Positions 1 to 64,000 of a DNA stretch of 64,000 nucleotides are shown one piece after another. The first letter of the stretch is position 1, and each line of letters opens with the position of its first letter. Position numbers and translations under genes: made by a program. Origin of the DNA: Falsiruegeria mediterranea M17 (lineage in GTDB: Bacteria > Pseudomonadota > Alphaproteobacteria > Rhodobacterales > Rhodobacteraceae); the NCBI RefSeq assembly GCF_900302455.1, contig NZ_ONZG01000001.1, positions 496,001 to 560,000 of the forward strand, in the 5' to 3' direction. The notes under the pieces are model-generated. The model was not told the DNA's origin, ran no database searches, and was given only the letters and a program-made list of their open reading frames with translations.

Positions 1-268
1 GACCATAGGCCTTGGTGTCCATCTGCACCGGCATCCTGGACAGTTGTTGTGTGATAGACGGTTTCAGGCTTTTGCGACCGGGTTTCGTGTCGGCCTTTTG
101 ACCTACAAAAAACTCGGGCAGCGGGTCAAACAGCGTTTTGGCGGGTTTCGGTTTCGGCAACGAGGTCGCGTGGCTTTCCTCGACATGGGCAGGATTCAGG
201 CGGTCCGCCTTTTCAACGACCTTGTTCCACAGGTCGACCTCTTCTCGGGACAATCTACGTCGGGCCAT
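1..268 (-). CDS. Smr-domain protein, N-terminal part (runs off window start)
   Basis: The minus strand from the ATG at 268 reads in frame to the window edge (89 codons), starting MARRRLSREEVDLWNKV. This basic, charged N-terminus followed by a proline/lysine-rich linker resembles the leader of Smr-domain (MutS2 C-terminal-like nuclease) proteins that sit beside mltA in Rhodobacteraceae. The Smr domain itself would lie outside the window, so the assignment rests on the N-terminal look and the neighbour. The start overlaps the mltA stop by one base (TGATG), indicating translational coupling. It would be the last gene of a timA-mltA-smr operon. Family recognition is moderate; the reading frame is solid. 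Confidence 0.7.
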   Translation of the reverse strand, partial: MARRRLSREEVDLWNKVVEKADRLNPAHVEESHATSLPKPKPAKTLFDPLPEFFVGQKADTKPGRKSLKPSITQQLSRMPVQMDTKAYG

Positions 269-1320
269 CAGAACCCATCCGGCAACAAGGCATAGGCCCG
301 CTGAATGGGCAGCAACACCAGCATCCGGCCCGGATCGCGCAGTCGTCCTGCTGCCTGTCCCGCGGCGTCACCGGTACCAAAAAAGATGTCGGCTCGCTGC
401 GCGCCCTTGATGGCCGATCCGGTGTCCTGGGCAATCATCAAGCGGCGCAACTTACCCGCGCCGTCCTTTTCCACCCAGACCGGAGCCCCAAGCGGTGTAT
501 AAGCAGGATCAACTGCGATCGAGCGCATGGCCGTGACCGAGCGATTCATCGCGCCCAAGGGGCCATCGGCCGAGGATACCCGCCGAACCTCACGGAAAAA
601 AACGTAGCTTGGATTGTGAAACAGCAGTTCGACGCCGGCGGCAGGATTGCGCCGCACCCAGTTCTTGATCACCTGCGCACTGACTTGATGGGCGCTATAC
701 ACACCGCGCCGCACCAACTCGACCCCGATCGAGCGGTAGTTGTGCCCGTTGGCCCCACCATAACCCACCCGCAGTGTTGATCCGTTTGTCATACGGATAC
801 GTCCCGATCCCTGGATCTGCAAAAAGAACAGCTCAACCGGGTCATCGACCCAGGCGATCTCCAAGCCGCGGTTGTCCATCACGCCGCTGGTCAGGATCTC
901 GCGACGGCTCAACCAAGGATTCGACGCTTTTGCCTCGGGTGGCATTTTGTAGACGGGATAGCGAAATCGACTGGTCGGAACGCGGGACCCTTCAAGCTCG
1001 GGCTCGAAGTACCCGGTGAACAAACCGTCCTTGCCGTCCTGGATCAAAACCGGGCGAAAGAAGAGTTCAAAGAACGACCGAGCCGTTTCCCGTGAATGGG
1101 TCTGCGCCACAGCACAAAGCGACGTCCAATCGGGATCGTCGAAATCAATGCAGGTGTTAAGGAACGTGTCAAAGGCCGCAGTGTGATCATCTGCGGCCCA
1201 ACCATCCAAATCGTCAAAAGAGGTAACCGAATACGAAATATTCGACCCGTTGCCCGAAGCAAAGCCTGCTGCGGTCATAAAGGCACATGCCAGAAATACC
1301 GACCGCAGCGCCCCAATCAT
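268..1320 (-). CDS. mltA: Membrane-bound lytic murein transglycosylase A (MltA)
   Basis: Predicted periplasmic enzyme that cleaves the beta-1,4 bond between MurNAc and GlcNAc with 1,6-anhydro product formation. It has 350 residues with a hydrophobic export signal at about 1-22. The MltA domain includes FTGYFEPELEGS (about 100) and FLQIQGSGRI (about 165-175). The C-terminal 3D domain carries IAQDTGSAIKGAQRADIFFG, with aspartates at about 299 and 311; the second matches the catalytic aspartate of the family. There is no lipobox, so it is probably soluble periplasmic rather than a lipoprotein as in E. coli. The start overlaps the timA stop (ATGA) and its own stop touches the Smr gene, so the three are likely one operon. 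Confidence 0.93.
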   Translation of the reverse strand: MIGALRSVFLACAFMTAAGFASGNGSNISYSVTSFDDLDGWAADDHTAAFDTFLNTCIDFDDPDWTSLCAVAQTHSRETARSFFELFFRPVLIQDGKDGLFTGYFEPELEGSRVPTSRFRYPVYKMPPEAKASNPWLSRREILTSGVMDNRGLEIAWVDDPVELFFLQIQGSGRIRMTNGSTLRVGYGGANGHNYRSIGVELVRRGVYSAHQVSAQVIKNWVRRNPAAGVELLFHNPSYVFFREVRRVSSADGPLGAMNRSVTAMRSIAVDPAYTPLGAPVWVEKDGAGKLRRLMIAQDTGSAIKGAQRADIFFGTGDAAGQAAGRLRDPGRMLVLLPIQRAYALLPDGF

Positions 1321-1979
1321 GCGTCCGTTGCGACAAGCAGCCAGTTCGGATCATCGGTGCCCATCGTGCGCGCAAAGGTCCACGTATCCTTTTGGCGTTT
1401 GACGGTGTTTGCGTTGCCTTCGATGATGTCGCCGCCACGATCGCGCACGACCGAGGTCAGCTCGCCAACGAAACGCATCGTAATCTCGGCCAGTTGGGTG
1501 TCCTTGTCGAACTTGGCGTCCACCAGTGTCGTTTCACGAACCCCGATGAACTCGGCCTCAATCTTCAGGCCCTGATCTTCGCGATCAGCAACGACGCTGA
1601 CAAAGGTTTCAAACACATCTTCGGCTAGGAACGGCTGGATGTCGTTCAGATCACCCCGTTCGAACCCCATCACGATCATCTCGTAGGCACCACGCGAGCC
1701 TTGGACGAAATCGCTGACCGAAAATCCGGGTTCGATCCGCTTCATTGCGGTCAATTGCTGCGCTTGCGGGCCATCTTCGGCCACGTGATCTGTGATGTCC
1801 CGATCCGGGCCGCCTTCGATCACTTCGAAGTCGCGCGCCGTGCGATCATTGGGCTGTTGTGGCACGGGTGGTTTTTCGAAACCTTCACGCGTACCCAGAA
1901 CGCTGCGCAAACGCAAAATGAGAAATATGGCGATGCCGGCCAATACCAATAGCTGGATCATGGGTGATGAAGAATCCAT
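1317..1979 (-). CDS. Tim44/TimA family membrane-anchored protein
   Basis: A 220-residue protein with one N-terminal transmembrane segment (IQLLVLAGIAIFLILRL, about 8-25), a charged linker, and a C-terminal Tim44-like domain (about 75-220) containing GAYEMIVMGFERGD and FLAEDVFETFV. Bacterial members (TimA) are relatives of the mitochondrial import component Tim44; their role in alphaproteobacteria is not well defined. The start at 1979 is preceded by GAGGACGAA. It is the first gene of a minus-strand group with mltA and is divergent from fxsA; the 108-base gap should hold both promoters. The family call is firm, the function is not. Confidence 0.85.
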   Translation of the reverse strand: MDSSSPMIQLLVLAGIAIFLILRLRSVLGTREGFEKPPVPQQPNDRTARDFEVIEGGPDRDITDHVAEDGPQAQQLTAMKRIEPGFSVSDFVQGSRGAYEMIVMGFERGDLNDIQPFLAEDVFETFVSVVADREDQGLKIEAEFIGVRETTLVDAKFDKDTQLAEITMRFVGELTSVVRDRGGDIIEGNANTVKRQKDTWTFARTMGTDDPNWLLVATDA

Positions 1980-2087
1980 TTCGTCCTCGTTTCAGGCAAG
2001 AGGCTTTGTAAGCAAGGCCTCAGGCCACTATGTAGGGGACAGGACGGTGCAAGTCCACCGTTCTGCCCTTACGAAAGGATAACCTAA

Positions 2088-2621
2088 ATGTACCTGTTTC
2101 TGGCCTTTTTGCTGGTTCCGATCATCGAAATCGCCTTGTTCATCCAGGTTGGCGGCCTAATTGGGCTATGGTCAACGCTTGCAATTGTCGTGCTGACGGC
2201 CGTGTTGGGAACCTGGTTGGTGCGGACACAAGGTCGCATGGCGATGGGACAGCTGCAGCAGGCTTTTTCTACCTTGGACGACCCAACCGAACCGCTGGCC
2301 CATGGCGCGATGATCCTGTTTTCTGGCGCATTGCTTCTGACCCCTGGCTTTTTCACCGATGCAGTCGGCTTTGCCTTGCTGGTTCCTGGCGTTCGGGTGG
2401 CGGTGTTCCGGTACCTGCGGTCAAAAGTGACAGTATCAAGTTTTCAGATGGGCGGTGATCCACGGTTCCAGAATATGCATTCCGGCTTTGATCCCAGACG
2501 CGGCGCGCAAAACTCCGGAGGCCCCGGCGACGTCATCGACGGCGAATACGAAGAGGTCGGCAAACCACGCGACCCCAACGCACCGCCATCGGGTTGGGTC
2601 GAAGGACCGGACCGCCATTGA
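2088..2621 (+). CDS. fxsA: FxsA family membrane protein
   Basis: A 177-residue protein with the FxsA domain at about 1-130: an N-terminal membrane helix (LFLAFLLVPIIEIALFIQVG), a second helix (STLAIVVLTAVLGTWLVR), and the LTPGFFTDAVGFALLVP motif near 85-101. The C-terminus is polar and disordered. E. coli FxsA (suppressor of F exclusion of phage T7) is a cytoplasmic membrane protein of uncertain general role. The ATG at 2088 has AAAGGATAACCTAA upstream. It lies divergent from timA and 56 bases before secB on the same strand, a conserved arrangement in this group. The family is clear. Confidence 0.9.
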   Translation: MYLFLAFLLVPIIEIALFIQVGGLIGLWSTLAIVVLTAVLGTWLVRTQGRMAMGQLQQAFSTLDDPTEPLAHGAMILFSGALLLTPGFFTDAVGFALLVPGVRVAVFRYLRSKVTVSSFQMGGDPRFQNMHSGFDPRRGAQNSGGPGDVIDGEYEEVGKPRDPNAPPSGWVEGPDRH

Positions 2622-2677
2622 GGTGATCGGGGCAAGCTGTTAAGCAATGGCAAATTTGATTTTTACGGAGTTTAACC

Positions 2678-3178
2678 ATGGCTGAAAACGAAGCCGCCGA
2701 AGGCGCACAGCAGCAGCAACCGCCGCAAGTCCAGATGCGCGTCCTGGGACAGTTCATCCGCGATCTGTCGTTTGAAAACGTGATGGCCCAAAAGGGTGCA
2801 TCAGGCGACGTGCAGCCTGATGTGAACGTTCAGGTGAACCTGGATGCCAAGAAGCGTTCGACCGATCACCAGTACGAAGTGGCGATCAAACTGAACATTG
2901 AATCCAAGGCAAAAGAACTGGGCGAGACCCTGTTCGTATTCGAGATCGATTACTGCGGCATCTTCCACGTCGAAGGCGTGGCCGAGGATCAGCTGCATCC
3001 CTTCCTGCTGATCGAATGCCCCCGTATGCTGTTCCCGTTCCTGCGCCGCATCGTCAGCGATGTGACCCGCGATGGTGGCTATCCGCCGCTAAACCTGGAC
3101 AACATCGACTTTGTTGCGCTCTATCGCAACGAACTGGCGCGCCTGCAGGCCGCACAGCAGCAGCAAGCTGACGCGTAA
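2678..3178 (+). CDS. secB: Protein-export chaperone SecB
   Basis: SecB is a cytosolic tetrameric chaperone that keeps preproteins unfolded and passes them to SecA. The 166 residues include the expected core: VLGQFIRDLSFEN at about 25, the strand-rich middle VQVNLDAKKRSTDHQYEVAIKLNIES in the known register, and HPFLLIECPRMLFPFLRRIV (about 107-126), with PPLNLDNIDFVALY after it. The N-terminal EGAQQQQPPQ and C-terminal AAQQQQADA tails are glutamine-rich. Start at 2678 has GGAG at 2667. It is followed by a symmetric hairpin shared with the convergent dnaQ. Confidence 0.97.
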   Translation: MAENEAAEGAQQQQPPQVQMRVLGQFIRDLSFENVMAQKGASGDVQPDVNVQVNLDAKKRSTDHQYEVAIKLNIESKAKELGETLFVFEIDYCGIFHVEGVAEDQLHPFLLIECPRMLFPFLRRIVSDVTRDGGYPPLNLDNIDFVALYRNELARLQAAQQQQADA

Positions 3179-3188
3179 GCAATCGTTT

Positions 3189-3220
3189 AACGCGCTTGGG
3201 GCCGGCCCTCAGGCGCGTTT
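3189..3220. terminator. Bidirectional hairpin between secB and dnaQ
   Basis: AACGCGC at 3189-3195 pairs perfectly with GCGCGTT at 3213-3219; the loop contains the further self-complementary GGGCCGGCCC. It sits between the convergent ends of secB (3178) and dnaQ (3209) and overlaps the dnaQ stop codon. There is only a short T run, so it may be a weak or bidirectional terminator. Confidence 0.55.
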
Positions 3221-3934
3221 CCACATCGCATCATCCCCCAGTTTATCGACAAAGGCCTGATGGGCCTCTTGTTCCTCGGTCGTCACGCGCGAGGGTAGGG
3301 GATTAGGCCGTGCAGTTGGGCGCCAATCGTCAGCGACAGCTCCACCCGAACCGCCTTGGACTTGCGACAGACCAAAGTCAGGCTGTTTGCCGCCGATCAG
3401 TTCCAGATAGACCTCTGCCAGGATTTCACTATCGAGCAAAGCGCCGTGCAGCGTCCGGTTTGTATTGTCGATGCCAAAGCGGCGGCAAAGCGCGTCCAGC
3501 GAGGCCGGCGAGCCAGGGAATTTCTTGCGTGCAATGGCCAGCGTGTCGAGCGCTTGCTCCCACGGGATTTCCGGCAGACCCATCCAGCGCAGCTCGGCAT
3601 TCAGGAATTTGATGTCAAAGGCTGCATTGTGGATCACCAGTTTGGAATCGCCAATGAAATCGCGAAACGCCTGACCGACCTTGGCAAACACCGGCTTATC
3701 CCGCAACGTCACCGCGCCGGGGCCGGGCTGCTGTGGGGATTCCAGAAGGTCAGGACCAATCCCATGCACACCAAAGGCCTCAAGCGGCATGGAGCGTTCG
3801 GGATTGATGTATTGATGATACGTCTCGCCCGTGGCCACGTGGTTCCACAGTTCGACCGCGCCGATTTCAACAATCCGGTCGCCGCTTTCGGGATCAAACC
3901 CGGTGGTTTCCGTATCCAGAACGATTTCACGCAT
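3209..3934 (-). CDS. dnaQ: DNA polymerase III epsilon subunit (3'-5' proofreading exonuclease)
   Basis: The 241-residue protein carries the three DEDDh exonuclease motifs: ExoI LDTETTGFDP (about 6-15), ExoII HNAAFDIKFLN (about 100-110), and ExoIII with HGALLDSEILAEVY (about 159-172), where the H and D are the catalytic pair. It proofreads for the replicative polymerase. The C-terminal tail (about 185-241) is the likely alpha-subunit binding region. It is the last gene of the maf-aroE-coaE-dnaQ run, its start overlapping the coaE stop (3927-3934). Placing the proofreading subunit next to the replication origin is common in this family. Confidence 0.95.
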   Translation of the reverse strand: MREIVLDTETTGFDPESGDRIVEIGAVELWNHVATGETYHQYINPERSMPLEAFGVHGIGPDLLESPQQPGPGAVTLRDKPVFAKVGQAFRDFIGDSKLVIHNAAFDIKFLNAELRWMGLPEIPWEQALDTLAIARKKFPGSPASLDALCRRFGIDNTNRTLHGALLDSEILAEVYLELIGGKQPDFGLSQVQGGSGGAVADDWRPTARPNPLPSRVTTEEQEAHQAFVDKLGDDAMWKRA

Positions 3935-4520
3935 CGTCTAACCCTGCTCTGATTTGCTCTACCACAGCCTGCACCTGTTGGCGTGCGTGGTCCAGCGTGT
4001 CGGTCACGATCACAAAATCGGATCGCTCACATTTCTCGTCATTCGGCATTTGTTTGGCGCGGATCTGCTGGAATTGTTCCAAGCTCATGGTACCGCGCGC
4101 CAGGACACGTTCTTGCTGTACCTCGGCCGAGACCGAGACGCATGCCACCGCATCCATCGCCGCGTTGCCGCCGGTTTCAAACATCAAAGGCACATCGAAC
4201 ACCAGGATGTCGGCATCTGCTTCAGCTTTGAACTGTTCTCGGTCCTCGCCAACCAGCGGATGCACGATCTGTTCGATCTGTTTCAACGCCGTTGGATCGG
4301 CCTGAATGACCCCGCGCAACGCATCGCGACTGACGGCACCATCAACTATAGCATCCGGAAAGGCAGCTTGCATCGGGGCGACCGCAGAACCGCCGGGCGC
4401 ATAAAGTCGATGAACCGCAGCATCCGCATCCCAAACGGCGCAGCCCATTTCAGCAAACAGCTTGGCCGTTGTGCTTTTTCCCATACCGATAGAGCCGGTG
4501 AGCCCCAAGAGAAAGCTCAT
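3927..4520 (-). CDS. coaE: Dephospho-CoA kinase
   Basis: Catalyses the last step of coenzyme A synthesis, the ATP-dependent phosphorylation of the 3'-OH of dephospho-CoA. With the ATG at 4520 the protein has 197 residues and begins MSFLLGLTGSIGMGKSTTAK, which contains the P-loop GSIGMGKS. VWDADAAVHRLY, RDALRGVI, EQIVHPLV and VFDVPLMFETG follow in the order normal for CoaE. An upstream in-frame ATG at 4574 lies inside aroE and would add a non-conserved tail; the 4520 start overlaps the aroE stop by four bases (ATGA), the same coupling used through this operon. Confidence 0.95.
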   Translation of the reverse strand: MSFLLGLTGSIGMGKSTTAKLFAEMGCAVWDADAAVHRLYAPGGSAVAPMQAAFPDAIVDGAVSRDALRGVIQADPTALKQIEQIVHPLVGEDREQFKAEADADILVFDVPLMFETGGNAAMDAVACVSVSAEVQQERVLARGTMSLEQFQQIRAKQMPNDEKCERSDFVIVTDTLDHARQQVQAVVEQIRAGLDDA

Positions 4521-5350
4521 CTTAGGGCTGCCGCGCGGGTGGCGCTGTCGACCGTGGGCCTTTCGCCAAACCAACGCTCAAAGCCAGGTACGGCCTGATG
4601 GAGCAACATTCCGAGACCGTCGACCGTGGTGCATCCCGCTTCTTCTGCAGTGAGCAGCAGTTTGGTTTTTAGCGGGGCGTAGACCAAATCGGTCACAACA
4701 GTCGAAGGTTTCAGCCCATCCATGGGCACGCGCAGTTCAGAATGGCCAACCATGCCAAGCGATGTTGTGTTCACCACCAGATCTGCATTCTCAACTACAT
4801 TGCCGGCCTGGACCCAATCGATGACCTGCACCCGCTTGCCGAAATCATCGCGCAGCTTTTCGGCACGGACACGTGTGCGGTTGGACAGAAAAACTTCGGG
4901 CACGCCGGCCTCGAGCAGGGCCGAAATCACGGCGCGCGCTGCACCACCAGCCCCAAGTATCAGGGCCGGGCCGGCCTTTGCGTCCCAATCGGGGGCGCCG
5001 CTGTGCAAGTTCTCCATGAATCCGTAGCCATCAGTGTTGTCGGCGTGAATCTTGCCGTCTTCGCGGAAGATCAGCGTGTTCGCCGCGCCGATCAGTGTCG
5101 CGCGATCCGTAATCTGATCGGCGATCGCCATCACCGCCTCTTTATGTGGGACCGTCACGTTGACGCCCACAAAGCCGGCCTTGGGCAAGGTACGCAGAAC
5201 CGTTTCCAGATCCTGGGGGGCCACGTCCATCGGGACGTAGTGCCCGGCGATGCCGTAGGTTTTGAGCCAATGCCCGTGCAATCGAGGGGATTTGGAATGC
5301 GCAACCGGGTGTCCGATCACCCCAGCCAAAGGAATACGTGTGTTCGTCAT
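4517..5350 (-). CDS. aroE: Shikimate dehydrogenase
   Basis: NADP-dependent reduction of 3-dehydroshikimate to shikimate in aromatic amino-acid synthesis. The 277 residues include the substrate site GHPVAHSKSPRLHGHWL (about 13-29), NVTVPHKEAVM (about 64-74) with the catalytic lysine, ANTLIF, NTDGYGF, and the nucleotide-binding loop ILGAGGAARAVI (about 131-142) followed by SNRTRVRAEKL. The C-terminal DGLGMLLHQAVPGFERWFG is typical. The start at 5350 overlaps the maf stop (ATGA), and its stop overlaps coaE. Confidence 0.96.
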   Translation of the reverse strand: MTNTRIPLAGVIGHPVAHSKSPRLHGHWLKTYGIAGHYVPMDVAPQDLETVLRTLPKAGFVGVNVTVPHKEAVMAIADQITDRATLIGAANTLIFREDGKIHADNTDGYGFMENLHSGAPDWDAKAGPALILGAGGAARAVISALLEAGVPEVFLSNRTRVRAEKLRDDFGKRVQVIDWVQAGNVVENADLVVNTTSLGMVGHSELRVPMDGLKPSTVVTDLVYAPLKTKLLLTAEEAGCTTVDGLGMLLHQAVPGFERWFGERPTVDSATRAAALR

Positions 5351-5946
5351 TGTTCGATCACCCCCCGCAACGTCAGGAAATTGAGCAGCTCTAACAGGGG
5401 CATACCCAAAACGTTAAAATAGTCCCCGTCAATGGTTGTGAACAAGCGTACACCCTCTTCTTCGAGTTTGTAGGCCCCAACCGCATGGCGAATACTGTCC
5501 CAGTTCCGATCGACATAAGAGCGCAGATAGGTGTCCGAGCTCACCCGCATCCGTAGGCGGACCTGGCCAACTTGGCGCCAGATTGGTTCGCCGTTTTCAT
5601 AGATAACCGCAGCCGACAGCAGCATGTGCCGCTGTCCACGCATCGCCTTGAGCTGATCAAAGGCCTGCTCTGGTGTGGCCGGCTTGGACAAAAGCTGCCC
5701 CTGAAAATCCAGAACCTGGTCACAGCCCAGAACCATCGCACCGGGCGTTTTCAGGCTGATCTTGCGCGCCTTGAGTTCGGCCAAGGCGTCGGCAATGTCG
5801 CGGGGTGTGGCCTCTTCCGCAATCAGTGCATTTTTAACAGTTTCTTCATCAACACGGGGCACATTAACCTCAAACGGGACACCTGCGTTGCGCAGCAGTT
5901 GCGCCCGAATGGTTGAGCCAGAGGCTAGAACGATGGGGACAGTCAT
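5347..5946 (-). CDS. Maf family nucleotide pyrophosphatase
   Basis: The start at 5946 gives 199 residues beginning MTVPIVLASGSTIRAQLLRN. Maf proteins hydrolyse non-canonical or modified nucleoside triphosphates and some affect division. The SxSxxR-type loop (ASGSTIRAQLL), FEVNVPRVDEE, AELKARKIS, GCDQVLDF and the C-terminal DYFNVLGMPLLELL are all present in order. An in-frame ATG at 6033 would extend into the putative origin with no conserved sequence, so I reject it. The perfect DnaA box at 5946-5954 abuts this start codon, so maf transcription and origin binding may interact. It is first in the maf-aroE-coaE-dnaQ operon. Confidence 0.92.
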   Translation of the reverse strand: MTVPIVLASGSTIRAQLLRNAGVPFEVNVPRVDEETVKNALIAEEATPRDIADALAELKARKISLKTPGAMVLGCDQVLDFQGQLLSKPATPEQAFDQLKAMRGQRHMLLSAAVIYENGEPIWRQVGQVRLRMRVSSDTYLRSYVDRNWDSIRHAVGAYKLEEEGVRLFTTIDGDYFNVLGMPLLELLNFLTLRGVIEQ

Positions 5947-5954
5947 GTGGATAA
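5946..5954 (-). promoter_or_regulatory. DnaA box (perfect consensus)
   Basis: TGTGGATAA on the plus strand is the exact reverse complement of TTATCCACA. It overlaps the first base of the maf start codon. Confidence 0.75.
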
Positions 5955-6090
5955 CCCCTTGGACAGGTCTTTGAGCGATTTCGGATGGTTTGTATGACTT
6001 TCCGCTTGCCACGCAACCCCCGGGGTTTCGCAAAAAACATCTCTGAGTCGTTCAAGTTGTATCCTTTCAGGACAAGGATAACTCGATTTC

Positions 6091-6099
6091 CGTGGATAA
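6091..6099 (-). promoter_or_regulatory. DnaA box, one mismatch
   Basis: CGTGGATAA corresponds to TTATCCACG, one base from the consensus TTATCCACA, in the same orientation as the box at 5946. Confidence 0.6.
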
Positions 6100-6126
6100 C
6101 CCGATCACCCCAAGTTACCCGCAGTA

Positions 6127-6135
6127 TTATCCCCA
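6127..6135 (+). promoter_or_regulatory. DnaA box, one mismatch
   Basis: TTATCCCCA differs from TTATCCACA at one position and is oriented opposite to the boxes at 5946 and 6091. Confidence 0.5.
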
Positions 6136-6187
6136 GGTTCTTTAAGTTAAATCATCATCAAGTATCTGTTTTAAAAAGATATTTGTT

Positions 6188-6234
6188 CCATGTGGGAAAA
6201 TCACCTATATGACCTGACGATGTTTCCCACATGG
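6188..6234. repeat. 12-bp perfect inverted repeat in the origin region
   Basis: CCATGTGGGAAA at 6188-6199 is the exact reverse complement of TTTCCCACATGG at 6223-6234, with a 23-base spacer. Each arm contains a degenerate DnaA-box-like TGTGGGAAA. The right arm also continues as TTTCCCACATGGGGAAA, itself nearly palindromic. Confidence 0.8.
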
Positions 6235-6257
6235 GGAAAACTGGCAGGACAGATGAG

Positions 6258-6266
6258 TTATCCACG
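6258..6266 (+). promoter_or_regulatory. DnaA box, one mismatch
   Basis: TTATCCACG is one base from the consensus, just upstream of a T/C-rich tract (6282-6322) that could act as an unwinding element. Confidence 0.6.
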
Positions 6267-6353
6267 AAAATCCGGCTCCCTACAAAAATCATCATCCTTT
6301 TTTCTTTCTTTCTTTTTTATTAGGTAAGCCCGAACCCGATCCGCGAGACGCAC

Positions 6354-6803
6354 ATGACCGATTTCCTGTTCACGATTTACCCATGGGTCAAATCCCTGCA
6401 CATCATGGCAGTCATCTCGTGGATGGCCGGTCTCTTCTATCTTCCTCGTTTGTTTGTGCATCATGTCGAGCAGGCTGAGAAAGTTCAGGGAGCGCCTGAA
6501 ATCTTTCTGATGATGCAAGAGAAGCTTCTGAAGATCATAATGCGACCGGCGATGATCGTGACCTGGGCCTGTGGTCTGATCATGGTGTTCACGCCTGGTA
6601 TCGTCGACTGGTCGTGGATCTGGCCCTGGACCAAGGGCGCATCGGTTCTGGCGATGACTTGGTTCCATCACTGGCTGCTTAAGCAGCACCGCAGCTTAGA
6701 GGAGGGGACCAATACCCTCTCAGGGCGCACGTACCGCCTCATGAATGAGGTTCCGACCGTTTTGATGGTGGTCATCGTGTTGTCGGTCATTTTGAAGTTC
6801 TGA
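6354..6803 (+). CDS. hemJ: Protoporphyrinogen IX oxidase HemJ
   Basis: HemJ oxidises protoporphyrinogen IX to protoporphyrin IX in heme synthesis and replaces HemG/HemY in many alphaproteobacteria. The 149 residues form about four membrane helices and include the conserved YPWVKSLHIMAVISWMAGLFYLPR region split across about 9-32, with His16 in KSLHIM, and later MTWFHHWLLKQH (about 101-112) with conserved histidines. Length matches the family. It is the first gene to the right of the candidate origin and is followed by rho after a 120-base gap; heme genes bordering the origin are typical for this class. Confidence 0.93.
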   Translation: MTDFLFTIYPWVKSLHIMAVISWMAGLFYLPRLFVHHVEQAEKVQGAPEIFLMMQEKLLKIIMRPAMIVTWACGLIMVFTPGIVDWSWIWPWTKGASVLAMTWFHHWLLKQHRSLEEGTNTLSGRTYRLMNEVPTVLMVVIVLSVILKF

Positions 6804-6923
6804 GGGTTGTTTGACTCCATTGCCCGGCGCCCCTATGTAGGGTGCAACTGACCCGTCCGGGTTATGTGTCTTCCGAATCCATATTCAATCCATGCCGCGC
6901 TTGCGGTCAAAGGGTGTTTGATC

Positions 6924-8195
6924 ATGTCTGCTGAATCCCTGTCGCTTGCCTATCTCAAGGCCAAGAGCCCCAAAGACCTGCTGTCGATGGCCGAAGAGCT
7001 TGAGATCGAAAACGCATCAACGATGCGCAAAGGCGAAATGATGTTCCAGATCCTGCGTGAACGCGCGGACGAGGGATGGGAGATTTCGGGCGATGGCGTG
7101 CTTGAGGTGCTGCAAGACGGCTTTGGTTTCCTGCGCTCGCCCGAGGCGAACTATTTGCCGGGTCCCGACGACATCTATGTCTCGCCCGAGATGATCCGCC
7201 AGCACAGTCTGCGCACCGGTGATACGATTGATGGTGTGATGAAGGCGCCGCTCGACAATGAGCGCTATTTTGCACTGACCAATGTCACCAAGATCAACTT
7301 TGAAGATCCGGAAAAAGCCAAACACAAAATTGCCTTCGACAACCTGACGCCTCTGTACCCTGATGAGCGTCTGAAGATGGAAGTCGAAGATCCGACCATC
7401 AAGGACCGCTCGGCGCGTGTCATCGACCTGGTGGCGCCGATTGGTAAAGGTCAGCGTTCGCTCATCGTGGCGCCGCCGCGGACCGGTAAAACCGTGATCC
7501 TGCAGAACATCGCCAACTCGATCGAAAAGAACCATCCCGAGTGCTATCTGATCGTGTTGCTGATCGACGAACGCCCCGAAGAAGTGACCGACATGCAGCG
7601 GTCAGTGAAAGGCGAGGTTGTGTCCTCTACCTTTGATGAACCTGCAACTCGTCACGTGGCTGTCTCCGAGATGGTGATCGAAAAGGCTAAACGCCTGGTC
7701 GAACATAAACGAGATGTTGTTATCCTTTTGGACTCTATCACAAGACTTGGTAGAGCTTTCAACACTGTTGTGCCTTCTTCGGGTAAAGTGCTTACAGGTG
7801 GTGTCGATGCAAACGCATTGCAGCGCCCAAAACGTTTCTTTGGTGCCGCACGGAATATCGAAGAGGGTGGTTCGCTGACCATCATCGCCACTGCGCTGAT
7901 CGATACCGGCTCGCGCATGGACGAAGTTATCTTTGAAGAATTTAAAGGTACGGGTAACTCGGAAATCGTTCTGGATCGCAAGATCGCCGATAAACGCGTC
8001 TTCCCTGCGATCGACATCCTCAAGTCTGGCACCCGGAAAGAAGATTTGTTGGTCGACAAGCTGGACCTTCAGAAAACCTTTGTCCTGCGCCGCATCTTGA
8101 ATCCGATGGGCACGACAGACGCGATCGAGTTCCTGTTGTCGAAGCTGAAGCAGACCAAGACAAACGGCGAATTCTTCGACTCGATGAACACCTGA
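6924..8195 (+). CDS. rho: Transcription termination factor Rho
   Basis: Hexameric RNA-dependent ATPase that terminates transcription. I chose the ATG at 6924 (423 residues, [20 protein letters not shown]) because the conserved N-terminal domain begins there and AAAGGGTG lies upstream; the earlier in-frame ATG at 6864 adds 20 unconserved residues. The RNA-binding cold-shock-like domain contains [17 protein letters not shown] (about 45-61), and the ATPase core has Walker [13 protein letters not shown] (about 172-183), [12 protein letters not shown] and [16 protein letters not shown] (Walker B). The order and length are normal. Confidence 0.97.
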
Positions 8196-8223
8196 CACCG
8201 GTCTGAACAGCGAGGCCACTGGA

Positions 8224-9513
8224 ATGGATACGATCTTTGCCTTGGCCAGCGCCCCCGGCAAAGCAGGCGTTTCCGTGATCCGAATCTCGGGTCACGGTGC
8301 CTATGAAGTTGCGCAATCGCTGACGGAAAAAGAACTCCCACGACGCGGTATGTCTTTGCGAACATTGCGGGACTCGTCCGGCGAACGCCTAGATGAGGCT
8401 TTGGTTCTTACGTTCAATGGGCCAGATAGCTTCACAGGGGAAAATGTCGTCGAGCTGCAAGTTCACGGTAGCGTGGCCGTTGTCAATTCTGTCATGTCTA
8501 CGTTGGCCGAGCTGGACAAAGCTCGATTGGCCGAACCAGGTGAATTTACCCGCCGAGCTCTGGAAAACGGCAAGATGGATCTGGCTCAAGTCGAAGGGCT
8601 TGCCGATCTAATTGATGCCGAGACTGAAGCGCAAAGACGTCAAGCTCAAACAATTCTGAAAGGTGAATTGGGACAGTTGGCGGAACGATGGCGCCGAGAC
8701 TTGATCCGTGCCGCTTCGTTATTGGAAGCTGTCATAGATTTCGCTGACGAAGACGTTCCGACAGATGTCACGCCTGAAGTGAATGAGTTGCTGGATGCTG
8801 TAATCACTGATCTTTCTGGCCAGATATCTGGTGTGAAGATCGCCGAACGCATTCGAACTGGTTTTGAAGTTGCGATTGTTGGGCGGCCCAACGTCGGAAA
8901 ATCGACGTTGCTGAATGCATTGGCTGGCCGTGATGCCGCAATAACGTCAGAGTATGCAGGAACAACACGAGATGTGATCGAAGTTCGTATGGACCTGGCT
9001 GGGTTGCCAGTCACCTTATTGGACACGGCCGGTATTCGTGAAACCGAAGATGCCATTGAAAACATGGGGATAGCCTTGGCGCGCAAGCGCGCCTTGGCCG
9101 CTGATCTGCGAGTGTTCTTGTTGGAAGAAACAAGCGATGAGCCTGAATTTGAACCCGAAGCACAAGATGTGATTATCTTGGCAAAAGGTGACCTGCGCGC
9201 GGATGATGTACCCTCTATCTCTGGTAAGAGCGGTAAGGGGATTGATCAGTTGGTTGATCAAATCTCAAGCAGCCTTTTGAAAAGGAGCGCAGGAGCGGGG
9301 ATCGCAACGCGCGAACGCCATAAAGAAGCAATGCTCTTGGCGTATAGAGCTTTAGTTGAAGCCAAGAAGATTCTGGAACGCGGTGAAGATCTATATGATA
9401 TCGGGGCGGAAGAGATTCGAACTGCAATCCGCGCGCTTGAATCTCTGGTTGGACGTATAGATGTTGAGAATCTACTGGATGAGATATTCTCCAGTTTTTG
9501 CCTCGGTAAATAA
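8224..9513 (+). CDS. mnmE: tRNA modification GTPase MnmE (TrmE)
   Basis: With MnmG it forms the 5-carboxymethylaminomethyl (or related) group on U34 of certain tRNAs. The 429 residues show the N-terminal tetrahydrofolate-binding domain (TIFALASAPGKAGVSVIRIS), PGEFTRRALENGKMDLAQVE (about 104-123), and an inserted G domain with GRPNVGKSTLLN (about 220-231), GTTRDVIE and LLDTAGIRET. It ends SSFCLGK, the invariant C-terminal C-x-G-K motif whose cysteine is catalytic. Base composition is clearly more AT-rich than in rho. Only three bases separate its stop from the mnmG reading frame. Confidence 0.97.
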   Translation: MDTIFALASAPGKAGVSVIRISGHGAYEVAQSLTEKELPRRGMSLRTLRDSSGERLDEALVLTFNGPDSFTGENVVELQVHGSVAVVNSVMSTLAELDKARLAEPGEFTRRALENGKMDLAQVEGLADLIDAETEAQRRQAQTILKGELGQLAERWRRDLIRAASLLEAVIDFADEDVPTDVTPEVNELLDAVITDLSGQISGVKIAERIRTGFEVAIVGRPNVGKSTLLNALAGRDAAITSEYAGTTRDVIEVRMDLAGLPVTLLDTAGIRETEDAIENMGIALARKRALAADLRVFLLEETSDEPEFEPEAQDVIILAKGDLRADDVPSISGKSGKGIDQLVDQISSSLLKRSAGAGIATRERHKEAMLLAYRALVEAKKILERGEDLYDIGAEEIRTAIRALESLVGRIDVENLLDEIFSSFCLGK

Positions 9514-9517
9514 GGAG

Positions 9518-9533
9518 TGTTTCACGTGAAACA
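9518..9533. promoter_or_regulatory. parS centromere site 1
   Basis: TGTTTCACGTGAAACA is a perfect 16-bp palindrome and exactly matches the ParB-binding consensus. It spans the start region of mnmG: the GTG at 9526 is in the centre of the palindrome. ParB is encoded 3.3 kb downstream. Confidence 0.93.
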
Positions 9534-11394
9534 TTTTGACTTTGACGTGTTGGTTATTGGGGCAGGTCACGCGGGTGCCGAGGCGGCACACGCATCTGCT
9601 CGAATGGGTGCACGAACTGCCTTGGTAACACTTTCTGAAAGCGACATAGGTGTAATGTCTTGCAACCCGGCCATTGGAGGTTTGGGTAAGGGGCATCTCG
9701 TGCGAGAGATCGATGCCCTAGACGGCGTAATGGGCCGGGTGGCCGATCTTGCAGGGATACAGTTCCGGCTATTGAATCGCCGAAAGGGCCCCGCAGTTCA
9801 AGGACCGAGAGCTCAGGCTGATCGTGAAATTTATCGGCGCGAAATGCTAGCAGCCACGCTTGCGCAGGAGAATCTGCAACTGGTGTTTGGTGAAGTCGTC
9901 GACATCCAAACTGACAAGGATAAGGCTACGGGCGTTGTGCTCGCGGACGGAAGCACGATTTCTGCTCATTCTGTAATTTTAACATCCGGTACATTTCTGC
10001 GTGGAGTTATTCATATCGGTGATGTTTCTCAGCCAGGCGGCAGAATGGGAGATCGCCCATCGATCAAGCTCGCAGAGCGGGTCCAAGATATGGGACTTGA
10101 ACTTGGACGGTTGAAAACGGGTACTCCGCCCCGTCTGGACGGTCGAACCATCAAGTGGGACGGCCTTGAACGGCAGGACGGAGACGAAGATCCGACCTTT
10201 TTTTCCTTCCTGACCAGGTCAGCAACGGCGCCACAAATATCGTGTGCAATCACTCACACGAACGAAAGTACTCATGATATCATCCGGAACAATCTAGAAC
10301 GATCGGCCATGTATGGTGGGCACATCGATGGGGTGGGGCCCCGCTATTGTCCGTCCATCGAGGACAAGATTGTCCGATTTGCCGACAAAACCTCTCACCA
10401 GATTTTCCTGGAGCCAGAGGGTGTTAACGTACCTACAGTCTATCCGAATGGAATATCCACGTCCTTGCCAAGGGATGTACAGGCGGATTATGTGAGGTCG
10501 ATTCGAGGGTTGGAGAACGCCAAGATTCTACAACTTGGATATGCGATTGAGTATGACTATGTGGATCCAAGATCTCTGAACTCACAGTTGATGTTGAAGT
10601 CGATGCAAAATTTGTACTTGGCAGGGCAGATTAATGGGACAACAGGATACGAAGAAGCCGCAGCCCAAGGTCTGGTTGCCGGCTTGAATGCTGCGTTGGC
10701 ATCCCGCGAGGAGGAGCCGATATACTTTAGTCGATCAAACAGCTATATAGGCGTTATGATCGATGATCTGACGACACGGGGGGTCGCAGAGCCCTATCGT
10801 ATGTTCACGTCCCGAGCCGAATTTCGTCTTTCCTTGAGGGCTGATAACGCAGATCAGCGGCTTACCGGGATTGGGATAGAAATGGGGTGTGTGTCGAGTG
10901 CCAGGAAGCACAAATTTGTTAGAAAGTTGGAAGCACTCAACGCAGCGACTGACGCTTTGAACGCACGTCTTTTTACACCAAGGCAGCTGAAAAACTCTGG
11001 CATCCATGTCAATCAAGATGGCACCAAACGGACAGGAATGGATGTTCTGGCGTTTCCTGATGTCGGGTTTCCTGATGTCCAAAAGCTAATTCCAGAGCTT
11101 GCGCAGGTAGATGAGCCTATCCAAAGACAAATTGAGCGCGACGCGCTCTACGCAAACTACATTGCGCGTCAAAAGAGTGACGTTGAGACCTTGAAAAAGG
11201 AGGAAGACCTTCGGATCCCTGATGATTTTTCTTACGAAGAATTCGAAGGCCTGTCGAACGAACTTAGGCAAAAGCTAGATCGTAATCGCCCAGAAAACCT
11301 TGCGCAGGCAGGACGGATCGAAGGGATGACACCGGCTGCCATGGCTTTGCTTTTTGCTCGGCTGCGCAAGGTGAAACGTGCGAGGTCCGCATGA
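9526..11394 (+). CDS. mnmG: tRNA uridine-34 modification enzyme MnmG (GidA)
   Basis: FAD-dependent partner of MnmE. The FAD-binding fold starts at once: [20 protein letters not shown]; later [50 protein letters not shown] and [18 protein letters not shown] are all characteristic. Two in-frame GTG starts compete: 9517 (625 residues) and 9526 (622 residues). AAGGAG at 9512-9517 is eight bases before 9526 but overlaps 9517, so I prefer 9526, although related proteins are often annotated with the longer MFHVKH form. Either way the parS palindrome lies in the initiation region. The stop overlaps the rsmG start (ATGA). Base composition is AT-rich relative to flanks. Confidence 0.95.
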
Positions 11395-12014
11395 ATAGGG
11401 CGGACTTTGAACCCGTTTCGGGAATCAGTGTTTCACGTGAAACATTTTCGAACCTGGAGAGATACGTTGATCTGGTGAGAAAATGGAACCCGACAATCAA
11501 CATCGTGTCTCGTAAGAGCCTGGACGATATTTGGAATAGGCACATTGTTGATTCTGTTCAGGCATTCACGTGTTTGAAGTGTACGGGTTCTTGGGTGGAT
11601 ATTGGGAGCGGTGGTGGGTTTCCTGGTGCTGTTGTTGGAATTCTAGCTAGAGAGCTGTCGCCGAACTGCCAGGTGACTTTGATAGAAAGTGACCAGAGAA
11701 AATCTGCTTTCCTAAGGAATGTTTCACGTGAAACATCGTCGGGGTTCAGGGTGATTGCCAAAAGAATTGAAGACGTTGAGCCTCAATACGCAGATGTAAT
11801 TTCCGCTCGAGCACTGGCTGATCTGAGCACACTTCTGGAGTTCTGTGAGCGCCATCTGAAGTCATCCGGGAGCGCTGTGTTTCCAAAAGGCGTTACATGG
11901 AAAAAAGAGGTAGAGGCCGCTCAAAGGGAATGGAAGTTTGAGCTTGATCCAATTACTAGTGTTACTGAACCACAGGCCGTAATCCTTAAAATCAAGGGAA
12001 TCGAGCGTGCATGA
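11391..12014 (+). CDS. rsmG: 16S rRNA (guanine527-N7)-methyltransferase RsmG (GidB)
   Basis: Methylates G527 of 16S rRNA using S-adenosylmethionine. The 207 residues include [20 protein letters not shown] (about 29-48), the SAM-binding motif [17 protein letters not shown] (about 68-84), [20 protein letters not shown] and [16 protein letters not shown]. Two parS palindromes fall inside the gene and each is read in frame as VSRET (about residues 14-18 and 110-114), so part of the protein is constrained by a DNA site. The start overlaps the mnmG stop, and the parA start lies within its last codons. Confidence 0.95.
11429..11444. promoter_or_regulatory. parS centromere site 2
   Basis: A second perfect TGTTTCACGTGAAACA palindrome, inside the 5' end of rsmG, read in frame as part of SVSRETF. 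Confidence 0.93.
11720..11735. promoter_or_regulatory. parS centromere site 3
   Basis: A third perfect TGTTTCACGTGAAACA palindrome, in the middle of rsmG, read in frame as NVSRETS. It is 291 bases after site 2. Confidence 0.93.
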
Positions 12015-12816
12015 TCTGTCTCGTCCTGACGGACCAAAAATAGTCGCAGTGGCCAACCAAAAGGGCGGGGTTGGCAAGACCACTACCACCATAAATTTGG
12101 CCGCAGCGTTGGTAGAACACGGATTACGTGTTCTTGTCGTGGATCTTGATCCCCAGGGTAATGCGTCAACTGGGTTGGGTATTGAGCGGTCGGATCGCTC
12201 ACAAACCAGCTATGAACTTTTGGTAGACGATGCGGCACCTGAAGATGTGATCCACAGTACAGGCTTCGAAGGACTGTCGATCATTCCAGCGACAGTTGAT
12301 TTGAGTTCAGCTGACATTGAACTGGTTTCAAATGAAAAAAGAAGCTTTCTGCTCCATGATGCGTTGCGTCAAACAGCAATGGATGCCTTTGGGTGGGATT
12401 ACATCCTGGTTGATTGCCCGCCATCCTTGAACCTGTTGACTGTAAACGCGATGGTTGCAGCGCATTCCATATTAGTGCCATTGCAAAGTGAATTTTTTGC
12501 GCTCGAAGGGTTATCGCAACTCATGCTCACAGTTCGAGAAGTTCGCCAAACCGCAAACCCCAAGCTTCGAATCGAGGGAATAGTTCTGACAATGTTCGAT
12601 CGTCGGAACAATTTGTCACAACAGGTTGAGGCAGATGCCAGGGACAACCTCGGCGATTTGGTGTTTGAGACCAAAATTCCCCGAAATGTTCGGGTTAGTG
12701 AGGCACCGTCTTTTGCGCTTCCAGTGCTAAGCTATGATTCGAACTCACAGGGAGCTCAGGCATATCGCGACTTGGCTAATGAGCTCATATCAAAAAATAA
12801 CAGAACATCCACGTGA
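12007..12816 (+). CDS. parA: Chromosome-partitioning ATPase ParA (Soj)
   Basis: Nucleoid-bound ATPase that moves ParB-parS complexes. The 269 residues carry the deviant Walker A VANQKGGVGKTTTTINLAAA (about 15-34), VVDLDPQGNASTG (about 47-59), VDCPPSLNLLTVNAM and EGIVLTMFDRRNNLSQQV. It starts with GTG at 12007, eight bases inside rsmG, with AAGGGAA upstream at good spacing. It shares an operon with parB; the stop TGA lies 14 bases before the preferred parB start. Confidence 0.97.
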   Translation: MHDLSRPDGPKIVAVANQKGGVGKTTTTINLAAALVEHGLRVLVVDLDPQGNASTGLGIERSDRSQTSYELLVDDAAPEDVIHSTGFEGLSIIPATVDLSSADIELVSNEKRSFLLHDALRQTAMDAFGWDYILVDCPPSLNLLTVNAMVAAHSILVPLQSEFFALEGLSQLMLTVREVRQTANPKLRIEGIVLTMFDRRNNLSQQVEADARDNLGDLVFETKIPRNVRVSEAPSFALPVLSYDSNSQGAQAYRDLANELISKNNRTST

Positions 12817-12830
12817 AGGGAGAGGCTGAA

Positions 12831-13724
12831 TTGGCGACTAGGAAAGGAAAGCCCAGGGGGCTGGGACGTGGATTGTCGGCACTTATGGCAGATGTCACAC
12901 CAGAAGAAGCTACACCCGCCGGTGCAACACGTCGGGGTGAGGTTGTCGTTCCGATCGAGAAACTAAGGGCAAATCCAGATCAGCCGCGCCGTAAGTTTAG
13001 GCAAGAAGACTTGGATGATCTGGCGGCATCGGTCAAGGAGAAGGGAATCCTTCAGCCTTTGATCGTTCGACCTGTTGAAGAAGGTGACTACGAAATCGTC
13101 GCAGGTGAACGTCGGTGGCGAGCGGCGCAGTTGGCGCAGTTGCATGATGTTCCCGTCTTGATCCGAGAGCTGGACGACACAGAAGTCCTTGAAATTGCGA
13201 TCATTGAGAACATACAACGCGCTGACCTGAACGCTGTTGAAGAGGCTGCAGGCTTTCGTCAGTTGATGGATCGCTTTGGTCATACCCAAGAAAAACTGGC
13301 AGAGGCATTGGGTAAAAGCCGCAGCTACATCGCCAACCTTTTGCGTCTGTTGGCGTTGCCCGAAGATGTTCAGCAGATGGTTATTGATGGCTTGCTTTCA
13401 GCTGGACACGCGCGTGCGCTGATTACATCAGAAAACCCGTCAGAGCTGGCTAAGATAGTGGTGCGTGATGGTCTGTCTGTCCGCGCGACTGAAGCTTTGG
13501 TGAAGCGCCGGCAGCAAAAGGATGAACCAACTTCTGCTCCGAAGACGCGCAGCACGGGATCAGAGAAAGATGCTGATACACGCGCGTTAGAAAAGGATTT
13601 GTCTGCTATCTTGGCGATGAGGGTTGCGATCAATCACAAGGCTGGCACGGAAACGGGGCAGGTGGTTTTGACATATGAGAACCTGGATCAGCTCGACGAT
13701 CTGTGCGCCAAGCTTAGCCGTTAG
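12831..13724 (+). CDS. parB: Chromosome-partitioning protein ParB (Spo0J)
   Basis: CTP-dependent DNA clamp that loads at parS. It contains RGLGRGLSALMADV at the N-terminus (ParA-stimulating region), the ParB/Srx core with PDQPRRKFRQEDLDDLAASV and IVAGERRWRAAQLA (the arginine-rich CTP motif), ENIQRADLNAVEEA, a helix-turn-helix around KLAEALGKSRSYIANLLRLL, and a C-terminal dimerisation segment. A GTG at 12813 would give 303 residues but lacks a ribosome site; the TTG at 12831 (297 residues) has AGGGAGAGG six bases upstream and starts at the conserved MATRKGKPRG, so I use it. The 3' end overlaps the convergent DUF454 gene by 11 bases. Confidence 0.95.
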   Translation: MATRKGKPRGLGRGLSALMADVTPEEATPAGATRRGEVVVPIEKLRANPDQPRRKFRQEDLDDLAASVKEKGILQPLIVRPVEEGDYEIVAGERRWRAAQLAQLHDVPVLIRELDDTEVLEIAIIENIQRADLNAVEEAAGFRQLMDRFGHTQEKLAEALGKSRSYIANLLRLLALPEDVQQMVIDGLLSAGHARALITSENPSELAKIVVRDGLSVRATEALVKRRQQKDEPTSAPKTRSTGSEKDADTRALEKDLSAILAMRVAINHKAGTETGQVVLTYENLDQLDDLCAKLSR

Positions 13725-14067
13725 GGCGAGTCCAAATGAAAATCATGACGGCGCCGAGTGTAACGGCCTGAATGATCAGGATATGGTTTGCCAACCCAAG
13801 CATCAATGACAACCCAAAGACAGCTGCGACCGATAAGGTCGCGGCTTTTTTTGCGGCAGGACGTATGGCGCCGCTGGTATTCCAATCTATGATCATTGGG
13901 CCAAAAACCTGATGAGACAGCAGCCAGTCATGCAGGCGTTCTGAGGACCGGGCGAAACAAAAGGCGGCGAGCAAAAGGAAGGGAACAGTTGGGAGAAGGG
14001 GGAGAATGACGCCAATCATGGCAAGCGCCACGCATAACACCCCCAGAACAAGCCAAAACACACGCAT
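13714..14067 (-). CDS. DUF454 (YbaN) family inner-membrane protein
   Basis: A 117-residue membrane protein with three to four hydrophobic segments. VLGVLCVALAMIGVILPLLP (about 8-27) followed by TVPFLLLAAFCFARSSERLHDWL is the DUF454 signature, and GPMIIDWNTSGAIRPAAKKAA is the conserved cytosolic loop. No biochemical function is established for the family. It is convergent with parB, overlapping its last 11 bases, and lies four bases after the hemW stop on the same strand, so it may be the last gene of an rph-rdgB-hemW-DUF454 operon. Confidence 0.85.
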   Translation of the reverse strand: MRVFWLVLGVLCVALAMIGVILPLLPTVPFLLLAAFCFARSSERLHDWLLSHQVFGPMIIDWNTSGAIRPAAKKAATLSVAAVFGLSLMLGLANHILIIQAVTLGAVMIFIWTRPNG

Positions 14068-14071
14068 ACTC

Positions 14072-15229
14072 TCAATCCACCAACATTTCCCGAATGACCG
14101 CGTTCAAGACTGCACGACCGTCTTTTGTGGCCCTCAAGATAGAGCCTGTTTGTTCCACCATGCCAATCTCTTTCAGGTAGTCCAAACGATCCTGGGGAAT
14201 TGATGTCGAGGACAGAGCTTGAAAGCGATCCATATCTATTCCCTGAACTAGCCTGAGCCCCATCATCAGGTATTCGTTGGCATGATCTTGTATACTTAAT
14301 GAAGTTCTGACCGATTCACCTGTGGTCTTGCCAACCTGGGCGAGCCACATGTTTGGATTCAGATAGGATTCCGTTGCGAATTTTGAGCCCTTTATCGTCA
14401 AACGCCCATGCGCTCCGGGACCGATGCCGACGTAATCACCATACCGCCAATAGACCTGATTGTGCTGTGATTCCGAACCCGGTTTGGCATGATTTGAAAT
14501 CTCGTAAGCTGGTAGTCCAGCTGCTTCGCAGATCTCTTGCGTCGCCATATACATGTCGGCCGAGGTGTCATCTTCGGGCAGGCCGCGCAATTTTCCAACG
14601 GCATAGCGATCTCCAAAGGCTGTGCCTTGCTCGATCGTCAATTGATAGAGCGACAGGTGATCAATCGCCATGGACAGGGCCTGCTTCAGCTCAGCCCGCC
14701 ACTCTGACAAGGATTGATGTTGGCGGGCATAGATCAGGTCAAAACTGACGCGATCAAAGCAATTCCTGGCGACGTCAAAGGCTTTTTGCGCCTCGGCTAC
14801 CGTATGGATACGACCCAAACGGCGCAGGTCCTCGTCATTCAGCGCCTGAATGCCCATCGAGATCCGATTGACGCCGGCGTCACGATAGCCGGCAAAGCGT
14901 CCGGCCTCGACCGATCCTGGATTGGCCTCAAGCGTGATCTCCATATCATTCGCAGCGTGCCAATGTCCGCGCGCGGCCTGTATGACTGCGTCGACTGTTT
15001 CAGGGGCCATCAAAGATGGGGTGCCGCCGCCAAAGAAGATCGTGTTTAAAACACGTCCGGGGGTTTGGACAGCGTAACGTTCTAGCTCTAGCAGATAGGC
15101 ATCAACCCAGGCGGATTGGTCTATTTGCCGACTGACGTGGCTGTTGAAGTCGCAATAGGGGCATTTGGCCTCGCAAAATGGCCAGTGGACGTACAGGCCA
15201 AAGCCCCCGTTTTGCCAATCATCCGCCAA
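14072..15229 (-). CDS. hemW: Radical SAM heme chaperone HemW
   Basis: A 385-residue member of the coproporphyrinogen III oxidase-like radical SAM group. The 4Fe-4S cysteines are C19, C23 and C26 (CEAKCPYC), followed by FGGGTPSLM (about 65-73) and EITLEANPGSVE, then ISMGIQALNDEDLRRLGR. The cysteine arrangement CxxxCxxC and absence of extra N-terminal HemN-specific sequence point to HemW, which delivers heme to target proteins, rather than a true HemN; older annotations call it HemN-like. Its start overlaps the rdgB stop by 11 bases. Confidence 0.92.
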   Translation of the reverse strand: MADDWQNGGFGLYVHWPFCEAKCPYCDFNSHVSRQIDQSAWVDAYLLELERYAVQTPGRVLNTIFFGGGTPSLMAPETVDAVIQAARGHWHAANDMEITLEANPGSVEAGRFAGYRDAGVNRISMGIQALNDEDLRRLGRIHTVAEAQKAFDVARNCFDRVSFDLIYARQHQSLSEWRAELKQALSMAIDHLSLYQLTIEQGTAFGDRYAVGKLRGLPEDDTSADMYMATQEICEAAGLPAYEISNHAKPGSESQHNQVYWRYGDYVGIGPGAHGRLTIKGSKFATESYLNPNMWLAQVGKTTGESVRTSLSIQDHANEYLMMGLRLVQGIDMDRFQALSSTSIPQDRLDYLKEIGMVEQTGSILRATKDGRAVLNAVIREMLVD

Positions 15230-15833
15230 AACAGCCCTTTACGAACTTTTGCACTGCAAGCGCGCGGTGGCTGATCTTGTTCTTTTCCCAACGATCCATC
15301 TCGGCAAAGGTGATGTCATGTCCTTCGGGGACAAACATCGGATCATAGCCAAAACCCTGATCGCCGCGCATCGGCCACGTCAGATGACCGGGCGCGACAC
15401 CTTCGAACACCTCGTCATGTCCGTCGGGCCAAGCCACCACCAAGGTGCTGCGGAATTGTGCCAGACGTGGGTGGGGCGCATTGATCGCCTCCAGCTCATT
15501 ATGCGCTCGGGTCATGGCCATGACAAAGTCGCGGCCATTGCCGGTTTCGGCCCAATCGGCGGTATAGACACCGGGGGCGCCATTCAAAGCATCGATGGTG
15601 ATTCCGCTGTCATCCGAAAGACAAGGCAGACCGGTGGCCGTGGCCGCGGCGTGCGCCTTGATCCGGGCATTGCCGACGAAGGTATCCTCGGTCTCTTCCG
15701 GTTCGGGCAAATCCATATCTGCGGCGCCTACAACCTTGACCCCAAAAGGCGTGAGGAGATGTTCCATCTCCTCCAATTTGCCCTTGTTGTGGGTGGCAAA
15801 GACCAGCGTATCCCCATCGAATGTGCGGGTCAT
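15219..15833 (-). CDS. rdgB: dITP/XTP pyrophosphatase (RdgB/HAM1)
   Basis: Removes non-canonical purine triphosphates (dITP, XTP) from the nucleotide pool. The 204 residues include [18 protein letters not shown] (about 11-28), the metal/substrate motif [20 protein letters not shown] (about 70-89), [13 protein letters not shown] and [20 protein letters not shown]. Length matches the family. Start at 15833 overlaps the rph stop (ATGA). Grouping with rph and hemW is conserved in alphaproteobacteria. Confidence 0.95.
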
Positions 15834-16543
15834 GCGGTGGCGGCCTTTTGTGCGGCGGCCAGTTCACCGACACCCTTTTCAGCCAGATCCATCAGCTGAT
15901 CCATCTGAGCGCGGCTGAATACCGAACCCTCGGCGCTCATCTGCACTTCGATCAGTTTACCGGATCCGGTCATGATAAAGTTGCCGTCAACGCCGGCCTC
16001 AGAGTCCTCGGGGTAGTCCAGATCCAGCACCGGCTGGCCGGCGTAGATGCCACAGGACACGGCCGCGACCGGATCGACCAGCGGATCGGAAATCACATCG
16101 CCAGCTTTCATCAGCTTGTTAACCGCCAGACGCAGCGCAACCCAACCGCCGGTGATCGAGGCACAGCGGGTTCCGCCGTCGGCCTGAATCACGTCACAGT
16201 CGACGGTGATCTGACGCTCGCCCAAAGCAACGCGGTCAACGCCTGCGCGCAGGGCTCGGCCGATCAAGCGCTGAATCTCAACAGTACGGCCACCTTGCTT
16301 GCCGCTGGCCGCCTCTCGACGCATCCGGGTGTTGGTTGCGCGCGGAAGCATCCCATATTCTGCAGTAACCCAACCCAGGCCGGACCCTTTGATAAAGGGC
16401 GGAACGCGGTCTTCGATTGTGGCGGTGCACAGCACATGCGTGTCACCCATCTTGATCAGGCAAGAGCCTTCGGCATGTTTGGTAAAGCCGGTCTCGATGG
16501 AAACGGCGCGCATTTGGTTCAGATCACGTCCAGAGGGTCGCAT
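15830..16543 (-). CDS. rph: Ribonuclease PH
   Basis: Phosphorolytic 3' exoribonuclease that matures tRNA ends. From the ATG at 16543 the protein is 237 residues and begins [20 protein letters not shown], the normal start of the family, preceded by [69 protein letters not shown] and [19 protein letters not shown] follow in order. The longer in-frame ORF back to 16858 crosses hrcA and is not credible. It is the first gene of a minus-strand operon divergent from hrcA. Confidence 0.96.
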
Positions 16544-16603
16544 TGGAAATCCTTTGTTTGCTGGCTTGGGGATAACTCTGGTCAGCGCAGGGGGCAACCC
16601 CGA

Positions 16604-16631
16604 TTGACCTTTGCCGCAAGTGGGATTTAAT
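16604..16631 (+). promoter_or_regulatory. Predicted promoter of hrcA-grpE
   Basis: TTGACC (16604-16609) and TTTAAT (16626-16631) are separated by 16 bases, close to a sigma-70 type pattern, and lie 23 bases before the hrcA ATG. No CIRCE element (TTAGCACTC-N9-GAGTGCTAA) is present in this gap. Confidence 0.4.
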
Positions 16632-16654
16632 GACGTCAAAGCCGGAGAAGCCCA

Positions 16655-17719
16655 ATGAGTGACGCGAGCAAAATTCTGGATGAGATGAACGACCGCTCGC
16701 GCGAGGTGTTCCGGTTGATTGTCGAAGGGTACTTGGACAGTGGCGAACCGGTGGGTAGCCGGACGTTGACCCGTACGCTCAGCGAAAAGGTCAGCGCCGC
16801 GACGATCCGCAATGTGATGCAGGATCTGGAGTTTCTTGGCCTGCTCGACAGTCCCCATGTCAGCGCCGGCCGCGTGCCGACGCAGATGGGGTTGCGGATG
16901 TTTGTTGATGGGTTGCTCGAGGTCGGTGACCTGAACGCGGCAGATCGAAAAAAAATTGACGCAACGGTGGACAGTAACTCGGCCGATGTCAGCGGGTTGC
17001 TGGATCGCGTTGGCTCGGTGTTGTCAGGGGTGACACAGGGCGCTTCCTTGGTGCTGACCCCCAAGCACGAGGCTGAGATCAAGCATATCGAGTTTGTGTC
17101 GCTGGCCCATGATCGCGCGTTGGTGGTTTTGGTGTTTTCGGATGGGCACGTGGAAAACCGCCTGTTCACTCCACCGCCAGGACAGACGCCCAGCTCGATG
17201 CGCGAAGCGGCGAATTTCCTGAATTCCCTGATCGAGGGGAGAACGCTCAGCGAAGTGAGCACGGTTATCCAATCTCAGATCACTACGCGCCAACAAGAGA
17301 TCGACGTGCTGGCCCGTGAGATGGTCGAGGGCGGCTTGGCGGTTTGGGACGGCGAAGGGCAGGATTCGGCGCGCTTGATCGTTCGGGGGCGGGCGAATCT
17401 TTTGGCGGATACGGGGCAAGAGGAAGAGCTGGAGCGGATCAGAACCCTGTTTGATGACCTGGAACGCAAGCGGGACATTGCCGAATTTCTGGAACTGACC
17501 GAGGACGGCGACGGTGTGCGCATTTTTATCGGCTCTGAGAACAAACTTTTTTCACTTTCGGGTTCCTCTTTGGTGGTGTCTCCATATATGAACGCTGATC
17601 GTAAGATCATTGGTGCGGTTGGGGTGATTGGCCCGACGCGCCTGAATTACGGACGGATCGTGCCTATCGTCGACTATACCGCGCAGTTGGTCGGCAAGCT
17701 CGTATCGGACCGGAGTTAG
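16655..17719 (+). CDS. hrcA: Heat-inducible transcription repressor HrcA
   Basis: Represses heat-shock genes by binding CIRCE operators. The 354 residues have an N-terminal winged helix with [20 protein letters not shown] (about 15-34) and [19 protein letters not shown] (about 43-61), then [21 protein letters not shown]. The C-terminal GAF-like domain contains [20 protein letters not shown] and [20 protein letters not shown]. It starts a two-gene operon with grpE, ten bases apart, and is divergent from rph. Known partner GroEL is not in the window. Confidence 0.96.
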
Positions 17720-17729
17720 AGGTAGAAAG

Positions 17730-18293
17730 ATGGCAGAGCCAAAGAACGAAGATTTTCTGGATGACATCGCAACGGCCGAAGCCGAAGAGCTGGCCGAAGA
17801 ATTGGCAGAAATCAGCGGCGAAGCAGCCGAACTGGACGAGCTGCGTGCCGAGCGGGACGCGCTGAAGGACAAGTTCATGCGCGCGCTGGCGGATGCGGAA
17901 AACGCCCGCAAACGTGGCGATAAAGCCCGCCGCGATGCCGAGAATTATGGTGGCTCGAAACTGGCGCGGGACATGCTGCCGGTTTACGACAACCTCAAGC
18001 GCGGTCTTGAGGCAGCAACCGACGAGCAGCACGAAGTGTCCGCTGCCTTGATCGAGGGTGTTGAGCTGACCATGCGCGCGCTGCTGGATGTATTCGGCAA
18101 GCACGGCATTCGGATCGTGTCGCCCGAAGTTGGTGATCGCTTTGATCCGCAGATGCACGAGGCGATGTTTGAGGCACCGGTGCCGGGCACCAGAGCCGGC
18201 GACATCATTCAGGTTTCCGCCGAGGGGTTCATGTTGCACGACCGCCTGCTGCGCCCGGCGCAAGTTGGCGTAAGCTCGACGCCGGCTGGCTAA
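17730..18293 (+). CDS. grpE: Nucleotide exchange factor GrpE
   Basis: Releases ADP from DnaK. The 187 residues have an acidic N-terminal arm, a long coiled coil (about 25-75, LDELRAERDALKDKFMRALA), NARKRGDKARRDAENYG, and a C-terminal beta domain with FGKHGIRIVSP and FDPQMHEAMFEAP, DIIQVSAEGFMLHDRLLRPA. AGAGGTAGAAAG lies before the ATG at 17730. It follows hrcA directly, while dnaK-dnaJ are about 34 kb away in the window. Confidence 0.96.
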   Translation: MAEPKNEDFLDDIATAEAEELAEELAEISGEAAELDELRAERDALKDKFMRALADAENARKRGDKARRDAENYGGSKLARDMLPVYDNLKRGLEAATDEQHEVSAALIEGVELTMRALLDVFGKHGIRIVSPEVGDRFDPQMHEAMFEAPVPGTRAGDIIQVSAEGFMLHDRLLRPAQVGVSSTPAG

Positions 18294-18297
18294 GGTT

Positions 18298-18332
18298 TCG
18301 CCTTCGGCGAGAATATTCTAGAAAAGATGAAG
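18298..18332. repeat. Hairpin plus GAATATT-type intergenic element
   Basis: TCGCC-TTC-GGCGA (18298-18310) forms a short perfect hairpin directly followed by GAATATTCTAGAAAAGATGAAG (18311-18332 region). The same layout, GC hairpins then GAATATTTTCAAAAGAACGAAG, occurs at 63857-63911. From memory this resembles a family of short intergenic repeats common in Roseobacter genomes. Confidence 0.5.
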
Positions 18333-18358
18333 AAGCGGTCAGGACTTGGCCGCTTCTT
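18330..18358. terminator. Hairpin between grpE and mutS ends
   Basis: AAGAAGCGG (18330-18338) pairs perfectly with CCGCTTCTT (18350-18358) across an 11-base loop. It lies between the convergent grpE and mutS and covers the mutS stop at 18339. A short T run follows on the plus strand, and A-rich sequence on the other side gives the minus strand a T run too, so it may act in both directions. Confidence 0.6.
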
Positions 18359-20972
18359 TCAGTTTGTAGATCAGATCGAGCGCTTCGCGCGGGCTGAGTT
18401 CATCGGGATGGACGTCGACCAGCATCCCATCCAAGGCCGATGTCTTGGGGGCAGGGGGCGGTGGCGGCGCGGCAGAGAAGAGTGGCAAATCGTCGATCAG
18501 CGCCTTCTGCTTGCCACCTTCGCGTTCGTTTTGCTCCAATTGCTCCAACACCACCCGGGCGCGTTCCACGACAGAGGGGGGGAGGCCGGCGAGCTGGGCC
18601 ACCTGAACACCGTATGACCTGTCCGCAGCACCTTTGCGGACCTCATGCAGGAAGATTACCTCGCCTTCCCATTCCTTGACTGCGACGGTGGCGTTATCGA
18701 CGCCCTCCAGGCTGCCAGCGAGAGCCGTAAGTTCATGATAATGCGTGGCAAATAGGGCGCGGCAACTGTTGGTGGCGTGCAGATGCTCCAATGTTGCCCA
18801 GGCAATGGACAGACCATCATAGGTCGCAGTGCCACGCCCGATCTCATCCAGAATCACCAGCGCCCGTTCGTCCGCCTGGTTCAGGATCGCGGCGGTTTCC
18901 ACCATCTCGACCATAAAGGTCGACCGTCCGCGTGCCAGATCATCCGAGGCCCCGACGCGGCTGAAAAGTTGACTCACCAAGCCAATCTCGGCGCGTTCTG
19001 CGGGGACATAACTGCCCATCTGGGCGAGCAGGGCGATCAGGGCATTCTGTCGCAGGAAAGTCGACTTACCGGCCATGTTTGGACCAGTCAAAAGCCAGAC
19101 AGCCGCCCCACCATTTGCTGTCAGGTCACAGTCATTTGCGATGAAGGCGTCGCCTGATTGCTGTTGCAGGGCGCGTTCAACCACCGGATGGCGGCCGCCG
19201 GTTATGTTAAATGACCGGGTATTATCGACGGTCGGGCGGCACCAGTTTTCGCCCCGCGCGAAATCAGCCAGAGAAGTGGCCAAATCCAGTTCCGCCAGCC
19301 CGCGTGCGGCTTGGTTGAGCAGGGCGGCTTGGGCTAGAATTCCCTCAGATAGCCTTTGATAGAGCCGCTTTTCGATCTCTAGCGCCAGATTCCCGGCGTT
19401 CAGGATACGCGTTTCAATCTCACTCAGCTCGACCGTGGTGAACCGGACCTGATTGGCGGTGGTCTGGCGGTGGATGTAGGTCTCGGAAAACGGCGCGCTG
19501 AGCATTTTGTCAGCATGTGTTGCCGTGGTTTCGATGAAGTATCCCAGCACGTTGTTATGCTTGATCTTCAGCGAGGTGATGCCTGTGTGTTCGGCGTACT
19601 TCTGTTGAAAGCCGGCGATGACCGAGCGACCTTCGTCCCGAAGGGTGCGGGCCTCGTCTAGCTCGGCGTCAAAGCCAGGCGCGATGAACCCGCCGTCACG
19701 AGCCAGCAGCGGGGGTTCGGCCACAAGTGAGGCGTCCAGCAACCCAAGAAGATCATCAAAGCCACGCAAGTTGGCGGTCGCTTGATCCATCAGATCCGGT
19801 AGTTCGATGTCATCGGTCGACCCCGCAATCTGTTCCGCCTGAATCAATCCGTTGCGGATCGCGGTCAGATCTCTTGGACCGCCCCGGTCCAGGGCCAGCC
19901 GGGACAGGGCGCGGTCCAGATCGGGGGTTTTGCGCAGGGCGTCGCGCAAGTGTTCCGCTAGTGAGGATTGTTCGACGCAGAAGTCCAGCGCGGCCAGGCG
20001 GGCGTGAATAGTGTCGAGCTTGCGGGACGGGCTGGAAATGCGCTGTTCCAGCAGACGCCCGCCGCCAGGTGTCACCGTGCGGTCGATGACGGATAGCAGC
20101 GAGCCGAACTTGTCACCACTCAGCGAACGGGTCAGTTCCAGATTGCGGCGTGTGGCCGCGTCTATCTGCATCACCCGGTCTTCGCTGTCCTGTTCGGGCG
20201 GCAGAAGCAGCGGCAGTTTGCCCTTTTGAGTGATCTCTAGATAGTCGATCAACGCGCCCATGGCCGAGAGTTCAGGCCGCGAGAATTTGCCGAACCCGTC
20301 CAGTGAGCCAACCTTGAAGAGCTCTTGCAGGCGTTTTTCCGCTCCCGTGCTATCGAAACTGGCTTTGCCCATCGGCGTCAGCGGAATTTTGAAATCATCC
20401 GCCAAGGGACGCATGGTCTGAAACACAGGCTCGTCCACTACCAACAGTTCAGACGGAGCAAGGCGGGCAAGCTCTGGCCCAAGCCGTTGCTTTGAAACGG
20501 TCATGACGTGAAACGCGCCGGTCGAGATGTCGGCCCAGGCGAGTGCCGCGCTGTCGCGCACCTCGGCGTAGGCCACCAGAAAGTTGTGACGCCGCGCCTC
20601 AAGCAGGGCGTCCTCGGTCAGGGTTCCTGGGGTCACAAGACGTACAACATCGCGCCGAACCACTGACTTAGAGCCTCTTTTCTTGGCCTCAGCCGGGCTT
20701 TCCATCTGTTCACAGACGGCAACACGGAAGCCTTTGCGGATCAGCGTCAGCAAATAACCTTCGGCCGCGTGTACCGGCACGCCACACATCGGGATGTCAT
20801 TGCCGTTGTGTTTGCCACGTTTGGTCAGAGCGATGTCAAGCGCCTGTGCAGCGTCAACGGCGTCGTCAAAGAACATCTCATAGAAATCACCCATGCGATA
20901 AAACAGCAGGGCATCGGCGTGGGCCTCTTTGATTTCGAGGTATTGCGCCATCATGGGTGTGACAGTGGACAC
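18339..20972 (-). CDS. mutS: DNA mismatch repair protein MutS
   Basis: Recognises mismatches and initiates repair. The 877 residues include the mismatch-binding domain with LLFYRMGDFYEMFFDDAV (about 22-39; the F-x-E motif contacts the mismatch), GVPVHAAEGYLLTLIRKGFR, the core lever domain, and the ATPase with Walker A TGPNMAGKSTFLRQNALIAL (about 650), FMVEMVETAAILNQA, LVILDEIGRGTATYDGLSIA and FATHYHELT. The start is GTG at 20972 with GGAG nine bases upstream; ATG at 20954 is an alternative. Length is normal. It is divergent from maeB. Confidence 0.97.
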   Translation of the reverse strand: MSTVTPMMAQYLEIKEAHADALLFYRMGDFYEMFFDDAVDAAQALDIALTKRGKHNGNDIPMCGVPVHAAEGYLLTLIRKGFRVAVCEQMESPAEAKKRGSKSVVRRDVVRLVTPGTLTEDALLEARRHNFLVAYAEVRDSAALAWADISTGAFHVMTVSKQRLGPELARLAPSELLVVDEPVFQTMRPLADDFKIPLTPMGKASFDSTGAEKRLQELFKVGSLDGFGKFSRPELSAMGALIDYLEITQKGKLPLLLPPEQDSEDRVMQIDAATRRNLELTRSLSGDKFGSLLSVIDRTVTPGGGRLLEQRISSPSRKLDTIHARLAALDFCVEQSSLAEHLRDALRKTPDLDRALSRLALDRGGPRDLTAIRNGLIQAEQIAGSTDDIELPDLMDQATANLRGFDDLLGLLDASLVAEPPLLARDGGFIAPGFDAELDEARTLRDEGRSVIAGFQQKYAEHTGITSLKIKHNNVLGYFIETTATHADKMLSAPFSETYIHRQTTANQVRFTTVELSEIETRILNAGNLALEIEKRLYQRLSEGILAQAALLNQAARGLAELDLATSLADFARGENWCRPTVDNTRSFNITGGRHPVVERALQQQSGDAFIANDCDLTANGGAAVWLLTGPNMAGKSTFLRQNALIALLAQMGSYVPAERAEIGLVSQLFSRVGASDDLARGRSTFMVEMVETAAILNQADERALVILDEIGRGTATYDGLSIAWATLEHLHATNSCRALFATHYHELTALAGSLEGVDNATVAVKEWEGEVIFLHEVRKGAADRSYGVQVAQLAGLPPSVVERARVVLEQLEQNEREGGKQKALIDDLPLFSAAPPPPPAPKTSALDGMLVDVHPDELSPREALDLIYKLKEAAKS

Positions 20973-21114
20973 GTGTTCTTTCTCCGACTGGACCGAGCGG
21001 GACCTTACAAATCCGTCCAGTCTGGTGAAAGCCGAAAACGCATTGTCGTTGAGACTGGCTGCTGCCTGCGCTATGAGGCGAAAAGCCCGAACTGTGAAAA
21101 GAACGACCGATCTG

Positions 21115-23370
21115 ATGCCTAAAGCGAAAATTACCGACCAAGAGGCGCTGGCCTTTCACCTGGACCCCACCCCCGGCAAGTGGGAGGTGCAGGCTACGGT
21201 TCCGATGACAACACAGCGCGATCTGTCGCTGGCCTATTCCCCTGGCGTCGCCGTTCCTTGCGAGGCAATCGCGGCGAACCCGGAAACAGCGTATGATTAC
21301 ACCAACAAGGGCAACCTTGTGGCGGTGATTTCGAATGGTACGGCGGTTCTGGGTTTGGGAAACCTCGGCGCGCTGGGCTCGAAACCGGTGATGGAGGGCA
21401 AATCGGTCCTGTTCAAACGGTTCGCTGACGTGAACTCGATCGATATCGAGCTGGACACCGAGGACACTGATGCGTTCATCAACGCGGTCAGGCTGATGGG
21501 GCCGACATTCGGTGGCATCAACCTGGAAGACATCAAAGCGCCCGAATGCTTCATCATCGAACAGCGTCTGAAAGAAGAGATGGACATCCCCGTCTTTCAC
21601 GATGACCAGCATGGCACGGCGGTGATTTGTGCGGCGGGCCTGATCAATGCTCTGCACATTTCGGGTAAGAAAATCGAAGACGTCAAAATCGTTCTGAACG
21701 GCGCGGGCGCTGCTGGTATCGCTTGTATCGAACTGCTCAAAGCGATGGGCGCGCGACACGAAAACTGCATCGTCTGCGACACCAAGGGCGTAATTTATCA
21801 GGGCCGAACCGAGGGCATGAACCAGTGGAAATCGGCCCATGCCATCACCACTGAGCTGCGCAGCCTGGAAGAGGCGATGAATGGAGCCGACGTGTTCCTT
21901 GGTGTGTCGGTCAAGGGAGCGGTGACGCCTGACATGGTTGCCAGCATGGCCGATAACCCGGTGATCTTTGCCATGGCGAACCCTGATCCCGAGATTACAC
22001 CAGAAGAGGCGCATGACGTTCGCGTTGACGCCATTGTGGCGACGGGGCGATCGGACTATCCGAACCAGGTCAACAACGTGCTGGGCTTTCCCTATCTCTT
22101 CCGTGGAGCGCTGGACATTCACGCCCGCGCCATCAACGACGAGATGAAGATCGCCTGTGCTCATGCTCTGGCCCAACTCGCGCGTGAGGATGTGCCGGAT
22201 GAGGTGGCGATGGCCTATGGCAAATCGTTGACCTTTGGCCGTGACTATATCATCCCGACTCCGTTTGATCCGCGCCTCATCCATCGGATTCCGCCAGCGG
22301 TTGCGCGTGCAGGTATGGACACAGGCGCTGCGCGTAGACCGATCATTGATATGGATGCCTATGAACTGAGCCTGAAATCGCGGATGGATCCGACGGCCAG
22401 CATCTTGCGCGGACTGAACGCCCGCGCGCGTCAGGCCCAAAGCCGGATGATCTTTGCCGAGGGAGACGACCCTCGCGTGTTGCGTGCGGCCGTGATGTAT
22501 CAGCGTTCGGGTTTTGGTAAGGCTCTGGTTGTTGGTCGACAGGATGACGTCAAAGTAAAGCTTGAGGCTGCTGGCCTGGGCGACGCCGTGCGCGAGCTGG
22601 AGGTTGTGAATGCTGCCAACACCATGCACCTCGATACCTACAAGAATTTTCTCTACAAGCGCCTTCAACGTAAGGGTTTTGACGGTAAGGACATTCACCG
22701 TTTGGCGGCCCGTGATCGGCACGTCTTCTCGGCATTGATGTTGGCCCACGGGCATGGCGACGGTGTTGTGACGGGGGCGACGCGCAAATCGGCGCATGTT
22801 CTGGACCGGATCAACCATGTGTTTGATGCCGATGCCGCGCATGGGGCGGCGGGTGTCACGGCGTTGCTGCACAAAGGCCGGATCGTGCTTATTGGCGATA
22901 CGCTTGTCCATGAATGGCCGGATGAGAACAATCTGGCTGATATTGCGGAACGTGCTGCGAATGTCGCCCGTCACATGGGACTTGAACCGCGCGTGGCCTT
23001 TGTCAGCTTCTCGACCTTTGGGTATCCGGTGTCAGAGCGCGCCGAAAAGATGCATATCGCCCCCGAAGTTCTGGATAGACGCGGTGTCGATTTCGAATAC
23101 GAAGGCGAGATGACCGTCGACGTGGCGCTGAATGAAAATCAGCAAGAGGCTTATCCTTTCTCGCGCCTGACCGGTCCGGCCAACATTCTCATTGTTCCCG
23201 CGCGCCACTCGGCCAGCATTTCGACGAAGCTGATGCAGGAAATGGGTGGGGCAACCGTGATTGGTCCGATCCTGTCGGGTGTCGACAAGCCGATTCAGAT
23301 CTGCTCGACCGGGTCGACGGCAAACGACATCCTGAACATGGCCATCCTGGCTGCTTGTGACATCGGGTAA
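21115..23370 (+). CDS. maeB: NADP-dependent malic enzyme with phosphotransacetylase-like domain
   Basis: Oxidative decarboxylation of malate to pyruvate with NADPH formation. The 751 residues combine a malic-enzyme part (residues 1 to about 420; TVPMTTQRDLSLAYSPGVAVP, NGTAVLGLGNLGALGSKPVM, FGGINLEDIKAPECF, VFHDDQHGTAVI, IVLNGAGAAGIACIELL) with a C-terminal PTA/PTB-like domain (about 430-751) that is usually regulatory and not catalytic. I chose ATG 21115 because the conserved sequence begins MPKAKITDQEALAFHLDPTP; the in-frame ATG at 20929 would run back into mutS. Four bases separate it from the kinase gene that follows. Confidence 0.95.
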   Translation: MPKAKITDQEALAFHLDPTPGKWEVQATVPMTTQRDLSLAYSPGVAVPCEAIAANPETAYDYTNKGNLVAVISNGTAVLGLGNLGALGSKPVMEGKSVLFKRFADVNSIDIELDTEDTDAFINAVRLMGPTFGGINLEDIKAPECFIIEQRLKEEMDIPVFHDDQHGTAVICAAGLINALHISGKKIEDVKIVLNGAGAAGIACIELLKAMGARHENCIVCDTKGVIYQGRTEGMNQWKSAHAITTELRSLEEAMNGADVFLGVSVKGAVTPDMVASMADNPVIFAMANPDPEITPEEAHDVRVDAIVATGRSDYPNQVNNVLGFPYLFRGALDIHARAINDEMKIACAHALAQLAREDVPDEVAMAYGKSLTFGRDYIIPTPFDPRLIHRIPPAVARAGMDTGAARRPIIDMDAYELSLKSRMDPTASILRGLNARARQAQSRMIFAEGDDPRVLRAAVMYQRSGFGKALVVGRQDDVKVKLEAAGLGDAVRELEVVNAANTMHLDTYKNFLYKRLQRKGFDGKDIHRLAARDRHVFSALMLAHGHGDGVVTGATRKSAHVLDRINHVFDADAAHGAAGVTALLHKGRIVLIGDTLVHEWPDENNLADIAERAANVARHMGLEPRVAFVSFSTFGYPVSERAEKMHIAPEVLDRRGVDFEYEGEMTVDVALNENQQEAYPFSRLTGPANILIVPARHSASISTKLMQEMGGATVIGPILSGVDKPIQICSTGSTANDILNMAILAACDIG

Positions 23371-23373
23371 GAC

Positions 23374-24246
23374 ATGGCGATCTGGAACCTGGGCTCGATC
23401 AATGCGGACATGGTCTATGCCGTGCCGCATCTGCCTGGCCCGGGGGAAACCTTGGCCGCGACAGAGTTTTCGCAGTTTCTGGGCGGTAAGGGGGCCAACA
23501 TGTCGGTCGCCGGGGCGCGTGCTGGGGCTCATGTGTGCCATATCGGTGCCGTGGGTACGGATGGACGTTGGGCGGTGGATCGGCTGACCGAATACGGCGT
23601 GGATACCCGACAGATTGCCGAAGTGTCCGCTCCAATCGGCCATGCAATCATCGCGGTGGAGGCTTCGGGCGAGAATCAGATCCTGCTGTTTGCCGGGGCC
23701 AATCACGCGATCACGCGGGATCAGCTGGGGCAAGCGCTGTCACAGGCCGGGGCAGGGGACATTCTGGTTCTGCAAAACGAAACAAATGCTCAGGTCGAAG
23801 CAGTCAAGATGGGTCGCGAACTTGGGCTAAAGGTCTGTTATGCGGCAGCACCCTTTGATGCGGACGCGGTTCAGGCGGTACTACCGTACTTGGACTTCCT
23901 GATCCTGAACGAAGTCGAAGCCGCGCAGTTGCAAGAGGCCACCGGAATGGCGCCCGAAGCCCTGCCCGTGGCGCAAGTTATTGTCACTCTGGGGTCCAAA
24001 GGTGCGCGATATTTCGACACTAACACAGGCGAACGGCAGGATTTCCCGGCATTCAAGGTCAAGGCTGTGGATACCACCGGGGCAGGCGATACTTTTACCG
24101 GTTACGTGCTTGCGGGGATGGATCGGGGCTTGCCCATGCCGCAGGCCATCGGTCAAGCAATGCGTGCCGCGGCCATCATGGTCACGCGGCACGGCACGGC
24201 AGATGTGATCCCGGACCTTAAAGACGTCCAGGACGCCATTCTTTAG
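23374..24246 (+). CDS. Ribokinase-like PfkB family sugar kinase
   Basis: The 290 residues fit the ribokinase subgroup: NLGSINADMVYAVPHLPGPG (about 5-24), the FLGGKGANMSVAGARAG substrate loop (about 35-51), ILNEVEAAQLQEATG, VTLGSKGARYF, and the C-terminal catalytic motif DTTGAGDTFTGYVLAGM (about 231-247) with the base aspartate and anion hole. Substrate is probably ribose or another pentose, but no transport or sugar genes adjoin it, so this is not certain. It begins four bases after maeB and overlaps the convergent msrA stop by four bases. Confidence 0.88.
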   Translation: MAIWNLGSINADMVYAVPHLPGPGETLAATEFSQFLGGKGANMSVAGARAGAHVCHIGAVGTDGRWAVDRLTEYGVDTRQIAEVSAPIGHAIIAVEASGENQILLFAGANHAITRDQLGQALSQAGAGDILVLQNETNAQVEAVKMGRELGLKVCYAAAPFDADAVQAVLPYLDFLILNEVEAAQLQEATGMAPEALPVAQVIVTLGSKGARYFDTNTGERQDFPAFKVKAVDTTGAGDTFTGYVLAGMDRGLPMPQAIGQAMRAAAIMVTRHGTADVIPDLKDVQDAIL

Positions 24247-24917
24247 CTGCCACCAAAGGGCGCATCATCGCCCCAAAGCTGTTTCACTCGCTGATCGCGG
24301 CCACAGGCGTTGCGATATGCCTTGTATGCAGAGGCCTGGCGTTTCGGGCCAAATCGGGTGAAGACCAGCTTCGAACCCTTGTAGTAATCCTGATGATACG
24401 CCTCGGCTGGATAGAATGTGCTTTCCGACAGGATGGGCGTCACGATCTGCTGGCCCAATGCGCTCTGCGCGTCGGCTTTGATCCTGTCTGCCAGGTCTTT
24501 TTCGCCCGAGTTAGAGACGAAAATTGCGGTTCGGTAACTGTCACCGCGGTCGCAGAACTGACCGCCCGCATCCGTCGGATCGACTGAGCGGAAGAACATG
24601 GTCAGCAGCTGCTCACGAGAGACTTTGGCAGGATCAAAAGTGATCTGAACCGCCTCATAATGGCCGGTGCCGCCCGCCGTGACTTGCTTGTACGTGGGAT
24701 CCTTGGCGCTGCCGCCGGTATAGCCCGATACGGCCTCGATCACGCCCGGAACACTTTCAAAATCGGATTCCACACACCAGAAACAGCCACCTGCAACCGT
24801 CAGCGTTTCAGTACCCGCCGCAGTGGCCGATCCAACGCGCAGTAATGAAGCGGTGGCAATCAAAACCACCAGCGCGATCATCTTGAAGTCGGATTTGAGA
24901 TCTTGGGTCAGTGTCAT
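24243..24917 (-). CDS. msrA: Peptide methionine-S-sulfoxide reductase MsrA, exported form
   Basis: Reduces methionine-S-sulfoxide in proteins. From ATG 24917 (AAAGGAGA upstream) the protein is 224 residues with a hydrophobic N-terminal segment (FKMIALVVLIATASLLRVG, about 11-29) ending ATAAG, which looks like a signal peptide. The catalytic motif is AGGCFWCVESDFESVPGV (about 40-57), then SGYTGG, YEAVQITFDP and AEAYHQDYY. E. coli MsrA is cytosolic, so an exported form suggests envelope protein repair. No msrB or msrPQ neighbours are present. It ends four bases inside the convergent kinase gene. Confidence 0.92.
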   Translation of the reverse strand: MTLTQDLKSDFKMIALVVLIATASLLRVGSATAAGTETLTVAGGCFWCVESDFESVPGVIEAVSGYTGGSAKDPTYKQVTAGGTGHYEAVQITFDPAKVSREQLLTMFFRSVDPTDAGGQFCDRGDSYRTAIFVSNSGEKDLADRIKADAQSALGQQIVTPILSESTFYPAEAYHQDYYKGSKLVFTRFGPKRQASAYKAYRNACGRDQRVKQLWGDDAPFGGS

Positions 24918-25024
24918 GGCAAATCTCCTTTGAGCATAGGCTGACAGGCGATCTGTCACGCAGCAAGTCACTGTCATGTCATGTCACGACGAGGTGAGAG
25001 CGGGTGAGTTTTTTCGATGGATTG

Positions 25025-25663
25025 TTACCGGGACTCCACCAACCATGCCTGTTCGCTGGCTGGTGCAACACCCTTCAGTCCACCTGCAATGTCCCGCTCA
25101 AAAAGCAGGGTGGATCGGTAAAAGGCATCATAAAGGGCTTTTATCTGCGGTTGCGGAACTGAAAACGGGGGACCAGAAATCAGCTCCTGATCATAGTTGA
25201 ATGAAATCACGAATTGGCGCGCCACGTCAGTGATCTCTGCCAGGTGCGATACATATCTGGCGCGCATGTCGTCGGGTAGGGCAACCATGGCCGCTCGGTC
25301 ATGGATCAGGTCGACAGGTCCGATCTGTATTTTGGTCAGGTCAAAGACGTCGCCGACGTAGACATCCAAGCCAGTTGCCGAGAAATGCGTCAACGCACCC
25401 TGTTTCTGAACAGCCGGCTCTGTTTGCAATTCGTCGAACAACTGGCGGATGGCGATCTCGCTCAATTCCGCGGCGACCACGCGATAGCCCTGCGAAAGCA
25501 ACCAGCCGATGTCGCGTGTCTTGCCGCACAGCGGAACAAAGATCCGGCTGCCTTTTGGCAAAGGGTGCGCGCCGATGAACTTAACGAGCAAAGGGTGCGC
25601 ATCTTCCTGATGCCAACCCAGGCGGTTTTCTTCCCATCGGTCGATCCAGAAATCCCTATGCAT
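25025..25663 (-). CDS. tpm: Thiopurine S-methyltransferase family protein
   Basis: A SAM-dependent methyltransferase of 212 residues. The start at 25663 (AAGGGGAACG upstream) gives MHRDFWIDRWEENRLGWHQ, typical of the TPMT family, followed by the SAM motif GSRIFVPLCGKTRDIGWLLS (about 42-61), GYRVVAAELSEIAIRQLF, and VDLIHDRAAMVALPDDMRARY. Bacterial members methylate tellurite, selenite or thiopurine-type thiols; the physiological substrate here is unknown. It is divergent from the small sulfotransferase-like gene. Confidence 0.9.
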   Translation of the reverse strand: MHRDFWIDRWEENRLGWHQEDAHPLLVKFIGAHPLPKGSRIFVPLCGKTRDIGWLLSQGYRVVAAELSEIAIRQLFDELQTEPAVQKQGALTHFSATGLDVYVGDVFDLTKIQIGPVDLIHDRAAMVALPDDMRARYVSHLAEITDVARQFVISFNYDQELISGPPFSVPQPQIKALYDAFYRSTLLFERDIAGGLKGVAPASEQAWLVESR

Positions 25664-25804
25664 GTCGGCGTTCCCCTTTGATTGCGCCTTGCAGTTGGGA
25701 TGCAAGTAGGTTGGCCGTCAAGGCGCTCAAGCATTCCGATTGCATTGCGCGGGAATTCGGCGTTTGGTGCGGCAACAGGCAAATACTGATCAATTGAGGG
25801 TAGA

Positions 25805-26518
25805 ATGCGAATTGCGATGTGGTCGGGACCGCGGAACCTTTCGACGGCCATGATGTACAGCTTTGGTGCACGCGCCGATTGCGCCGTTGTGGACGAGCCG
25901 TTTTATGCCGCTTACCTGCGGATGACCGGGCTTGACCACCCCATGCGCGAAGAGATCCTGGCGTCGCAATCGCAAAACCCCGTCGAAGTGGCCGATGGTT
26001 TGAATGGCCCGACGCCTGGGGCGCGCCCGTTCTGGTACCAGAAACATATGACGCAGCACATGATCCCGGGCGTGCCGCGCGATTGGATGCGCGATGTGCG
26101 CAATGTGTTCCTTATCCGCCATCCGGCGCGTGTGATTGCAAGCTATGGCGCCAAACGCGAGAACCCAACGCTGGATGACATCGGGTTCCGGCAACAGGCC
26201 GAGCTGTTTGATGAGGTTCGGGGCTGGGGCGGGGATCCGGTTGTGATCGACAGTCGCGACATTCGCGACGATCCAGCTGGAATGCTGGAGACGTTATGCG
26301 ACGCGATCGAAATGCCGTTCTCCCCGAATATGCTCAGCTGGGCGCAGGGTGGGCACCCGCAGGACGGGGTATGGGCGTCACACTGGTATGGCGCCGTATG
26401 GCGCAGCACCGGGTTCGCAGGCCCCGAAGGCGATTTGCCCGAGGTGCCGGAGCAGTTGCAGCCCGTGCTAGAGGCGGCGTTGCCATTCTATGAACAGATG
26501 AAGGCGGTGAAGATCTGA
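25805..26518 (+). CDS. Small sulfotransferase-like protein
   Basis: A 237-residue P-loop protein. The N-terminal IAMWSGPRNLSTAMMYSF resembles a 5'-phosphosulfate-binding loop and VFLIRHPARVIASYGAK (about 100-116) resembles the 3'-phosphate-binding motif of sulfotransferases. Alphaproteobacterial relatives are commonly labelled sulfotransferase-like; the acceptor is unknown. GAGGGTAG precedes the ATG at 25805. It stands alone between tpm and the SCP2 gene, away from the glycan cluster at 43-50 kb, so there is no context for a substrate. Confidence 0.7.
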   Translation: MRIAMWSGPRNLSTAMMYSFGARADCAVVDEPFYAAYLRMTGLDHPMREEILASQSQNPVEVADGLNGPTPGARPFWYQKHMTQHMIPGVPRDWMRDVRNVFLIRHPARVIASYGAKRENPTLDDIGFRQQAELFDEVRGWGGDPVVIDSRDIRDDPAGMLETLCDAIEMPFSPNMLSWAQGGHPQDGVWASHWYGAVWRSTGFAGPEGDLPEVPEQLQPVLEAALPFYEQMKAVKI

Positions 26519-26610
26519 AATCCGTTTTTGAGGCCAGATGACATCACTGACCATCTTTGTCCCAAGACGCAGACCTGACGTTCTGCGGTTCAGCGTCGAG
26601 CGACAAGCGA

Positions 26611-26680
26611 GGCGCCCGGCCTAACGGAGCAAGGGCCCGTCAGGGCATGATGCGAGGGCGGGAGCCCTCCCGCTCCTGGG
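26611..26680. repeat. GC-rich intergenic element with alternative hairpins
   Basis: Between the sulfotransferase-like gene and the SCP2 gene. GAGGGC-GGGA-GCCCTC (26654-26669) and GCGGGA-GCCC-TCCCGC (26658-26673) are two perfect but mutually exclusive 6-bp hairpins. The sequence looks like a mobile-type or REP-like intergenic repeat; only one copy occurs in the window. Confidence 0.45.
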
Positions 26681-26689
26681 AAAACCGGA

Positions 26690-26971
26690 TTAGCCGAGCA
26701 GAGACCCCAGCTTCATCGCAACGCCCATGTTACCCGAAATCTTGAGCTTGCCCATGGCCACGCCCGTCATCGGGTTCAGCTTGCCGGTGAGCAATTTTAC
26801 CAAGTTGTCCTGACTGATGCGGATGGTGCAGTCGGTGTCGCGGTCTTGGGTGCTGGCGGTGTTGTCGGCCAGAACGATCACGCCATCGTCGCCGCAGTCG
26901 AATTTCAGCGAGCCGTCAAAGCTCTTGTCGCCCAACCCCTGTTGGATTTTCTCCGCGATCTCTTTCAGCAT
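26690..26971 (-). CDS. SCP2 sterol-binding domain protein
   Basis: A 93-residue stand-alone SCP2 domain: KIQQGLGDKSFDGSLKFDCG, DCTIRISQDNLVKLLTGKLN (about 46-65), and the conserved AMGKLKISGNMGVAMKLGSLL (about 72-92, given here in outline) that forms the lipid-tunnel end. Such proteins bind fatty acyl or sterol-like lipids; the bacterial role is not defined. It lies between argG and a repeat element with no operon partner other than possibly argG upstream, from which it is separated by a strong terminator. Confidence 0.88.
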   Translation of the reverse strand: MLKEIAEKIQQGLGDKSFDGSLKFDCGDDGVIVLADNTASTQDRDTDCTIRISQDNLVKLLTGKLNPMTGVAMGKLKISGNMGVAMKLGSLLG

Positions 26972-26988
26972 CCTGTGCCCTCCAATGA

Positions 26989-27018
26989 AAATGCCCGCCT
27001 ATGGCTAGGCGGGCATTT
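26989..27018 (-). terminator. Intrinsic terminator after argG
   Basis: AAATGCCCGCC (26989-26999) pairs perfectly with GGCGGGCATTT (27008-27018) around an 8-base loop. On the minus strand the stem is followed by T-rich sequence, so it should end argG transcription. It is placed 30 bases after the argG stop. Confidence 0.85.
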
Positions 27019-27048
27019 CAAAATCAGCAACGGTGACGTTGCAGGAGG

Positions 27049-28272
27049 TTACTTTACCCGCTTGTCCCGTGCCGCCAGCAGCTTTAAACGCAGCGCGTTC
27101 AGCTGGATGAAACCTGCTGCGTCGGTCTGATCATAGGCGCCTGCGTCTTCCTCAAAGGTCACATGCGCTTCGGAATACAGAGAATGCTCGGACCAGCGGC
27201 CCACGCAAGTGGCCGAACCCTTGTACAGCTTGATGCGCACGGTGCCGGTCACGTGGGTCTGCGACGCGTCGATGGCGGCCTGCAGCATTTCACGCTCAGG
27301 GCTGTACCAGAAGCCGTTGTAGATCAGCTCGGCATACTTCGGCATCAGCTCGTCTTTCAGATGCATGGCGCCGCGGTCCATCGTGATGGATTCGATGCCG
27401 CGGTGTGCCTCAAGCAGGACGGTGCCGCCGGGGGTTTCGTAGATGCCGCGCGATTTCATGCCGACAAAGCGGCCCTCGACCAGGTCAAGACGGCCAATGC
27501 CGTGCTTGCCGCCGTATTCGTTCAGCTTGGTCAGGATGGTCGCGGGGCTCATCGCCTCGCCATTGATGCTGACCGCGTCACCTTTTTCGAAACCAATCTC
27601 GATGAATTCGGGTTCGTTTGGCGCGTCCTCAGGGTGGACGGTGCGCTGATAGACATAATCGGGTGCAGCAACGGCCGGGTCTTCCAGAACCTTACCCTCG
27701 GACGAGGTGTGCAGCAGGTTGGCGTCGACCGAAAACGGAGCTTCGCCGCGTTTGTCCTTGGCGACGGGGATTTGGTTCTGTTCGGCAAACTCCAGGAGTT
27801 TGGTACGCGAGGTCAGATCCCATTCACGCCAGGGCGCGATCACCTTGATTTCGGGGTTCAGGGCATAGGCTGCCAGCTCAAAGCGAACTTGGTCGTTGCC
27901 CTTGCCGGTTGCGCCGTGTGCGACGGCGTCAGCACCGGTTTGCTCGGCAATCTCAACCAGACGCTTGGAAATCAGCGGACGTGCGATTGAGGTACCCAGC
28001 AGATACAGCCCTTCGTACACGGCGTTGGCGCGGAACATCGGGAAAACGAAATCGCGCACGAATTCCTCGCGGACATCTTCGATAAAGATGTTCTCGGGCT
28101 TGATGCCCAGCAGTTCGGCCTTTTGGCGGGCAGGTTCCAGTTCCTCACCCTGACCCAGATCGGCGGTGAAGGTGACGACCTCACACCCGTACTCGGTCTG
28201 CAGCCATTTCAGGATGATCGAGGTATCAAGGCCACCGGAATAGGCCAGGACAACTTTCTTGGGCGCGGACAT
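27049..28272 (-). CDS. argG: Argininosuccinate synthase
   Basis: ATP-dependent joining of citrulline and aspartate in arginine synthesis. The 407-residue protein begins [20 protein letters not shown], with the PP-loop AYSGGLDTS at about 9-17. [53 protein letters not shown] and [17 protein letters not shown] follow. A second in-frame ATG at 28278 is only about two bases from the AAGGGGAA ribosome site, while 28272 has an ideal spacing of eight, so I chose 28272. Length is normal for type I ArgG. Confidence 0.97.
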
Positions 28273-28413
28273 CGGCATTTCCCCTTAAACGTATGACGGA
28301 TCGCCCCTAACGGTTTTTCCGCGCGGGGGCAAGTTGTGTGCTGTGTCGCAGGCGTGTAGAAAGATGAGCAACAGGCAAGTGATACAAGTATTGATTGAGG
28401 AGCAGGGCACACC

Positions 28414-29187
28414 ATGATGGGCTGGCGCATTTTCAAACACTCGGTGCAGATGGTTCTGCGGAATTTTCAGCAAGCCTTGCAGATTGCGTTGGTCCCGGGT
28501 CTGATCGGGATGGCCTTGCTTGTCGGCTTGGCGATGGTGACCGGTGCTTGGGATGGATTTCAGGGTCTTGCGTCTGACTTAAATGCAGATCCCACTGTAT
28601 CTGAACTGGACAATTTTGGGGCCTTTGGACTCTCTTCCTTACTCATCATATGGGTGATTGCGTTTTGGATTGTTGTGTCTTGGCATCGGTATGTTCTGCT
28701 TGAGGAAATGCCACAGGGATGGCTCCCGCCATTTCGAGCGGATCGTATCCTGGCCTATTTCGGTCTGCTTTTGATGTTGGGCGTGATCGCATTTTTTGCA
28801 TTGGTCCCGCTTTTCATCATCATTGCCGTTCTAGGTGACTCTGCGGTCAACCTTGCCCTGACTATTGGAGTTTTCTATTTCCTCGCAGTGGTTCTTTGTA
28901 TTTATCGGTTGAGCGTTATGCTTCCGGCTTCGGCGATCGGGCAACCCATTCCGCTTGGCACGGCTTGGGCCAAAACCGAAGGTACCTTTGGGACGTTGAT
29001 CGTGCTGCTCATAGTTAGCTTTATTTTTCAACTCCTTGTGCAGGTGGTGTTTGGTTTGCTCATGGCCATTCCGGTCATTGGCTTTGCGCTGGTTTTGATT
29101 CCGTCGATTTTGATCTTGCCGCTGATCAACGTGAGCATTTTGACCACAATGTATGGTGTTTACGTCGAAGGGCGATCCATCGACTGA
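28414..29187 (+). CDS. Polytopic membrane protein, tandem paralogue 1
   Basis: A 257-residue integral membrane protein of unknown function, with about six hydrophobic segments. It begins MMGWRIFKHSVQMVLRNFQQ and contains WHRYVLLEEMPQGWLPPFRA (about 91-110) and the C-terminal NVSILTTMYGVYVEGRSID. These three blocks recur in the next gene, showing a tandem duplication. The starts at 28414 and 28417 are both possible; GAGGAG lies at about 28397. Base composition is lower in GC than the surrounding argG and ilvA. I do not recognise a named family. Confidence 0.85.
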   Translation: MMGWRIFKHSVQMVLRNFQQALQIALVPGLIGMALLVGLAMVTGAWDGFQGLASDLNADPTVSELDNFGAFGLSSLLIIWVIAFWIVVSWHRYVLLEEMPQGWLPPFRADRILAYFGLLLMLGVIAFFALVPLFIIIAVLGDSAVNLALTIGVFYFLAVVLCIYRLSVMLPASAIGQPIPLGTAWAKTEGTFGTLIVLLIVSFIFQLLVQVVFGLLMAIPVIGFALVLIPSILILPLINVSILTTMYGVYVEGRSID

Positions 29188-29292
29188 TTGCAGCAGATCC
29201 AGCACCAGGTTCGGTGGATTGCGTCTTGATCGACGTACCACTATTACCTGTGTTGGAAAGCCAATTTTCTAACTAAGATTGAGGACCGTGCC

Positions 29293-30057
29293 GTGTTGGG
29301 CTGGCGTTTGTTTAAGTATTCCATTTCAATGATTTTTCGAAATCTTCTCGTCATCATAAGGATTTCTTGGTTCCCCCTGCTCTGTTTTGGGGGAGTTATC
29401 TGGGCGTTTTTTTATTCGATTGGCCTTCCCTTTAGCACACTTTGGGGGCCGAGCGTCCGGTTAACAGGCAGCGAGCTGAGTGCAGGGCTTTTTCTGAAAT
29501 TCGGTCTGTTTTGGCTGTTCTCAGCCCTTTTGGCGATTTGGGGCGTTGTCGCTTGGCACCGATATGTCCTGCTCGAAGAGGCTCCTGAAGGGTGGATTCC
29601 AAAGTTCCAACGCCCGGCGGTCGGAACGTATATTTGGCGGCTGATCTTGTTGGTTCTGGCGTTTCTGGCCTTGGGTGTCCCTCTTGGTTTCTTGTTGCTT
29701 GGCGTAGTCTCAGCCTTGGGGTGGATCGGGATCGCGCTCTTCGTCGTGGCAGGCGTGGTTTTGGCGACTGCTTTCACTCAGATGGCGGTGACCTTACCTG
29801 CAGCGGCATTGGAAAAACCCATATCGTTTGGCGAAGCTTGGGAAGCGTCGATAGATGATTTCTGGCAAGTTCTGTTGCTTGTCGTTTTGGTTGGCGGTTT
29901 GCAATATGCGGCGGATTGGATCAGCACTCAGCTGGTGTTTGTGCCTGTGTTGGGTTTTGCCGTCCCGTTGCTCTTCTCTGCCTTTCTGGCGATGCTCAAT
30001 GTCAGTATCCTGACAACGCTTTACGGGCACTTTGTCGAAGAGCGTCCCATCGACTGA
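29293..30057 (+). CDS. Polytopic membrane protein, tandem paralogue 2
   Basis: A 254-residue membrane protein paralogous to the gene at 28414: MLGWRLFKYSISMIFRNLLV at the start, WHRYVLLEEAPEGWIPKFQR (about 90-109), and NVSILTTLYGHFVEERPID at the end. About six hydrophobic segments lie between. It starts with GTG at 29293 with GAGG about eight bases before. Function is unknown. It lies 105 bases after its paralogue and 50 before ilvA; there is no substrate or enzyme context. Confidence 0.83.
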   Translation: MLGWRLFKYSISMIFRNLLVIIRISWFPLLCFGGVIWAFFYSIGLPFSTLWGPSVRLTGSELSAGLFLKFGLFWLFSALLAIWGVVAWHRYVLLEEAPEGWIPKFQRPAVGTYIWRLILLVLAFLALGVPLGFLLLGVVSALGWIGIALFVVAGVVLATAFTQMAVTLPAAALEKPISFGEAWEASIDDFWQVLLLVVLVGGLQYAADWISTQLVFVPVLGFAVPLLFSAFLAMLNVSILTTLYGHFVEERPID

Positions 30058-30107
30058 ATACCGATGTATTCCTTGCGTTGGATTGAACCTTGCGGCAGTG
30101 AACCATC

Positions 30108-31334
30108 ATGACTGATTTCATGACCCGTGCTCGCGCCGCCGAAGAGGCGATGCGCCAAGTTTTTCCCGCCACACCGCTGCAGCGGAACATACATCTGTCC
30201 GAGCGGTTCGGCGCTGACATCTGGCTCAAACGCGAAGATCTGAGCCCGGTGCGGTCCTACAAGATCCGCGGCGCGTTCAACGCCATGCGCAAGCAACCGG
30301 AACAGGACTTGTTCGTATGCGCGAGCGCGGGCAACCACGCGCAGGGCGTGGCGTTCATGTGTAAACATTTAGGGGTCAAGGGCGTGATTTTCATGCCGGT
30401 GACCACGCCACAACAGAAAATCCACAAGACGCGGACATTCGGTGGTGATCAGGTCGAAATTCACCTGATTGGGGACTATTTCGACGACTGTCTGGCGGCG
30501 GCCAAGGCCTGGTGCGCTGAAAAAGGCGGCCATTTCCTGTCGCCCTTTGATGATGAGGATGTGATCGAAGGCCAGGCCTCTCTCGCGGTCGAGATCGAGG
30601 AGCAACTGGGCCGGGTTCCGGATCATGTGGTATTGCCTGTGGGCGGCGGCGGCATGTCTTCGGGCGTGGTGACCTGGTTTGGTGATCGTACCCATTGTCT
30701 GTTTGTGGAACCGGCGGGTGGCGCCTGTTTGCGGGCGGCGTTGGCGGCGGGGCATCCGGTGACACTGGATCACGTGGATACCTTTGTCGATGGGGCCGCA
30801 GTGGGGCGGATCGGGGAAAAGACCTTTGATTTGTTGCGCAATGTGCACCTGTCTGACGTGCATGTGCTGTCCGAGGATCGCATCTGCACCACAATGGTCG
30901 AGATGCTCAACATCGAAGGCATCGTTTTGGAACCAGCTGGCGCTTTGGCGGTTGAAGCGGTCGAAGACATCCAGAGCTTTGTGCGCGGCAGGACCGTGGT
31001 GTGTGTGACATCTGGTGGCAATTTCGATTTCGAACGCCTGCCTGAGGTCAAGGAGCGCGCGCAGCGCTATTCAGGCGTCAAGAAATACTTCATCCTGCGC
31101 TTGCCGCAGCGCCCCGGCGCGTTGAAAGAGTTCTTGGGCATTCTGGGTCCGGACGATGATATTGCCCGGTTCGAATACATGAAGAAGTCCGCGCGCAATT
31201 TTGGTTCGGTCCTGATCGGGATCGAAACCAGCAAGCCCGAGAATTTCGTACGTTTGTTTGCCCATCTTGAAGAGGCGGGATTTACTTACACCGATATCAC
31301 CAATGACGAGACGTTGGCGCAGTTCGTGATCTGA
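30108..31334 (+). CDS. ilvA: Threonine ammonia-lyase (threonine dehydratase)
   Basis: PLP enzyme converting threonine to 2-oxobutanoate, the entry step to isoleucine. The 408 residues include LKREDLSPVRSYKIRGAFNA (about 41-60, with the PLP lysine in SYKIRGA), ASAGNHAQGVAF, VIFMPVTTPQQKIHKTRTFG, and the PLP-phosphate loop PVGGGGMSSGV (about 178-188). A C-terminal ACT-like region (about 325-408; KYFILRLPQRPGALKEFLG) suggests feedback control. The shortness of this regulatory part resembles the alphaproteobacterial form. Its stop abuts the stop of the convergent HPt gene. Confidence 0.95.
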   Translation: MTDFMTRARAAEEAMRQVFPATPLQRNIHLSERFGADIWLKREDLSPVRSYKIRGAFNAMRKQPEQDLFVCASAGNHAQGVAFMCKHLGVKGVIFMPVTTPQQKIHKTRTFGGDQVEIHLIGDYFDDCLAAAKAWCAEKGGHFLSPFDDEDVIEGQASLAVEIEEQLGRVPDHVVLPVGGGGMSSGVVTWFGDRTHCLFVEPAGGACLRAALAAGHPVTLDHVDTFVDGAAVGRIGEKTFDLLRNVHLSDVHVLSEDRICTTMVEMLNIEGIVLEPAGALAVEAVEDIQSFVRGRTVVCVTSGGNFDFERLPEVKERAQRYSGVKKYFILRLPQRPGALKEFLGILGPDDDIARFEYMKKSARNFGSVLIGIETSKPENFVRLFAHLEEAGFTYTDITNDETLAQFVI

Positions 31335-31661
31335 TCAGCCGTGCTGCGGCAGCTCGTGCAGGAAAACGGTTTTTGACTGCTCGTAGTTGTTGATGATCGC
31401 GTCGATGTCGACCGTGTCCGCATCGCCAGAAGCGGACTGCCGCTCGCCATCCTGACAAAGGGTTGAAAAGCTTTCGAACCCCAGACTCAGAGCGCTGCCC
31501 TTTAGAAAATGCAGGTCCTGCTCCAACGCATCGCGCGGACCATCCTTGCGCAACCTGTCGATCACCTCTTCGACTTCTTCCAAAAACAGCTCTACAACCT
31601 CGCGAAAATCTTCGGCACCAACCTCATCTCGCAACTCGTTCACGCGTGACCAATGTATCAT
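31335..31661 (-). CDS. HPt (histidine phosphotransfer) domain protein
   Basis: A 108-residue acidic helical protein with the HPt signature DLHFLKGSALSLGFESFSTL; the phospho-accepting histidine is His51. HPt proteins relay phosphate between response-regulator receivers. It is divergent from a gene for a receiver-PP2C phosphatase (31833), which offers an obvious candidate partner across a 171-base intergenic region. No histidine kinase is encoded nearby, so the donor would be elsewhere. Confidence 0.88.
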   Translation of the reverse strand: MIHWSRVNELRDEVGAEDFREVVELFLEEVEEVIDRLRKDGPRDALEQDLHFLKGSALSLGFESFSTLCQDGERQSASGDADTVDIDAIINNYEQSKTVFLHELPQHG

Positions 31662-31832
31662 CTTTCACCCTCTGACGTTTTCGCCCCGCACTTTACCCTT
31701 TGGTAGCTCTTTGGTCGTAAACATGGCGTTAAGAAATGGTGGGGTTTTTTCAGTTCCAGACTTCACGCGATGTTAAGACGCGCGGCCTTAGGCTCTGTCC
31801 ATCAGTTTCGGGACTGAAGGTGAGGAAGTTCG

Positions 31833-33104
31833 GTGTTGCAGGGTAAAGAAGTGCAGGCGGAAACCGAAAAGGAATCCGGTGCGATCCAGCAGGTATTGGT
31901 GGTCGACGACAGTCGTCTGCAACGCCGTATCCTTGTGAGCTCACTTAAAAAATGGGGCTTTGAAGTGATCGAAGCCGATTGTGGCGAGGCAGCTTTGGAG
32001 ATCTGCCAAACCTCGCCGCCTGACCTTATCCTAAGCGATTGGGTCATGCCCGGGATGAGCGGGCTGGAATTCTGTAAGGCCGTGCGCGAGCTGCCCAATG
32101 ATGCCTATTCCTATTTCATCCTGCTGACGTCGAAGAGTGAAAAGAACGAGATCGCTCAGGGTCTGGATGCAGGCGCCGACGACTTCTTGATCAAACCAGT
32201 CAGCTCGGACGAGCTGCGTGCCCGGATTTCCGCGGGCGATCGTATTCTGGGCATGCAGCGCGAGCTGTCGAAAAAGAACCGCATGATCGAAGAAGCGCTG
32301 GACGAATTGAAGGTGGCCCATGACGCCATCGACAAGGACCTGATGCAGGCGCGCAAGATCCAGGAATCGCTGGTTCCGGAATTGACCCGAGAGTTTGGCT
32401 CTTCACGGGTCAGTTTGTTGTTGAAGCCCTGTGGCCATATCGGGGGCGACCTGGTGGGGATGTTCTCGCCGGGTGTCAATCGCCTTGGATTTTACAGCAT
32501 CGATGTCTCTGGCCACGGCATCACATCAGCCATGATGACCGCGCGTTTGGGTAGCTACCTATCCAGCACTTACTTTGAGCAGAACGTGGCGATGGAAAAG
32601 CGGTTCAACCGCTTTTATGCCCTGCGCAAACCCGAAGAGGTTGCAGCCTCTCTCAACTCTCGCCTGATTGCTGACACTGGGATCGAGGAGTATTTTACGA
32701 TGGTCTATGCCATCGTCGACCTGCGCAGTGGGTTGCTGAGAATGGTGCAGGCCGGGCACCCGCATCCTCTGGTCTTGCGCCGGGACGGACGCGCCGAGTT
32801 TGTGGGCGAAGGCGGGGTGCCAATCGGGCTTTTGCCGGATATTCCCTATACGCAGTTCGAAACGCAGCTGAACCCAGGGGATCGGCTGCTTTTGTATTCT
32901 GACGGGTTTACCGAGTGTCGACTGTCCAACGGCGAGATGCTGGAGCCCGAGGGGCTGTTGCAATTGGTTCGTGACTGTGACCCGCAGCAAGGTGGTCAAG
33001 AATTCCTGGACGATCTGTTCTGGCGTCTGACGCAGGTCATGTCAGATGAATACGGTATGGAAGACGACGTTTCTGCTACCTTCTTTGAGTTCAATGGTCC
33101 GTAG
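31833..33104 (+). CDS. Receiver domain-PP2C (SpoIIE/RsbU-type) phosphatase
   Basis: A 423-residue two-domain protein. The receiver (about 20-140) has VLVVDDSRLQRR, the phospho-acceptor Asp69 in LILSDWVMPGMSG, a Thr in ILLTSKSEKNE and Lys in FLIKPVSSDEL. A linker with coiled-coil character leads to the PP2C domain (about 190-423): GHIGGDLVGMF, GFYSIDVSGHGITSAMMTAR and LYSDGFTECR carry the metal ligands. Such proteins dephosphorylate anti-sigma antagonist proteins in partner-switching systems. The layout matches RbaY of Rhodobacter capsulatus, which influences gene transfer agent production; orthology is only inferred. Start is GTG at 31833. Confidence 0.88.
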   Translation: MLQGKEVQAETEKESGAIQQVLVVDDSRLQRRILVSSLKKWGFEVIEADCGEAALEICQTSPPDLILSDWVMPGMSGLEFCKAVRELPNDAYSYFILLTSKSEKNEIAQGLDAGADDFLIKPVSSDELRARISAGDRILGMQRELSKKNRMIEEALDELKVAHDAIDKDLMQARKIQESLVPELTREFGSSRVSLLLKPCGHIGGDLVGMFSPGVNRLGFYSIDVSGHGITSAMMTARLGSYLSSTYFEQNVAMEKRFNRFYALRKPEEVAASLNSRLIADTGIEEYFTMVYAIVDLRSGLLRMVQAGHPHPLVLRRDGRAEFVGEGGVPIGLLPDIPYTQFETQLNPGDRLLLYSDGFTECRLSNGEMLEPEGLLQLVRDCDPQQGGQEFLDDLFWRLTQVMSDEYGMEDDVSATFFEFNGP

Positions 33105-33149
33105 CTTTGAAGTCGTGAGGCCCGCAAACAGGGTGCTGCGTGGCTGCCT

Positions 33150-33617
33150 TTAGGCCCCGAATTCAGATTTTATTAGTTTCTGCGCAAGCCGCGCCGCAAA
33201 ATACCGGTCACCCGGATTTCCCAAAGCCTGGATTGCTACATCGATGTCCATCCAAACGGCTTCGTGAAACTCTTCTGTCGGTGGGCCTTTGCTTTGCACG
33301 GGGCGGGCGCAAAAGACAGTACAGACCTTTTCAGCCCACAGATCGTATTCCGGCATATAAGTGAACCGGCGAAAGGCCCCCAGCCGACGAGGGTTGGCGA
33401 TGGACCAACCGGTTTCCTCGAATACCTCGCGGTGCAGGGCGGTGATGGGCGATTCGCCCGGATCGATACCGCCGCCGGGCAGTTGCAACTCGGGGTTTTG
33501 CCCGTCGTCATACCAGGTCACCAGAACCTGATGCTCACGCGGCAACAGAACATACGCCCCTGGACGGCGGGTATAGCGTCGCCCGGGTTCCGGGGTTTCC
33601 CCAACGCGTCGGATCAT
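33150..33617 (-). CDS. NUDIX hydrolase
   Basis: From ATG 33617 (AAGGGGTG upstream) the protein is 155 residues. It has a perfect NUDIX box: GGIDPGE, seven residues, then REVFEETGW (about 60-82), matching GX5EX7REUXEEXGU. MutT-type house-cleaning hydrolases cut nucleoside diphosphates linked to other groups; substrate is unknown. The longer ORF back to 33950 crosses the divergent hslO start and is not supported. It ends 46 bases after the convergent PP2C gene. Confidence 0.9.
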   Translation of the reverse strand: MIRRVGETPEPGRRYTRRPGAYVLLPREHQVLVTWYDDGQNPELQLPGGGIDPGESPITALHREVFEETGWSIANPRRLGAFRRFTYMPEYDLWAEKVCTVFCARPVQSKGPPTEEFHEAVWMDIDVAIQALGNPGDRYFAARLAQKLIKSEFGA

Positions 33618-33694
33618 GTATGCACCCCTTCCATCGTGACTTGTTCCACCTATATGGACGCGGTATGCCAACCCGTGGCGTGTAAGGAAACCCC

Positions 33695-34681
33695 ATGACT
33701 CTCGGATCCAAAATCGCGTGGGACGACACAGTCCTGCCCTTTCAACTTGATGCATCGGACATGCGCGGTCGCGTGGCCCGTCTGGATGGTGTGTTGGACG
33801 GCATCCTGAAACAACATGACTACCCCACCCAGGTCGAGGCTCTGGTGGCGGAAATGGCGCTGCTGACGGCGTTGATCGGTCAGACCATTGATCTGCGGTG
33901 GAAGCTTTCGCTGCAAGTGCAGTCGAAAGGCGCGGTGCGCATGATTGCAACCGATTACTATGCCCCGCAAGAGGGCGGACGCGCGGCGCAGATCCGCGCT
34001 TATTCCAGCTTTGATGCCGAGCGTCTGACCGACGGGTCCCCGTTTGATCAGGTGGGCGAGGGGTATTTCGCCATCATGATCGACCAAGGCAACGGCACTC
34101 AGCCGTACCAGGGGATCACACCGCTTGCAGGTGGATCGCTAAGTGCCTGTGCCGAGGCTTATTTTGCGCAGTCCGAGCAGTTGCCGACACGCTTCTCGCT
34201 CAGCTTTGGGAAATCGACCGAGCCGGGTGTGGGCGAACATTGGCGCGCGGGCGGCATCATGCTGCAAAGTATGCCCAAGGCGTCGCCCTTTGCCGCTAAG
34301 CAGGATGGTGAGGGTGATATCCTGACCGCCGCTGATCTGGTGGATGGCGAAGACGGCGACAACTGGAACCGTGTCAACATCCTGCTCGACACGGTCGAGG
34401 ATCTGGAATTGATCGGCCCCAGCGTGCCGCCGACTGACCTGTTGGTGCGTCTGTTTCACGAAGAACAGCCGCGTGTGTATGATGCGCAATCAGTGCGGTT
34501 TGGTTGCACCTGTTCCGAGGAGCGTGTGCGTCAAAGCCTGTCGATCTATTCGGCGCGGGACATCGAAAAGATGACGACCGAAGACGGTCGTGTGACCGCC
34601 GATTGCCAGTTCTGCGGATCGCATTATGATTTGGACCCAAAGAGCGTAGGGTTCGAGGCGGAACAGCAAAGCGGTGCATGA
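33695..34681 (+). CDS. hslO: Redox-regulated chaperone Hsp33
   Basis: Holdase chaperone activated by oxidation. The 328 residues show LPFQLDASDMRGRVARLD, LTALIGQTIDLRWKLSLQ, the substrate-binding core, LLVRLFHEEQPRVYD, and the C-terminal zinc redox switch FGCTCSEERVRQSL plus DCQFCGSHYDLDP (C-x-C and C-x-x-C, about residues 269-308). All four cysteines are present. It overlaps the next NUDIX gene by eight bases and is divergent from the first NUDIX gene. Confidence 0.95.
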   Translation: MTLGSKIAWDDTVLPFQLDASDMRGRVARLDGVLDGILKQHDYPTQVEALVAEMALLTALIGQTIDLRWKLSLQVQSKGAVRMIATDYYAPQEGGRAAQIRAYSSFDAERLTDGSPFDQVGEGYFAIMIDQGNGTQPYQGITPLAGGSLSACAEAYFAQSEQLPTRFSLSFGKSTEPGVGEHWRAGGIMLQSMPKASPFAAKQDGEGDILTAADLVDGEDGDNWNRVNILLDTVEDLELIGPSVPPTDLLVRLFHEEQPRVYDAQSVRFGCTCSEERVRQSLSIYSARDIEKMTTEDGRVTADCQFCGSHYDLDPKSVGFEAEQQSGA

Positions 34682-35270
34682 GGCCGAGGCAAAACTGAGG
34701 GCTGCCATGGCCCGGGCGGGGGACGGGTCAAGCGATTTTGACCTCAACCCCGACACAGTGCTGCCACCGGGGCGTAAATTGCGCCCCGCCGGGGTTCTGG
34801 TGCCGGTGTCCCTGGCGCATCCGGAACCACGAGTCATCCTGACAAAACGTTCTTCAGCGTTGAAACATCACCCCGGTCAGATCGCCTTTCCCGGCGGCAA
34901 GCAAGACGAGGGCGACGCCGATGTGACGGCAACCGCCCTGCGTGAAGCCCAGGAAGAGATCGGCTTGCCGCCCGCACTGCCGCGTATTGTGGGCCATTTG
35001 CCATCTCACGAAACCGTCACGTCGTTCACTGTCACTCCGGTTATTGCGGTCCTGGATGACCTGTTCGAGGTGATTGCAGAACCGGGCGAAGTAGACGAGG
35101 TATTCTCGGTCCCGTTGCGTCACCTGATGCGGTTGGAAAACTACGTGGTGGAATCACGGCGCTGGCAGGGTCAGCAGCGGTATTACTACACCGTGCCCTT
35201 TGGTCCCTATTACATCTGGGGCGCGACTGCGCGGATGCTGCGCGGGTTGGCCGCGCGGATGCAGGCATGA
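34674..35270 (+). CDS. CoA pyrophosphatase-type NUDIX hydrolase
   Basis: A 198-residue NUDIX protein with PAGVLVPVSL at the start of the fold, LTKRSSALKHHPGQIAFPGG (the extended CoA-type motif LLxxR...H.GQIAFPGG, about 62-81), and the NUDIX box with LREAQEEIGL (about 90-99). Family members hydrolyse coenzyme A to 3',5'-ADP and phosphopantetheine. The start is GTG at 34674, inside the hslO end; its stop overlaps the cca start (ATGA). The three genes hslO, NUDIX and cca form an operon. Confidence 0.9.
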   Translation: MHEAEAKLRAAMARAGDGSSDFDLNPDTVLPPGRKLRPAGVLVPVSLAHPEPRVILTKRSSALKHHPGQIAFPGGKQDEGDADVTATALREAQEEIGLPPALPRIVGHLPSHETVTSFTVTPVIAVLDDLFEVIAEPGEVDEVFSVPLRHLMRLENYVVESRRWQGQQRYYYTVPFGPYYIWGATARMLRGLAARMQA

Positions 35271-36421
35271 CCCGGATCGCCGAGGATTGGCTGACGTCAC
35301 CCGCCACGCAAAAGGTCTGCGCGGCGCTTACAGACGGCGGGGCGCAGGCGCTTTTTGTTGGCGGTTGTGTGCGCAATGCACTGCTGGGTGCGCCAGTGTC
35401 GGACATCGATATTTCGACCAATGTGCATCCCGAACGGGTGATGGAACTGGCCAAGGCGGCCGGTATCAAAGCTGTGCCCACCGGAATCGAACATGGCACC
35501 GTCACTTTGGTGCAGGGTGGCGAGCCGTTTGAGATCACTACATTTCGCCGCGACGTCGAAACCGATGGTCGCCGCGCCGTAGTGGCTTTTGCTGACACCA
35601 TCGAAGAGGATGCCGCGCGCCGCGATTTCACCATGAATGCGATCTACGCGCGGCCGGATGGCACGGTGATTGACCCATTGAACGGGATGCCGGATCTTAT
35701 CGCGCGCCGGGTTCGGTTCATCGGGACCGCAGAACACCGCATTCGCGAGGATTACTTGCGCTCTCTGCGGTTCTTCCGGTTTCACGCATGGTATGGCGAC
35801 GCCGATGCAGGGTTTGACGCCGATGCACTGGCCGCAATTGCTGCGAACCTTGAGGGTCTTGAACGCCTGTCGCGCGAAAGGGTTGGGGCCGAGATGTTGA
35901 AGTTGTTGGGGGCAAGCGATCCTGCGCCCTCGGTTGCTGCCATGCGCACCGCTGGCGTTCTGGGCGCTGTTTTGCCGGGCGCTGACGATCGGGCGCTGGG
36001 CCCGGTTGTTCATGTCGAAAGTGAATTGGGCGAAGTGCCAGATGCCGTTTTGCGGCTGGCCTCAATGGGTGATGCTGCTGTGGCCGGGACTTTGCGGTTG
36101 AGCAACGCTCAGTTGAAGGCAGTCGAGGCGCTGCGTGTGGCCGCAACTGGAACCGCGGGAGCGGCAGAGCTTGGGTATCGCCTGGGTAAGGGCCTGGCCA
36201 TCAAGGCGATGATATTGCGATCTGCCCTGCTGGAGACGCCAATTGTTGCCGATGTACGCAGTGATGCGGAAAAGGGATCCGGGGCTGTTTTTCCTGTGTC
36301 CGCCAAAGACCTGCTGCCCAATTTCAAAGGACGAGAGCTGGGTGAGAAATTGTCCCAACTCGAACGCACCTGGATTGCGTCCGACTTTGAACTGACTCTT
36401 GAAGAATTGCTTGCGATGTAG
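35267..36421 (+). CDS. cca: CCA tRNA nucleotidyltransferase / poly(A) polymerase family
   Basis: A class II nucleotidyltransferase of 384 residues. It has QALFVGGCVRNALLGAPVSD (about 28-47), the metal-binding DIDIS, TFRRDVETDGR, RRDFTMNAIYA (about 117-127), and the RNA-interaction motif RIREDYLRSLRFFRFHAWYG (about 156-175). It could be a CCA-adding enzyme or a poly(A) polymerase; in alphaproteobacteria lacking a second copy this gene is usually the CCA-adding enzyme. It is translationally coupled to the NUDIX gene upstream. A small hairpin and a 10-codon ORF follow. Confidence 0.93.
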   Translation: MTRIAEDWLTSPATQKVCAALTDGGAQALFVGGCVRNALLGAPVSDIDISTNVHPERVMELAKAAGIKAVPTGIEHGTVTLVQGGEPFEITTFRRDVETDGRRAVVAFADTIEEDAARRDFTMNAIYARPDGTVIDPLNGMPDLIARRVRFIGTAEHRIREDYLRSLRFFRFHAWYGDADAGFDADALAAIAANLEGLERLSRERVGAEMLKLLGASDPAPSVAAMRTAGVLGAVLPGADDRALGPVVHVESELGEVPDAVLRLASMGDAAVAGTLRLSNAQLKAVEALRVAATGTAGAAELGYRLGKGLAIKAMILRSALLETPIVADVRSDAEKGSGAVFPVSAKDLLPNFKGRELGEKLSQLERTWIASDFELTLEELLAM

Positions 36422-36459
36422 CGTCAATATGATACTTCATTTTCCGGGGTGACAAGCGT

Positions 36460-36479
36460 AAACCTTTCCGTTTAGGTTT
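36460..36479 (+). other. Small hairpin downstream of cca
   Basis: AAACCT (36460-36465) pairs with AGGTTT (36474-36479) with an 8-base loop. It lies between the cca stop and the 10-codon ORF at 36507. It may be a weak terminator or a cis-acting leader structure; only short U-like runs follow. Confidence 0.35.
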
Positions 36480-36506
36480 GCCGCATCAACTAACGGAGGA
36501 ATGCGA

Positions 36507-36539
36507 ATGTATTACGGGATCTGGTTCAGCATCGGCTGA
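36507..36539 (+). CDS. Possible 10-residue leader peptide or micropeptide
   Basis: ATG at 36507 starts MYYGIWFSIG and stops at TGA (36537-36539). GGAGGA at 36495-36500 is six bases upstream, one of the strongest ribosome-binding sites in the window, and another in-frame ATG at 36501 is too close to it. The peptide is hydrophobic with two tyrosines and a tryptophan. It lies 78 bases before the ABC half-exporter at 36618. It might be a translated leader controlling the exporter genes, a tiny membrane or secreted peptide, or chance. No named family is recognised. Confidence 0.4.
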   Translation: MYYGIWFSIG

Positions 36540-36617
36540 GGTCACGCCCCGTTTGGGTGATGCCTTGGCTCGCCTAATTTCGCACGTTCTAAATTTCGCT
36601 CATGTGGAGCATCCGTT

Positions 36618-38456
36618 ATGTTTCGTTTTTTTGAAAACCTTGTTGACCCCTATACGGCCTATGACGAAGTGGACACGCCGCCCACGCGTTTATGGCCGTT
36701 CCTGTTGGAATACTCCCAACCCTTCATGAAGGTCTTTTTCTGGACCGCGCTCTTGTCGATCATCGTCGCCGGGGTCGAGATCGGGTTGATCTATTACATG
36801 GGTCGCGTGGTTGACCTGTTGAGTGGCGCGCCCGAGCGTGTGTGGGAAACTTATGGCACCGAGCTGGTGCTGATGGCCCTGTTTGTTCTGTTTCTGCGGC
36901 CCGCACTGCATGTGTTGGACGTTGTACTCTTGAACAACACGATCTTGCCGAACTTTGGCACATTGATCCGCTGGCGGTCGCACAAACATGTACTGCGTCA
37001 ATCCGTTGGTTGGTTCGAAAATGATTTTGCCGGGCGCATTGCCAACCGGATCATGCAAACCCCACCCGCTGCTGGCGAGGTGATCTTTCAGGTCTTTGAC
37101 GCGATTTCGTTCTCGCTGGCCTATCTGATCGGCGCAGCGATTCTTTTAATGGCGGCGGATGTGCGCTTGCTGATCCCGTTGCTGATCTGGTTCGCGCTTT
37201 ATGCCGTTCTTGTTCGCTGGACCATCAAGCGGGTCGGCCCTGCGTCGCAGGCAGCCTCGGATGCGCGTTCGACGGTCACGGGTCGGGTGGTCGACAGCTA
37301 CACCAACATCCATTCGGTCAAGATGTTCGCGCACAACGATCACGAACTGGCCTATGCCAAGGAGGCGATCGAACATACCCGCAAGACGTTCCAGGTCGAG
37401 ATGCGGATTTTCACCATCATGGATGCCGTTTTGGTGACACTGAACGGTCTGCTGATTGTGGGTGTTGTCGGCTGGGCCGTGGCGCTTTGGATGCAGGGCG
37501 AAGCCTCTGTCGGGGTGGTTGCTGCGGCGACTGCGCTGACGCTGCGCCTGAATGCGATGACTGGCTGGATCATGTGGGCGCTGACCACGTTCTTCCGCCA
37601 ACTGGGAGTTGTGGCCGAAGGTATGGAAACCATCGCGCAACCCATCGATCTTGTGGATCACCAAGACGCCAAGCCGCTGGCTCTGACCCGAGGTGCCATT
37701 CAGTTGGATGGGCTGTCGCACCACTATGGTCGCGAAACTGGCGGGTTGGATGCTTTGGATCTGACCATCGGGGCCGGTGAAAAGGTCGGTTTGATCGGTC
37801 GTTCGGGCGCGGGCAAATCGACGTTGGTCAAGCTGCTTTTGCGGTTCTATGACGCTGAAAAGGGCCGTATTCTGATCGACGGTCAGGACATTGCCACCGT
37901 GACCCAGGATAGTCTGCGCAGCAACATTGGCATGGTCCAGCAGGACAGCGCGTTGCTGCATCGTTCGGTGCGCGACAATATCCTTTATGGCCGTCCCGCC
38001 GCGACCGAAGAACAGGTCATTTCCGCCGCCAAACAGGCCGAAGCGCATGAGTTCATTCTTGACCTCGAAGACCCTCAGGGGCGCACCGGCTATGACGCGC
38101 ATGTCGGCGAGCGGGGCGTGAAACTGTCCGGCGGTCAACGTCAGCGAGTCACGCTGGCGCGGGTGAACCTGAAAGACGCGCCGATCCTGCTGTTGGACGA
38201 GGCGACATCGGCACTCGATTCCGAGGTCGAGGCGGCGATCCAGGACACGCTCTATGGCATGATGCAGGGCAAGACGGTGATCGCGATTGCGCACCGCCTG
38301 TCCACCATCGCGCAGATGGACCGCATCCTGGTGATGGATCAGGGCCGGATTGTCGAACAGGGCAGCCATTCGGAACTGCTTGCTCAGAACGGGCTTTATG
38401 CCCAGTTCTGGACCCGGCAATCTGGCGGCTTCATGAACCCGGAGGCCGCTGAATGA
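36618..38456 (+). CDS. ABC exporter half-transporter 1 (permease-ATPase fusion)
   Basis: A 612-residue half-transporter. Six membrane helices (about 30-310) are followed by the ATPase: Walker A IGRSGAGKSTLVKLLLRFYD (about 394-413), Q-loop GMVQQDSALLHRSVRDNILY, signature KLSGGQRQRVTLAR, Walker B PILLLDEATSALDSE and the H-loop AIAHRLSTIA. All catalytic residues are canonical, so both sites of a heterodimer could be active. The substrate is unknown. GGAG lies eight bases before the ATG at 36618. The stop overlaps the start of its partner (ATGA). Confidence 0.9.
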   Translation: MFRFFENLVDPYTAYDEVDTPPTRLWPFLLEYSQPFMKVFFWTALLSIIVAGVEIGLIYYMGRVVDLLSGAPERVWETYGTELVLMALFVLFLRPALHVLDVVLLNNTILPNFGTLIRWRSHKHVLRQSVGWFENDFAGRIANRIMQTPPAAGEVIFQVFDAISFSLAYLIGAAILLMAADVRLLIPLLIWFALYAVLVRWTIKRVGPASQAASDARSTVTGRVVDSYTNIHSVKMFAHNDHELAYAKEAIEHTRKTFQVEMRIFTIMDAVLVTLNGLLIVGVVGWAVALWMQGEASVGVVAAATALTLRLNAMTGWIMWALTTFFRQLGVVAEGMETIAQPIDLVDHQDAKPLALTRGAIQLDGLSHHYGRETGGLDALDLTIGAGEKVGLIGRSGAGKSTLVKLLLRFYDAEKGRILIDGQDIATVTQDSLRSNIGMVQQDSALLHRSVRDNILYGRPAATEEQVISAAKQAEAHEFILDLEDPQGRTGYDAHVGERGVKLSGGQRQRVTLARVNLKDAPILLLDEATSALDSEVEAAIQDTLYGMMQGKTVIAIAHRLSTIAQMDRILVMDQGRIVEQGSHSELLAQNGLYAQFWTRQSGGFMNPEAAE

Positions 38457-40285
38457 GAATTGCCGATCTGATCAAGCCGTTCCGTGACACGGACACACCG
38501 CCCCCTCAGACTTTGGGGGCGTTTGTGCGCTGGGCTTTGTCCGGGGCCTGGCCGATGCTGTTTCTCGCTGCCAGTTTCTCGGCCATTGGCGGCGCTCTGG
38601 AGGTGGCGACGGCATGGTTTCTGGGTGAGGTCATTGATCAGGCTACCGCCAGCGGTCCCGAAGGGTTTTTTGACGTCCGCAACTTGGGTCTGATACTTGG
38701 GGCCGTGGTGTTCTTCATGGTGCTGCGCCCGCTAGTGGCAGGGCTTGCGTCCTTTGCCAACAACTATGTGGTTCTACCCAACATCCCGCCCCTAGTTCTG
38801 GCCAAGTTGAACCGCTGGACGCTTGGACAATCCGTTACCTATTTCGACGATGATTTTGCGGGTCGCATCGCGCAGAAACAGATGCAGACGTCGAACTCGT
38901 TGGCCTCTGTCGTTACGGATGTGGTCAACGCGGTGGTCTTTGCACTTTCCACGCTTTTGGGCACGATGGCGCTGCTCGGCGCAATCCATCCGCTGGTCGT
39001 GCTGCCATTTTTTGTCTGGATGATTGCTTATTTTGCGCTGATCCGCTGGTATCTGCCGCGCATCCGCAAACGCTCGGCTGCGCGGGCCGGGGCGCGGGCG
39101 ATGGTGTCGGGGCAGGTTGTGGATGCCATCACCAACATCAAAACCGTCAAGCTGTTTGCCCATGCCACGCAAGAGGATCAGGCCGCGCGCGAGGCGATGG
39201 TCGAGCTGCGCGAACGCGCGCTGGATTTCGGGCGGCTGTCGGCCACATTCCGGTTCTTTCTGGTTGCCTTGGCCGGGGTGTTGCCGGTCCTTTTGATGGG
39301 CTCGACCCTGCTGCTGTGGCAAGGTGGGAACGCAACCACAGGCGACGTGGCAGCGGCTGGGGCCATGGCCATCCGCATCGCGCAGATGACCGGCTGGGTC
39401 AGTTTCACACTGATGTCGATGTATGCCAGCATCGGTGAGATCGAAAACGGGATGAAAACCTTGACCCAACGCGTGCGGGTCGAGGATGCGCCGGGTGCTG
39501 CGGATCTGACCGTCCCGGGCGGTGAGATCGAATTTTCAAGTGTGGCGTTTGCTTATGGTCGCGATGTTGGCGGTGTTCAAGGGATCGACCTGCGGATCGC
39601 AGCGGGTGAAAAGCTAGGCATCGTTGGCGCATCGGGTGCAGGGAAGTCAACGCTCGTGTCTCTGCTGCTGCGGCTTTATGACGGTGAGGCGGGGCAGATC
39701 ACGATTGACGGGCAGGATGTGGCAAAGGTCACTCAGACCAGCCTGCGGCGCAGCATTGGAATGGTTACGCAGGAAACCGCGATGTTCAATCGCTCGGCAC
39801 GCGAGAACATCCTTTATGGGCGGCCCGATGCCTCCGAGGAAGAGCTGATCGCGGCTGCGCAAAAGGCCGAAGCACATGAGTTCATTCTAGGGCTACAGGA
39901 CGGTAGCGGGCGCAAGGGATACGACGCCCATCTGGGCGAGCGGGGCGTCAAACTGTCGGGCGGGCAACGGCAGCGGATCGCACTGGCGCGGGCCATCCTA
40001 AAAGATGCGCCTATCCTGGTGCTGGACGAGGCGACATCAGCGCTCGATTCCGAGGTTGAGGCGTCCATCCAGGCGGCGCTCCATCGGGTGATGGACGGCA
40101 AGACCGTTCTGGCCATCGCGCATCGCCTTTCAACCCTGAGCGAGATGGATCGGATCGTTGTCATGGACGAGGGACGGATCGTTGAAAGCGGCACGCATGA
40201 GGTGCTGCTGGCCCAGGGTGGCCTTTACGCGCAATTCTGGCAGCGGCAGTCGGGCGGGTTCATTCAAACCGAAGCTGCGGAATAA
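38453..40285 (+). CDS. ABC exporter half-transporter 2 (permease-ATPase fusion)
   Basis: A 610-residue partner with the same domain order. The ATPase has VGASGAGKSTLVSLLLRLYD, GMVTQETAMFNRSARENILY, KLSGGQRQRIALAR, PILVLDEATSALDSE and AIAHRLSTLS. The C-terminal ends of the two proteins are closely similar (LYAQFW-RQSGGF, then EAAE), so they are paralogues from a duplication. Translational coupling implies a heterodimer. Multidrug- or lipid-type export is a guess; no peptide-processing or accessory gene adjoins apart from the 10-codon ORF upstream. Confidence 0.9.
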   Translation: MRIADLIKPFRDTDTPPPQTLGAFVRWALSGAWPMLFLAASFSAIGGALEVATAWFLGEVIDQATASGPEGFFDVRNLGLILGAVVFFMVLRPLVAGLASFANNYVVLPNIPPLVLAKLNRWTLGQSVTYFDDDFAGRIAQKQMQTSNSLASVVTDVVNAVVFALSTLLGTMALLGAIHPLVVLPFFVWMIAYFALIRWYLPRIRKRSAARAGARAMVSGQVVDAITNIKTVKLFAHATQEDQAAREAMVELRERALDFGRLSATFRFFLVALAGVLPVLLMGSTLLLWQGGNATTGDVAAAGAMAIRIAQMTGWVSFTLMSMYASIGEIENGMKTLTQRVRVEDAPGAADLTVPGGEIEFSSVAFAYGRDVGGVQGIDLRIAAGEKLGIVGASGAGKSTLVSLLLRLYDGEAGQITIDGQDVAKVTQTSLRRSIGMVTQETAMFNRSARENILYGRPDASEEELIAAAQKAEAHEFILGLQDGSGRKGYDAHLGERGVKLSGGQRQRIALARAILKDAPILVLDEATSALDSEVEASIQAALHRVMDGKTVLAIAHRLSTLSEMDRIVVMDEGRIVESGTHEVLLAQGGLYAQFWQRQSGGFIQTEAAE

Positions 40286-40323
40286 TCCCTTTCTCTGAGA
40301 GCATTCCACCGCTATCAGGCGGC

Positions 40324-41556
40324 ATGACCCAGCAATACACCATAGCCAGGCTCGGCCATCAGGGCGACGGGATCGCCGATGGCCCAATTTTTGCACCCCG
40401 CACCCTGCCAGGTGAAGTTGTCACCGGCGGCGTCGAAGGACAGCAGCTGACTGACATCCGGATCGAAACGCCGTCGGATGATCGCGTGAAACCGCCATGC
40501 CGCCATTACAAGGCCTGTGGTGGATGTCAGTTGCAGCATGCTTCGGACCCGTTCGTAGCCGCTTGGAAGGTGGATATCGTGCGCGCGGCACTGGCCGCTC
40601 AAGGGATCGAGGCTGAGATGCGCCCGATCCATACGTCCCTTCCACATTCACGCCGCCGGGCAACGATTGCGGTGCGCCGCACCAAGAAGGGGACGCTCGC
40701 GGGGTTCCACGGGCGCGCATCAGACGTGATCACCGAAATCCCTGACTGCCATTTGCTGGCACCAGAGTTGCTGGCCGCGATCCCAGTGGCCGAGGCGCTT
40801 GCCGTTCTGGGTGGCAGTCGCAAGGGCATCTTGGCTGTGACGTTGACGCTGTCCTCGGCTGGTCTGGATGTGTCGGTTCAGGGTGGCAAACCGTTGGATG
40901 GCCCGCTTGAGGCGTCGCTGGCGCAGGCCGCAGAACAGCAAGGGTTGGCACGGCTGGCCTGGGATGGCGAGGTTTTGGCGATGCGTAACCCGCCGTATCA
41001 GCAGTTCGGTGCGGCCAAGGTTGCCCCTCCACCGGGGGCCTTCTTGCAGGCGACCAAGGATGGCGAGGCTGCCTTGCTGAGCACCGTGCAAGAGATTGTC
41101 GCCGGGTCAAAAAAGATCGTCGACTTGTTTGCGGGCTGCGGCACCTTCAGCTTGCCGTTGGCCGCAGATGCCGAAGTGCACGCTGTCGAAGGTGAGCCGA
41201 CAATGACCCAAGCCCTGGATCAGGGATGGCGTATGGCCCAAGGCTTGAAACGTATAACGACCGAAGCCCGTGATTTGTTCCGACGACCCTTGATGCCTGA
41301 TGAATTGCGCAAGGTGGATGCCGTGGTGCTGGACCCGCCTCGTGCAGGTGCCGAAGCGCAGGTGGCGGAACTGGCGCAGGCTCAGGTACCCGTGATCGCC
41401 TATGTTTCATGTAACCCAGTGACCTTTGCCCGCGATGCCAAGGCGATTGTGACGGCAGGTTACACCCTGAACTGGGTGCAGGTTGTGGATCAGTTCCGCT
41501 GGTCTGCACACACGGAACTTGCAGCCTCGTTCACCTTGTCCCATATCAGCGGCTAA
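40324..41556 (+). CDS. Class I SAM-dependent RNA methyltransferase (RlmD/TrmA type)
   Basis: A 410-residue uracil-C5 RNA methyltransferase-like enzyme. The iron-sulfur motif is CRHYKACGGCQLQH (about 59-72, CxxxxxCxxC). The catalytic domain has IVDLFAGCGTFSLPLAADAE (SAM site, about 260-279), LDPPRAGAEAQ, and the nucleophile loop AYVSCNPVTFARDA. It probably methylates 23S rRNA uridine, but the exact target cannot be told from sequence. It is followed 22 bases later by the sodium-channel gene. Confidence 0.88.
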   Translation: MTQQYTIARLGHQGDGIADGPIFAPRTLPGEVVTGGVEGQQLTDIRIETPSDDRVKPPCRHYKACGGCQLQHASDPFVAAWKVDIVRAALAAQGIEAEMRPIHTSLPHSRRRATIAVRRTKKGTLAGFHGRASDVITEIPDCHLLAPELLAAIPVAEALAVLGGSRKGILAVTLTLSSAGLDVSVQGGKPLDGPLEASLAQAAEQQGLARLAWDGEVLAMRNPPYQQFGAAKVAPPPGAFLQATKDGEAALLSTVQEIVAGSKKIVDLFAGCGTFSLPLAADAEVHAVEGEPTMTQALDQGWRMAQGLKRITTEARDLFRRPLMPDELRKVDAVVLDPPRAGAEAQVAELAQAQVPVIAYVSCNPVTFARDAKAIVTAGYTLNWVQVVDQFRWSAHTELAASFTLSHISG

Positions 41557-41578
41557 TGTCCCAAGGAGACCGCCAGCA

Positions 41579-42364
41579 ATGAATTTCCGGCAGCGTTTGA
41601 GCAGCTTTATCGACCACCCGTCCTTTGGGCAGTTCATCACCGGTGTCATCGTCATCAATGCGGTGCTCTTGGGTCTTGAAACCTCGCCCGGGATCATGGC
41701 GGACTTTGGTGGAGTGATCAAAACGCTGGATACCCTCTGTTTGGGGATCTTCATTGTCGAGATCGCGCTCAAGCTGGTGGCGCAAGGACGGCGTTTCTTT
41801 ACCAACGGCTGGAACCTGTTTGATTTCATCATTGTTGGTATTGCGCTGGTTCCGGGCGGTCAGGGTCTATCGGTCCTGCGCGCATTGCGTATCCTGCGGG
41901 TGCTGCGCGTCATCTCGGTTGCGCCCCGCCTGCGCCGTGTGGTCGAGGGGTTCATCACCGCGCTGCCTGGCATGGCAAGCGTGTTCTTGCTGATGACGAT
42001 CATCTTCTACATTGGGGCCGTGATTGCGACGAAACTGTTCTCGCAATCTTTCCCGGCATGGTTCGGCGACCTGGGTTTGTCGGCTTACACGCTGTTCCAG
42101 ATCATGACGTTGGAAAGCTGGTCGATGGGCATCGTTCGCCCCGTAATGAAGGTGTATCCGTATGCTTGGGCCTTTTTTGTGCCCTTCATCATGATCACCA
42201 CCTTTGCAGTGGTAAACCTGCTGGTTGGTCTTATCGTCAACTCGATGCAGGATGCCCATCAGGAAGAGGACCACGAGCGCACGGATGCCTATCGGGACGA
42301 GGTGATTTCGCGGCTCGAGGCAATTGAACAGCGGCTGGCGGAACGTTCCGAGACAAAAATGTGA
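41579..42364 (+). CDS. Single-domain voltage-gated sodium channel (NavSp/NaChBac family)
   Basis: A 261-residue, six-helix cation channel. The S4 voltage sensor at about 99-120 has arginines every third residue (R101, R104, R107, R110). The pore filter is TLESWS (177-182), the bacterial sodium-channel signature, within IMTLESWSMGIVRPVM. S6 follows (FVPFIMITTFAVVNLLVGLI), then a charged C-terminal coiled coil (DEVISRLEAIEQRLAERSE) that mediates tetramerisation. AAGGAG precedes the ATG at 41579; the longer ORF from 41483 lies inside the methyltransferase. The filter matches that of NavSp from Silicibacter (Ruegeria) pomeroyi from memory. Confidence 0.95.
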   Translation: MNFRQRLSSFIDHPSFGQFITGVIVINAVLLGLETSPGIMADFGGVIKTLDTLCLGIFIVEIALKLVAQGRRFFTNGWNLFDFIIVGIALVPGGQGLSVLRALRILRVLRVISVAPRLRRVVEGFITALPGMASVFLLMTIIFYIGAVIATKLFSQSFPAWFGDLGLSAYTLFQIMTLESWSMGIVRPVMKVYPYAWAFFVPFIMITTFAVVNLLVGLIVNSMQDAHQEEDHERTDAYRDEVISRLEAIEQRLAERSETKM

Positions 42365-42424
42365 TTTTGCTTGGCCGCGAATCTATCGTATTTGATCCAT
42401 GTAAAACGTGAGGCAGTGTAGCAA

Positions 42425-42946
42425 ATGAAACGTCGAGTTTTCGGACTGGGTGCAATGGCGGCGGTCGGTTTGACGGCATGCGGTACCGGCAGAGATCCTA
42501 AATTCCGCTCATACTATGGACCCAAGGTCACGTCGATCGTGGTCAACAAAGGCGAGCGTCGTATGTACCTGCTGCACAATCAGGACATCCTGAAGGAATA
42601 CAAAGTTGATCTGGGCTTTGCTCCTGTCGGGGACAAAAAGGTCGAAGGGGACGGCAAGACCCCCGAAGGCACCTATTTGATCGACCGGCGCAACCCCAAC
42701 AGCAGCTATCACCTGTCGATCGGGATTTCGTATCCCAATTCGCGCGATATCGCCGAGGCCAAGGCGCTTGGTCGTAAGCCGGGTGGCGAAATCTTTATCC
42801 ATGGGCAGCCGAATCTGCTGAAAGAGCTCAAAAGGGCCCGGCGGACCAAGGATTGGACCGCGGGTTGCATTGCCGTGAAGAACGATGAGATGGAAGAGAT
42901 TTACGCCATGGTGCGCGATGGTACCGTCATCGCGCTGCGGACCTAA
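42425..42946 (+). CDS. L,D-transpeptidase (YkuD family), putative lipoprotein
   Basis: A 173-residue secreted protein. The N-terminus has a twin-arginine-like KRRVFGLGAMAAVG and a lipobox LTAC with Cys at about 19. The catalytic region is GGEIFIHGQPN (His at about 122) and DWTAGCIAVKNDEMEEIYA, with the nucleophile Cys at about 145; the usual S-x-G-C is T-A-G-C here. YkuD enzymes make 3-3 peptidoglycan cross-links or attach lipoproteins. Another possibility is a carboxypeptidase activity. It is convergent with the sulfotransferase, three bases apart. Confidence 0.9.
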   Translation: MKRRVFGLGAMAAVGLTACGTGRDPKFRSYYGPKVTSIVVNKGERRMYLLHNQDILKEYKVDLGFAPVGDKKVEGDGKTPEGTYLIDRRNPNSSYHLSIGISYPNSRDIAEAKALGRKPGGEIFIHGQPNLLKELKRARRTKDWTAGCIAVKNDEMEEIYAMVRDGTVIALRT

Positions 42947-42949
42947 CGG

Positions 42950-44383
42950 TCAGCTGTTTCGCCACGGTCCAAAGCCAAACATCACATAGTCGCGCTGATA
43001 GATATTGGCGGCTTCCTTTTCCAAGTCGGCATCATAGATGTCATCCAGCGAAAACGGGCTGTCGGGCTGTGCGATATCCGGGGCTTCGGCCTCTTGATGG
43101 CCATAGCGCGCGGCCAGGTTTGGCAGCAGCTCGGTCATTTCATCCTCGCGAAACACATGATCGGGGACAGCAAAATCCGACATTGATGACAACGCCTGTG
43201 CTTGTGAGCACCAACCGCCATCAACCCGGATCGCAGTCTGTCCCGCCAGGTTCATGCGGATAAAGCCCAAGAACGCCTCAAAGGCCGCGCGGTGATCCGA
43301 CCGTGAGTAACGCGCGTCAGGTTCATCCTTTGGGATCGGCAGCTTGTACTGGCGGCGAAGGGTTTCACGTATCTTCTTGTAGCTGCCTGGGCCTGTGCTG
43401 AGAATCTTGCGGCAGAAAACTTGATGCAGTCGTGCCAGCGGGTGACGCAAAACCGTGAACCGGCGATGGCCGAGGTTGTTGCGCATCCATTGTCGCATCT
43501 GTTTCTGGTTCATGCCGGTATTGAGTGAGCTGAGAGGCACGCTGTCCAATCCTGCCATCCACGACATCACTTCATCTTCGGGCCCGCCCCGGATCGGCAG
43601 GTACAACAGCGGCGTGACAACGCCGGCGACATAGCTGGGCACAGCGGGCCCACGGCGGGGTTCAAAGTTTGGCGTGCGGGTCAGGTTGAACCGATCAAGT
43701 CCACCCAGGGCCTCGGTCATCTCGTCAACGTTGACCACCTTCGAGGTCACCGGGCTGGGGTTTTGCCGTTTCAGGCTTTTGTCCAGGCCATCCAGCCGCC
43801 CTTCGACGCCCAACCAGGCGGCCAGGCCGTTCATCACATCGACACTCTGCAGATCTTCGTAGTCGATGTAGAACGGTGTCTGGCCTCTGGCTTGCAGGCT
43901 GTTGAGCAGAAAAACCTGAAAATCCTGTAGCGCCTCGACATGTCGCGAGAATTCCTCGGGGTCGAACCGAACCTGAGCGTCACGTCGTTTCTTGACGTTG
44001 GTCAGCTTCCACTGACCGGTTTCCTGTGCGATTTTCCACGACACATAGCTGTCTAGTGGATTGCGCGTCAGGATGACCTTGGCGCAACGTGGATCGGGCA
44101 AAGCGGCGTCAAGCACCCGCTGATCGTGGTCGTGAAAGAAGCGGAAACCGCCCATCACATCCGGTGTGCTACGAATTGCATTGATCAAACACTCGGGGTC
44201 GCCGTCGCGCATCGCTTGCGAGATATCGAGGATTTCGACTTTGTTCGGGTAACCGATAAAATGCGGGTTGAACGCTTCGCCGAAGCAAGTGACATCCGAC
44301 AATGCGTTCAAGTTGGTTTCCAGAAAGTTGGAGCCTGTCCGCATTTCGGCAAAGATGATGAAATAGTCGAACTTGGATGTCAT
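42950..44383 (-). CDS. Two-domain sulfotransferase
   Basis: A 477-residue protein. The N-terminal half is Stf0-like: FIIFAEMRTGSNFLETNLNA (5'-phosphosulfate loop, about 8-27), GEAFNPHF, and VILTRNPLDSYVSWKIAQ (3'-phosphate motif, about 103-120). The C-terminal half has a second pattern, FTVLRHPLARLHQVFCRKIL (about 314-333) and DYVMFGFGPW at the end, like Golgi-type sulfotransferases. The second domain lacks an obvious 5' loop. It is the last gene of GT2-GT14-sulfotransferase, six bases after GT14, so a glycan is the likely acceptor and PAPS the donor. Confidence 0.85.
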   Translation of the reverse strand: MTSKFDYFIIFAEMRTGSNFLETNLNALSDVTCFGEAFNPHFIGYPNKVEILDISQAMRDGDPECLINAIRSTPDVMGGFRFFHDHDQRVLDAALPDPRCAKVILTRNPLDSYVSWKIAQETGQWKLTNVKKRRDAQVRFDPEEFSRHVEALQDFQVFLLNSLQARGQTPFYIDYEDLQSVDVMNGLAAWLGVEGRLDGLDKSLKRQNPSPVTSKVVNVDEMTEALGGLDRFNLTRTPNFEPRRGPAVPSYVAGVVTPLLYLPIRGGPEDEVMSWMAGLDSVPLSSLNTGMNQKQMRQWMRNNLGHRRFTVLRHPLARLHQVFCRKILSTGPGSYKKIRETLRRQYKLPIPKDEPDARYSRSDHRAAFEAFLGFIRMNLAGQTAIRVDGGWCSQAQALSSMSDFAVPDHVFREDEMTELLPNLAARYGHQEAEAPDIAQPDSPFSLDDIYDADLEKEAANIYQRDYVMFGFGPWRNS

Positions 44384-44389
44384 ACCGCG

Positions 44390-46087
44390 TTATCGCACCA
44401 AATAGGGTTTGCGGTTGGGTTTGCTCATGTTGGCTGGTCCTTGCTCGACGGGGAAGTCGCCCATTAGGTACGGGTGCATCCCCTGGTTTTTCAGGTTTTG
44501 GAGGAACTGACCAAAGCCGGTCAAGTCCACCATTTTGGGCGCCTCGCTCAGGCGCCGGGGGTTTGATGGTCCGATCTCGTCAATGATGGTCTGAATCGGT
44601 TCCATCGGAGCTTCGACAAACTCGGCCATGGTCCAGATTCGCACGCGCGCCTTGGTCCAGACCGAGCGCAAAATATTCAGATGCTCGCTTTCGACTTTTT
44701 GCAACAGCGCCGCCTCTTTGCGCAGATCGGCAAAGTTGCGGTTCGACTTGAACAATGGAACAGCCCAAGACCCGGTGATGACCGAAATCTGGGCGTTTGG
44801 ATCCCGGGCCACCATCCAGTTGATGTCCTGATTGTCGGCGGGACCGAACTGGAAACACTGTCGTTCGCCTCGAGTGTTCCAGATCAGGCTGGTCAAAAAG
44901 CGGTTGGCGTCGTAGTCGCGTAGTTCTGCATTGTCGCAGAGGGCACCATTAATGAGGCTCTGTCCGCCGGCAAGCTCGGCCCGATCAGGCCCAAACAGGT
45001 GGCCATGCACGCGGGCTCCGGTGGCTTTTGTCAGCCAGGGTTCGAAATTCTCAAACAGCTCGGTAAAGCCCTGGAACATCGAATATGGGCTCGAGGTCAG
45101 ACCGTTTTCGTTGCCGTGGCGGGGAAAGCGGCTTTGCATGTACAGACCATCCCGGCCGCGTGTCCGACGCTCAACCGCCTTGGCGAATATGCGGTCGATC
45201 TTGCCGGGGTTTGGTTCTGTCTTTTTCATCGCGCCCGCTTGATCGGTCAGGAATGCCTGATACAGCCTGTCGGCCCGTGGCCAGATCTTGCGCGCGACAA
45301 AGCAATCGGATCGCCGCAGCAGTTGTAGATGATCGTCATAGAAGATGTGGGGCTTGCCCTGAAAGTCGAACTTTGACAGCGTCAGCGACCGGCTTTCGAT
45401 GTTGCTGGAATAAAGCCGCGAGAGCGTCTGGTAATAGCTTTCGTCCGGAATCCAGACGCGCCGGAAATAGCGGTCATAAGCGTCACGCTCGGGATCTTCG
45501 AGAATGGCGGACAGGGTCTGGCGCGTCAGGCACCACCATTGGCTGCCCATGTGCGGCACCAGCCCGGATGGAATCTTGCGTTTGAAACGCAGCAGGCGTT
45601 GCAGCGCCACGTAGCGGTCGAACAGGATGCGGTGTTTTTTCCACGAGAACGGGAACCGCAGAGTAAAACGTTCGTGGTCCAATCCGCCAACCGTCCAGGG
45701 GACATCTGACGTGGTCGCACTTTCGATGAAATCGGTTCTGGGGCGCGCGGCAAGATAGTCGATCAGCTCCTGCACCGGGCGCAACGGCAGACAAGAGCCC
45801 GAAGCCAGATAGACATGACGTACGTCGGGAAATTCGCTTAGCATCAACTCGGACGCGGCCTGAGACGCTGCAACAATTCCCCAGGTGCCCCATTCGCAGC
45901 GGTGGCGCTGCGAAAACAGGATCAGCGGATTGTCGGAACAGGCGGCGACGAAATCCTTATAGGTCTTGCGCGATACATTCTTGTCCACATGCAGCACGAC
46001 CGGACAACCCGAGGCGGTCCAATGCCGTGCCACCTGCTCGGCCCGGTCCAGTGCGGTGTGGACCAGCATGACAACCCCAACCGTCAT
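44390..46087 (-). CDS. Family GT14 glycosyltransferase (core-2/I-branching type) with extra C-terminal domain
   Basis: A 565-residue glycosyltransferase. The N-terminal part (1 to about 270) fits the beta-1,6-GlcNAc transferase family: VVLHVDKNVSRKTYKDFVAA, HVYLASGSCLPLRPVQELID (about 93-112), GSQWWCLTRQTLSAI, WIPDESYYQTL. The remaining half is an extension I associate with the DUF5927 domain seen in Rhodobacteraceae GT14 proteins. It probably acts on a surface polysaccharide. Start ATG at 46087 overlaps the GT2 stop by four bases. Confidence 0.85.
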   Translation of the reverse strand: MTVGVVMLVHTALDRAEQVARHWTASGCPVVLHVDKNVSRKTYKDFVAACSDNPLILFSQRHRCEWGTWGIVAASQAASELMLSEFPDVRHVYLASGSCLPLRPVQELIDYLAARPRTDFIESATTSDVPWTVGGLDHERFTLRFPFSWKKHRILFDRYVALQRLLRFKRKIPSGLVPHMGSQWWCLTRQTLSAILEDPERDAYDRYFRRVWIPDESYYQTLSRLYSSNIESRSLTLSKFDFQGKPHIFYDDHLQLLRRSDCFVARKIWPRADRLYQAFLTDQAGAMKKTEPNPGKIDRIFAKAVERRTRGRDGLYMQSRFPRHGNENGLTSSPYSMFQGFTELFENFEPWLTKATGARVHGHLFGPDRAELAGGQSLINGALCDNAELRDYDANRFLTSLIWNTRGERQCFQFGPADNQDINWMVARDPNAQISVITGSWAVPLFKSNRNFADLRKEAALLQKVESEHLNILRSVWTKARVRIWTMAEFVEAPMEPIQTIIDEIGPSNPRRLSEAPKMVDLTGFGQFLQNLKNQGMHPYLMGDFPVEQGPANMSKPNRKPYLVR

Positions 46088-47094
46088 GCCCAGTTCCCCT
46101 TGGACATCAAACCCAAAATCTCAAGCTGGCGCCAGTTGATGTATTTCTCTGACCACTTGCACCAGAGTTCAGGCTGCGCGCTCAGCTTGTCGGCGTAGGC
46201 CCTGTATTCGGCGGAACCGGCATAGTGCTGCTTGCGGGTCAACTCCTCTTCTGCCTTGGCGGTAAGGGTGTCGAGGAATTTTGTGTGCATCAGGGCGCCG
46301 CTGGCCTTTTCGCCCCCCCATTCATCATAGACCTGGTTCAATCCGCGCGGCAGCAAGGTATGGGTCGAGCTGACATAGGCGTAGCGGCGGTTCCATTTGA
46401 CCAGCGGGATCTTGTTAAGTGCCGGCGACTTCTTGGGCGTGTCGGCAAAGAACGCTCGGGCTCGAGGGCCACCTTGAATCCAAAGGTTGCCATAAAGGGG
46501 GTTCTTTTTGATCGTGTAGTTGCCGCTGTCGAACCAATTGGCGATTTCAAGCGGGTTTTGCCCCTCTTGATACGGGATGTCTGTCAGCTTGCCCTTTGGG
46601 TAGACGTCCACGAGCATGGCGCTGAAGCTGCGGATCAGCGAGTTGTCGAGCCAATCGGTCAGCGCCTGAATGGGACGTGTGTCACAGAAAGGGTAGACAA
46701 AGAATTCATCCGGGTCGACGGTCAGTGTCCAGTGATTGTGCGCATAGGTTCGCGCCAGCCAGTTCATCCAGTCGACACCAAAGGTTGCACGCCTGTAGCT
46801 GGATTGGGTGTGCCAGACCGAAATGTCATGCTGACCCTTCAGGTATTCCAGCGCGCCGTCAGTGCTGTCATTGTCCACGAACAGGAAATGGTTGACGCCC
46901 AATTCGCGGTAATACTGCAGGAAATAGGGAAGTCGAATCTTTTCATTTCGGAAGGTGCTGATCAGCAAAACGTCGTTTGGACGGATTGCGCCAGTGTTAT
47001 CCTGAACGGCCTTGAGCTCGCTCGATTTCCGCAGGCAGCGCAAAAGGCGGCGCCGGCGCCGCACTCTCATTCGATAAGAATCCCACAGGCTCAC
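46084..47094 (-). CDS. Family GT2 glycosyltransferase, paralogue A
   Basis: A 336-residue glycosyltransferase of the Glyco_tranf_2_4 type. After a basic N-terminus (VRRRRRLLRCLRK) it has RNEKIRLPYFLQYYRELGV (about 51-69), FLFVDNDSTDGALEYLKG, and VDPDEFFVYP, an acidic metal-binding patch. It is a close paralogue of the product of 47285. It starts with GTG at 47094 (weak ribosome site) and is first in the GT2-GT14-sulfotransferase group; an AT-rich 190-base gap lies upstream. Confidence 0.87.
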   Translation of the reverse strand: MSLWDSYRMRVRRRRRLLRCLRKSSELKAVQDNTGAIRPNDVLLISTFRNEKIRLPYFLQYYRELGVNHFLFVDNDSTDGALEYLKGQHDISVWHTQSSYRRATFGVDWMNWLARTYAHNHWTLTVDPDEFFVYPFCDTRPIQALTDWLDNSLIRSFSAMLVDVYPKGKLTDIPYQEGQNPLEIANWFDSGNYTIKKNPLYGNLWIQGGPRARAFFADTPKKSPALNKIPLVKWNRRYAYVSSTHTLLPRGLNQVYDEWGGEKASGALMHTKFLDTLTAKAEEELTRKQHYAGSAEYRAYADKLSAQPELWCKWSEKYINWRQLEILGLMSKGNWA

Positions 47095-47284
47095 GTGTCA
47101 ACCAATCCATTCAATGACGCGAGCATGACCCGGATAGAGCGAAACCTACGCATCTAGAATACCGAGCCAACTATAGTCATATGTCATCAATTCCTTCTAT
47201 GAATCAATGAATTTAGAAACAGTTACACGGGGAAAAGCAATCCTTGTCGCTCAGATGCGACGGTGTGGCTTTGGCTCGTGGATT
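47095..47284. other. AT-rich 190-base intergenic region in the glycan locus
   Basis: Between the GT2 paralogue B stop and the GT2 paralogue A start. The stretch around 47160-47225 is notably AT-rich against the surrounding genes and probably holds the promoter of the GT2A-GT14-sulfotransferase group. I see no ORF, tRNA or clear terminator in it. Confidence 0.4.
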
Positions 47285-48325
47285 TTACCACCCACCAGAG
47301 TTCATCAACCCAAGTTCCTCAAGGTGTCGCCAGTTGCGGTAATGGGTTGATGTTTCGGTCCAGATCTGTGGCGCGGCGGTGATGCTGTCGTAATAGTTGT
47401 CAAAGTCTTGCGGCGTGTGAAAGTGCTGCGCGCGCTCTTTTTCGATTGCCGATTTGGAAACAATCTCGGGCAGGAACTTGGTGTGCAACAACACGCCCGA
47501 AGCACGGTTGTCTCCTGGACCATCATAGGCCCGGTTCAGCGTCGGCGGCAGGATCGAATGGCAGGAATTCACATAAGCATAGCTACGGTGCCACTTGACC
47601 AGGGGGATCTTGTTCAGGGTGGGGGACCGTCGCGGCTCGTCGGCAAAGAATACCCGCTCGCGCATGCCGCCTTGGGTCCACAGATTGCCAAGGGGCAATT
47701 GCCGTTGCGAGCGATAGGGACCTGCGTCGAACCAGTCGATCGCTTGGGTTGGATCTGTGCCGGGAGTATAGCTGACTGCGTTCAAGGGGCCCTTGGGATA
47801 GAGGTCCAGCATCAAGGCGCCGAACGCCGTAGAGCCTTGGGAATCCAACCAGGCCGTCAGGTCGGGCAGGGGACGCGTGTCATGGTGGGCGTAAACCAGC
47901 AATTCGTCCGCATCGACCATCAAGGTCCAATGGCCATGGGCATATCTGCGCTGCAGCCATGTCATCCAGTTCAGGCCAAATCGTGAAGCGCGGTAACTGT
48001 CGCTGGTCTGCCACAGCGACACGTCCGACTGTTTGGCGAGCATGGTGTCGGTGCCATCGGTGCTGTCGTTGTCGATCACCAGGAAATGCCCGATACCCAG
48101 ATCCCGGTAGTAGTGCAAAAAGTAGGGTAGGCGGTTCATTTCATTTCTGACCGTCATCACGATCAGAATGTCACCCGGTTTGATCTCACTTGTGCGATCC
48201 GCAACGGACCTCAGCCGATGGCGACTGCGAAATGACTTCCACAACAGGTGCCGCCGTTTCCAACGCAGACGATAGGCCTCAGCCCATGTCAGTTTGCGCG
48301 TATCTGCGGTGGAAGTGATTGTCAT
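47285..48325 (-). CDS. Family GT2 glycosyltransferase, paralogue B
   Basis: From ATG 48325 (AAAGGCGCAG upstream) the protein is 346 residues and begins MTITSTADTRKLTWAEAYRL. The core RNEMNRLPYFLHYYRDLGIG and FLVIDNDSTDGTDTMLAK, then VDADELLVYAHHDTRPLPDL, mirror paralogue A line for line, including the late NKIPLVKWHRSYAYVNSCHS. The ORF extending to 48436 overlaps kdsB and is not used. It starts eight bases after kdsB on the same strand, so it is likely the third gene of cysQ-kdsB-GT2B. Confidence 0.88.
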   Translation of the reverse strand: MTITSTADTRKLTWAEAYRLRWKRRHLLWKSFRSRHRLRSVADRTSEIKPGDILIVMTVRNEMNRLPYFLHYYRDLGIGHFLVIDNDSTDGTDTMLAKQSDVSLWQTSDSYRASRFGLNWMTWLQRRYAHGHWTLMVDADELLVYAHHDTRPLPDLTAWLDSQGSTAFGALMLDLYPKGPLNAVSYTPGTDPTQAIDWFDAGPYRSQRQLPLGNLWTQGGMRERVFFADEPRRSPTLNKIPLVKWHRSYAYVNSCHSILPPTLNRAYDGPGDNRASGVLLHTKFLPEIVSKSAIEKERAQHFHTPQDFDNYYDSITAAPQIWTETSTHYRNWRHLEELGLMNSGGW

Positions 48326-48333
48326 CTGCGCCT

Positions 48334-49134
48334 TTAGTCCAAACCCATGGCGGCCATCATCTCTTCGAGCTTTGGTACGTCTGAAGGGTTGTTGAGTTCC
48401 CAGAACTGGCGCCCACGCGCTTCGACCTCGACGCACAGAACCTTGTGGTTGTTTTCCATGAACCGCAGTTGTTCCAGCCCCTCAAGGGTCTCAAGCGGGC
48501 CAGTGTTCCAGGTGGGATAGGCCGCAAGGGCATCCTTGCGATAGGCATAGACGCCGACATGGTGGAATACAGGTGTCGGATCGGATGCGCCAAAGGTTTC
48601 GGCGGTAAACGGCACCACCTCTTTCGAGAAATACATGGCGCTGTTGTCGCGGGCAAAGACGGCCGTTGTGCCGCCCACGCGGCCATGTTTGCGGTCGTTG
48701 AGCAAGCTGTTGAGTGCATCGCCATCGCACCGCAGTACCGGGGTGGCGATCCCTGCATCCGGCGCGTTTCGCAGACCCGCGACCAGATCTTCGATGAACC
48801 AATGTGGGGTCAGGGGGGCGTCGCCTTGCAGGTTTACCACGATGTCGAACCCCCCGCCGAGAACCTCATGCGCTTCGGCGCAGCGTTCGGTCCCGTTGGC
48901 GCAGGTTTCCGAAGTCATCACCACCTCGGCTCCAAAGGCTTCGGAAGCGTCACGAATGCGGTCGTCGTCAGTGGCGACAACAACCCGGTCGACGCCCTGA
49001 ACCGCCATCGCGGCGCGCCAGGACCGTTCGATCAGGGATTGGCTGTTGCCCGAGGCGCCAGTCAGGGGCACCAACGGCTTGCCGGGATAACGGGTGGACG
49101 CATAGCGGGCGGGGATGGCGATCAGGACGGACAT
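48334..49134 (-). CDS. kdsB: 3-deoxy-manno-octulosonate cytidylyltransferase (CMP-Kdo synthetase)
   Basis: Activates Kdo with CTP for lipopolysaccharide core or capsule. The 266 residues include IAIPARYASTRYPGKPLVPL (about 5-24), VVATDDDRIRDASEAFGAEV, CANGTERCAEA, VNLQGDAPLTPHWFIEDLV, and YFSKEVVPF. The classic NLQGDEP is NLQGDAP here. A single conserved gene of this type is usual. It is coupled to cysQ (its ATG at 49134 shares a base with the cysQ stop) and to GT2B. Confidence 0.93.
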   Translation of the reverse strand: MSVLIAIPARYASTRYPGKPLVPLTGASGNSQSLIERSWRAAMAVQGVDRVVVATDDDRIRDASEAFGAEVVMTSETCANGTERCAEAHEVLGGGFDIVVNLQGDAPLTPHWFIEDLVAGLRNAPDAGIATPVLRCDGDALNSLLNDRKHGRVGGTTAVFARDNSAMYFSKEVVPFTAETFGASDPTPVFHHVGVYAYRKDALAAYPTWNTGPLETLEGLEQLRFMENNHKVLCVEVEARGRQFWELNNPSDVPKLEEMMAAMGLD

Positions 49135-49931
49135 CAGGCCTCCTTCAGCTCAACATCTGGCGCATAGGCAATGAAGAACGGATTGGCATAGCCATCCTTG
49201 CCGTATTGCAGCGGGGTGTGGTCATCAAAGCGGACGACTTTGCCGCCAGCTCCGGCCAGAACCGCGTGGCCTGCTGCGGTGTCCCATTCCATCGTGCGAC
49301 CCACGCGGGGGTAGATGTCGGCCTCGCCGGTGGCGACCAGGCAGAACTTCAGCGACGAACCCGCACTCTTGCTGTCTTTGACACTGTATTTGTTGATGTA
49401 ATCGTCTGTCGCCTGATCGCGGTGTGATTTTGAGGCGACGACCAGAAGCGCATCATTGTTTGCTTTGGATACAGAAATTGGCTGCACCGCACCCATGGCG
49501 TCTTTGTCCAACGATCCGGTTTCCTCGACTGATTGACCGTCGGCCAGAGTGAAGAACATGCGTCCTTTTGCCGGGGCATAGACGACACCGCGTGTTGGCG
49601 TGCCGTTTTCGACAAGCGCGATGTTGACTGTGAAATCGCCGCGGCGGTGGATGAACTCCTTGGTGCCATCCAGTGGGTCGACGATCAGAAAGGTGTCGCC
49701 TTTGGTCGAATGCGATGCGGCCTGCTCTTCGGTTACCAGCAACACATCCGGGAAAGCAGCGCGCAGCCCGGCCGAGATCAGGGCGTCTGCCGCTTCGTCC
49801 GCTTCGGTCACCGGGCTGTCATCGGATTTGACCTTCACGTCGAAATCATCCGAGTTATAAATCTCCATGATCTTGTCGCCCGCCTCGAGCGCCAGCCTGC
49901 GGATCACGGGAATAAGGTTGTCGTAGGTCAC
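49134..49931 (-). CDS. cysQ: 3'(2'),5'-bisphosphate nucleotidase CysQ
   Basis: Removes the 3'-phosphate from PAP, the by-product of sulfotransferases and PAPS reductase. From GTG at 49931 (GGAG eight bases upstream) it has 265 residues: VKVKSDDSPVTEADEAADAL (about 33-52), TKGDTFLIVDPLDGTKEFIH (metal site, about 77-96), FTVNIALVENG, and EWDTAAGHAVLAGAGG (second metal site, about 213-228). The neighbour sulfotransferase genes make PAP removal a sensible role. It is divergent from the ABC-2 permease, with 121 bases between. Confidence 0.93.
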   Translation of the reverse strand: MTYDNLIPVIRRLALEAGDKIMEIYNSDDFDVKVKSDDSPVTEADEAADALISAGLRAAFPDVLLVTEEQAASHSTKGDTFLIVDPLDGTKEFIHRRGDFTVNIALVENGTPTRGVVYAPAKGRMFFTLADGQSVEETGSLDKDAMGAVQPISVSKANNDALLVVASKSHRDQATDDYINKYSVKDSKSAGSSLKFCLVATGEADIYPRVGRTMEWDTAAGHAVLAGAGGKVVRFDDHTPLQYGKDGYANPFFIAYAPDVELKEA

Positions 49932-50052
49932 AAAAATGCTCCGATTTTGTGTTTTGTTGCTTATTGGGCCTGCTGTTCTTATGCTTTGCAGGCAACGGAA
50001 CAGCAAGAATTCCGTGCCAAATTGTTGAGCAGCGACATAGGAAACAGTTCTA

Positions 50053-50874
50053 GTGTTTGGATACCGACAGCACAAATCCCTGCTAAGTGGCGCGTTCACC
50101 ATGGCAGAGATCATCTTTCACGCGGTGGTTCGATCCATTCGATCGGGTCACAACAATGCCTTCATCGCGCTCGGCAAGAACATGATGCAGGTCGTTGTGT
50201 TTGTTCTGATCTTTTACATGATGTTTTCGTTGCTGGGCCTGCGCGGTACGGCGATCCGGGGTGATTTCCTGCTGTACATCATGTCTGGCGTGTTTCTGTT
50301 CATGGTGCATATCAAGTCGGTTGGGGCGATCATGGGGGCGGAAGGTCCCAACAGTCCCATGATGAAACATGCGCCGATGAATACGATCATTTCGCTGCTG
50401 GCGTCGGCAATTGGCGCGCTTTACACGCAGTTGCTGACCCTGTTCATCATACTCTTCGGGTATCATGTTGCCTTTAAACCGGTCTACATCGACAATCCCG
50501 GGGGCGCTTTTGCTATGCTTATGCTCTCGTGGTTCACGGGTTGTGCCGTTGGGCTCGTCTTTTTTTCGATGAAGCCCTGGTTGCCCACGATCGTCGGTAT
50601 CCTGAGCACGGTCTATCAGCGCGCGAACATGATCGCCTCGGGTAAGATGTTTGTGGCAAACTCACTGCCGCCCTTCATGCTGCAGATGTTTGACTGGAAC
50701 CCTCTGTTTCACTGCATTGATCAGTGTCGTGGCTTTGTGTTCCGCAACTACTATCCACGCAATTCCAATTGGGAGTATGCTTTTTGGGTTGGTGTTACGC
50801 TGATCATGGTTGGTTTGATGCTAGAATTCTACACACGTCGCCAAGTATCAAACAGCTGGTACGCCCGCCGATGA
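50053..50874 (+). CDS. Capsule-type ABC-2 transporter permease without its ATPase
   Basis: A 273-residue permease of the polysaccharide/polyol export family (KpsM/RfbA-like). It has six hydrophobic segments with VVVFVLIFYMMFSLLGLRG, GVFLFMVHIKSVGA, FVANSLPPFMLQMFDWNPLF and a C-terminal NYYPRNSNWEYAF. Start GTG at 50053 gives MFGYRQHKSLLSG. The usual ATP-binding partner (KpsT-like) is not encoded in the window, so it must be elsewhere. The gene is divergent from cysQ and followed by a coupled SH3 gene. Confidence 0.83.
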   Translation: MFGYRQHKSLLSGAFTMAEIIFHAVVRSIRSGHNNAFIALGKNMMQVVVFVLIFYMMFSLLGLRGTAIRGDFLLYIMSGVFLFMVHIKSVGAIMGAEGPNSPMMKHAPMNTIISLLASAIGALYTQLLTLFIILFGYHVAFKPVYIDNPGGAFAMLMLSWFTGCAVGLVFFSMKPWLPTIVGILSTVYQRANMIASGKMFVANSLPPFMLQMFDWNPLFHCIDQCRGFVFRNYYPRNSNWEYAFWVGVTLIMVGLMLEFYTRRQVSNSWYARR

Positions 50875-51464
50875 TGCGGTTTTGGGTCATTCTGTTGGCC
50901 CTTTGGCCGGGCGCTATTTGGGCTGTTACCCTGCCGCAGTTGCACGACGTGACCGGAGTTGCGTCAGATGATGTTCTGAATGTGCGCCAAGAGGCGGGCG
51001 CGTCTTCGGACAAGGTTGCCGAACTGGCCCATGATGCGACCAATGTCGAAGTTGTAGATCGTTCGCCCGACGGGAAATGGGGCCTTGTGAATTCGGGTGA
51101 GGTATCGGGGTGGGTCTCGTTGCGATATCTTGCGCCGCATGCCGAAAACCCGGATGTCCCCATTGGCCGCACGCTGTCGTGTTCCGGGACCGAGCCATTC
51201 TGGTCACTTGAGATCGAGCAGGGGCATCAGGCTCGGTTCGACGGGCTGGGTCTGCAAGCGGTGAGCATGACGGCCGATATACTGCAGCAGGCGCGGGGGC
51301 GTACCGACCGGTTCTCTCTGACGGTCGGGTTGTCGGGCGTTGCAATGGTACGGGCGCAACAGTGTTCGGATGGGATGTCGGATCGCGCCTATGGGCTGGA
51401 CGTCGACTATTTGCATCAGGACGGTGTGCTTTATTCAGGCTGTTGCAACTTGGTCGCTCATTAG
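50871..51464 (+). CDS. Secreted protein with SH3-like domain
   Basis: A 197-residue protein with a signal peptide (FWVILLALWPGAIWAVTLP, about 4-22) and a bacterial SH3-like segment, DDVLNVRQEAGASSDKVAEL and WGLVNSGEVSGWVSLRYLAP. The C-terminal part has GRTLSCSGTEPFWSLEIEQG, reminiscent of the DUF of unknown function found with COG3650 proteins. SH3-like domains of this type bind cell-wall peptides. ATG at 50871 overlaps the permease stop (ATGA), so the pair is an operon; its role in export is not known. Confidence 0.82.
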   Translation: MMRFWVILLALWPGAIWAVTLPQLHDVTGVASDDVLNVRQEAGASSDKVAELAHDATNVEVVDRSPDGKWGLVNSGEVSGWVSLRYLAPHAENPDVPIGRTLSCSGTEPFWSLEIEQGHQARFDGLGLQAVSMTADILQQARGRTDRFSLTVGLSGVAMVRAQQCSDGMSDRAYGLDVDYLHQDGVLYSGCCNLVAH

Positions 51465-52087
51465 GTCACGACCCGCAGCGTCAGGTTGATCCGTCCGCCT
51501 TTGGGCAATAGCCGGGATGATTTGAACCGGATACGGTCGATCCCGTGATAGCTCAGTCGCGCTTCACCACCCATCACCACCACATCGCCAGAGCTGAGCC
51601 ACAGGGATTCGGTTTTGCCGCCCCGTGTCGGGTTGCCCATCCGAAACAAAGCGTCATCCCCAAGGGACACAGACACCACCGGCCAAGAGAAATCGGCCTC
51701 GTCCTTGTCTTGGTGCAGGCCCATCTTGGTGTCTTCGCCGTAGTAGTTGATCAAGCAGCTGTCGGGTAGACGATCGAGACCGGAGGTGTCGCGCCAGATC
51801 GACAGAATTGATTCCGGGATCGCGGGCCAGGGGCGTCCGGCCGGATGATCGGGTTCATAACGATAGCCAGATGTGTCGGAAATCCAGCCACAAGACCCCG
51901 CAGAGGTCATGCGTACCGACATTTTCTTGCCGGACGCCGTGGACGGGTTGAACAGTGGTGCCGCCTTCAGGATCGGACGCAGAGCGTCGATTAGCGCGGC
52001 TTGGGCCTTGGAATCCAGATGGGATTTCCAAACCTCAAACCCCCGTATCAAAAGCCGCGCCACCCGCCATTCCCCATTCGTTAGCAA
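51461..52087 (-). CDS. alkB: Alpha-ketoglutarate-dependent dioxygenase AlkB
   Basis: Repairs alkylated bases by oxidative demethylation. The 208 residues include LINYYGEDTKMGLHQDKDEA, with the iron ligands H and D in HQD, DALFRMGNPTRGGKTE, SGDVVVMGGEARLSYHGID (second histidine), and INLTLRVVT with the 2-oxoglutarate-binding arginine. The start is uncertain: ATG at 52087 adds about 14 residues before the conserved IRGFEVW, and a TTG inside may be used. It overlaps the SH3 gene by four bases in convergent orientation and is divergent from dnaK. Confidence 0.9.
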   Translation of the reverse strand: MLTNGEWRVARLLIRGFEVWKSHLDSKAQAALIDALRPILKAAPLFNPSTASGKKMSVRMTSAGSCGWISDTSGYRYEPDHPAGRPWPAIPESILSIWRDTSGLDRLPDSCLINYYGEDTKMGLHQDKDEADFSWPVVSVSLGDDALFRMGNPTRGGKTESLWLSSGDVVVMGGEARLSYHGIDRIRFKSSRLLPKGGRINLTLRVVT

Positions 52088-52137
52088 AACCTTGTCAAAA
52101 AAGGTCCAAGAATCCAGAAAACCCGCGATTCACAGTG

Positions 52138-52166
52138 CTTGCAGGCCCGTTCACGCGACCTTATAT
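52138..52166 (+). promoter_or_regulatory. Predicted heat-shock (RpoH-type) promoter of dnaK
   Basis: CTTGCA at 52138-52143 and CCTTATAT at 52159-52166, spaced as in the alphaproteobacterial RpoH pattern of CTTG, about 17 bases, then a C-rich TATA. It lies about 110 bases upstream of the dnaK ATG. No CIRCE palindrome is present in the region. Confidence 0.55.
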
Positions 52167-52276
52167 ACGCCGGGACGCGCGATGGTGTAGAGCCATTCGC
52201 GCAAACGGATCGAGGTCGGGATGCCACAACGGGTTCAGGCCTCGGGTAATCGCCTTGAAGAGAAAAGGGATCGAAC

Positions 52277-54187
<1,911 letters not shown>

Positions 54188-54205
54188 CGCTTAACCGGGC
54201 TTAAA

Positions 54206-54238
54206 GGGGCCGGTCCGGTCGACGGACCGGCCCTCTTT
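54206..54238 (+). terminator. Terminator or attenuator between dnaK and dnaJ
   Basis: GGGCCGGTCCG (54207-54217) pairs perfectly with CGGACCGGCCC (54223-54233) across a 5-base loop, followed by TCTTTC. An 11-bp GC-rich stem in an operon suggests attenuation so that dnaK is made in excess of dnaJ. Confidence 0.8.
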
Positions 54239-54261
54239 CGTTGAGGCAGAAGGAATAACGG

Positions 54262-55407
54262 ATGTCAAAACGTGACTATTATGACGTGCTCGGCGTGGCC
54301 AAGGGCGCTTCGGCGGACGAGATCAAGAAGGGCTTTCGCAAGAAGGCCAAAGAACTGCATCCTGACCGCAACAAGGACAATCCAGACGCAGAATCTCAGT
54401 TCAAAGAGGCTAACGAAGCCTATGAGGTTCTGAAAGACGCCGAGAAAAAGGCAGCCTATGACCGTTTTGGCCATGCTGCGTTTGAAAACGGCATGGGTGG
54501 CGGCGGCCGTCCCGGTGCCGGCTTCGGCTCGGGCGATTTCTCGTCGGCGTTCTCGGATGTGTTCGACGACCTTTTTGGCGACTTCATGGGTGGTCAACGC
54601 GGTGGCGGTGGACGTCGTGCCGCGCGTGGTTCGGATTTGCGGTATAACCTGCGGGTGTCGCTGGATGATGCTTTTGCCGGCATGCAAAAGACGATCAACG
54701 TTCCCACCGCGGTCAGCTGTTCAGCTTGTGACGGCACCGGTGCCGAGGGCGGGGTTGAGCCCGTCACCTGTCCGACGTGTTCGGGCATGGGCAAGGTCCG
54801 CGCGCAGCAAGGTTTCTTTACCGTTGAACGGACCTGTCCGACGTGTTCGGGCCTGGGTCAGATCATCAAGAACCCCTGTAAAGTGTGCCAGGGTGCAGGC
54901 CGTGTTGAAAAGGACCGTGCTCTGTCCGTGAACATCCCTGCCGGTGTTGAAACAGGCACCCGCATTCGCCTTGCTGGCGAGGGGGAAGCCGGGATGCGCG
55001 GTGGCCCTCCGGGTGATCTGTACATCTTTGTTGAGGTGGCCCAGCATGAACTGTTCGAGCGCGACGGCGTGAACCTCTATTGCCGCGTGCCGGTTTCTAT
55101 GGCGAACGCTGCACTAGGTGGTTCGATCGAAGTGCCGACAATCGACGGTGGACGTGGTCGCGTACAGATCCCAGCGGGCAGCCAGTCGGGCCGTCAGATG
55201 CGTCTGCGCGGCAAGGGCATGCCTGCCCTTCGTGGTGGCGGTGTCGGTGACATGTTCATCGAACTGGCGGTTGAGACGCCGGTCAACCTGACCAGCCGCC
55301 AAAAGGAACTGCTGCGCGAGTTTGTGGACTTGAGTGAGGACAACAACCCAGAAGGCAAGACCTTCTTCTCCTCCGTCAAGTCATTTTGGGATGGCATGAA
55401 GGGCTGA
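54262..55407 (+). CDS. dnaJ: Chaperone DnaJ (Hsp40)
   Basis: The DnaK co-chaperone. The 381 residues have a J domain at about 1-70 with [12 protein letters not shown] (HPD motif at about 33-35), a G/F-rich linker ([19 protein letters not shown]), and four zinc motifs: [32 protein letters not shown] (about 152-217). A C-terminal substrate domain follows. It starts 74 bases after dnaK, beyond the hairpin, with AGAAGGAATAACGG upstream. Confidence 0.97.
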
Positions 55408-55429
55408 TCCCGAATCTGAACCAATCGAG

Positions 55430-55460
55430 AGGCCGCCCTGTCAAAAGGGCGGCCTTTTTT
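55430..55460 (+). terminator. Intrinsic terminator after dnaJ
   Basis: AGGCCGCCCT (55430-55439) and AGGGCGGCCT (55446-55455) form a perfect 10-bp stem with a 6-base loop, followed by TTTTT. A textbook factor-independent terminator that should isolate dnaJ from the thi operon. Confidence 0.95.
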
Positions 55461-55544
55461 GTATCTGGAAAGGTCAATAAGTCCAGTCTGGCCCCATAAA
55501 ACAAGGCTTTTGGCTATTGATAATCCGCCCAACCCCTGAGATGT

Positions 55545-55640
55545 TCGCGTCAACCGTTGGGGTGCCTGAATTGGCTGAGAGGTGTCTGACACCAACCCAT
55601 CGAACCTGATCCGGGCAATTCCGGCGTAGGAAACGGTCTT
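55545..55640 (+). promoter_or_regulatory. TPP riboswitch (THI element)
   Basis: The conserved blocks appear in order: GGGGTGCC (55559-55566), GGCTGAGA (55573-55580), ACCCATCGAACCTGATC (55596-55612) and CCGGCGTAGGAAACGG (55621-55636). They match the THI box that binds thiamine pyrophosphate. The start of thiD is about 56 bases downstream. In this class it usually controls translation or termination; no strong intrinsic terminator is visible between the aptamer and thiD, so translational control is likely. Confidence 0.93.
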
Positions 55641-55695
55641 AGTCACAGGCTCACCTTCCATGCCCCGATTGCCCACCAAGATGATGGAGCAACCG

Positions 55696-56496
55696 ATGGC
55701 ACCAATTGCGCTTACAATCGCCGGATCCGATAGTGGTGGTGGCGCGGGTATTCAGGCAGACATCAAGGCGATGTCAGCCCTGGGGGTCTACGGCGCGAGC
55801 GTGATAACGGCTGTAACGGCGCAGAATACGAAAGCGGTGACAGCGGTTCATGGCATTCCGCTGGATGTGATTGCGGCGCAAATCGATGCCGTGCTGTCTG
55901 ATTTGAACGTGGATGCGATCAAGATCGGCATGTTGGCCACGCCCGAGATCATTCAAACCGTTGCTGATGGGATTGCTGGTTTCGACGGTCCCGTTGTGCT
56001 TGATCCTGTGATGATCGCAAAATCCGGCGACGCCCTGCTGGCGCGCGAAGCGGTGCAAACCCTGCGCGATGTGCTCTTGCCGAGCGCCACGGTTCTAACA
56101 CCAAACTTGCCTGAGGCTGCGTGTCTTTTGGACAGGATGGTTGCCGAAACACCTAAAGAAATGGTGGAGCAGGGGGTGGCATTGTGTGCGTTGGGTGCCA
56201 AAGCGGTGCTGATGAAGGGTGGCCATGCCGAGGGTGATGTTTGCCATGACCTCTTGCTGTCTGACGAACGCGTTGCGGGTGACTACACAGCTCCGCGTCG
56301 GGACACCAAAAACACGCATGGCACAGGCTGCACTCTATCGTCGTCGATAGCGGCTGGCCTCGCCAAGGGGGTGGACCTGCCCGAGGCGGTTGCGCAGGCG
56401 CATAGCTATCTGCAGGGCGCAATTGCCAGGGCGGACACGTTGGGTGTCGGTCACGGCCACGGGCCCGTTCACCATTTCCACAAGGTTTGGGCATGA
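55696..56496 (+). CDS. thiD: HMP/HMP-phosphate kinase ThiD
   Basis: Phosphorylates hydroxymethylpyrimidine (HMP) and its monophosphate. From ATG 55696 (GGAG seven bases upstream) it is 266 residues: IALTIAGSDSGGGAGIQADI (about 4-23), YGASVITAVTAQNT, VLDPVMIAKSGDALL, LTPNLPEAACLLD, VLMKGGH and KNTHGTGCTLSSSIAAGLAK (about 202-221) with the catalytic Cys. Earlier in-frame ATGs at 55660, 55681 and 55684 add unconserved residues. It is first of the thi operon; the stop overlaps the thiO start. Confidence 0.95.
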   Translation: MAPIALTIAGSDSGGGAGIQADIKAMSALGVYGASVITAVTAQNTKAVTAVHGIPLDVIAAQIDAVLSDLNVDAIKIGMLATPEIIQTVADGIAGFDGPVVLDPVMIAKSGDALLAREAVQTLRDVLLPSATVLTPNLPEAACLLDRMVAETPKEMVEQGVALCALGAKAVLMKGGHAEGDVCHDLLLSDERVAGDYTAPRRDTKNTHGTGCTLSSSIAAGLAKGVDLPEAVAQAHSYLQGAIARADTLGVGHGHGPVHHFHKVWA

Positions 56497-57470
56497 GCGA
56501 TTTTTCCGTCATAGGGGCTGGCGTTGCCGGTCTGGCCGTCGCGACGGAACTGGTCGCGCGTGGTGCTACGGTGGATGTTTATGACCCCGCTGGCCCTCCG
56601 GGCCCGCATGGATGTTCTTGGTGGGCGGGTGGCATGCTGGCGCCTTGGTGTGAATATGAGAATGCCGAAGAGCCTGTGCTTCGTCTGGGGCAAGAGGCCA
56701 TCGGCTGGTGGGCAGACAAGACGGACGTGACCTTTGCCGGAACGCTGGTGGTCGCCAATGCCCGCGATCTGCCAGATCTGCGCCGGTTTTCACGACGTAC
56801 CGAGGGGTTCACGGATGTCGGTCGTGGTGAGATCGCCCAATTAGAGCCTGATCTGGCTGCATTCGGCAAAGGGCTCTATTTCGAAAAAGAGGCCCATCTA
56901 GATCCACGCAAGGCACTGGCTGATCTGCATGCCGGGTTGGTCGAAAAGCGAGTGACCTTTCATCAAACCGAGGCGCCAGAAGGATTGGGAAAGGCAATCG
57001 ATTGCCGGGGCTTGTCCGCGCGCGATTTTCTGACTGATCTGCGCGGCGTAAAGGGTGAGATGTTGGTTATCCGCGCGCCAGATGTGGCTCTAACCCGACC
57101 TGTTCGTCTGCTGCACCCGCGTCTGCCGCTTTACATTGTGCCGCGCGGAGATGGCGTTTACATGCTGGGCGCCACGATGATCGAAAGTGAGGATTCGGGT
57201 CGGATCACCGCACGCTCGATGCTGGAACTGCTGAGCTCTGCCTATGCCCTGAACCCGGCCTTTGGCGAGGCCGAGGTGCTGGAAATCGGCGTCGATCTGC
57301 GACCTGCATTTCCCGACAACTTGCCGCGTATTCGCCGGATCGGCGGGCGGGTCTATGCCAATGGCCTTTATCGGCACGGGTATCTGCTCGCGCCTGCGGT
57401 GGCACGCGGTGTTGCTGACTTGGTGCTGGACAACAAACATTCGGAGATGGTCGATGAAGATCGTGCTTAA
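56493..57470 (+). CDS. thiO: Glycine oxidase ThiO
   Basis: FAD enzyme that oxidises glycine to dehydroglycine for thiazole synthesis under aerobic conditions. The 325 residues begin MSDFSVIGAGVAGLAVATEL with the dinucleotide fold GAGVAG (about 8-13), then CSWWAGGMLAPWCEYENAEE, VYMLGATMIESEDSGRITAR and YRHGYLLAPAVARGVADLVL near the end. Start ATG at 56493 overlaps the thiD stop (ATGA). Its presence in place of thiH supports an oxygen-dependent pathway. Confidence 0.92.
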   Translation: MSDFSVIGAGVAGLAVATELVARGATVDVYDPAGPPGPHGCSWWAGGMLAPWCEYENAEEPVLRLGQEAIGWWADKTDVTFAGTLVVANARDLPDLRRFSRRTEGFTDVGRGEIAQLEPDLAAFGKGLYFEKEAHLDPRKALADLHAGLVEKRVTFHQTEAPEGLGKAIDCRGLSARDFLTDLRGVKGEMLVIRAPDVALTRPVRLLHPRLPLYIVPRGDGVYMLGATMIESEDSGRITARSMLELLSSAYALNPAFGEAEVLEIGVDLRPAFPDNLPRIRRIGGRVYANGLYRHGYLLAPAVARGVADLVLDNKHSEMVDEDRA

Positions 57471-57648
57471 CGGCGAACCCCGTGAGGTGGCCGCTGAAAC
57501 CTTGACCGCTTTGCTCGACGAATGCGGTTTCTCAGGCCGGGTTGCCACGGCAGTGAATGAGGATTTTGTGCCCTCGTCCCTGCGCGCGGGTCACCGATTG
57601 AACGATGGCGACCGGGTCGAGGTTCTCGCTCCGATGCAGGGGGGCTAA
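57454..57648 (+). CDS. thiS: Sulfur carrier protein ThiS
   Basis: A 64-residue ubiquitin-like protein starting [20 protein letters not shown] and ending [10 protein letters not shown]; the C-terminal Gly-Gly is adenylated and thiocarboxylated. It overlaps thiO by 17 bases and is followed by thiG five bases later. This small gene is easy to miss, but length, C-terminus and position fit. Confidence 0.93.
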
Positions 57649-57652
57649 GGCG

Positions 57653-58417
57653 ATGCGGACGTTTTATGGCACTGAACTGTCCAACCCTCTGATGCTGGGC
57701 ACGGCGCAATATCCCAGCCCGGCGATCTTGGAACAGGCATTCCGCGACAGCGGCGCAGGCGTAGCCACGGTGTCGCTGCGGCGTGAGGGTGGCGCAGGGC
57801 AGACGTTCTGGCAGATGATCCAGGACCTTGGCGTGCTGATCCTGCCCAATACCGCCGGCTGTCACACGGTGAAAGAGGCCGTCACAACCGCCCATATGGC
57901 GCGCGAGGTGTTTGACACCAAATGGATCAAGCTGGAACTGATCGGCCACACCGACAGCCTGCAACCGGATGTGTTCCAACTGGTCGAGGCCGCGCGCATT
58001 CTGACTGAGGACGGGTTTCAGGTGTTCCCCTACACCACCGATGACCTGATCGTTGGCGAGCGGTTGCTCGAAGCAGGGTGTGAGGTATTGATGCCATGGG
58101 GCGCTCCGATTGGATCGGGCCGCGGGCTGAACAACGAATACGCCCTGCGTGCGATGCGAGCAGAGTTTCCCGATGTGCCGCTGGTGGTGGATGCAGGAAT
58201 TGGCCTGCCGTCGCACGCCTCGCATGCGATGGAGCTGGGCTATGACGCCGTTTTGCTGAACACCGCTGTCGCCCGCGCGGGTGAACCGCAGCTGATGGCC
58301 AAGGCCATGGCGCTGGCGGTCGAGGCCGGGCGATTGGCGCACGAGGCCGATCCGATCGAGGCGCGCGATATGGCCGAAGCTTCAACCCCCGTCATCGGAA
58401 AGGCGTTTCTGTCATGA
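57653..58417 (+). CDS. thiG: Thiazole synthase ThiG
   Basis: Forms the thiazole ring from DXP, dehydroglycine and ThiS thiocarboxylate. The 254 residues start [54 protein letters not shown] (catalytic lysine about 100), [40 protein letters not shown] and [14 protein letters not shown] follow in order. Starts five bases after thiS; the stop overlaps thiE (ATGA). Confidence 0.95.
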
Positions 58418-59010
58418 GCCTGGATCGTTTCTACCCCATCTTCGACCACACCGACTGGCTGGAACGGATGCTGCCCTTGGGCATCAAGCTCGTGCAGCTG
58501 CGGATCAAGGATCAACCTGACGACGTGGTGCGCGAACAGATTGCCAAGGGGCGAGACCTGTGTGCCGAATATGGCTGTGTTCTGGTGATCAACGATTATT
58601 GGGAGGCGGCGATTGATCTGGGAGTCGAGTGGATCCACCTCGGCCAGGAAGATTTGGATGATGCAGACCTGGTCGGGATCCGAAAAGCGGGTCTAAAACT
58701 TGGCGTTTCAACCCATGACGATGACGAGTTGGAGCGGGTTTTGGAGATGAACCCGGACTATGTCGCGCTTGGGCCCGTCTATCCCACAATCCTGAAAAAG
58801 ATGAAGTGGCACCAGCAGGGCTTGCCCCGCGTCACCGAATGGAAAGAGCGTGTGGGCAACATCCCTTTGGTCGGTATCGGTGGGATGAGTGTCGAGCGTG
58901 CGCCCGGCGTTTTGGAGGCTGGCGCAGACATCGTTTCGGCTGTGACCGACATCACTCTGAACGCTGACCCCGAAAGCCGCGTGTGCCAGTGGATTGAGGC
59001 AACGCGATGA
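58414..59010 (+). CDS. thiE: Thiamine-phosphate synthase ThiE
   Basis: Condenses HMP-PP with thiazole phosphate. The 198 residues form a TIM barrel with [45 protein letters not shown], the phosphate motif [12 protein letters not shown] (about 117-128), VGIGGMSVE and [12 protein letters not shown]. It fits the shorter alphaproteobacterial ThiE type. It overlaps both thiG and thiF by four bases. Confidence 0.9.
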
Positions 59011-59972
59011 GCCGCTACGCTCGCCAGATGATCCTACCGCAGGTCGGGGCGCAGGGACAGGATCGCCTGTCCCGCGCCCGCGTGCTGGTGGTCGGCTGTG
59101 GCGGGTTGGCGGCCCCGGTGTTGCCTATGTTGGCTGGTGCGGGTGTCGGGCATCTGACTTTGCTGGATCCGGATGTCGTGGATCTGTCCAACCTGCACCG
59201 ACAGACGCTTTTCACGGAAGCGGATTGTGGTGCGTCAAAGGCCGGCGTGGTTGCCGCACGGTGCCAAGCGTTGAATTCCGACATCATCGTTGAAGCTCAA
59301 AAACAGGCTCTAACACCGGCAAATGTAGCTGATTTAGTCGCAGATTTTGATCTGATCCTTGATTGTGCCGACAGCTATGCGGCGAGCTATACGTTGAGTG
59401 ATGAATGCCTGAAACAAGGCAGTCCATTGATCAGCGCGTCGGTCCTTGGATTGGGCGGCTATGTCGGCGGCTTCTGCGGTGGCGTGCCGTCGCTGCGCGC
59501 CATTTTCCCCGAGGCTCCGGACAGCGCTGCGAGCTGCGCGACGGCGGGTGTTCTGGGCCCGGTCGTGGGGATGATCGGCGCGCTTCAGGCGCAGATGGCG
59601 CTGGCCGTGCTGATGGGGCTGGAACCGTCGCCCTTGGGGCAAATGGTGCAGTTCGATGCGCAAAACTATCGCAGCACCTCATTTCGCTTTGATGGCGCGC
59701 CCGAGCCCGAGGCAGCATTGCGCTTTGCTGTCCCCACCGAACTCACCGATCAGGACATGATCATTGAATTGCGCGGCGCAGAGGAGGCCCCCGTGCCGAT
59801 CCTTTCCACCGCGACCCGTATCGCACCGGAGGAGGTGCAGAACCATCTGCCCGACCCTGACAGGCGTATTGCGCTGTGTTGTGCCACCGGCCTCAGGGCC
59901 TGGCGCACTGCTGAGCGCATTCAACAAATTTGGCCCGGCGAGATTGTCCTTGTCGCGGCCTCAACCTCATGA
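59007..59972 (+). CDS. thiF: ThiF/MoeB-type adenylyltransferase with C-terminal rhodanese-like domain
   Basis: A 321-residue E1-like enzyme that adenylates the C-terminus of ThiS. The nucleotide motif is VLVVGCGGLAAPVLPMLA (about 26-43), LLDPDVVDLSNLHRQTLF, DLILDCADSYAASYTL and SAASCATAGVLGPVVGMIGA. The two C-x-x-C zinc pairs usual for ThiF/MoeB are missing; PSLRAIFP occupies the first pair. The C-terminal part (about 245-321) has ALCCATGLRAWRTAER, a rhodanese-like loop C-A-T-G-L-R. Such a fusion could transfer sulfur directly. It is followed 20 bases later by the HMP-binding protein. Confidence 0.88.
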   Translation: MSRYARQMILPQVGAQGQDRLSRARVLVVGCGGLAAPVLPMLAGAGVGHLTLLDPDVVDLSNLHRQTLFTEADCGASKAGVVAARCQALNSDIIVEAQKQALTPANVADLVADFDLILDCADSYAASYTLSDECLKQGSPLISASVLGLGGYVGGFCGGVPSLRAIFPEAPDSAASCATAGVLGPVVGMIGALQAQMALAVLMGLEPSPLGQMVQFDAQNYRSTSFRFDGAPEPEAALRFAVPTELTDQDMIIELRGAEEAPVPILSTATRIAPEEVQNHLPDPDRRIALCCATGLRAWRTAERIQQIWPGEIVLVAASTS

Positions 59973-59991
59973 AGCATAAGGAAACGCGAAC

Positions 59992-60927
59992 ATGAAGAAA
60001 ATGCTGACCGCATTGGCCATGCTGGCCGCGACCCCGGCGATGGCTGCCGACAAGATGACCGTCCTCTTGGATTGGTTCATCAACCCCGATCACGGCCCGA
60101 TCATCGTGGCGCAGGAAAAGGGCTATTTCGCCGATCAGGGCCTTGAGGTCGAGATTGTCGCGCCCGCAGACCCGTCTGCCCCGCCGCGTCTGGTTGCTGC
60201 CGGTCAGGCTGATCTGGCCGTGTCCTATCAGCCGCAGCTGCACCTGCAAATCCACGAAGGCCTGCCGCTCAAGCGCGTTGGTACATTGGTTGCGACCCCG
60301 CTGAACTGCCTGCTGGTTCTGGAAGAAGGCCCGATCAAATCGCCCGCCGATCTGAAGGGCAAGAAGATCGGCTTTTCGGTCGCCGGCGTGGAAGAGGCGG
60401 TTCTGGGCGCAGTTCTGGGCAAATACGACGTGGCGCTCAGCGATGTTGAGATGATCAATGTCAACTTCTCACTCTCGCCCTCGCTGATGTCGGGTCAGGT
60501 AGATGCGGTGATCGGTGCCTACCGGAACTTTGAGCTGAACCAGATGGACATCGAAGGAGAGCCTGGCACCTGCTTCTACATCGAGGAAGAGGGCGTGCCG
60601 TCTTATGACGAGCTCATCTATGTCGCCAACCCCGAGACGATGGATGCCGAAAAAGTGGCTCGCTTTCTGCGCGCGACCGAGCTGGCAACGCAGTACATTG
60701 TCAACAACCCGGTCAAAAGTTGGGAAATCTTCTCGGGCACCTCGACCGAGCTGCAGGATGAGCTGAACAAGCGCGCCTGGGTCGACACGCTGCCGCGCTT
60801 TGCCCTGCGCCCTGCCGGGTTCGACCATGGCCGCTATGCCCGGTTCGAGGCATTCCTGAAGGACAGCGGCATGATCGACAGCATCAACCCGGTTGATGCC
60901 ATCACCATCGACGTGACCGCAAAATGA
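59992..60927 (+). CDS. thiY: HMP (thiamine pyrimidine precursor) ABC substrate-binding protein, ThiY type
   Basis: A 311-residue periplasmic binding protein of the NMT1/THI5 family. It has a signal peptide (MLTALAMLAATPAMAADK, about 4-21), LDWFINPDHGPIIVAQEKGY, GLEVEIVAPADPSAPPRLVA, AGQADLAVSYQPQLHLQI, and later SGQVDAVIGAYRNFELNQM. In this operon it probably binds formylaminopyrimidine or HMP for the ThiXZ transporter. Its stop overlaps the tenA start (ATGA). Confidence 0.9.
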   Translation: MKKMLTALAMLAATPAMAADKMTVLLDWFINPDHGPIIVAQEKGYFADQGLEVEIVAPADPSAPPRLVAAGQADLAVSYQPQLHLQIHEGLPLKRVGTLVATPLNCLLVLEEGPIKSPADLKGKKIGFSVAGVEEAVLGAVLGKYDVALSDVEMINVNFSLSPSLMSGQVDAVIGAYRNFELNQMDIEGEPGTCFYIEEEGVPSYDELIYVANPETMDAEKVARFLRATELATQYIVNNPVKSWEIFSGTSTELQDELNKRAWVDTLPRFALRPAGFDHGRYARFEAFLKDSGMIDSINPVDAITIDVTAK

Positions 60928-61607
60928 GCACGGCACCGGATTATGGCCGCGCCTTTGGCCTGATGCGCGCGGCTTCGGGCGATGTGTGGCGGGATTATAC
61001 CCGCCACGCGTTTGTCGAGGGGCTTAAGGACGGCACCCTCCCGCGTGAGGCGTTCTTGCACTACCTGCGGCAGGACTATGTGTTCCTGATCCACTTCAGC
61101 CGCGCTTGGGCGCTGGCAGTGGTGAAATCGGAAACGCACGAGGAAATGCTGCTGGCCTCAGCCACAGTGAACGGCCTGATTAGCGAAGAGATGAAGCTGC
61201 ACATCGGCATCTGTGCCGAGGCGGGGATCTCACAAGATGAGTTGTTCGCAACACCTGAGCGGCCCGAAAACTTGGCTTATACTCGCTTTGTACTGGAGGC
61301 GGGGTATTCCGGCGATCTGCTCAGCCTGCTGGCGGCGCTTGCACCCTGCGTCATGGGCTATGGTGAAATTGGCGCGCGTCTGTCGGACGAGGCGACCAGC
61401 GAGACCTATCGCGACTGGATCAACACTTATGCGGGCGATGAATATCAAGGGTCGGTCCGCGCAGTGGGTGAGCTACTGGATGGTGCGCTGACCCGTCGCT
61501 TGAGCGAGAACTATGACCAACTGCCGACTTGGGATGGCCTGTGCCGCACTTTCAACATGGCAACCCAACTTGAGGTCGGGTTCTGGCAGATGGGAATGAC
61601 CCCGTAA
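60924..61607 (+). CDS. tenA: Thiaminase II / aminopyrimidine aminohydrolase TenA
   Basis: Salvages HMP by hydrolysing aminomethyl-HMP from degraded thiamine. The 227 residues have LPREAFLHYLRQDYVFLIHF (about 35-54), YTRFVLEAGYSGDLLSLLAA, the catalytic cysteine in LAPCVMGYGEIG (about 143-154), and the conserved LEVGFWQMGM near the end. The operon partner ThiY supplies the pyrimidine. Its stop shares a base with the thiZ start. Confidence 0.93.
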   Translation: MSTAPDYGRAFGLMRAASGDVWRDYTRHAFVEGLKDGTLPREAFLHYLRQDYVFLIHFSRAWALAVVKSETHEEMLLASATVNGLISEEMKLHIGICAEAGISQDELFATPERPENLAYTRFVLEAGYSGDLLSLLAALAPCVMGYGEIGARLSDEATSETYRDWINTYAGDEYQGSVRAVGELLDGALTRRLSENYDQLPTWDGLCRTFNMATQLEVGFWQMGMTP

Positions 61608-62332
61608 TGACCGCGCCCGAGATCATCGTTCAAGGGCAGGCCACCATTGGCGCGGCGCAGCTATTTGCGCCGTTGTCGCTGTCATTGGCAGCGGGAAAAT
61701 GGACCTGCCTTCTGGGCGGCTCGGGCGTCGGGAAATCCACTGTGCTCAGGCTGATTGCCGGGTTGCAGACGGGGGCCGTGTTTGACGGCTCCATCACCGC
61801 ATCAGATGGCGGTGAGGTGGTGCCGCGCGTAGCCTATATGGCACAGGACGACCTGCTGCTGCCTTGGGCGACGGTGACGCAGAATATTACGCTTGGCGCG
61901 CGGTTGCGCGGCGAAAGGCCCGATCAGGAGCGGCTGCAGCGGTTGTTGGGACGAGTGCGGTTGACTGAACACGCCAGCAAGAAACCAGCCGAGCTGTCGG
62001 GTGGGCAACGGCAGCGGGTGGCGCTTGCACGTACGTTGATGGAGGATAAACCGGTCATCCTGCTGGACGAGCCGTTTTCGGCGCTGGATGCGCAGACGAG
62101 GGCGGACATGCAGGACCTGGCGGTCGAACTGCTCGCCGGGCGCACGGTGCTCTTGGTGACTCATGATCCCGGAGAGGCCGCGCGTCTTGGGCATTCTATC
62201 GTGGTCATGGAGCAATCGGGGCTGACCCATTGTCCACCGCCAACAGCAGATGTACCGCGCAAGGTCGATGGCCTCGACACGCTGGCGGCACAGGCGGCTC
62301 TGCTGCGAATGCTACGGGGAGAGGCGGCATGA
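61607..62332 (+). CDS. thiZ: HMP ABC transporter ATP-binding protein ThiZ
   Basis: A 241-residue ABC ATPase of the NitT/TauT group: Walker A CLLGGSGVGKSTVLRLIAGL (about 34-53), Q-loop YMAQDDLLLPWATV, signature ELSGGQRQRVALARTL, Walker B PVILLDEPFSALDAQTRADM, H-loop LVTHDPGEAARLG. It is placed between tenA and thiX, and ATG overlaps the tenA stop. The transport substrate is inferred from context. Confidence 0.9.
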   Translation: MTAPEIIVQGQATIGAAQLFAPLSLSLAAGKWTCLLGGSGVGKSTVLRLIAGLQTGAVFDGSITASDGGEVVPRVAYMAQDDLLLPWATVTQNITLGARLRGERPDQERLQRLLGRVRLTEHASKKPAELSGGQRQRVALARTLMEDKPVILLDEPFSALDAQTRADMQDLAVELLAGRTVLLVTHDPGEAARLGHSIVVMEQSGLTHCPPPTADVPRKVDGLDTLAAQAALLRMLRGEAA

Positions 62333-63066
62333 CGCGCTATCTTCCCGCCTTAGCAGCGACCATCTTTGCCGTGGCGGTTTGGCAGGTGATCGTCTCTTTG
62401 ACTGATCTGCCGAAGTTCATCCTGCCTGGACCGCTTTTGGTTGCGGAAACTTGGTGGAAGAACCGGGCCATCATTGCTGAACACACTCTGATCACCGGGA
62501 TCGAGGTGCTGATTGGGTTGGGGCTAGGCGCGGCGCTTGGGGTCGTGACTGCGATCCAGCTAGCGACCTCGCGCGTGGCGCGGGTTTTGGTGCAACCGAT
62601 GCTGGTGTTCACCCAAGCCCTGCCGGTCTTTGCCTTGGCGCCGATCCTGACGTTGTGGCTGGGCTATGGGCTGTGGTCCAAGGTGGCGATGGCTGTGCTG
62701 ATCATCTATTTCCCGGTAACGGCATCCTTCTTTGACGGGCTTATGCGAACGCCGCCCGGTTACTTGGATCTGGCGCGTACAATGCAGGCCAACCCGCGCG
62801 CAGTGCTCTGGTACATCCGTATTCCGGCGGCACTGCCGAACCTTGCGTCTGGTTTGCGACTGGCGGCGGTCTATGCGCCGATTGGGGCAGTGATTGGTGA
62901 GTGGGTGGGCGCGTCCAAAGGGTTGGGCTACTTGATGCTTCTGGCCAACGGGCGCGCCAAAACCGATTTGATGTTTGCCGCGATGCTCACTCTTGGTGTC
63001 TTCTCGGTCCTGCTGCATTTGGCCGTGCGCAAGGCCACCGCACGGATGGCGGGTGAGGGCGGTTAA
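62329..63066 (+). CDS. thiX: HMP ABC transporter permease ThiX
   Basis: A 245-residue permease with about six membrane helices. It begins MTRYLPALAATIFAVAVWQV; the EAA-type loop is FFDGLMRTPPGYLDLARTMQ and IRIPAALPNLASGLRLAAVY (about 165-185). From ATG 62329 it overlaps the thiZ stop by four bases; the longer ORF from 62230 lies within thiZ. It is the last gene of the thi operon; radC starts 35 bases later. Confidence 0.9.
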   Translation: MTRYLPALAATIFAVAVWQVIVSLTDLPKFILPGPLLVAETWWKNRAIIAEHTLITGIEVLIGLGLGAALGVVTAIQLATSRVARVLVQPMLVFTQALPVFALAPILTLWLGYGLWSKVAMAVLIIYFPVTASFFDGLMRTPPGYLDLARTMQANPRAVLWYIRIPAALPNLASGLRLAAVYAPIGAVIGEWVGASKGLGYLMLLANGRAKTDLMFAAMLTLGVFSVLLHLAVRKATARMAGEGG

Positions 63067-63101
63067 CCTTTCAGAAACCGATTCGGGCAGAGGCTGTGGA
63101 T

Positions 63102-63857
63102 ATGACCCAAAATGCCTTTGCCGAAGCCCCAATGTTGTTTGACCTGGACGAGGCGCCCGAGGCCCCACTGCCATCGGGTCGGTTGCCGTCCTACATCAAG
63201 GATCACCGGAAGCGCCTGCGCGAAAGGTTCATGGAGGGCGGGGCAGCAGCCATGCCGGATTATGAGTTGTTGGAGCTGGTGCTTTTTCGTTCGATCCCCA
63301 GGCAAGATGTAAAACCCTTGGCACGGCTGCTGCTGGATACCTTTGGCGATTTCAACCGGGTGCTGACGGCCCCGGTTGAGCGGCTGCAAGAGGTCAAGGG
63401 CGTGGGCGACGCGGTGATCACGGACCTCAAGGTGCTCGAGGCGTCTGCGCATCGCATGGCGCGGGCGCGGGTGATGCAACGGCAAGTGATTTCCAGTTGG
63501 GATGCGTTGCTGGATTACTGCCACACCACCATGGCGCATCGCGAAACGGAACAATTCCGGGTGTTCTTTCTGGACCGCAAGAACGTGCTCATTGCGGATG
63601 AGGAACAGGCGCGCGGCACAGTAGATCACGTGCCGGTCTATCCACGCGAGGTGGCAAAGCGGGCGCTGGAACTGAACGCCTCGGCGCTCATCTTGGTGCA
63701 CAATCATCCATCGGGCGACCCGACACCGTCGCAGTCGGACGTCGATATGACCAACCAGATCCAAAGCGCCTGCGTTGCACTTGGTTTGACGTTGCATGAT
63801 CACCTGATCATCGGAAAATCGACCGAGCTGAGTTTTAGAGCTGAGGGGTATCTCTAG
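63102..63857 (+). CDS. radC: RadC family JAB1/MPN-domain protein
   Basis: A 251-residue protein with an N-terminal helix-hairpin-helix region (DYELLELVLFRSIPRQDVKP and LQEVKGVGDAVITDLKVLEA) and the MPN/JAB domain: LFLDRKN-type FRVFFLDRKNVLIADEEQAR and the zinc motif LILVHNHPSGDPTPSQSDVD (about 190-209). The repair role named after E. coli RadC is doubtful; the family has a predicted metal-dependent hydrolase fold. ATG 63102 has AGAGG nine bases upstream; a GTG at 63096 is less well placed. Confidence 0.93.
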   Translation: MTQNAFAEAPMLFDLDEAPEAPLPSGRLPSYIKDHRKRLRERFMEGGAAAMPDYELLELVLFRSIPRQDVKPLARLLLDTFGDFNRVLTAPVERLQEVKGVGDAVITDLKVLEASAHRMARARVMQRQVISSWDALLDYCHTTMAHRETEQFRVFFLDRKNVLIADEEQARGTVDHVPVYPREVAKRALELNASALILVHNHPSGDPTPSQSDVDMTNQIQSACVALGLTLHDHLIIGKSTELSFRAEGYL

Positions 63858-63911
63858 GGGGCGCTGCCCCCGTCGCTACGACTCCCCCGGAATATTTTCA
63901 AAAGAACGAAG
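63857..63911. repeat. Roseobacter-type intergenic repeat with two hairpins
   Basis: GGGGGC-GCT-GCCCCC (63857-63871) and GTCG-CTA-CGAC (63872-63882) are adjacent perfect hairpins, followed by TCCCCC and GAATATTTTCAAAAGAACGAAG (63890-63911). The tail resembles the one at 18311-18332. It lies between the convergent radC and OmpA genes and may act as a bidirectional terminator. Confidence 0.6.
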
Positions 63912-63915
63912 GGGC

Positions 63916-64000
63916 TTAGCGCACCCAGACCTCGACCCTGCGGTTGACCTGACGGCCCCAGTCGCTGTCGTCGCAGGCCATGGGCATGGCCTCTCCAAAG
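63916..64000 (-). CDS. OmpA-family protein, C-terminal part (runs off window end)
   Basis: The minus strand from the edge reads FGEAMPMACDDSDWG then RQVNRRVEVWVR and stops at TAA (63916-63918). This is the C-terminus of the OmpA peptidoglycan-binding domain, with the conserved arginine pair in NRRVEVWV. The rest of the protein lies outside the window, so domain order and export signal cannot be described. It is convergent with radC. Confidence 0.85.
   Translation of the reverse strand, partial: FGEAMPMACDDSDWGRQVNRRVEVWVR

Follow-up and report, generated by a model that had tools for sequence, protein, structure and literature searches.

A predicted chromosomal replication origin between maf and hemJ in Falsiruegeria mediterranea M17 and its relatives

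Results

The maf-hemJ Intergenic Region and Its Neighbors

The window, which is the whole 64-kb stretch of DNA analyzed in this study, comprises bases 496001-560000 of contig C11 (669,759 bp) in the 49-contig, 5.28-Mb draft assembly of F. mediterranea M17. Near its left end, the divergent genes maf and hemJ are separated by an intergenic region, which is referred to as the gap hereafter (Table 1). Leftward from the gap, maf is followed by aroE, coaE and the gene of a dnaQ-like exonuclease, while hemJ is followed rightward by rho, mnmE, mnmG, rsmG, parA, and parB. The fxsA and secB genes, which are beyond the leftward genes, are transcribed toward the gap. An earlier sequence-only reading had described an AT-rich gap with transcription diverging from it on both sides. 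Both descriptions are borne out: the maf side is transcribed leftward and the hemJ side rightward, and the G+C content of the gap is 44%, compared with 48 to 62% in the 1-kb windows of the 64 kb. The same reading held that this was the only gap of more than 300 bases, which is essentially right, except that ORF tiling leaves a second gap at 26519-26845 (ORFs of at least 80 aa) or 26519-27048 (ORFs of at least 100 aa), inside which a 93-aa ORF is found at 26690-26971.

A scan of positions 5700-6500 for promoters and terminators found none. Given that 0.8 of each would be expected in shuffled sequences by chance, this result says little about the gap. Elsewhere in the window, a TPP riboswitch (RF00059) was identified at 55548-55649. 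Positions 50617-50769 match Rfam family RF02645, the Ruegeria cis2 sRNA.

Table 1. Features of the predicted origin region and the adjacent parABS locus. Positions are those of the window.
Feature	Position	Strand	Basis or remark
oriC (predicted), whole maf-hemJ intergenic region, 407 bp	5947-6353		Box cluster and divergent arrangement in relatives
maf (Maf-like protein)	5347-5946	-	PF02545
hemJ/UPF0093	6354-6803	+	PF03653
DnaA box B1, TTATCCACA, perfect, overlaps maf start codon	5946-5954	-	Pattern match
DnaA box B2, TTATCCACG, one mismatch	6091-6099	-	Pattern match
DnaA box B3, TTATCCCCA, one mismatch	6127-6135	+	Pattern match
DnaA box B5, TTATCCACG, one mismatch	6258-6266	+	Pattern match
GANTC (CcrM-type methylation motif)	6045-6049		Putative function
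Candidate unwinding element 1, lowest stability of any 50 bp in the 64-kb window	6138-6187		Nearest-neighbor energies
Candidate unwinding module, conserved	6267-6322	+	Alignment of relatives
Module parts: 13-nt spacer; CTAC; three ATC; T-rich tract	CTAC 6280-6283; ATC 6288-6296; T-rich 6297-6322
parS, perfect	9518-9533 (C11:505518-505533)
parS, perfect	11429-11444 (C11:507429-507444)
parS, perfect	11720-11735 (C11:507720-507735)
parA	12007-12816	+	AAA_31/CbiA domains
parB	12813-13724	+	ParB_N, HTH_ParB, ParB_C

A Cluster of DnaA Boxes

The one perfect and three single-mismatch DnaA boxes that had been noticed previously were all confirmed (Table 1). Thus, positions 5940-6353 (414 bp) contained four boxes with at most one mismatch, compared with 0.13 expected, and none of 2000 dinucleotide shuffles reached four. 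When up to two mismatches were allowed, eight boxes were found in the same 414 bp versus 1.46 expected (0 of 500 shuffles). In the whole 64-kb window there were 14 boxes against 7.5 expected, and two of 100 shuffles reached 14. Because this window-wide count was raised only modestly, the signal is that of a cluster. The controls with reversed patterns lead to the same view: the looser pattern TTATCCNCR occurred at 147 places in the assembly and its reversed pattern at 209, while the perfect box occurred 24 times and its reversed pattern 26 times. Since the controls gave as many or more matches, single boxes mean little, whereas the cluster does. Among the matches listed (100 of the 147), the only ones of TTATCCNCR on C11 between 463,766 and 512,567 were the four of the gap.

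On a different contig, two perfect DnaA boxes are 76 bp apart on one strand (C17:18846-18930), between divergent ORFs, of which one encodes an Exo_endo_phos protein and the other, of 193 aa, has no Pfam match. This pair is possibly a DnaA-regulated promoter.

Conservation of the Gap in Relatives

Two sets of relatives were used. A related hemJ was present in 350 named loci, and the best 80 of these made up the first set; maf was divergent upstream of hemJ in all 80, and the length of their gaps ranged from 402 to 452 bp. The alignment of these gaps had 81 rows including the window, and conservation was read on 71 rows after thinning. For the second set, 120 genomes of the family were drawn, of which 104 had a hemJ-like match and 16 had none; several weak matches among the 104 are probably not hemJ. 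The divergent maf-gap-hemJ arrangement was found in 29 of the 30 best family loci, the genome of this study included. The family gaps contained 85 boxes, compared with a shuffle mean of 3.3 and 10 in the highest of 100 shuffles.

The individual boxes differed in their conservation. Box B1 deviated by no more than one mismatch in 80 of the 81 aligned rows; it was perfect in 5 and mostly TTTTCCACA. Similarly, B3 had at most one mismatch in the same columns of 70 rows. B2 reached this level in only 13 rows and B5 in 18, while 62 more rows had two mismatches at B5, where the sequence was mostly TAATCCACG. The weak conservation of B2 and B5 as 9-mers counts against the interpretation of the gap as oriC. 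GANTC was found in 80 of the 81 gaps of the named set and 18 of the 29 gaps of the family set, and in 50 of the 81 it occupied the same position as in the window. This motif and its enzyme are named in PMC8116508. The copy in the window possibly connects the origin with methylation by CcrM. The contig of one record with the region typical of Rhodobacteraceae (L079) bears the title Nocardioides marinus DP1N28-1, which is the name of an actinobacterium; this record is probably mislabeled or contaminated.

parABS and GC Skew

With what we take to be the consensus of the parS palindrome, and with up to one mismatch allowed, only three parS were found in the 5.28-Mb assembly. All three are 3.2-5.4 kb from the gap and beside parAB, with positions inside mnmG and rsmG shortly before parAB. 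Similarly, two relatives (G061 and G016) each had two parS, their only ones, 3-5 kb from the equivalent gap. In a survey of 2021, parAB was near ori in almost all genomes, with exceptions that include Rhodobacterales (PMC8116508).

The sequence-only reading had also predicted that the minimum of cumulative GC skew would be at the gap. The skew of C11 changed sign near the gap, and over 262 kb that were read without interruption (C11 400,001-662,000) the cumulative minimum was close to the gap without coinciding exactly with it; a minimum elsewhere, which that reading had named as refuting, is not indicated, although the comparison is not a sharp one. Of the skew samples from C11, 11 of 13 were negative left of the gap and 8 of 8 were positive right of it; positive skew (+0.022) was seen in one 12-kb sample that covers the stretch 6-18 kb leftward of the gap. 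The cumulative G-C was lowest (-2264) at 482,979, at a distance of 19 kb leftward from the gap, and was -2225 at the gap; it reached 964 at the end of the 262 kb, and its highest sampled value was 1368. The gap is therefore only 39 counts above the minimum, compared with a total span of about 3,600, and it is on the right-hand margin of a flat valley, with no sharp minimum at the gap itself. In G061, all 10 left samples of 20 spread samples were negative and 7 of 10 right samples were positive; the three nearest samples on the right, out to 107 kb, were slightly negative, and the cumulative minimum over 100,001-310,000 was at 254,284, which is 56 kb from its gap. In G016, 9 of 10 left samples were negative and 8 of 10 right samples were positive. 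Skew locates the origin to tens of kb, and the gap is not contradicted.

Unstable DNA and a Conserved Module next to hemJ

Given the nearest-neighbor energy values that were assumed here for ranking stability, the least stable 100 bp of the window (6125-6224) are inside the gap, and positions 6279-6328 are its third least stable 50-bp segment. The relatives were compared through 104 distinct gaps, which were pooled from the two sets after the removal of four duplicates between them; the pool leaves out L178 and L179 (the genome of this study and a close relative) and L196, which has no maf match. The least stable 50 bp started at gap position 160-299 in 65 of the 104 gaps and at position 300 or beyond in the other 39. 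Low stability in the zone of 6138-6187 was common in relatives, and the sequence there was mostly unconserved. The strongest conserved block adjoins hemJ; in it, a DnaA box is followed by 13-14 nt, CTAC, triplets of the ATC type and then a T-rich tract. Anchoring at B5 succeeded in 102 gaps, with L108 and L197 as the exceptions; in 82 of these 102, CTAC started 13 or 14 nt past B5, and 71 of the 102 had ATC/AAC doublets within 42 nt, compared with a mean of 9.1 and a highest value of 16 in dinucleotide shuffles. A 12-nt perfect inverted repeat (6188-6199 and 6223-6234) was considered as a part of the origin and rejected, as it is not kept exactly in two close relatives (L036 and L037).

Similar to the basal unwinding system (BUS) of Bacillus subtilis and other bacteria, the block consists of a box, a spacer, triplet repeats and T-rich DNA, and its triplets have A in the middle on one strand (PMC8287927; PMC10721633). 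Different from the BUS described there, its triplets are 3'-TAG-5', whereas 3'-GAT-5' is the commonest in the BUS, and the spacer from B5 to the ATC run is 21 nt, which exceeds the published limit of 16. The published search rule for the BUS requires three or more 3'-NAN-5' triplets no farther than 16 nt from a DnaA box that has up to two mismatches (PMC8287927). This rule did not detect the B5 module of the window, because the ATC run begins 21 nt past B5. In our application of the rule, the triplets were presumed to be 3' of the box strand. In the gap of the window it detected sites after B3 (three ATC with a spacer of 15 nt), B2 and a two-mismatch box, the last two on the minus strand. The rule is loose: matches were found somewhere in 84 of the 104 gaps and near B5 in 30 of the 104, but when the gap of the window was shuffled, 81 of 300 shuffles matched as well.

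Because it is conserved, the B5 module with its CTAC, ATC and T-rich parts is taken as the likely opening site, a prediction toward which we lean. It is also possible, although we do not favor it, that the gap is oriC and the strands open in its AT-rich middle after B3 (6138-6187) instead. The 50-bp stability minimum of the window is in this middle, that of the relatives most often begins in the same zone, and the three ATC of the window begin 15 nt after B3, inside the published 16-nt limit. However, ATCATC follows B3 in just 2 of the 104 gaps and B5 in 69 of the 104, and the sequence after B3 is mostly unconserved, whereas that after B5 is conserved.

Discussion

The cluster of DnaA boxes, the least stable DNA of the window, the conserved arrangement in relatives, the presence of parS only nearby and the change of skew are computed observations, and together they support the earlier proposal that the maf-hemJ gap is an origin. 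From them we infer DnaA binding, an opening site, helicase loading and origin activity, and the gap is very probably the chromosomal oriC of F. mediterranea M17.

It is very improbable that the gap serves maf and hemJ solely as a divergent promoter region under DnaA control, with the origin at another place in the flat skew valley, about 19 kb further left. The skew minimum is indeed at 482,979 on C11, the gap must hold the start signals of both genes, and the perfect box pair of C17 is also between divergent ORFs. Among the matches listed, however, no other TTATCCNCR was found on C11 from 463,766 to 501,946, and all parS that were found are to the right of the gap, at most 5.4 kb from it. Moreover, the positions of B1 and B3 and the length of the gap are kept in relatives, which exceeds what a promoter needs. 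An origin of a secondary replicon, either a chromid or a plasmid, would be compatible with the draft state of the assembly, and members of Rhodobacteraceae often possess large extrachromosomal replicons. This explanation is scarcely credible, given that the only match to a DnaA domain is on this 670-kb contig too, 154 kb from the gap, that core genes flank the gap, and that the equivalent site is on 3.8- and 4.3-Mb contigs in two relatives. A plasmid origin was also rejected by comparison of the gap with 72,556 plasmid records, which gave no match, although a diverged one could be missed.

Cori of Caulobacter crescentus is between hemE and COG1806 and contains five DnaA boxes, five CtrA sites and one IHF site (PMC1914354). 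Similar to Cori, the gap is an alphaproteobacterial region in which a DnaA-box cluster and AT-rich DNA are beside a heme-related gene; different from Cori, its neighbors are maf and hemJ. The sequence-only reading had placed the gap in the hem/rho/maf region of alphaproteobacterial origins with parAB near. While hemJ, rho, maf, and parAB are all present, the hem gene here is hemJ, and the only hemE match in the assembly is on contig C22. No match to COG1806 (PF03618) was found in the assembly, whereas the Caulobacter control was detected. The CtrA site TTAA-N7-TTAA had no exact match in the gap of the window and was present in 4 of the 81 and 2 of the 29 gaps. Likewise, TGATCCACA, which we take to be the Caulobacter G-box, was absent from the window's gap and present in 1 of the 81 and 2 of the 29. 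The IHF pattern WATCAN5WTR was found at 6199 and in 28 of the 81 and 13 of the 29 gaps, without a single fixed position. A Caulobacter-type origin was rejected on the basis of hemE being elsewhere, COG1806 not being found and the gap having no CtrA site. More tentatively, and with considerable doubt, the origins of Rhodobacteraceae might carry a family-specific unwinding variant that consists of a box, a spacer fixed at 13-14 nt, CTAC, ATC (3'-TAG-5') triplets and T-rich DNA, in which DnaA would read a triplet other than the commonest one, 3'-GAT-5'; such origins would be without both Caulobacter boundary genes and the CtrA sites.

If the gap functions as oriC, DnaA would bind B1, B2, B3, and B5, and an oligomer of ATP-DnaA would assemble, pointing from B5 toward hemJ. 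The duplex would then be opened at the conserved CTAC/ATC-repeat/T-rich module (6280-6322), probably aided by the very unstable stretch after B3. Helicase loading would follow, and one fork would depart to each side. The new origins would then be separated by ParA together with ParB bound at the three parS 3-5 kb away.

Origin predictions for Rhodobacteraceae have already been published, and the gap of the window is similar to the origins of related bacteria. Kopejtka et al. (2019; PMC6699656) predicted oriC in 101 Rhodobacteraceae chromosomes, while the origin of eight strains was not identified. The gap is similar to these oriCs in being from the same family and in the criteria used, i.e., DnaA boxes, a local GC minimum, a GC-disparity minimum and nearness to parAB (PMC6699656). 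The word maf is absent from the main text of that paper, and no box map was found there. In the open literature searched, no box map of the maf-hemJ region was found; it is not claimed to be unpublished. Marker frequency has been measured in Cereibacter sphaeroides and Paracoccus strains (PMC13342612).

Our results pin the predicted origin of an unclosed genome to 0.4 kb. Moreover, the conserved anatomy, which includes the positions of the boxes, the candidate opening module and the neighboring maf and hemJ, could help to locate the oriC of other members of Rhodobacteraceae. Should the duplex open at the ATC-triplet module, this naturally occurring variant would allow the stringency with which DnaA recognizes origin triplets to be examined.
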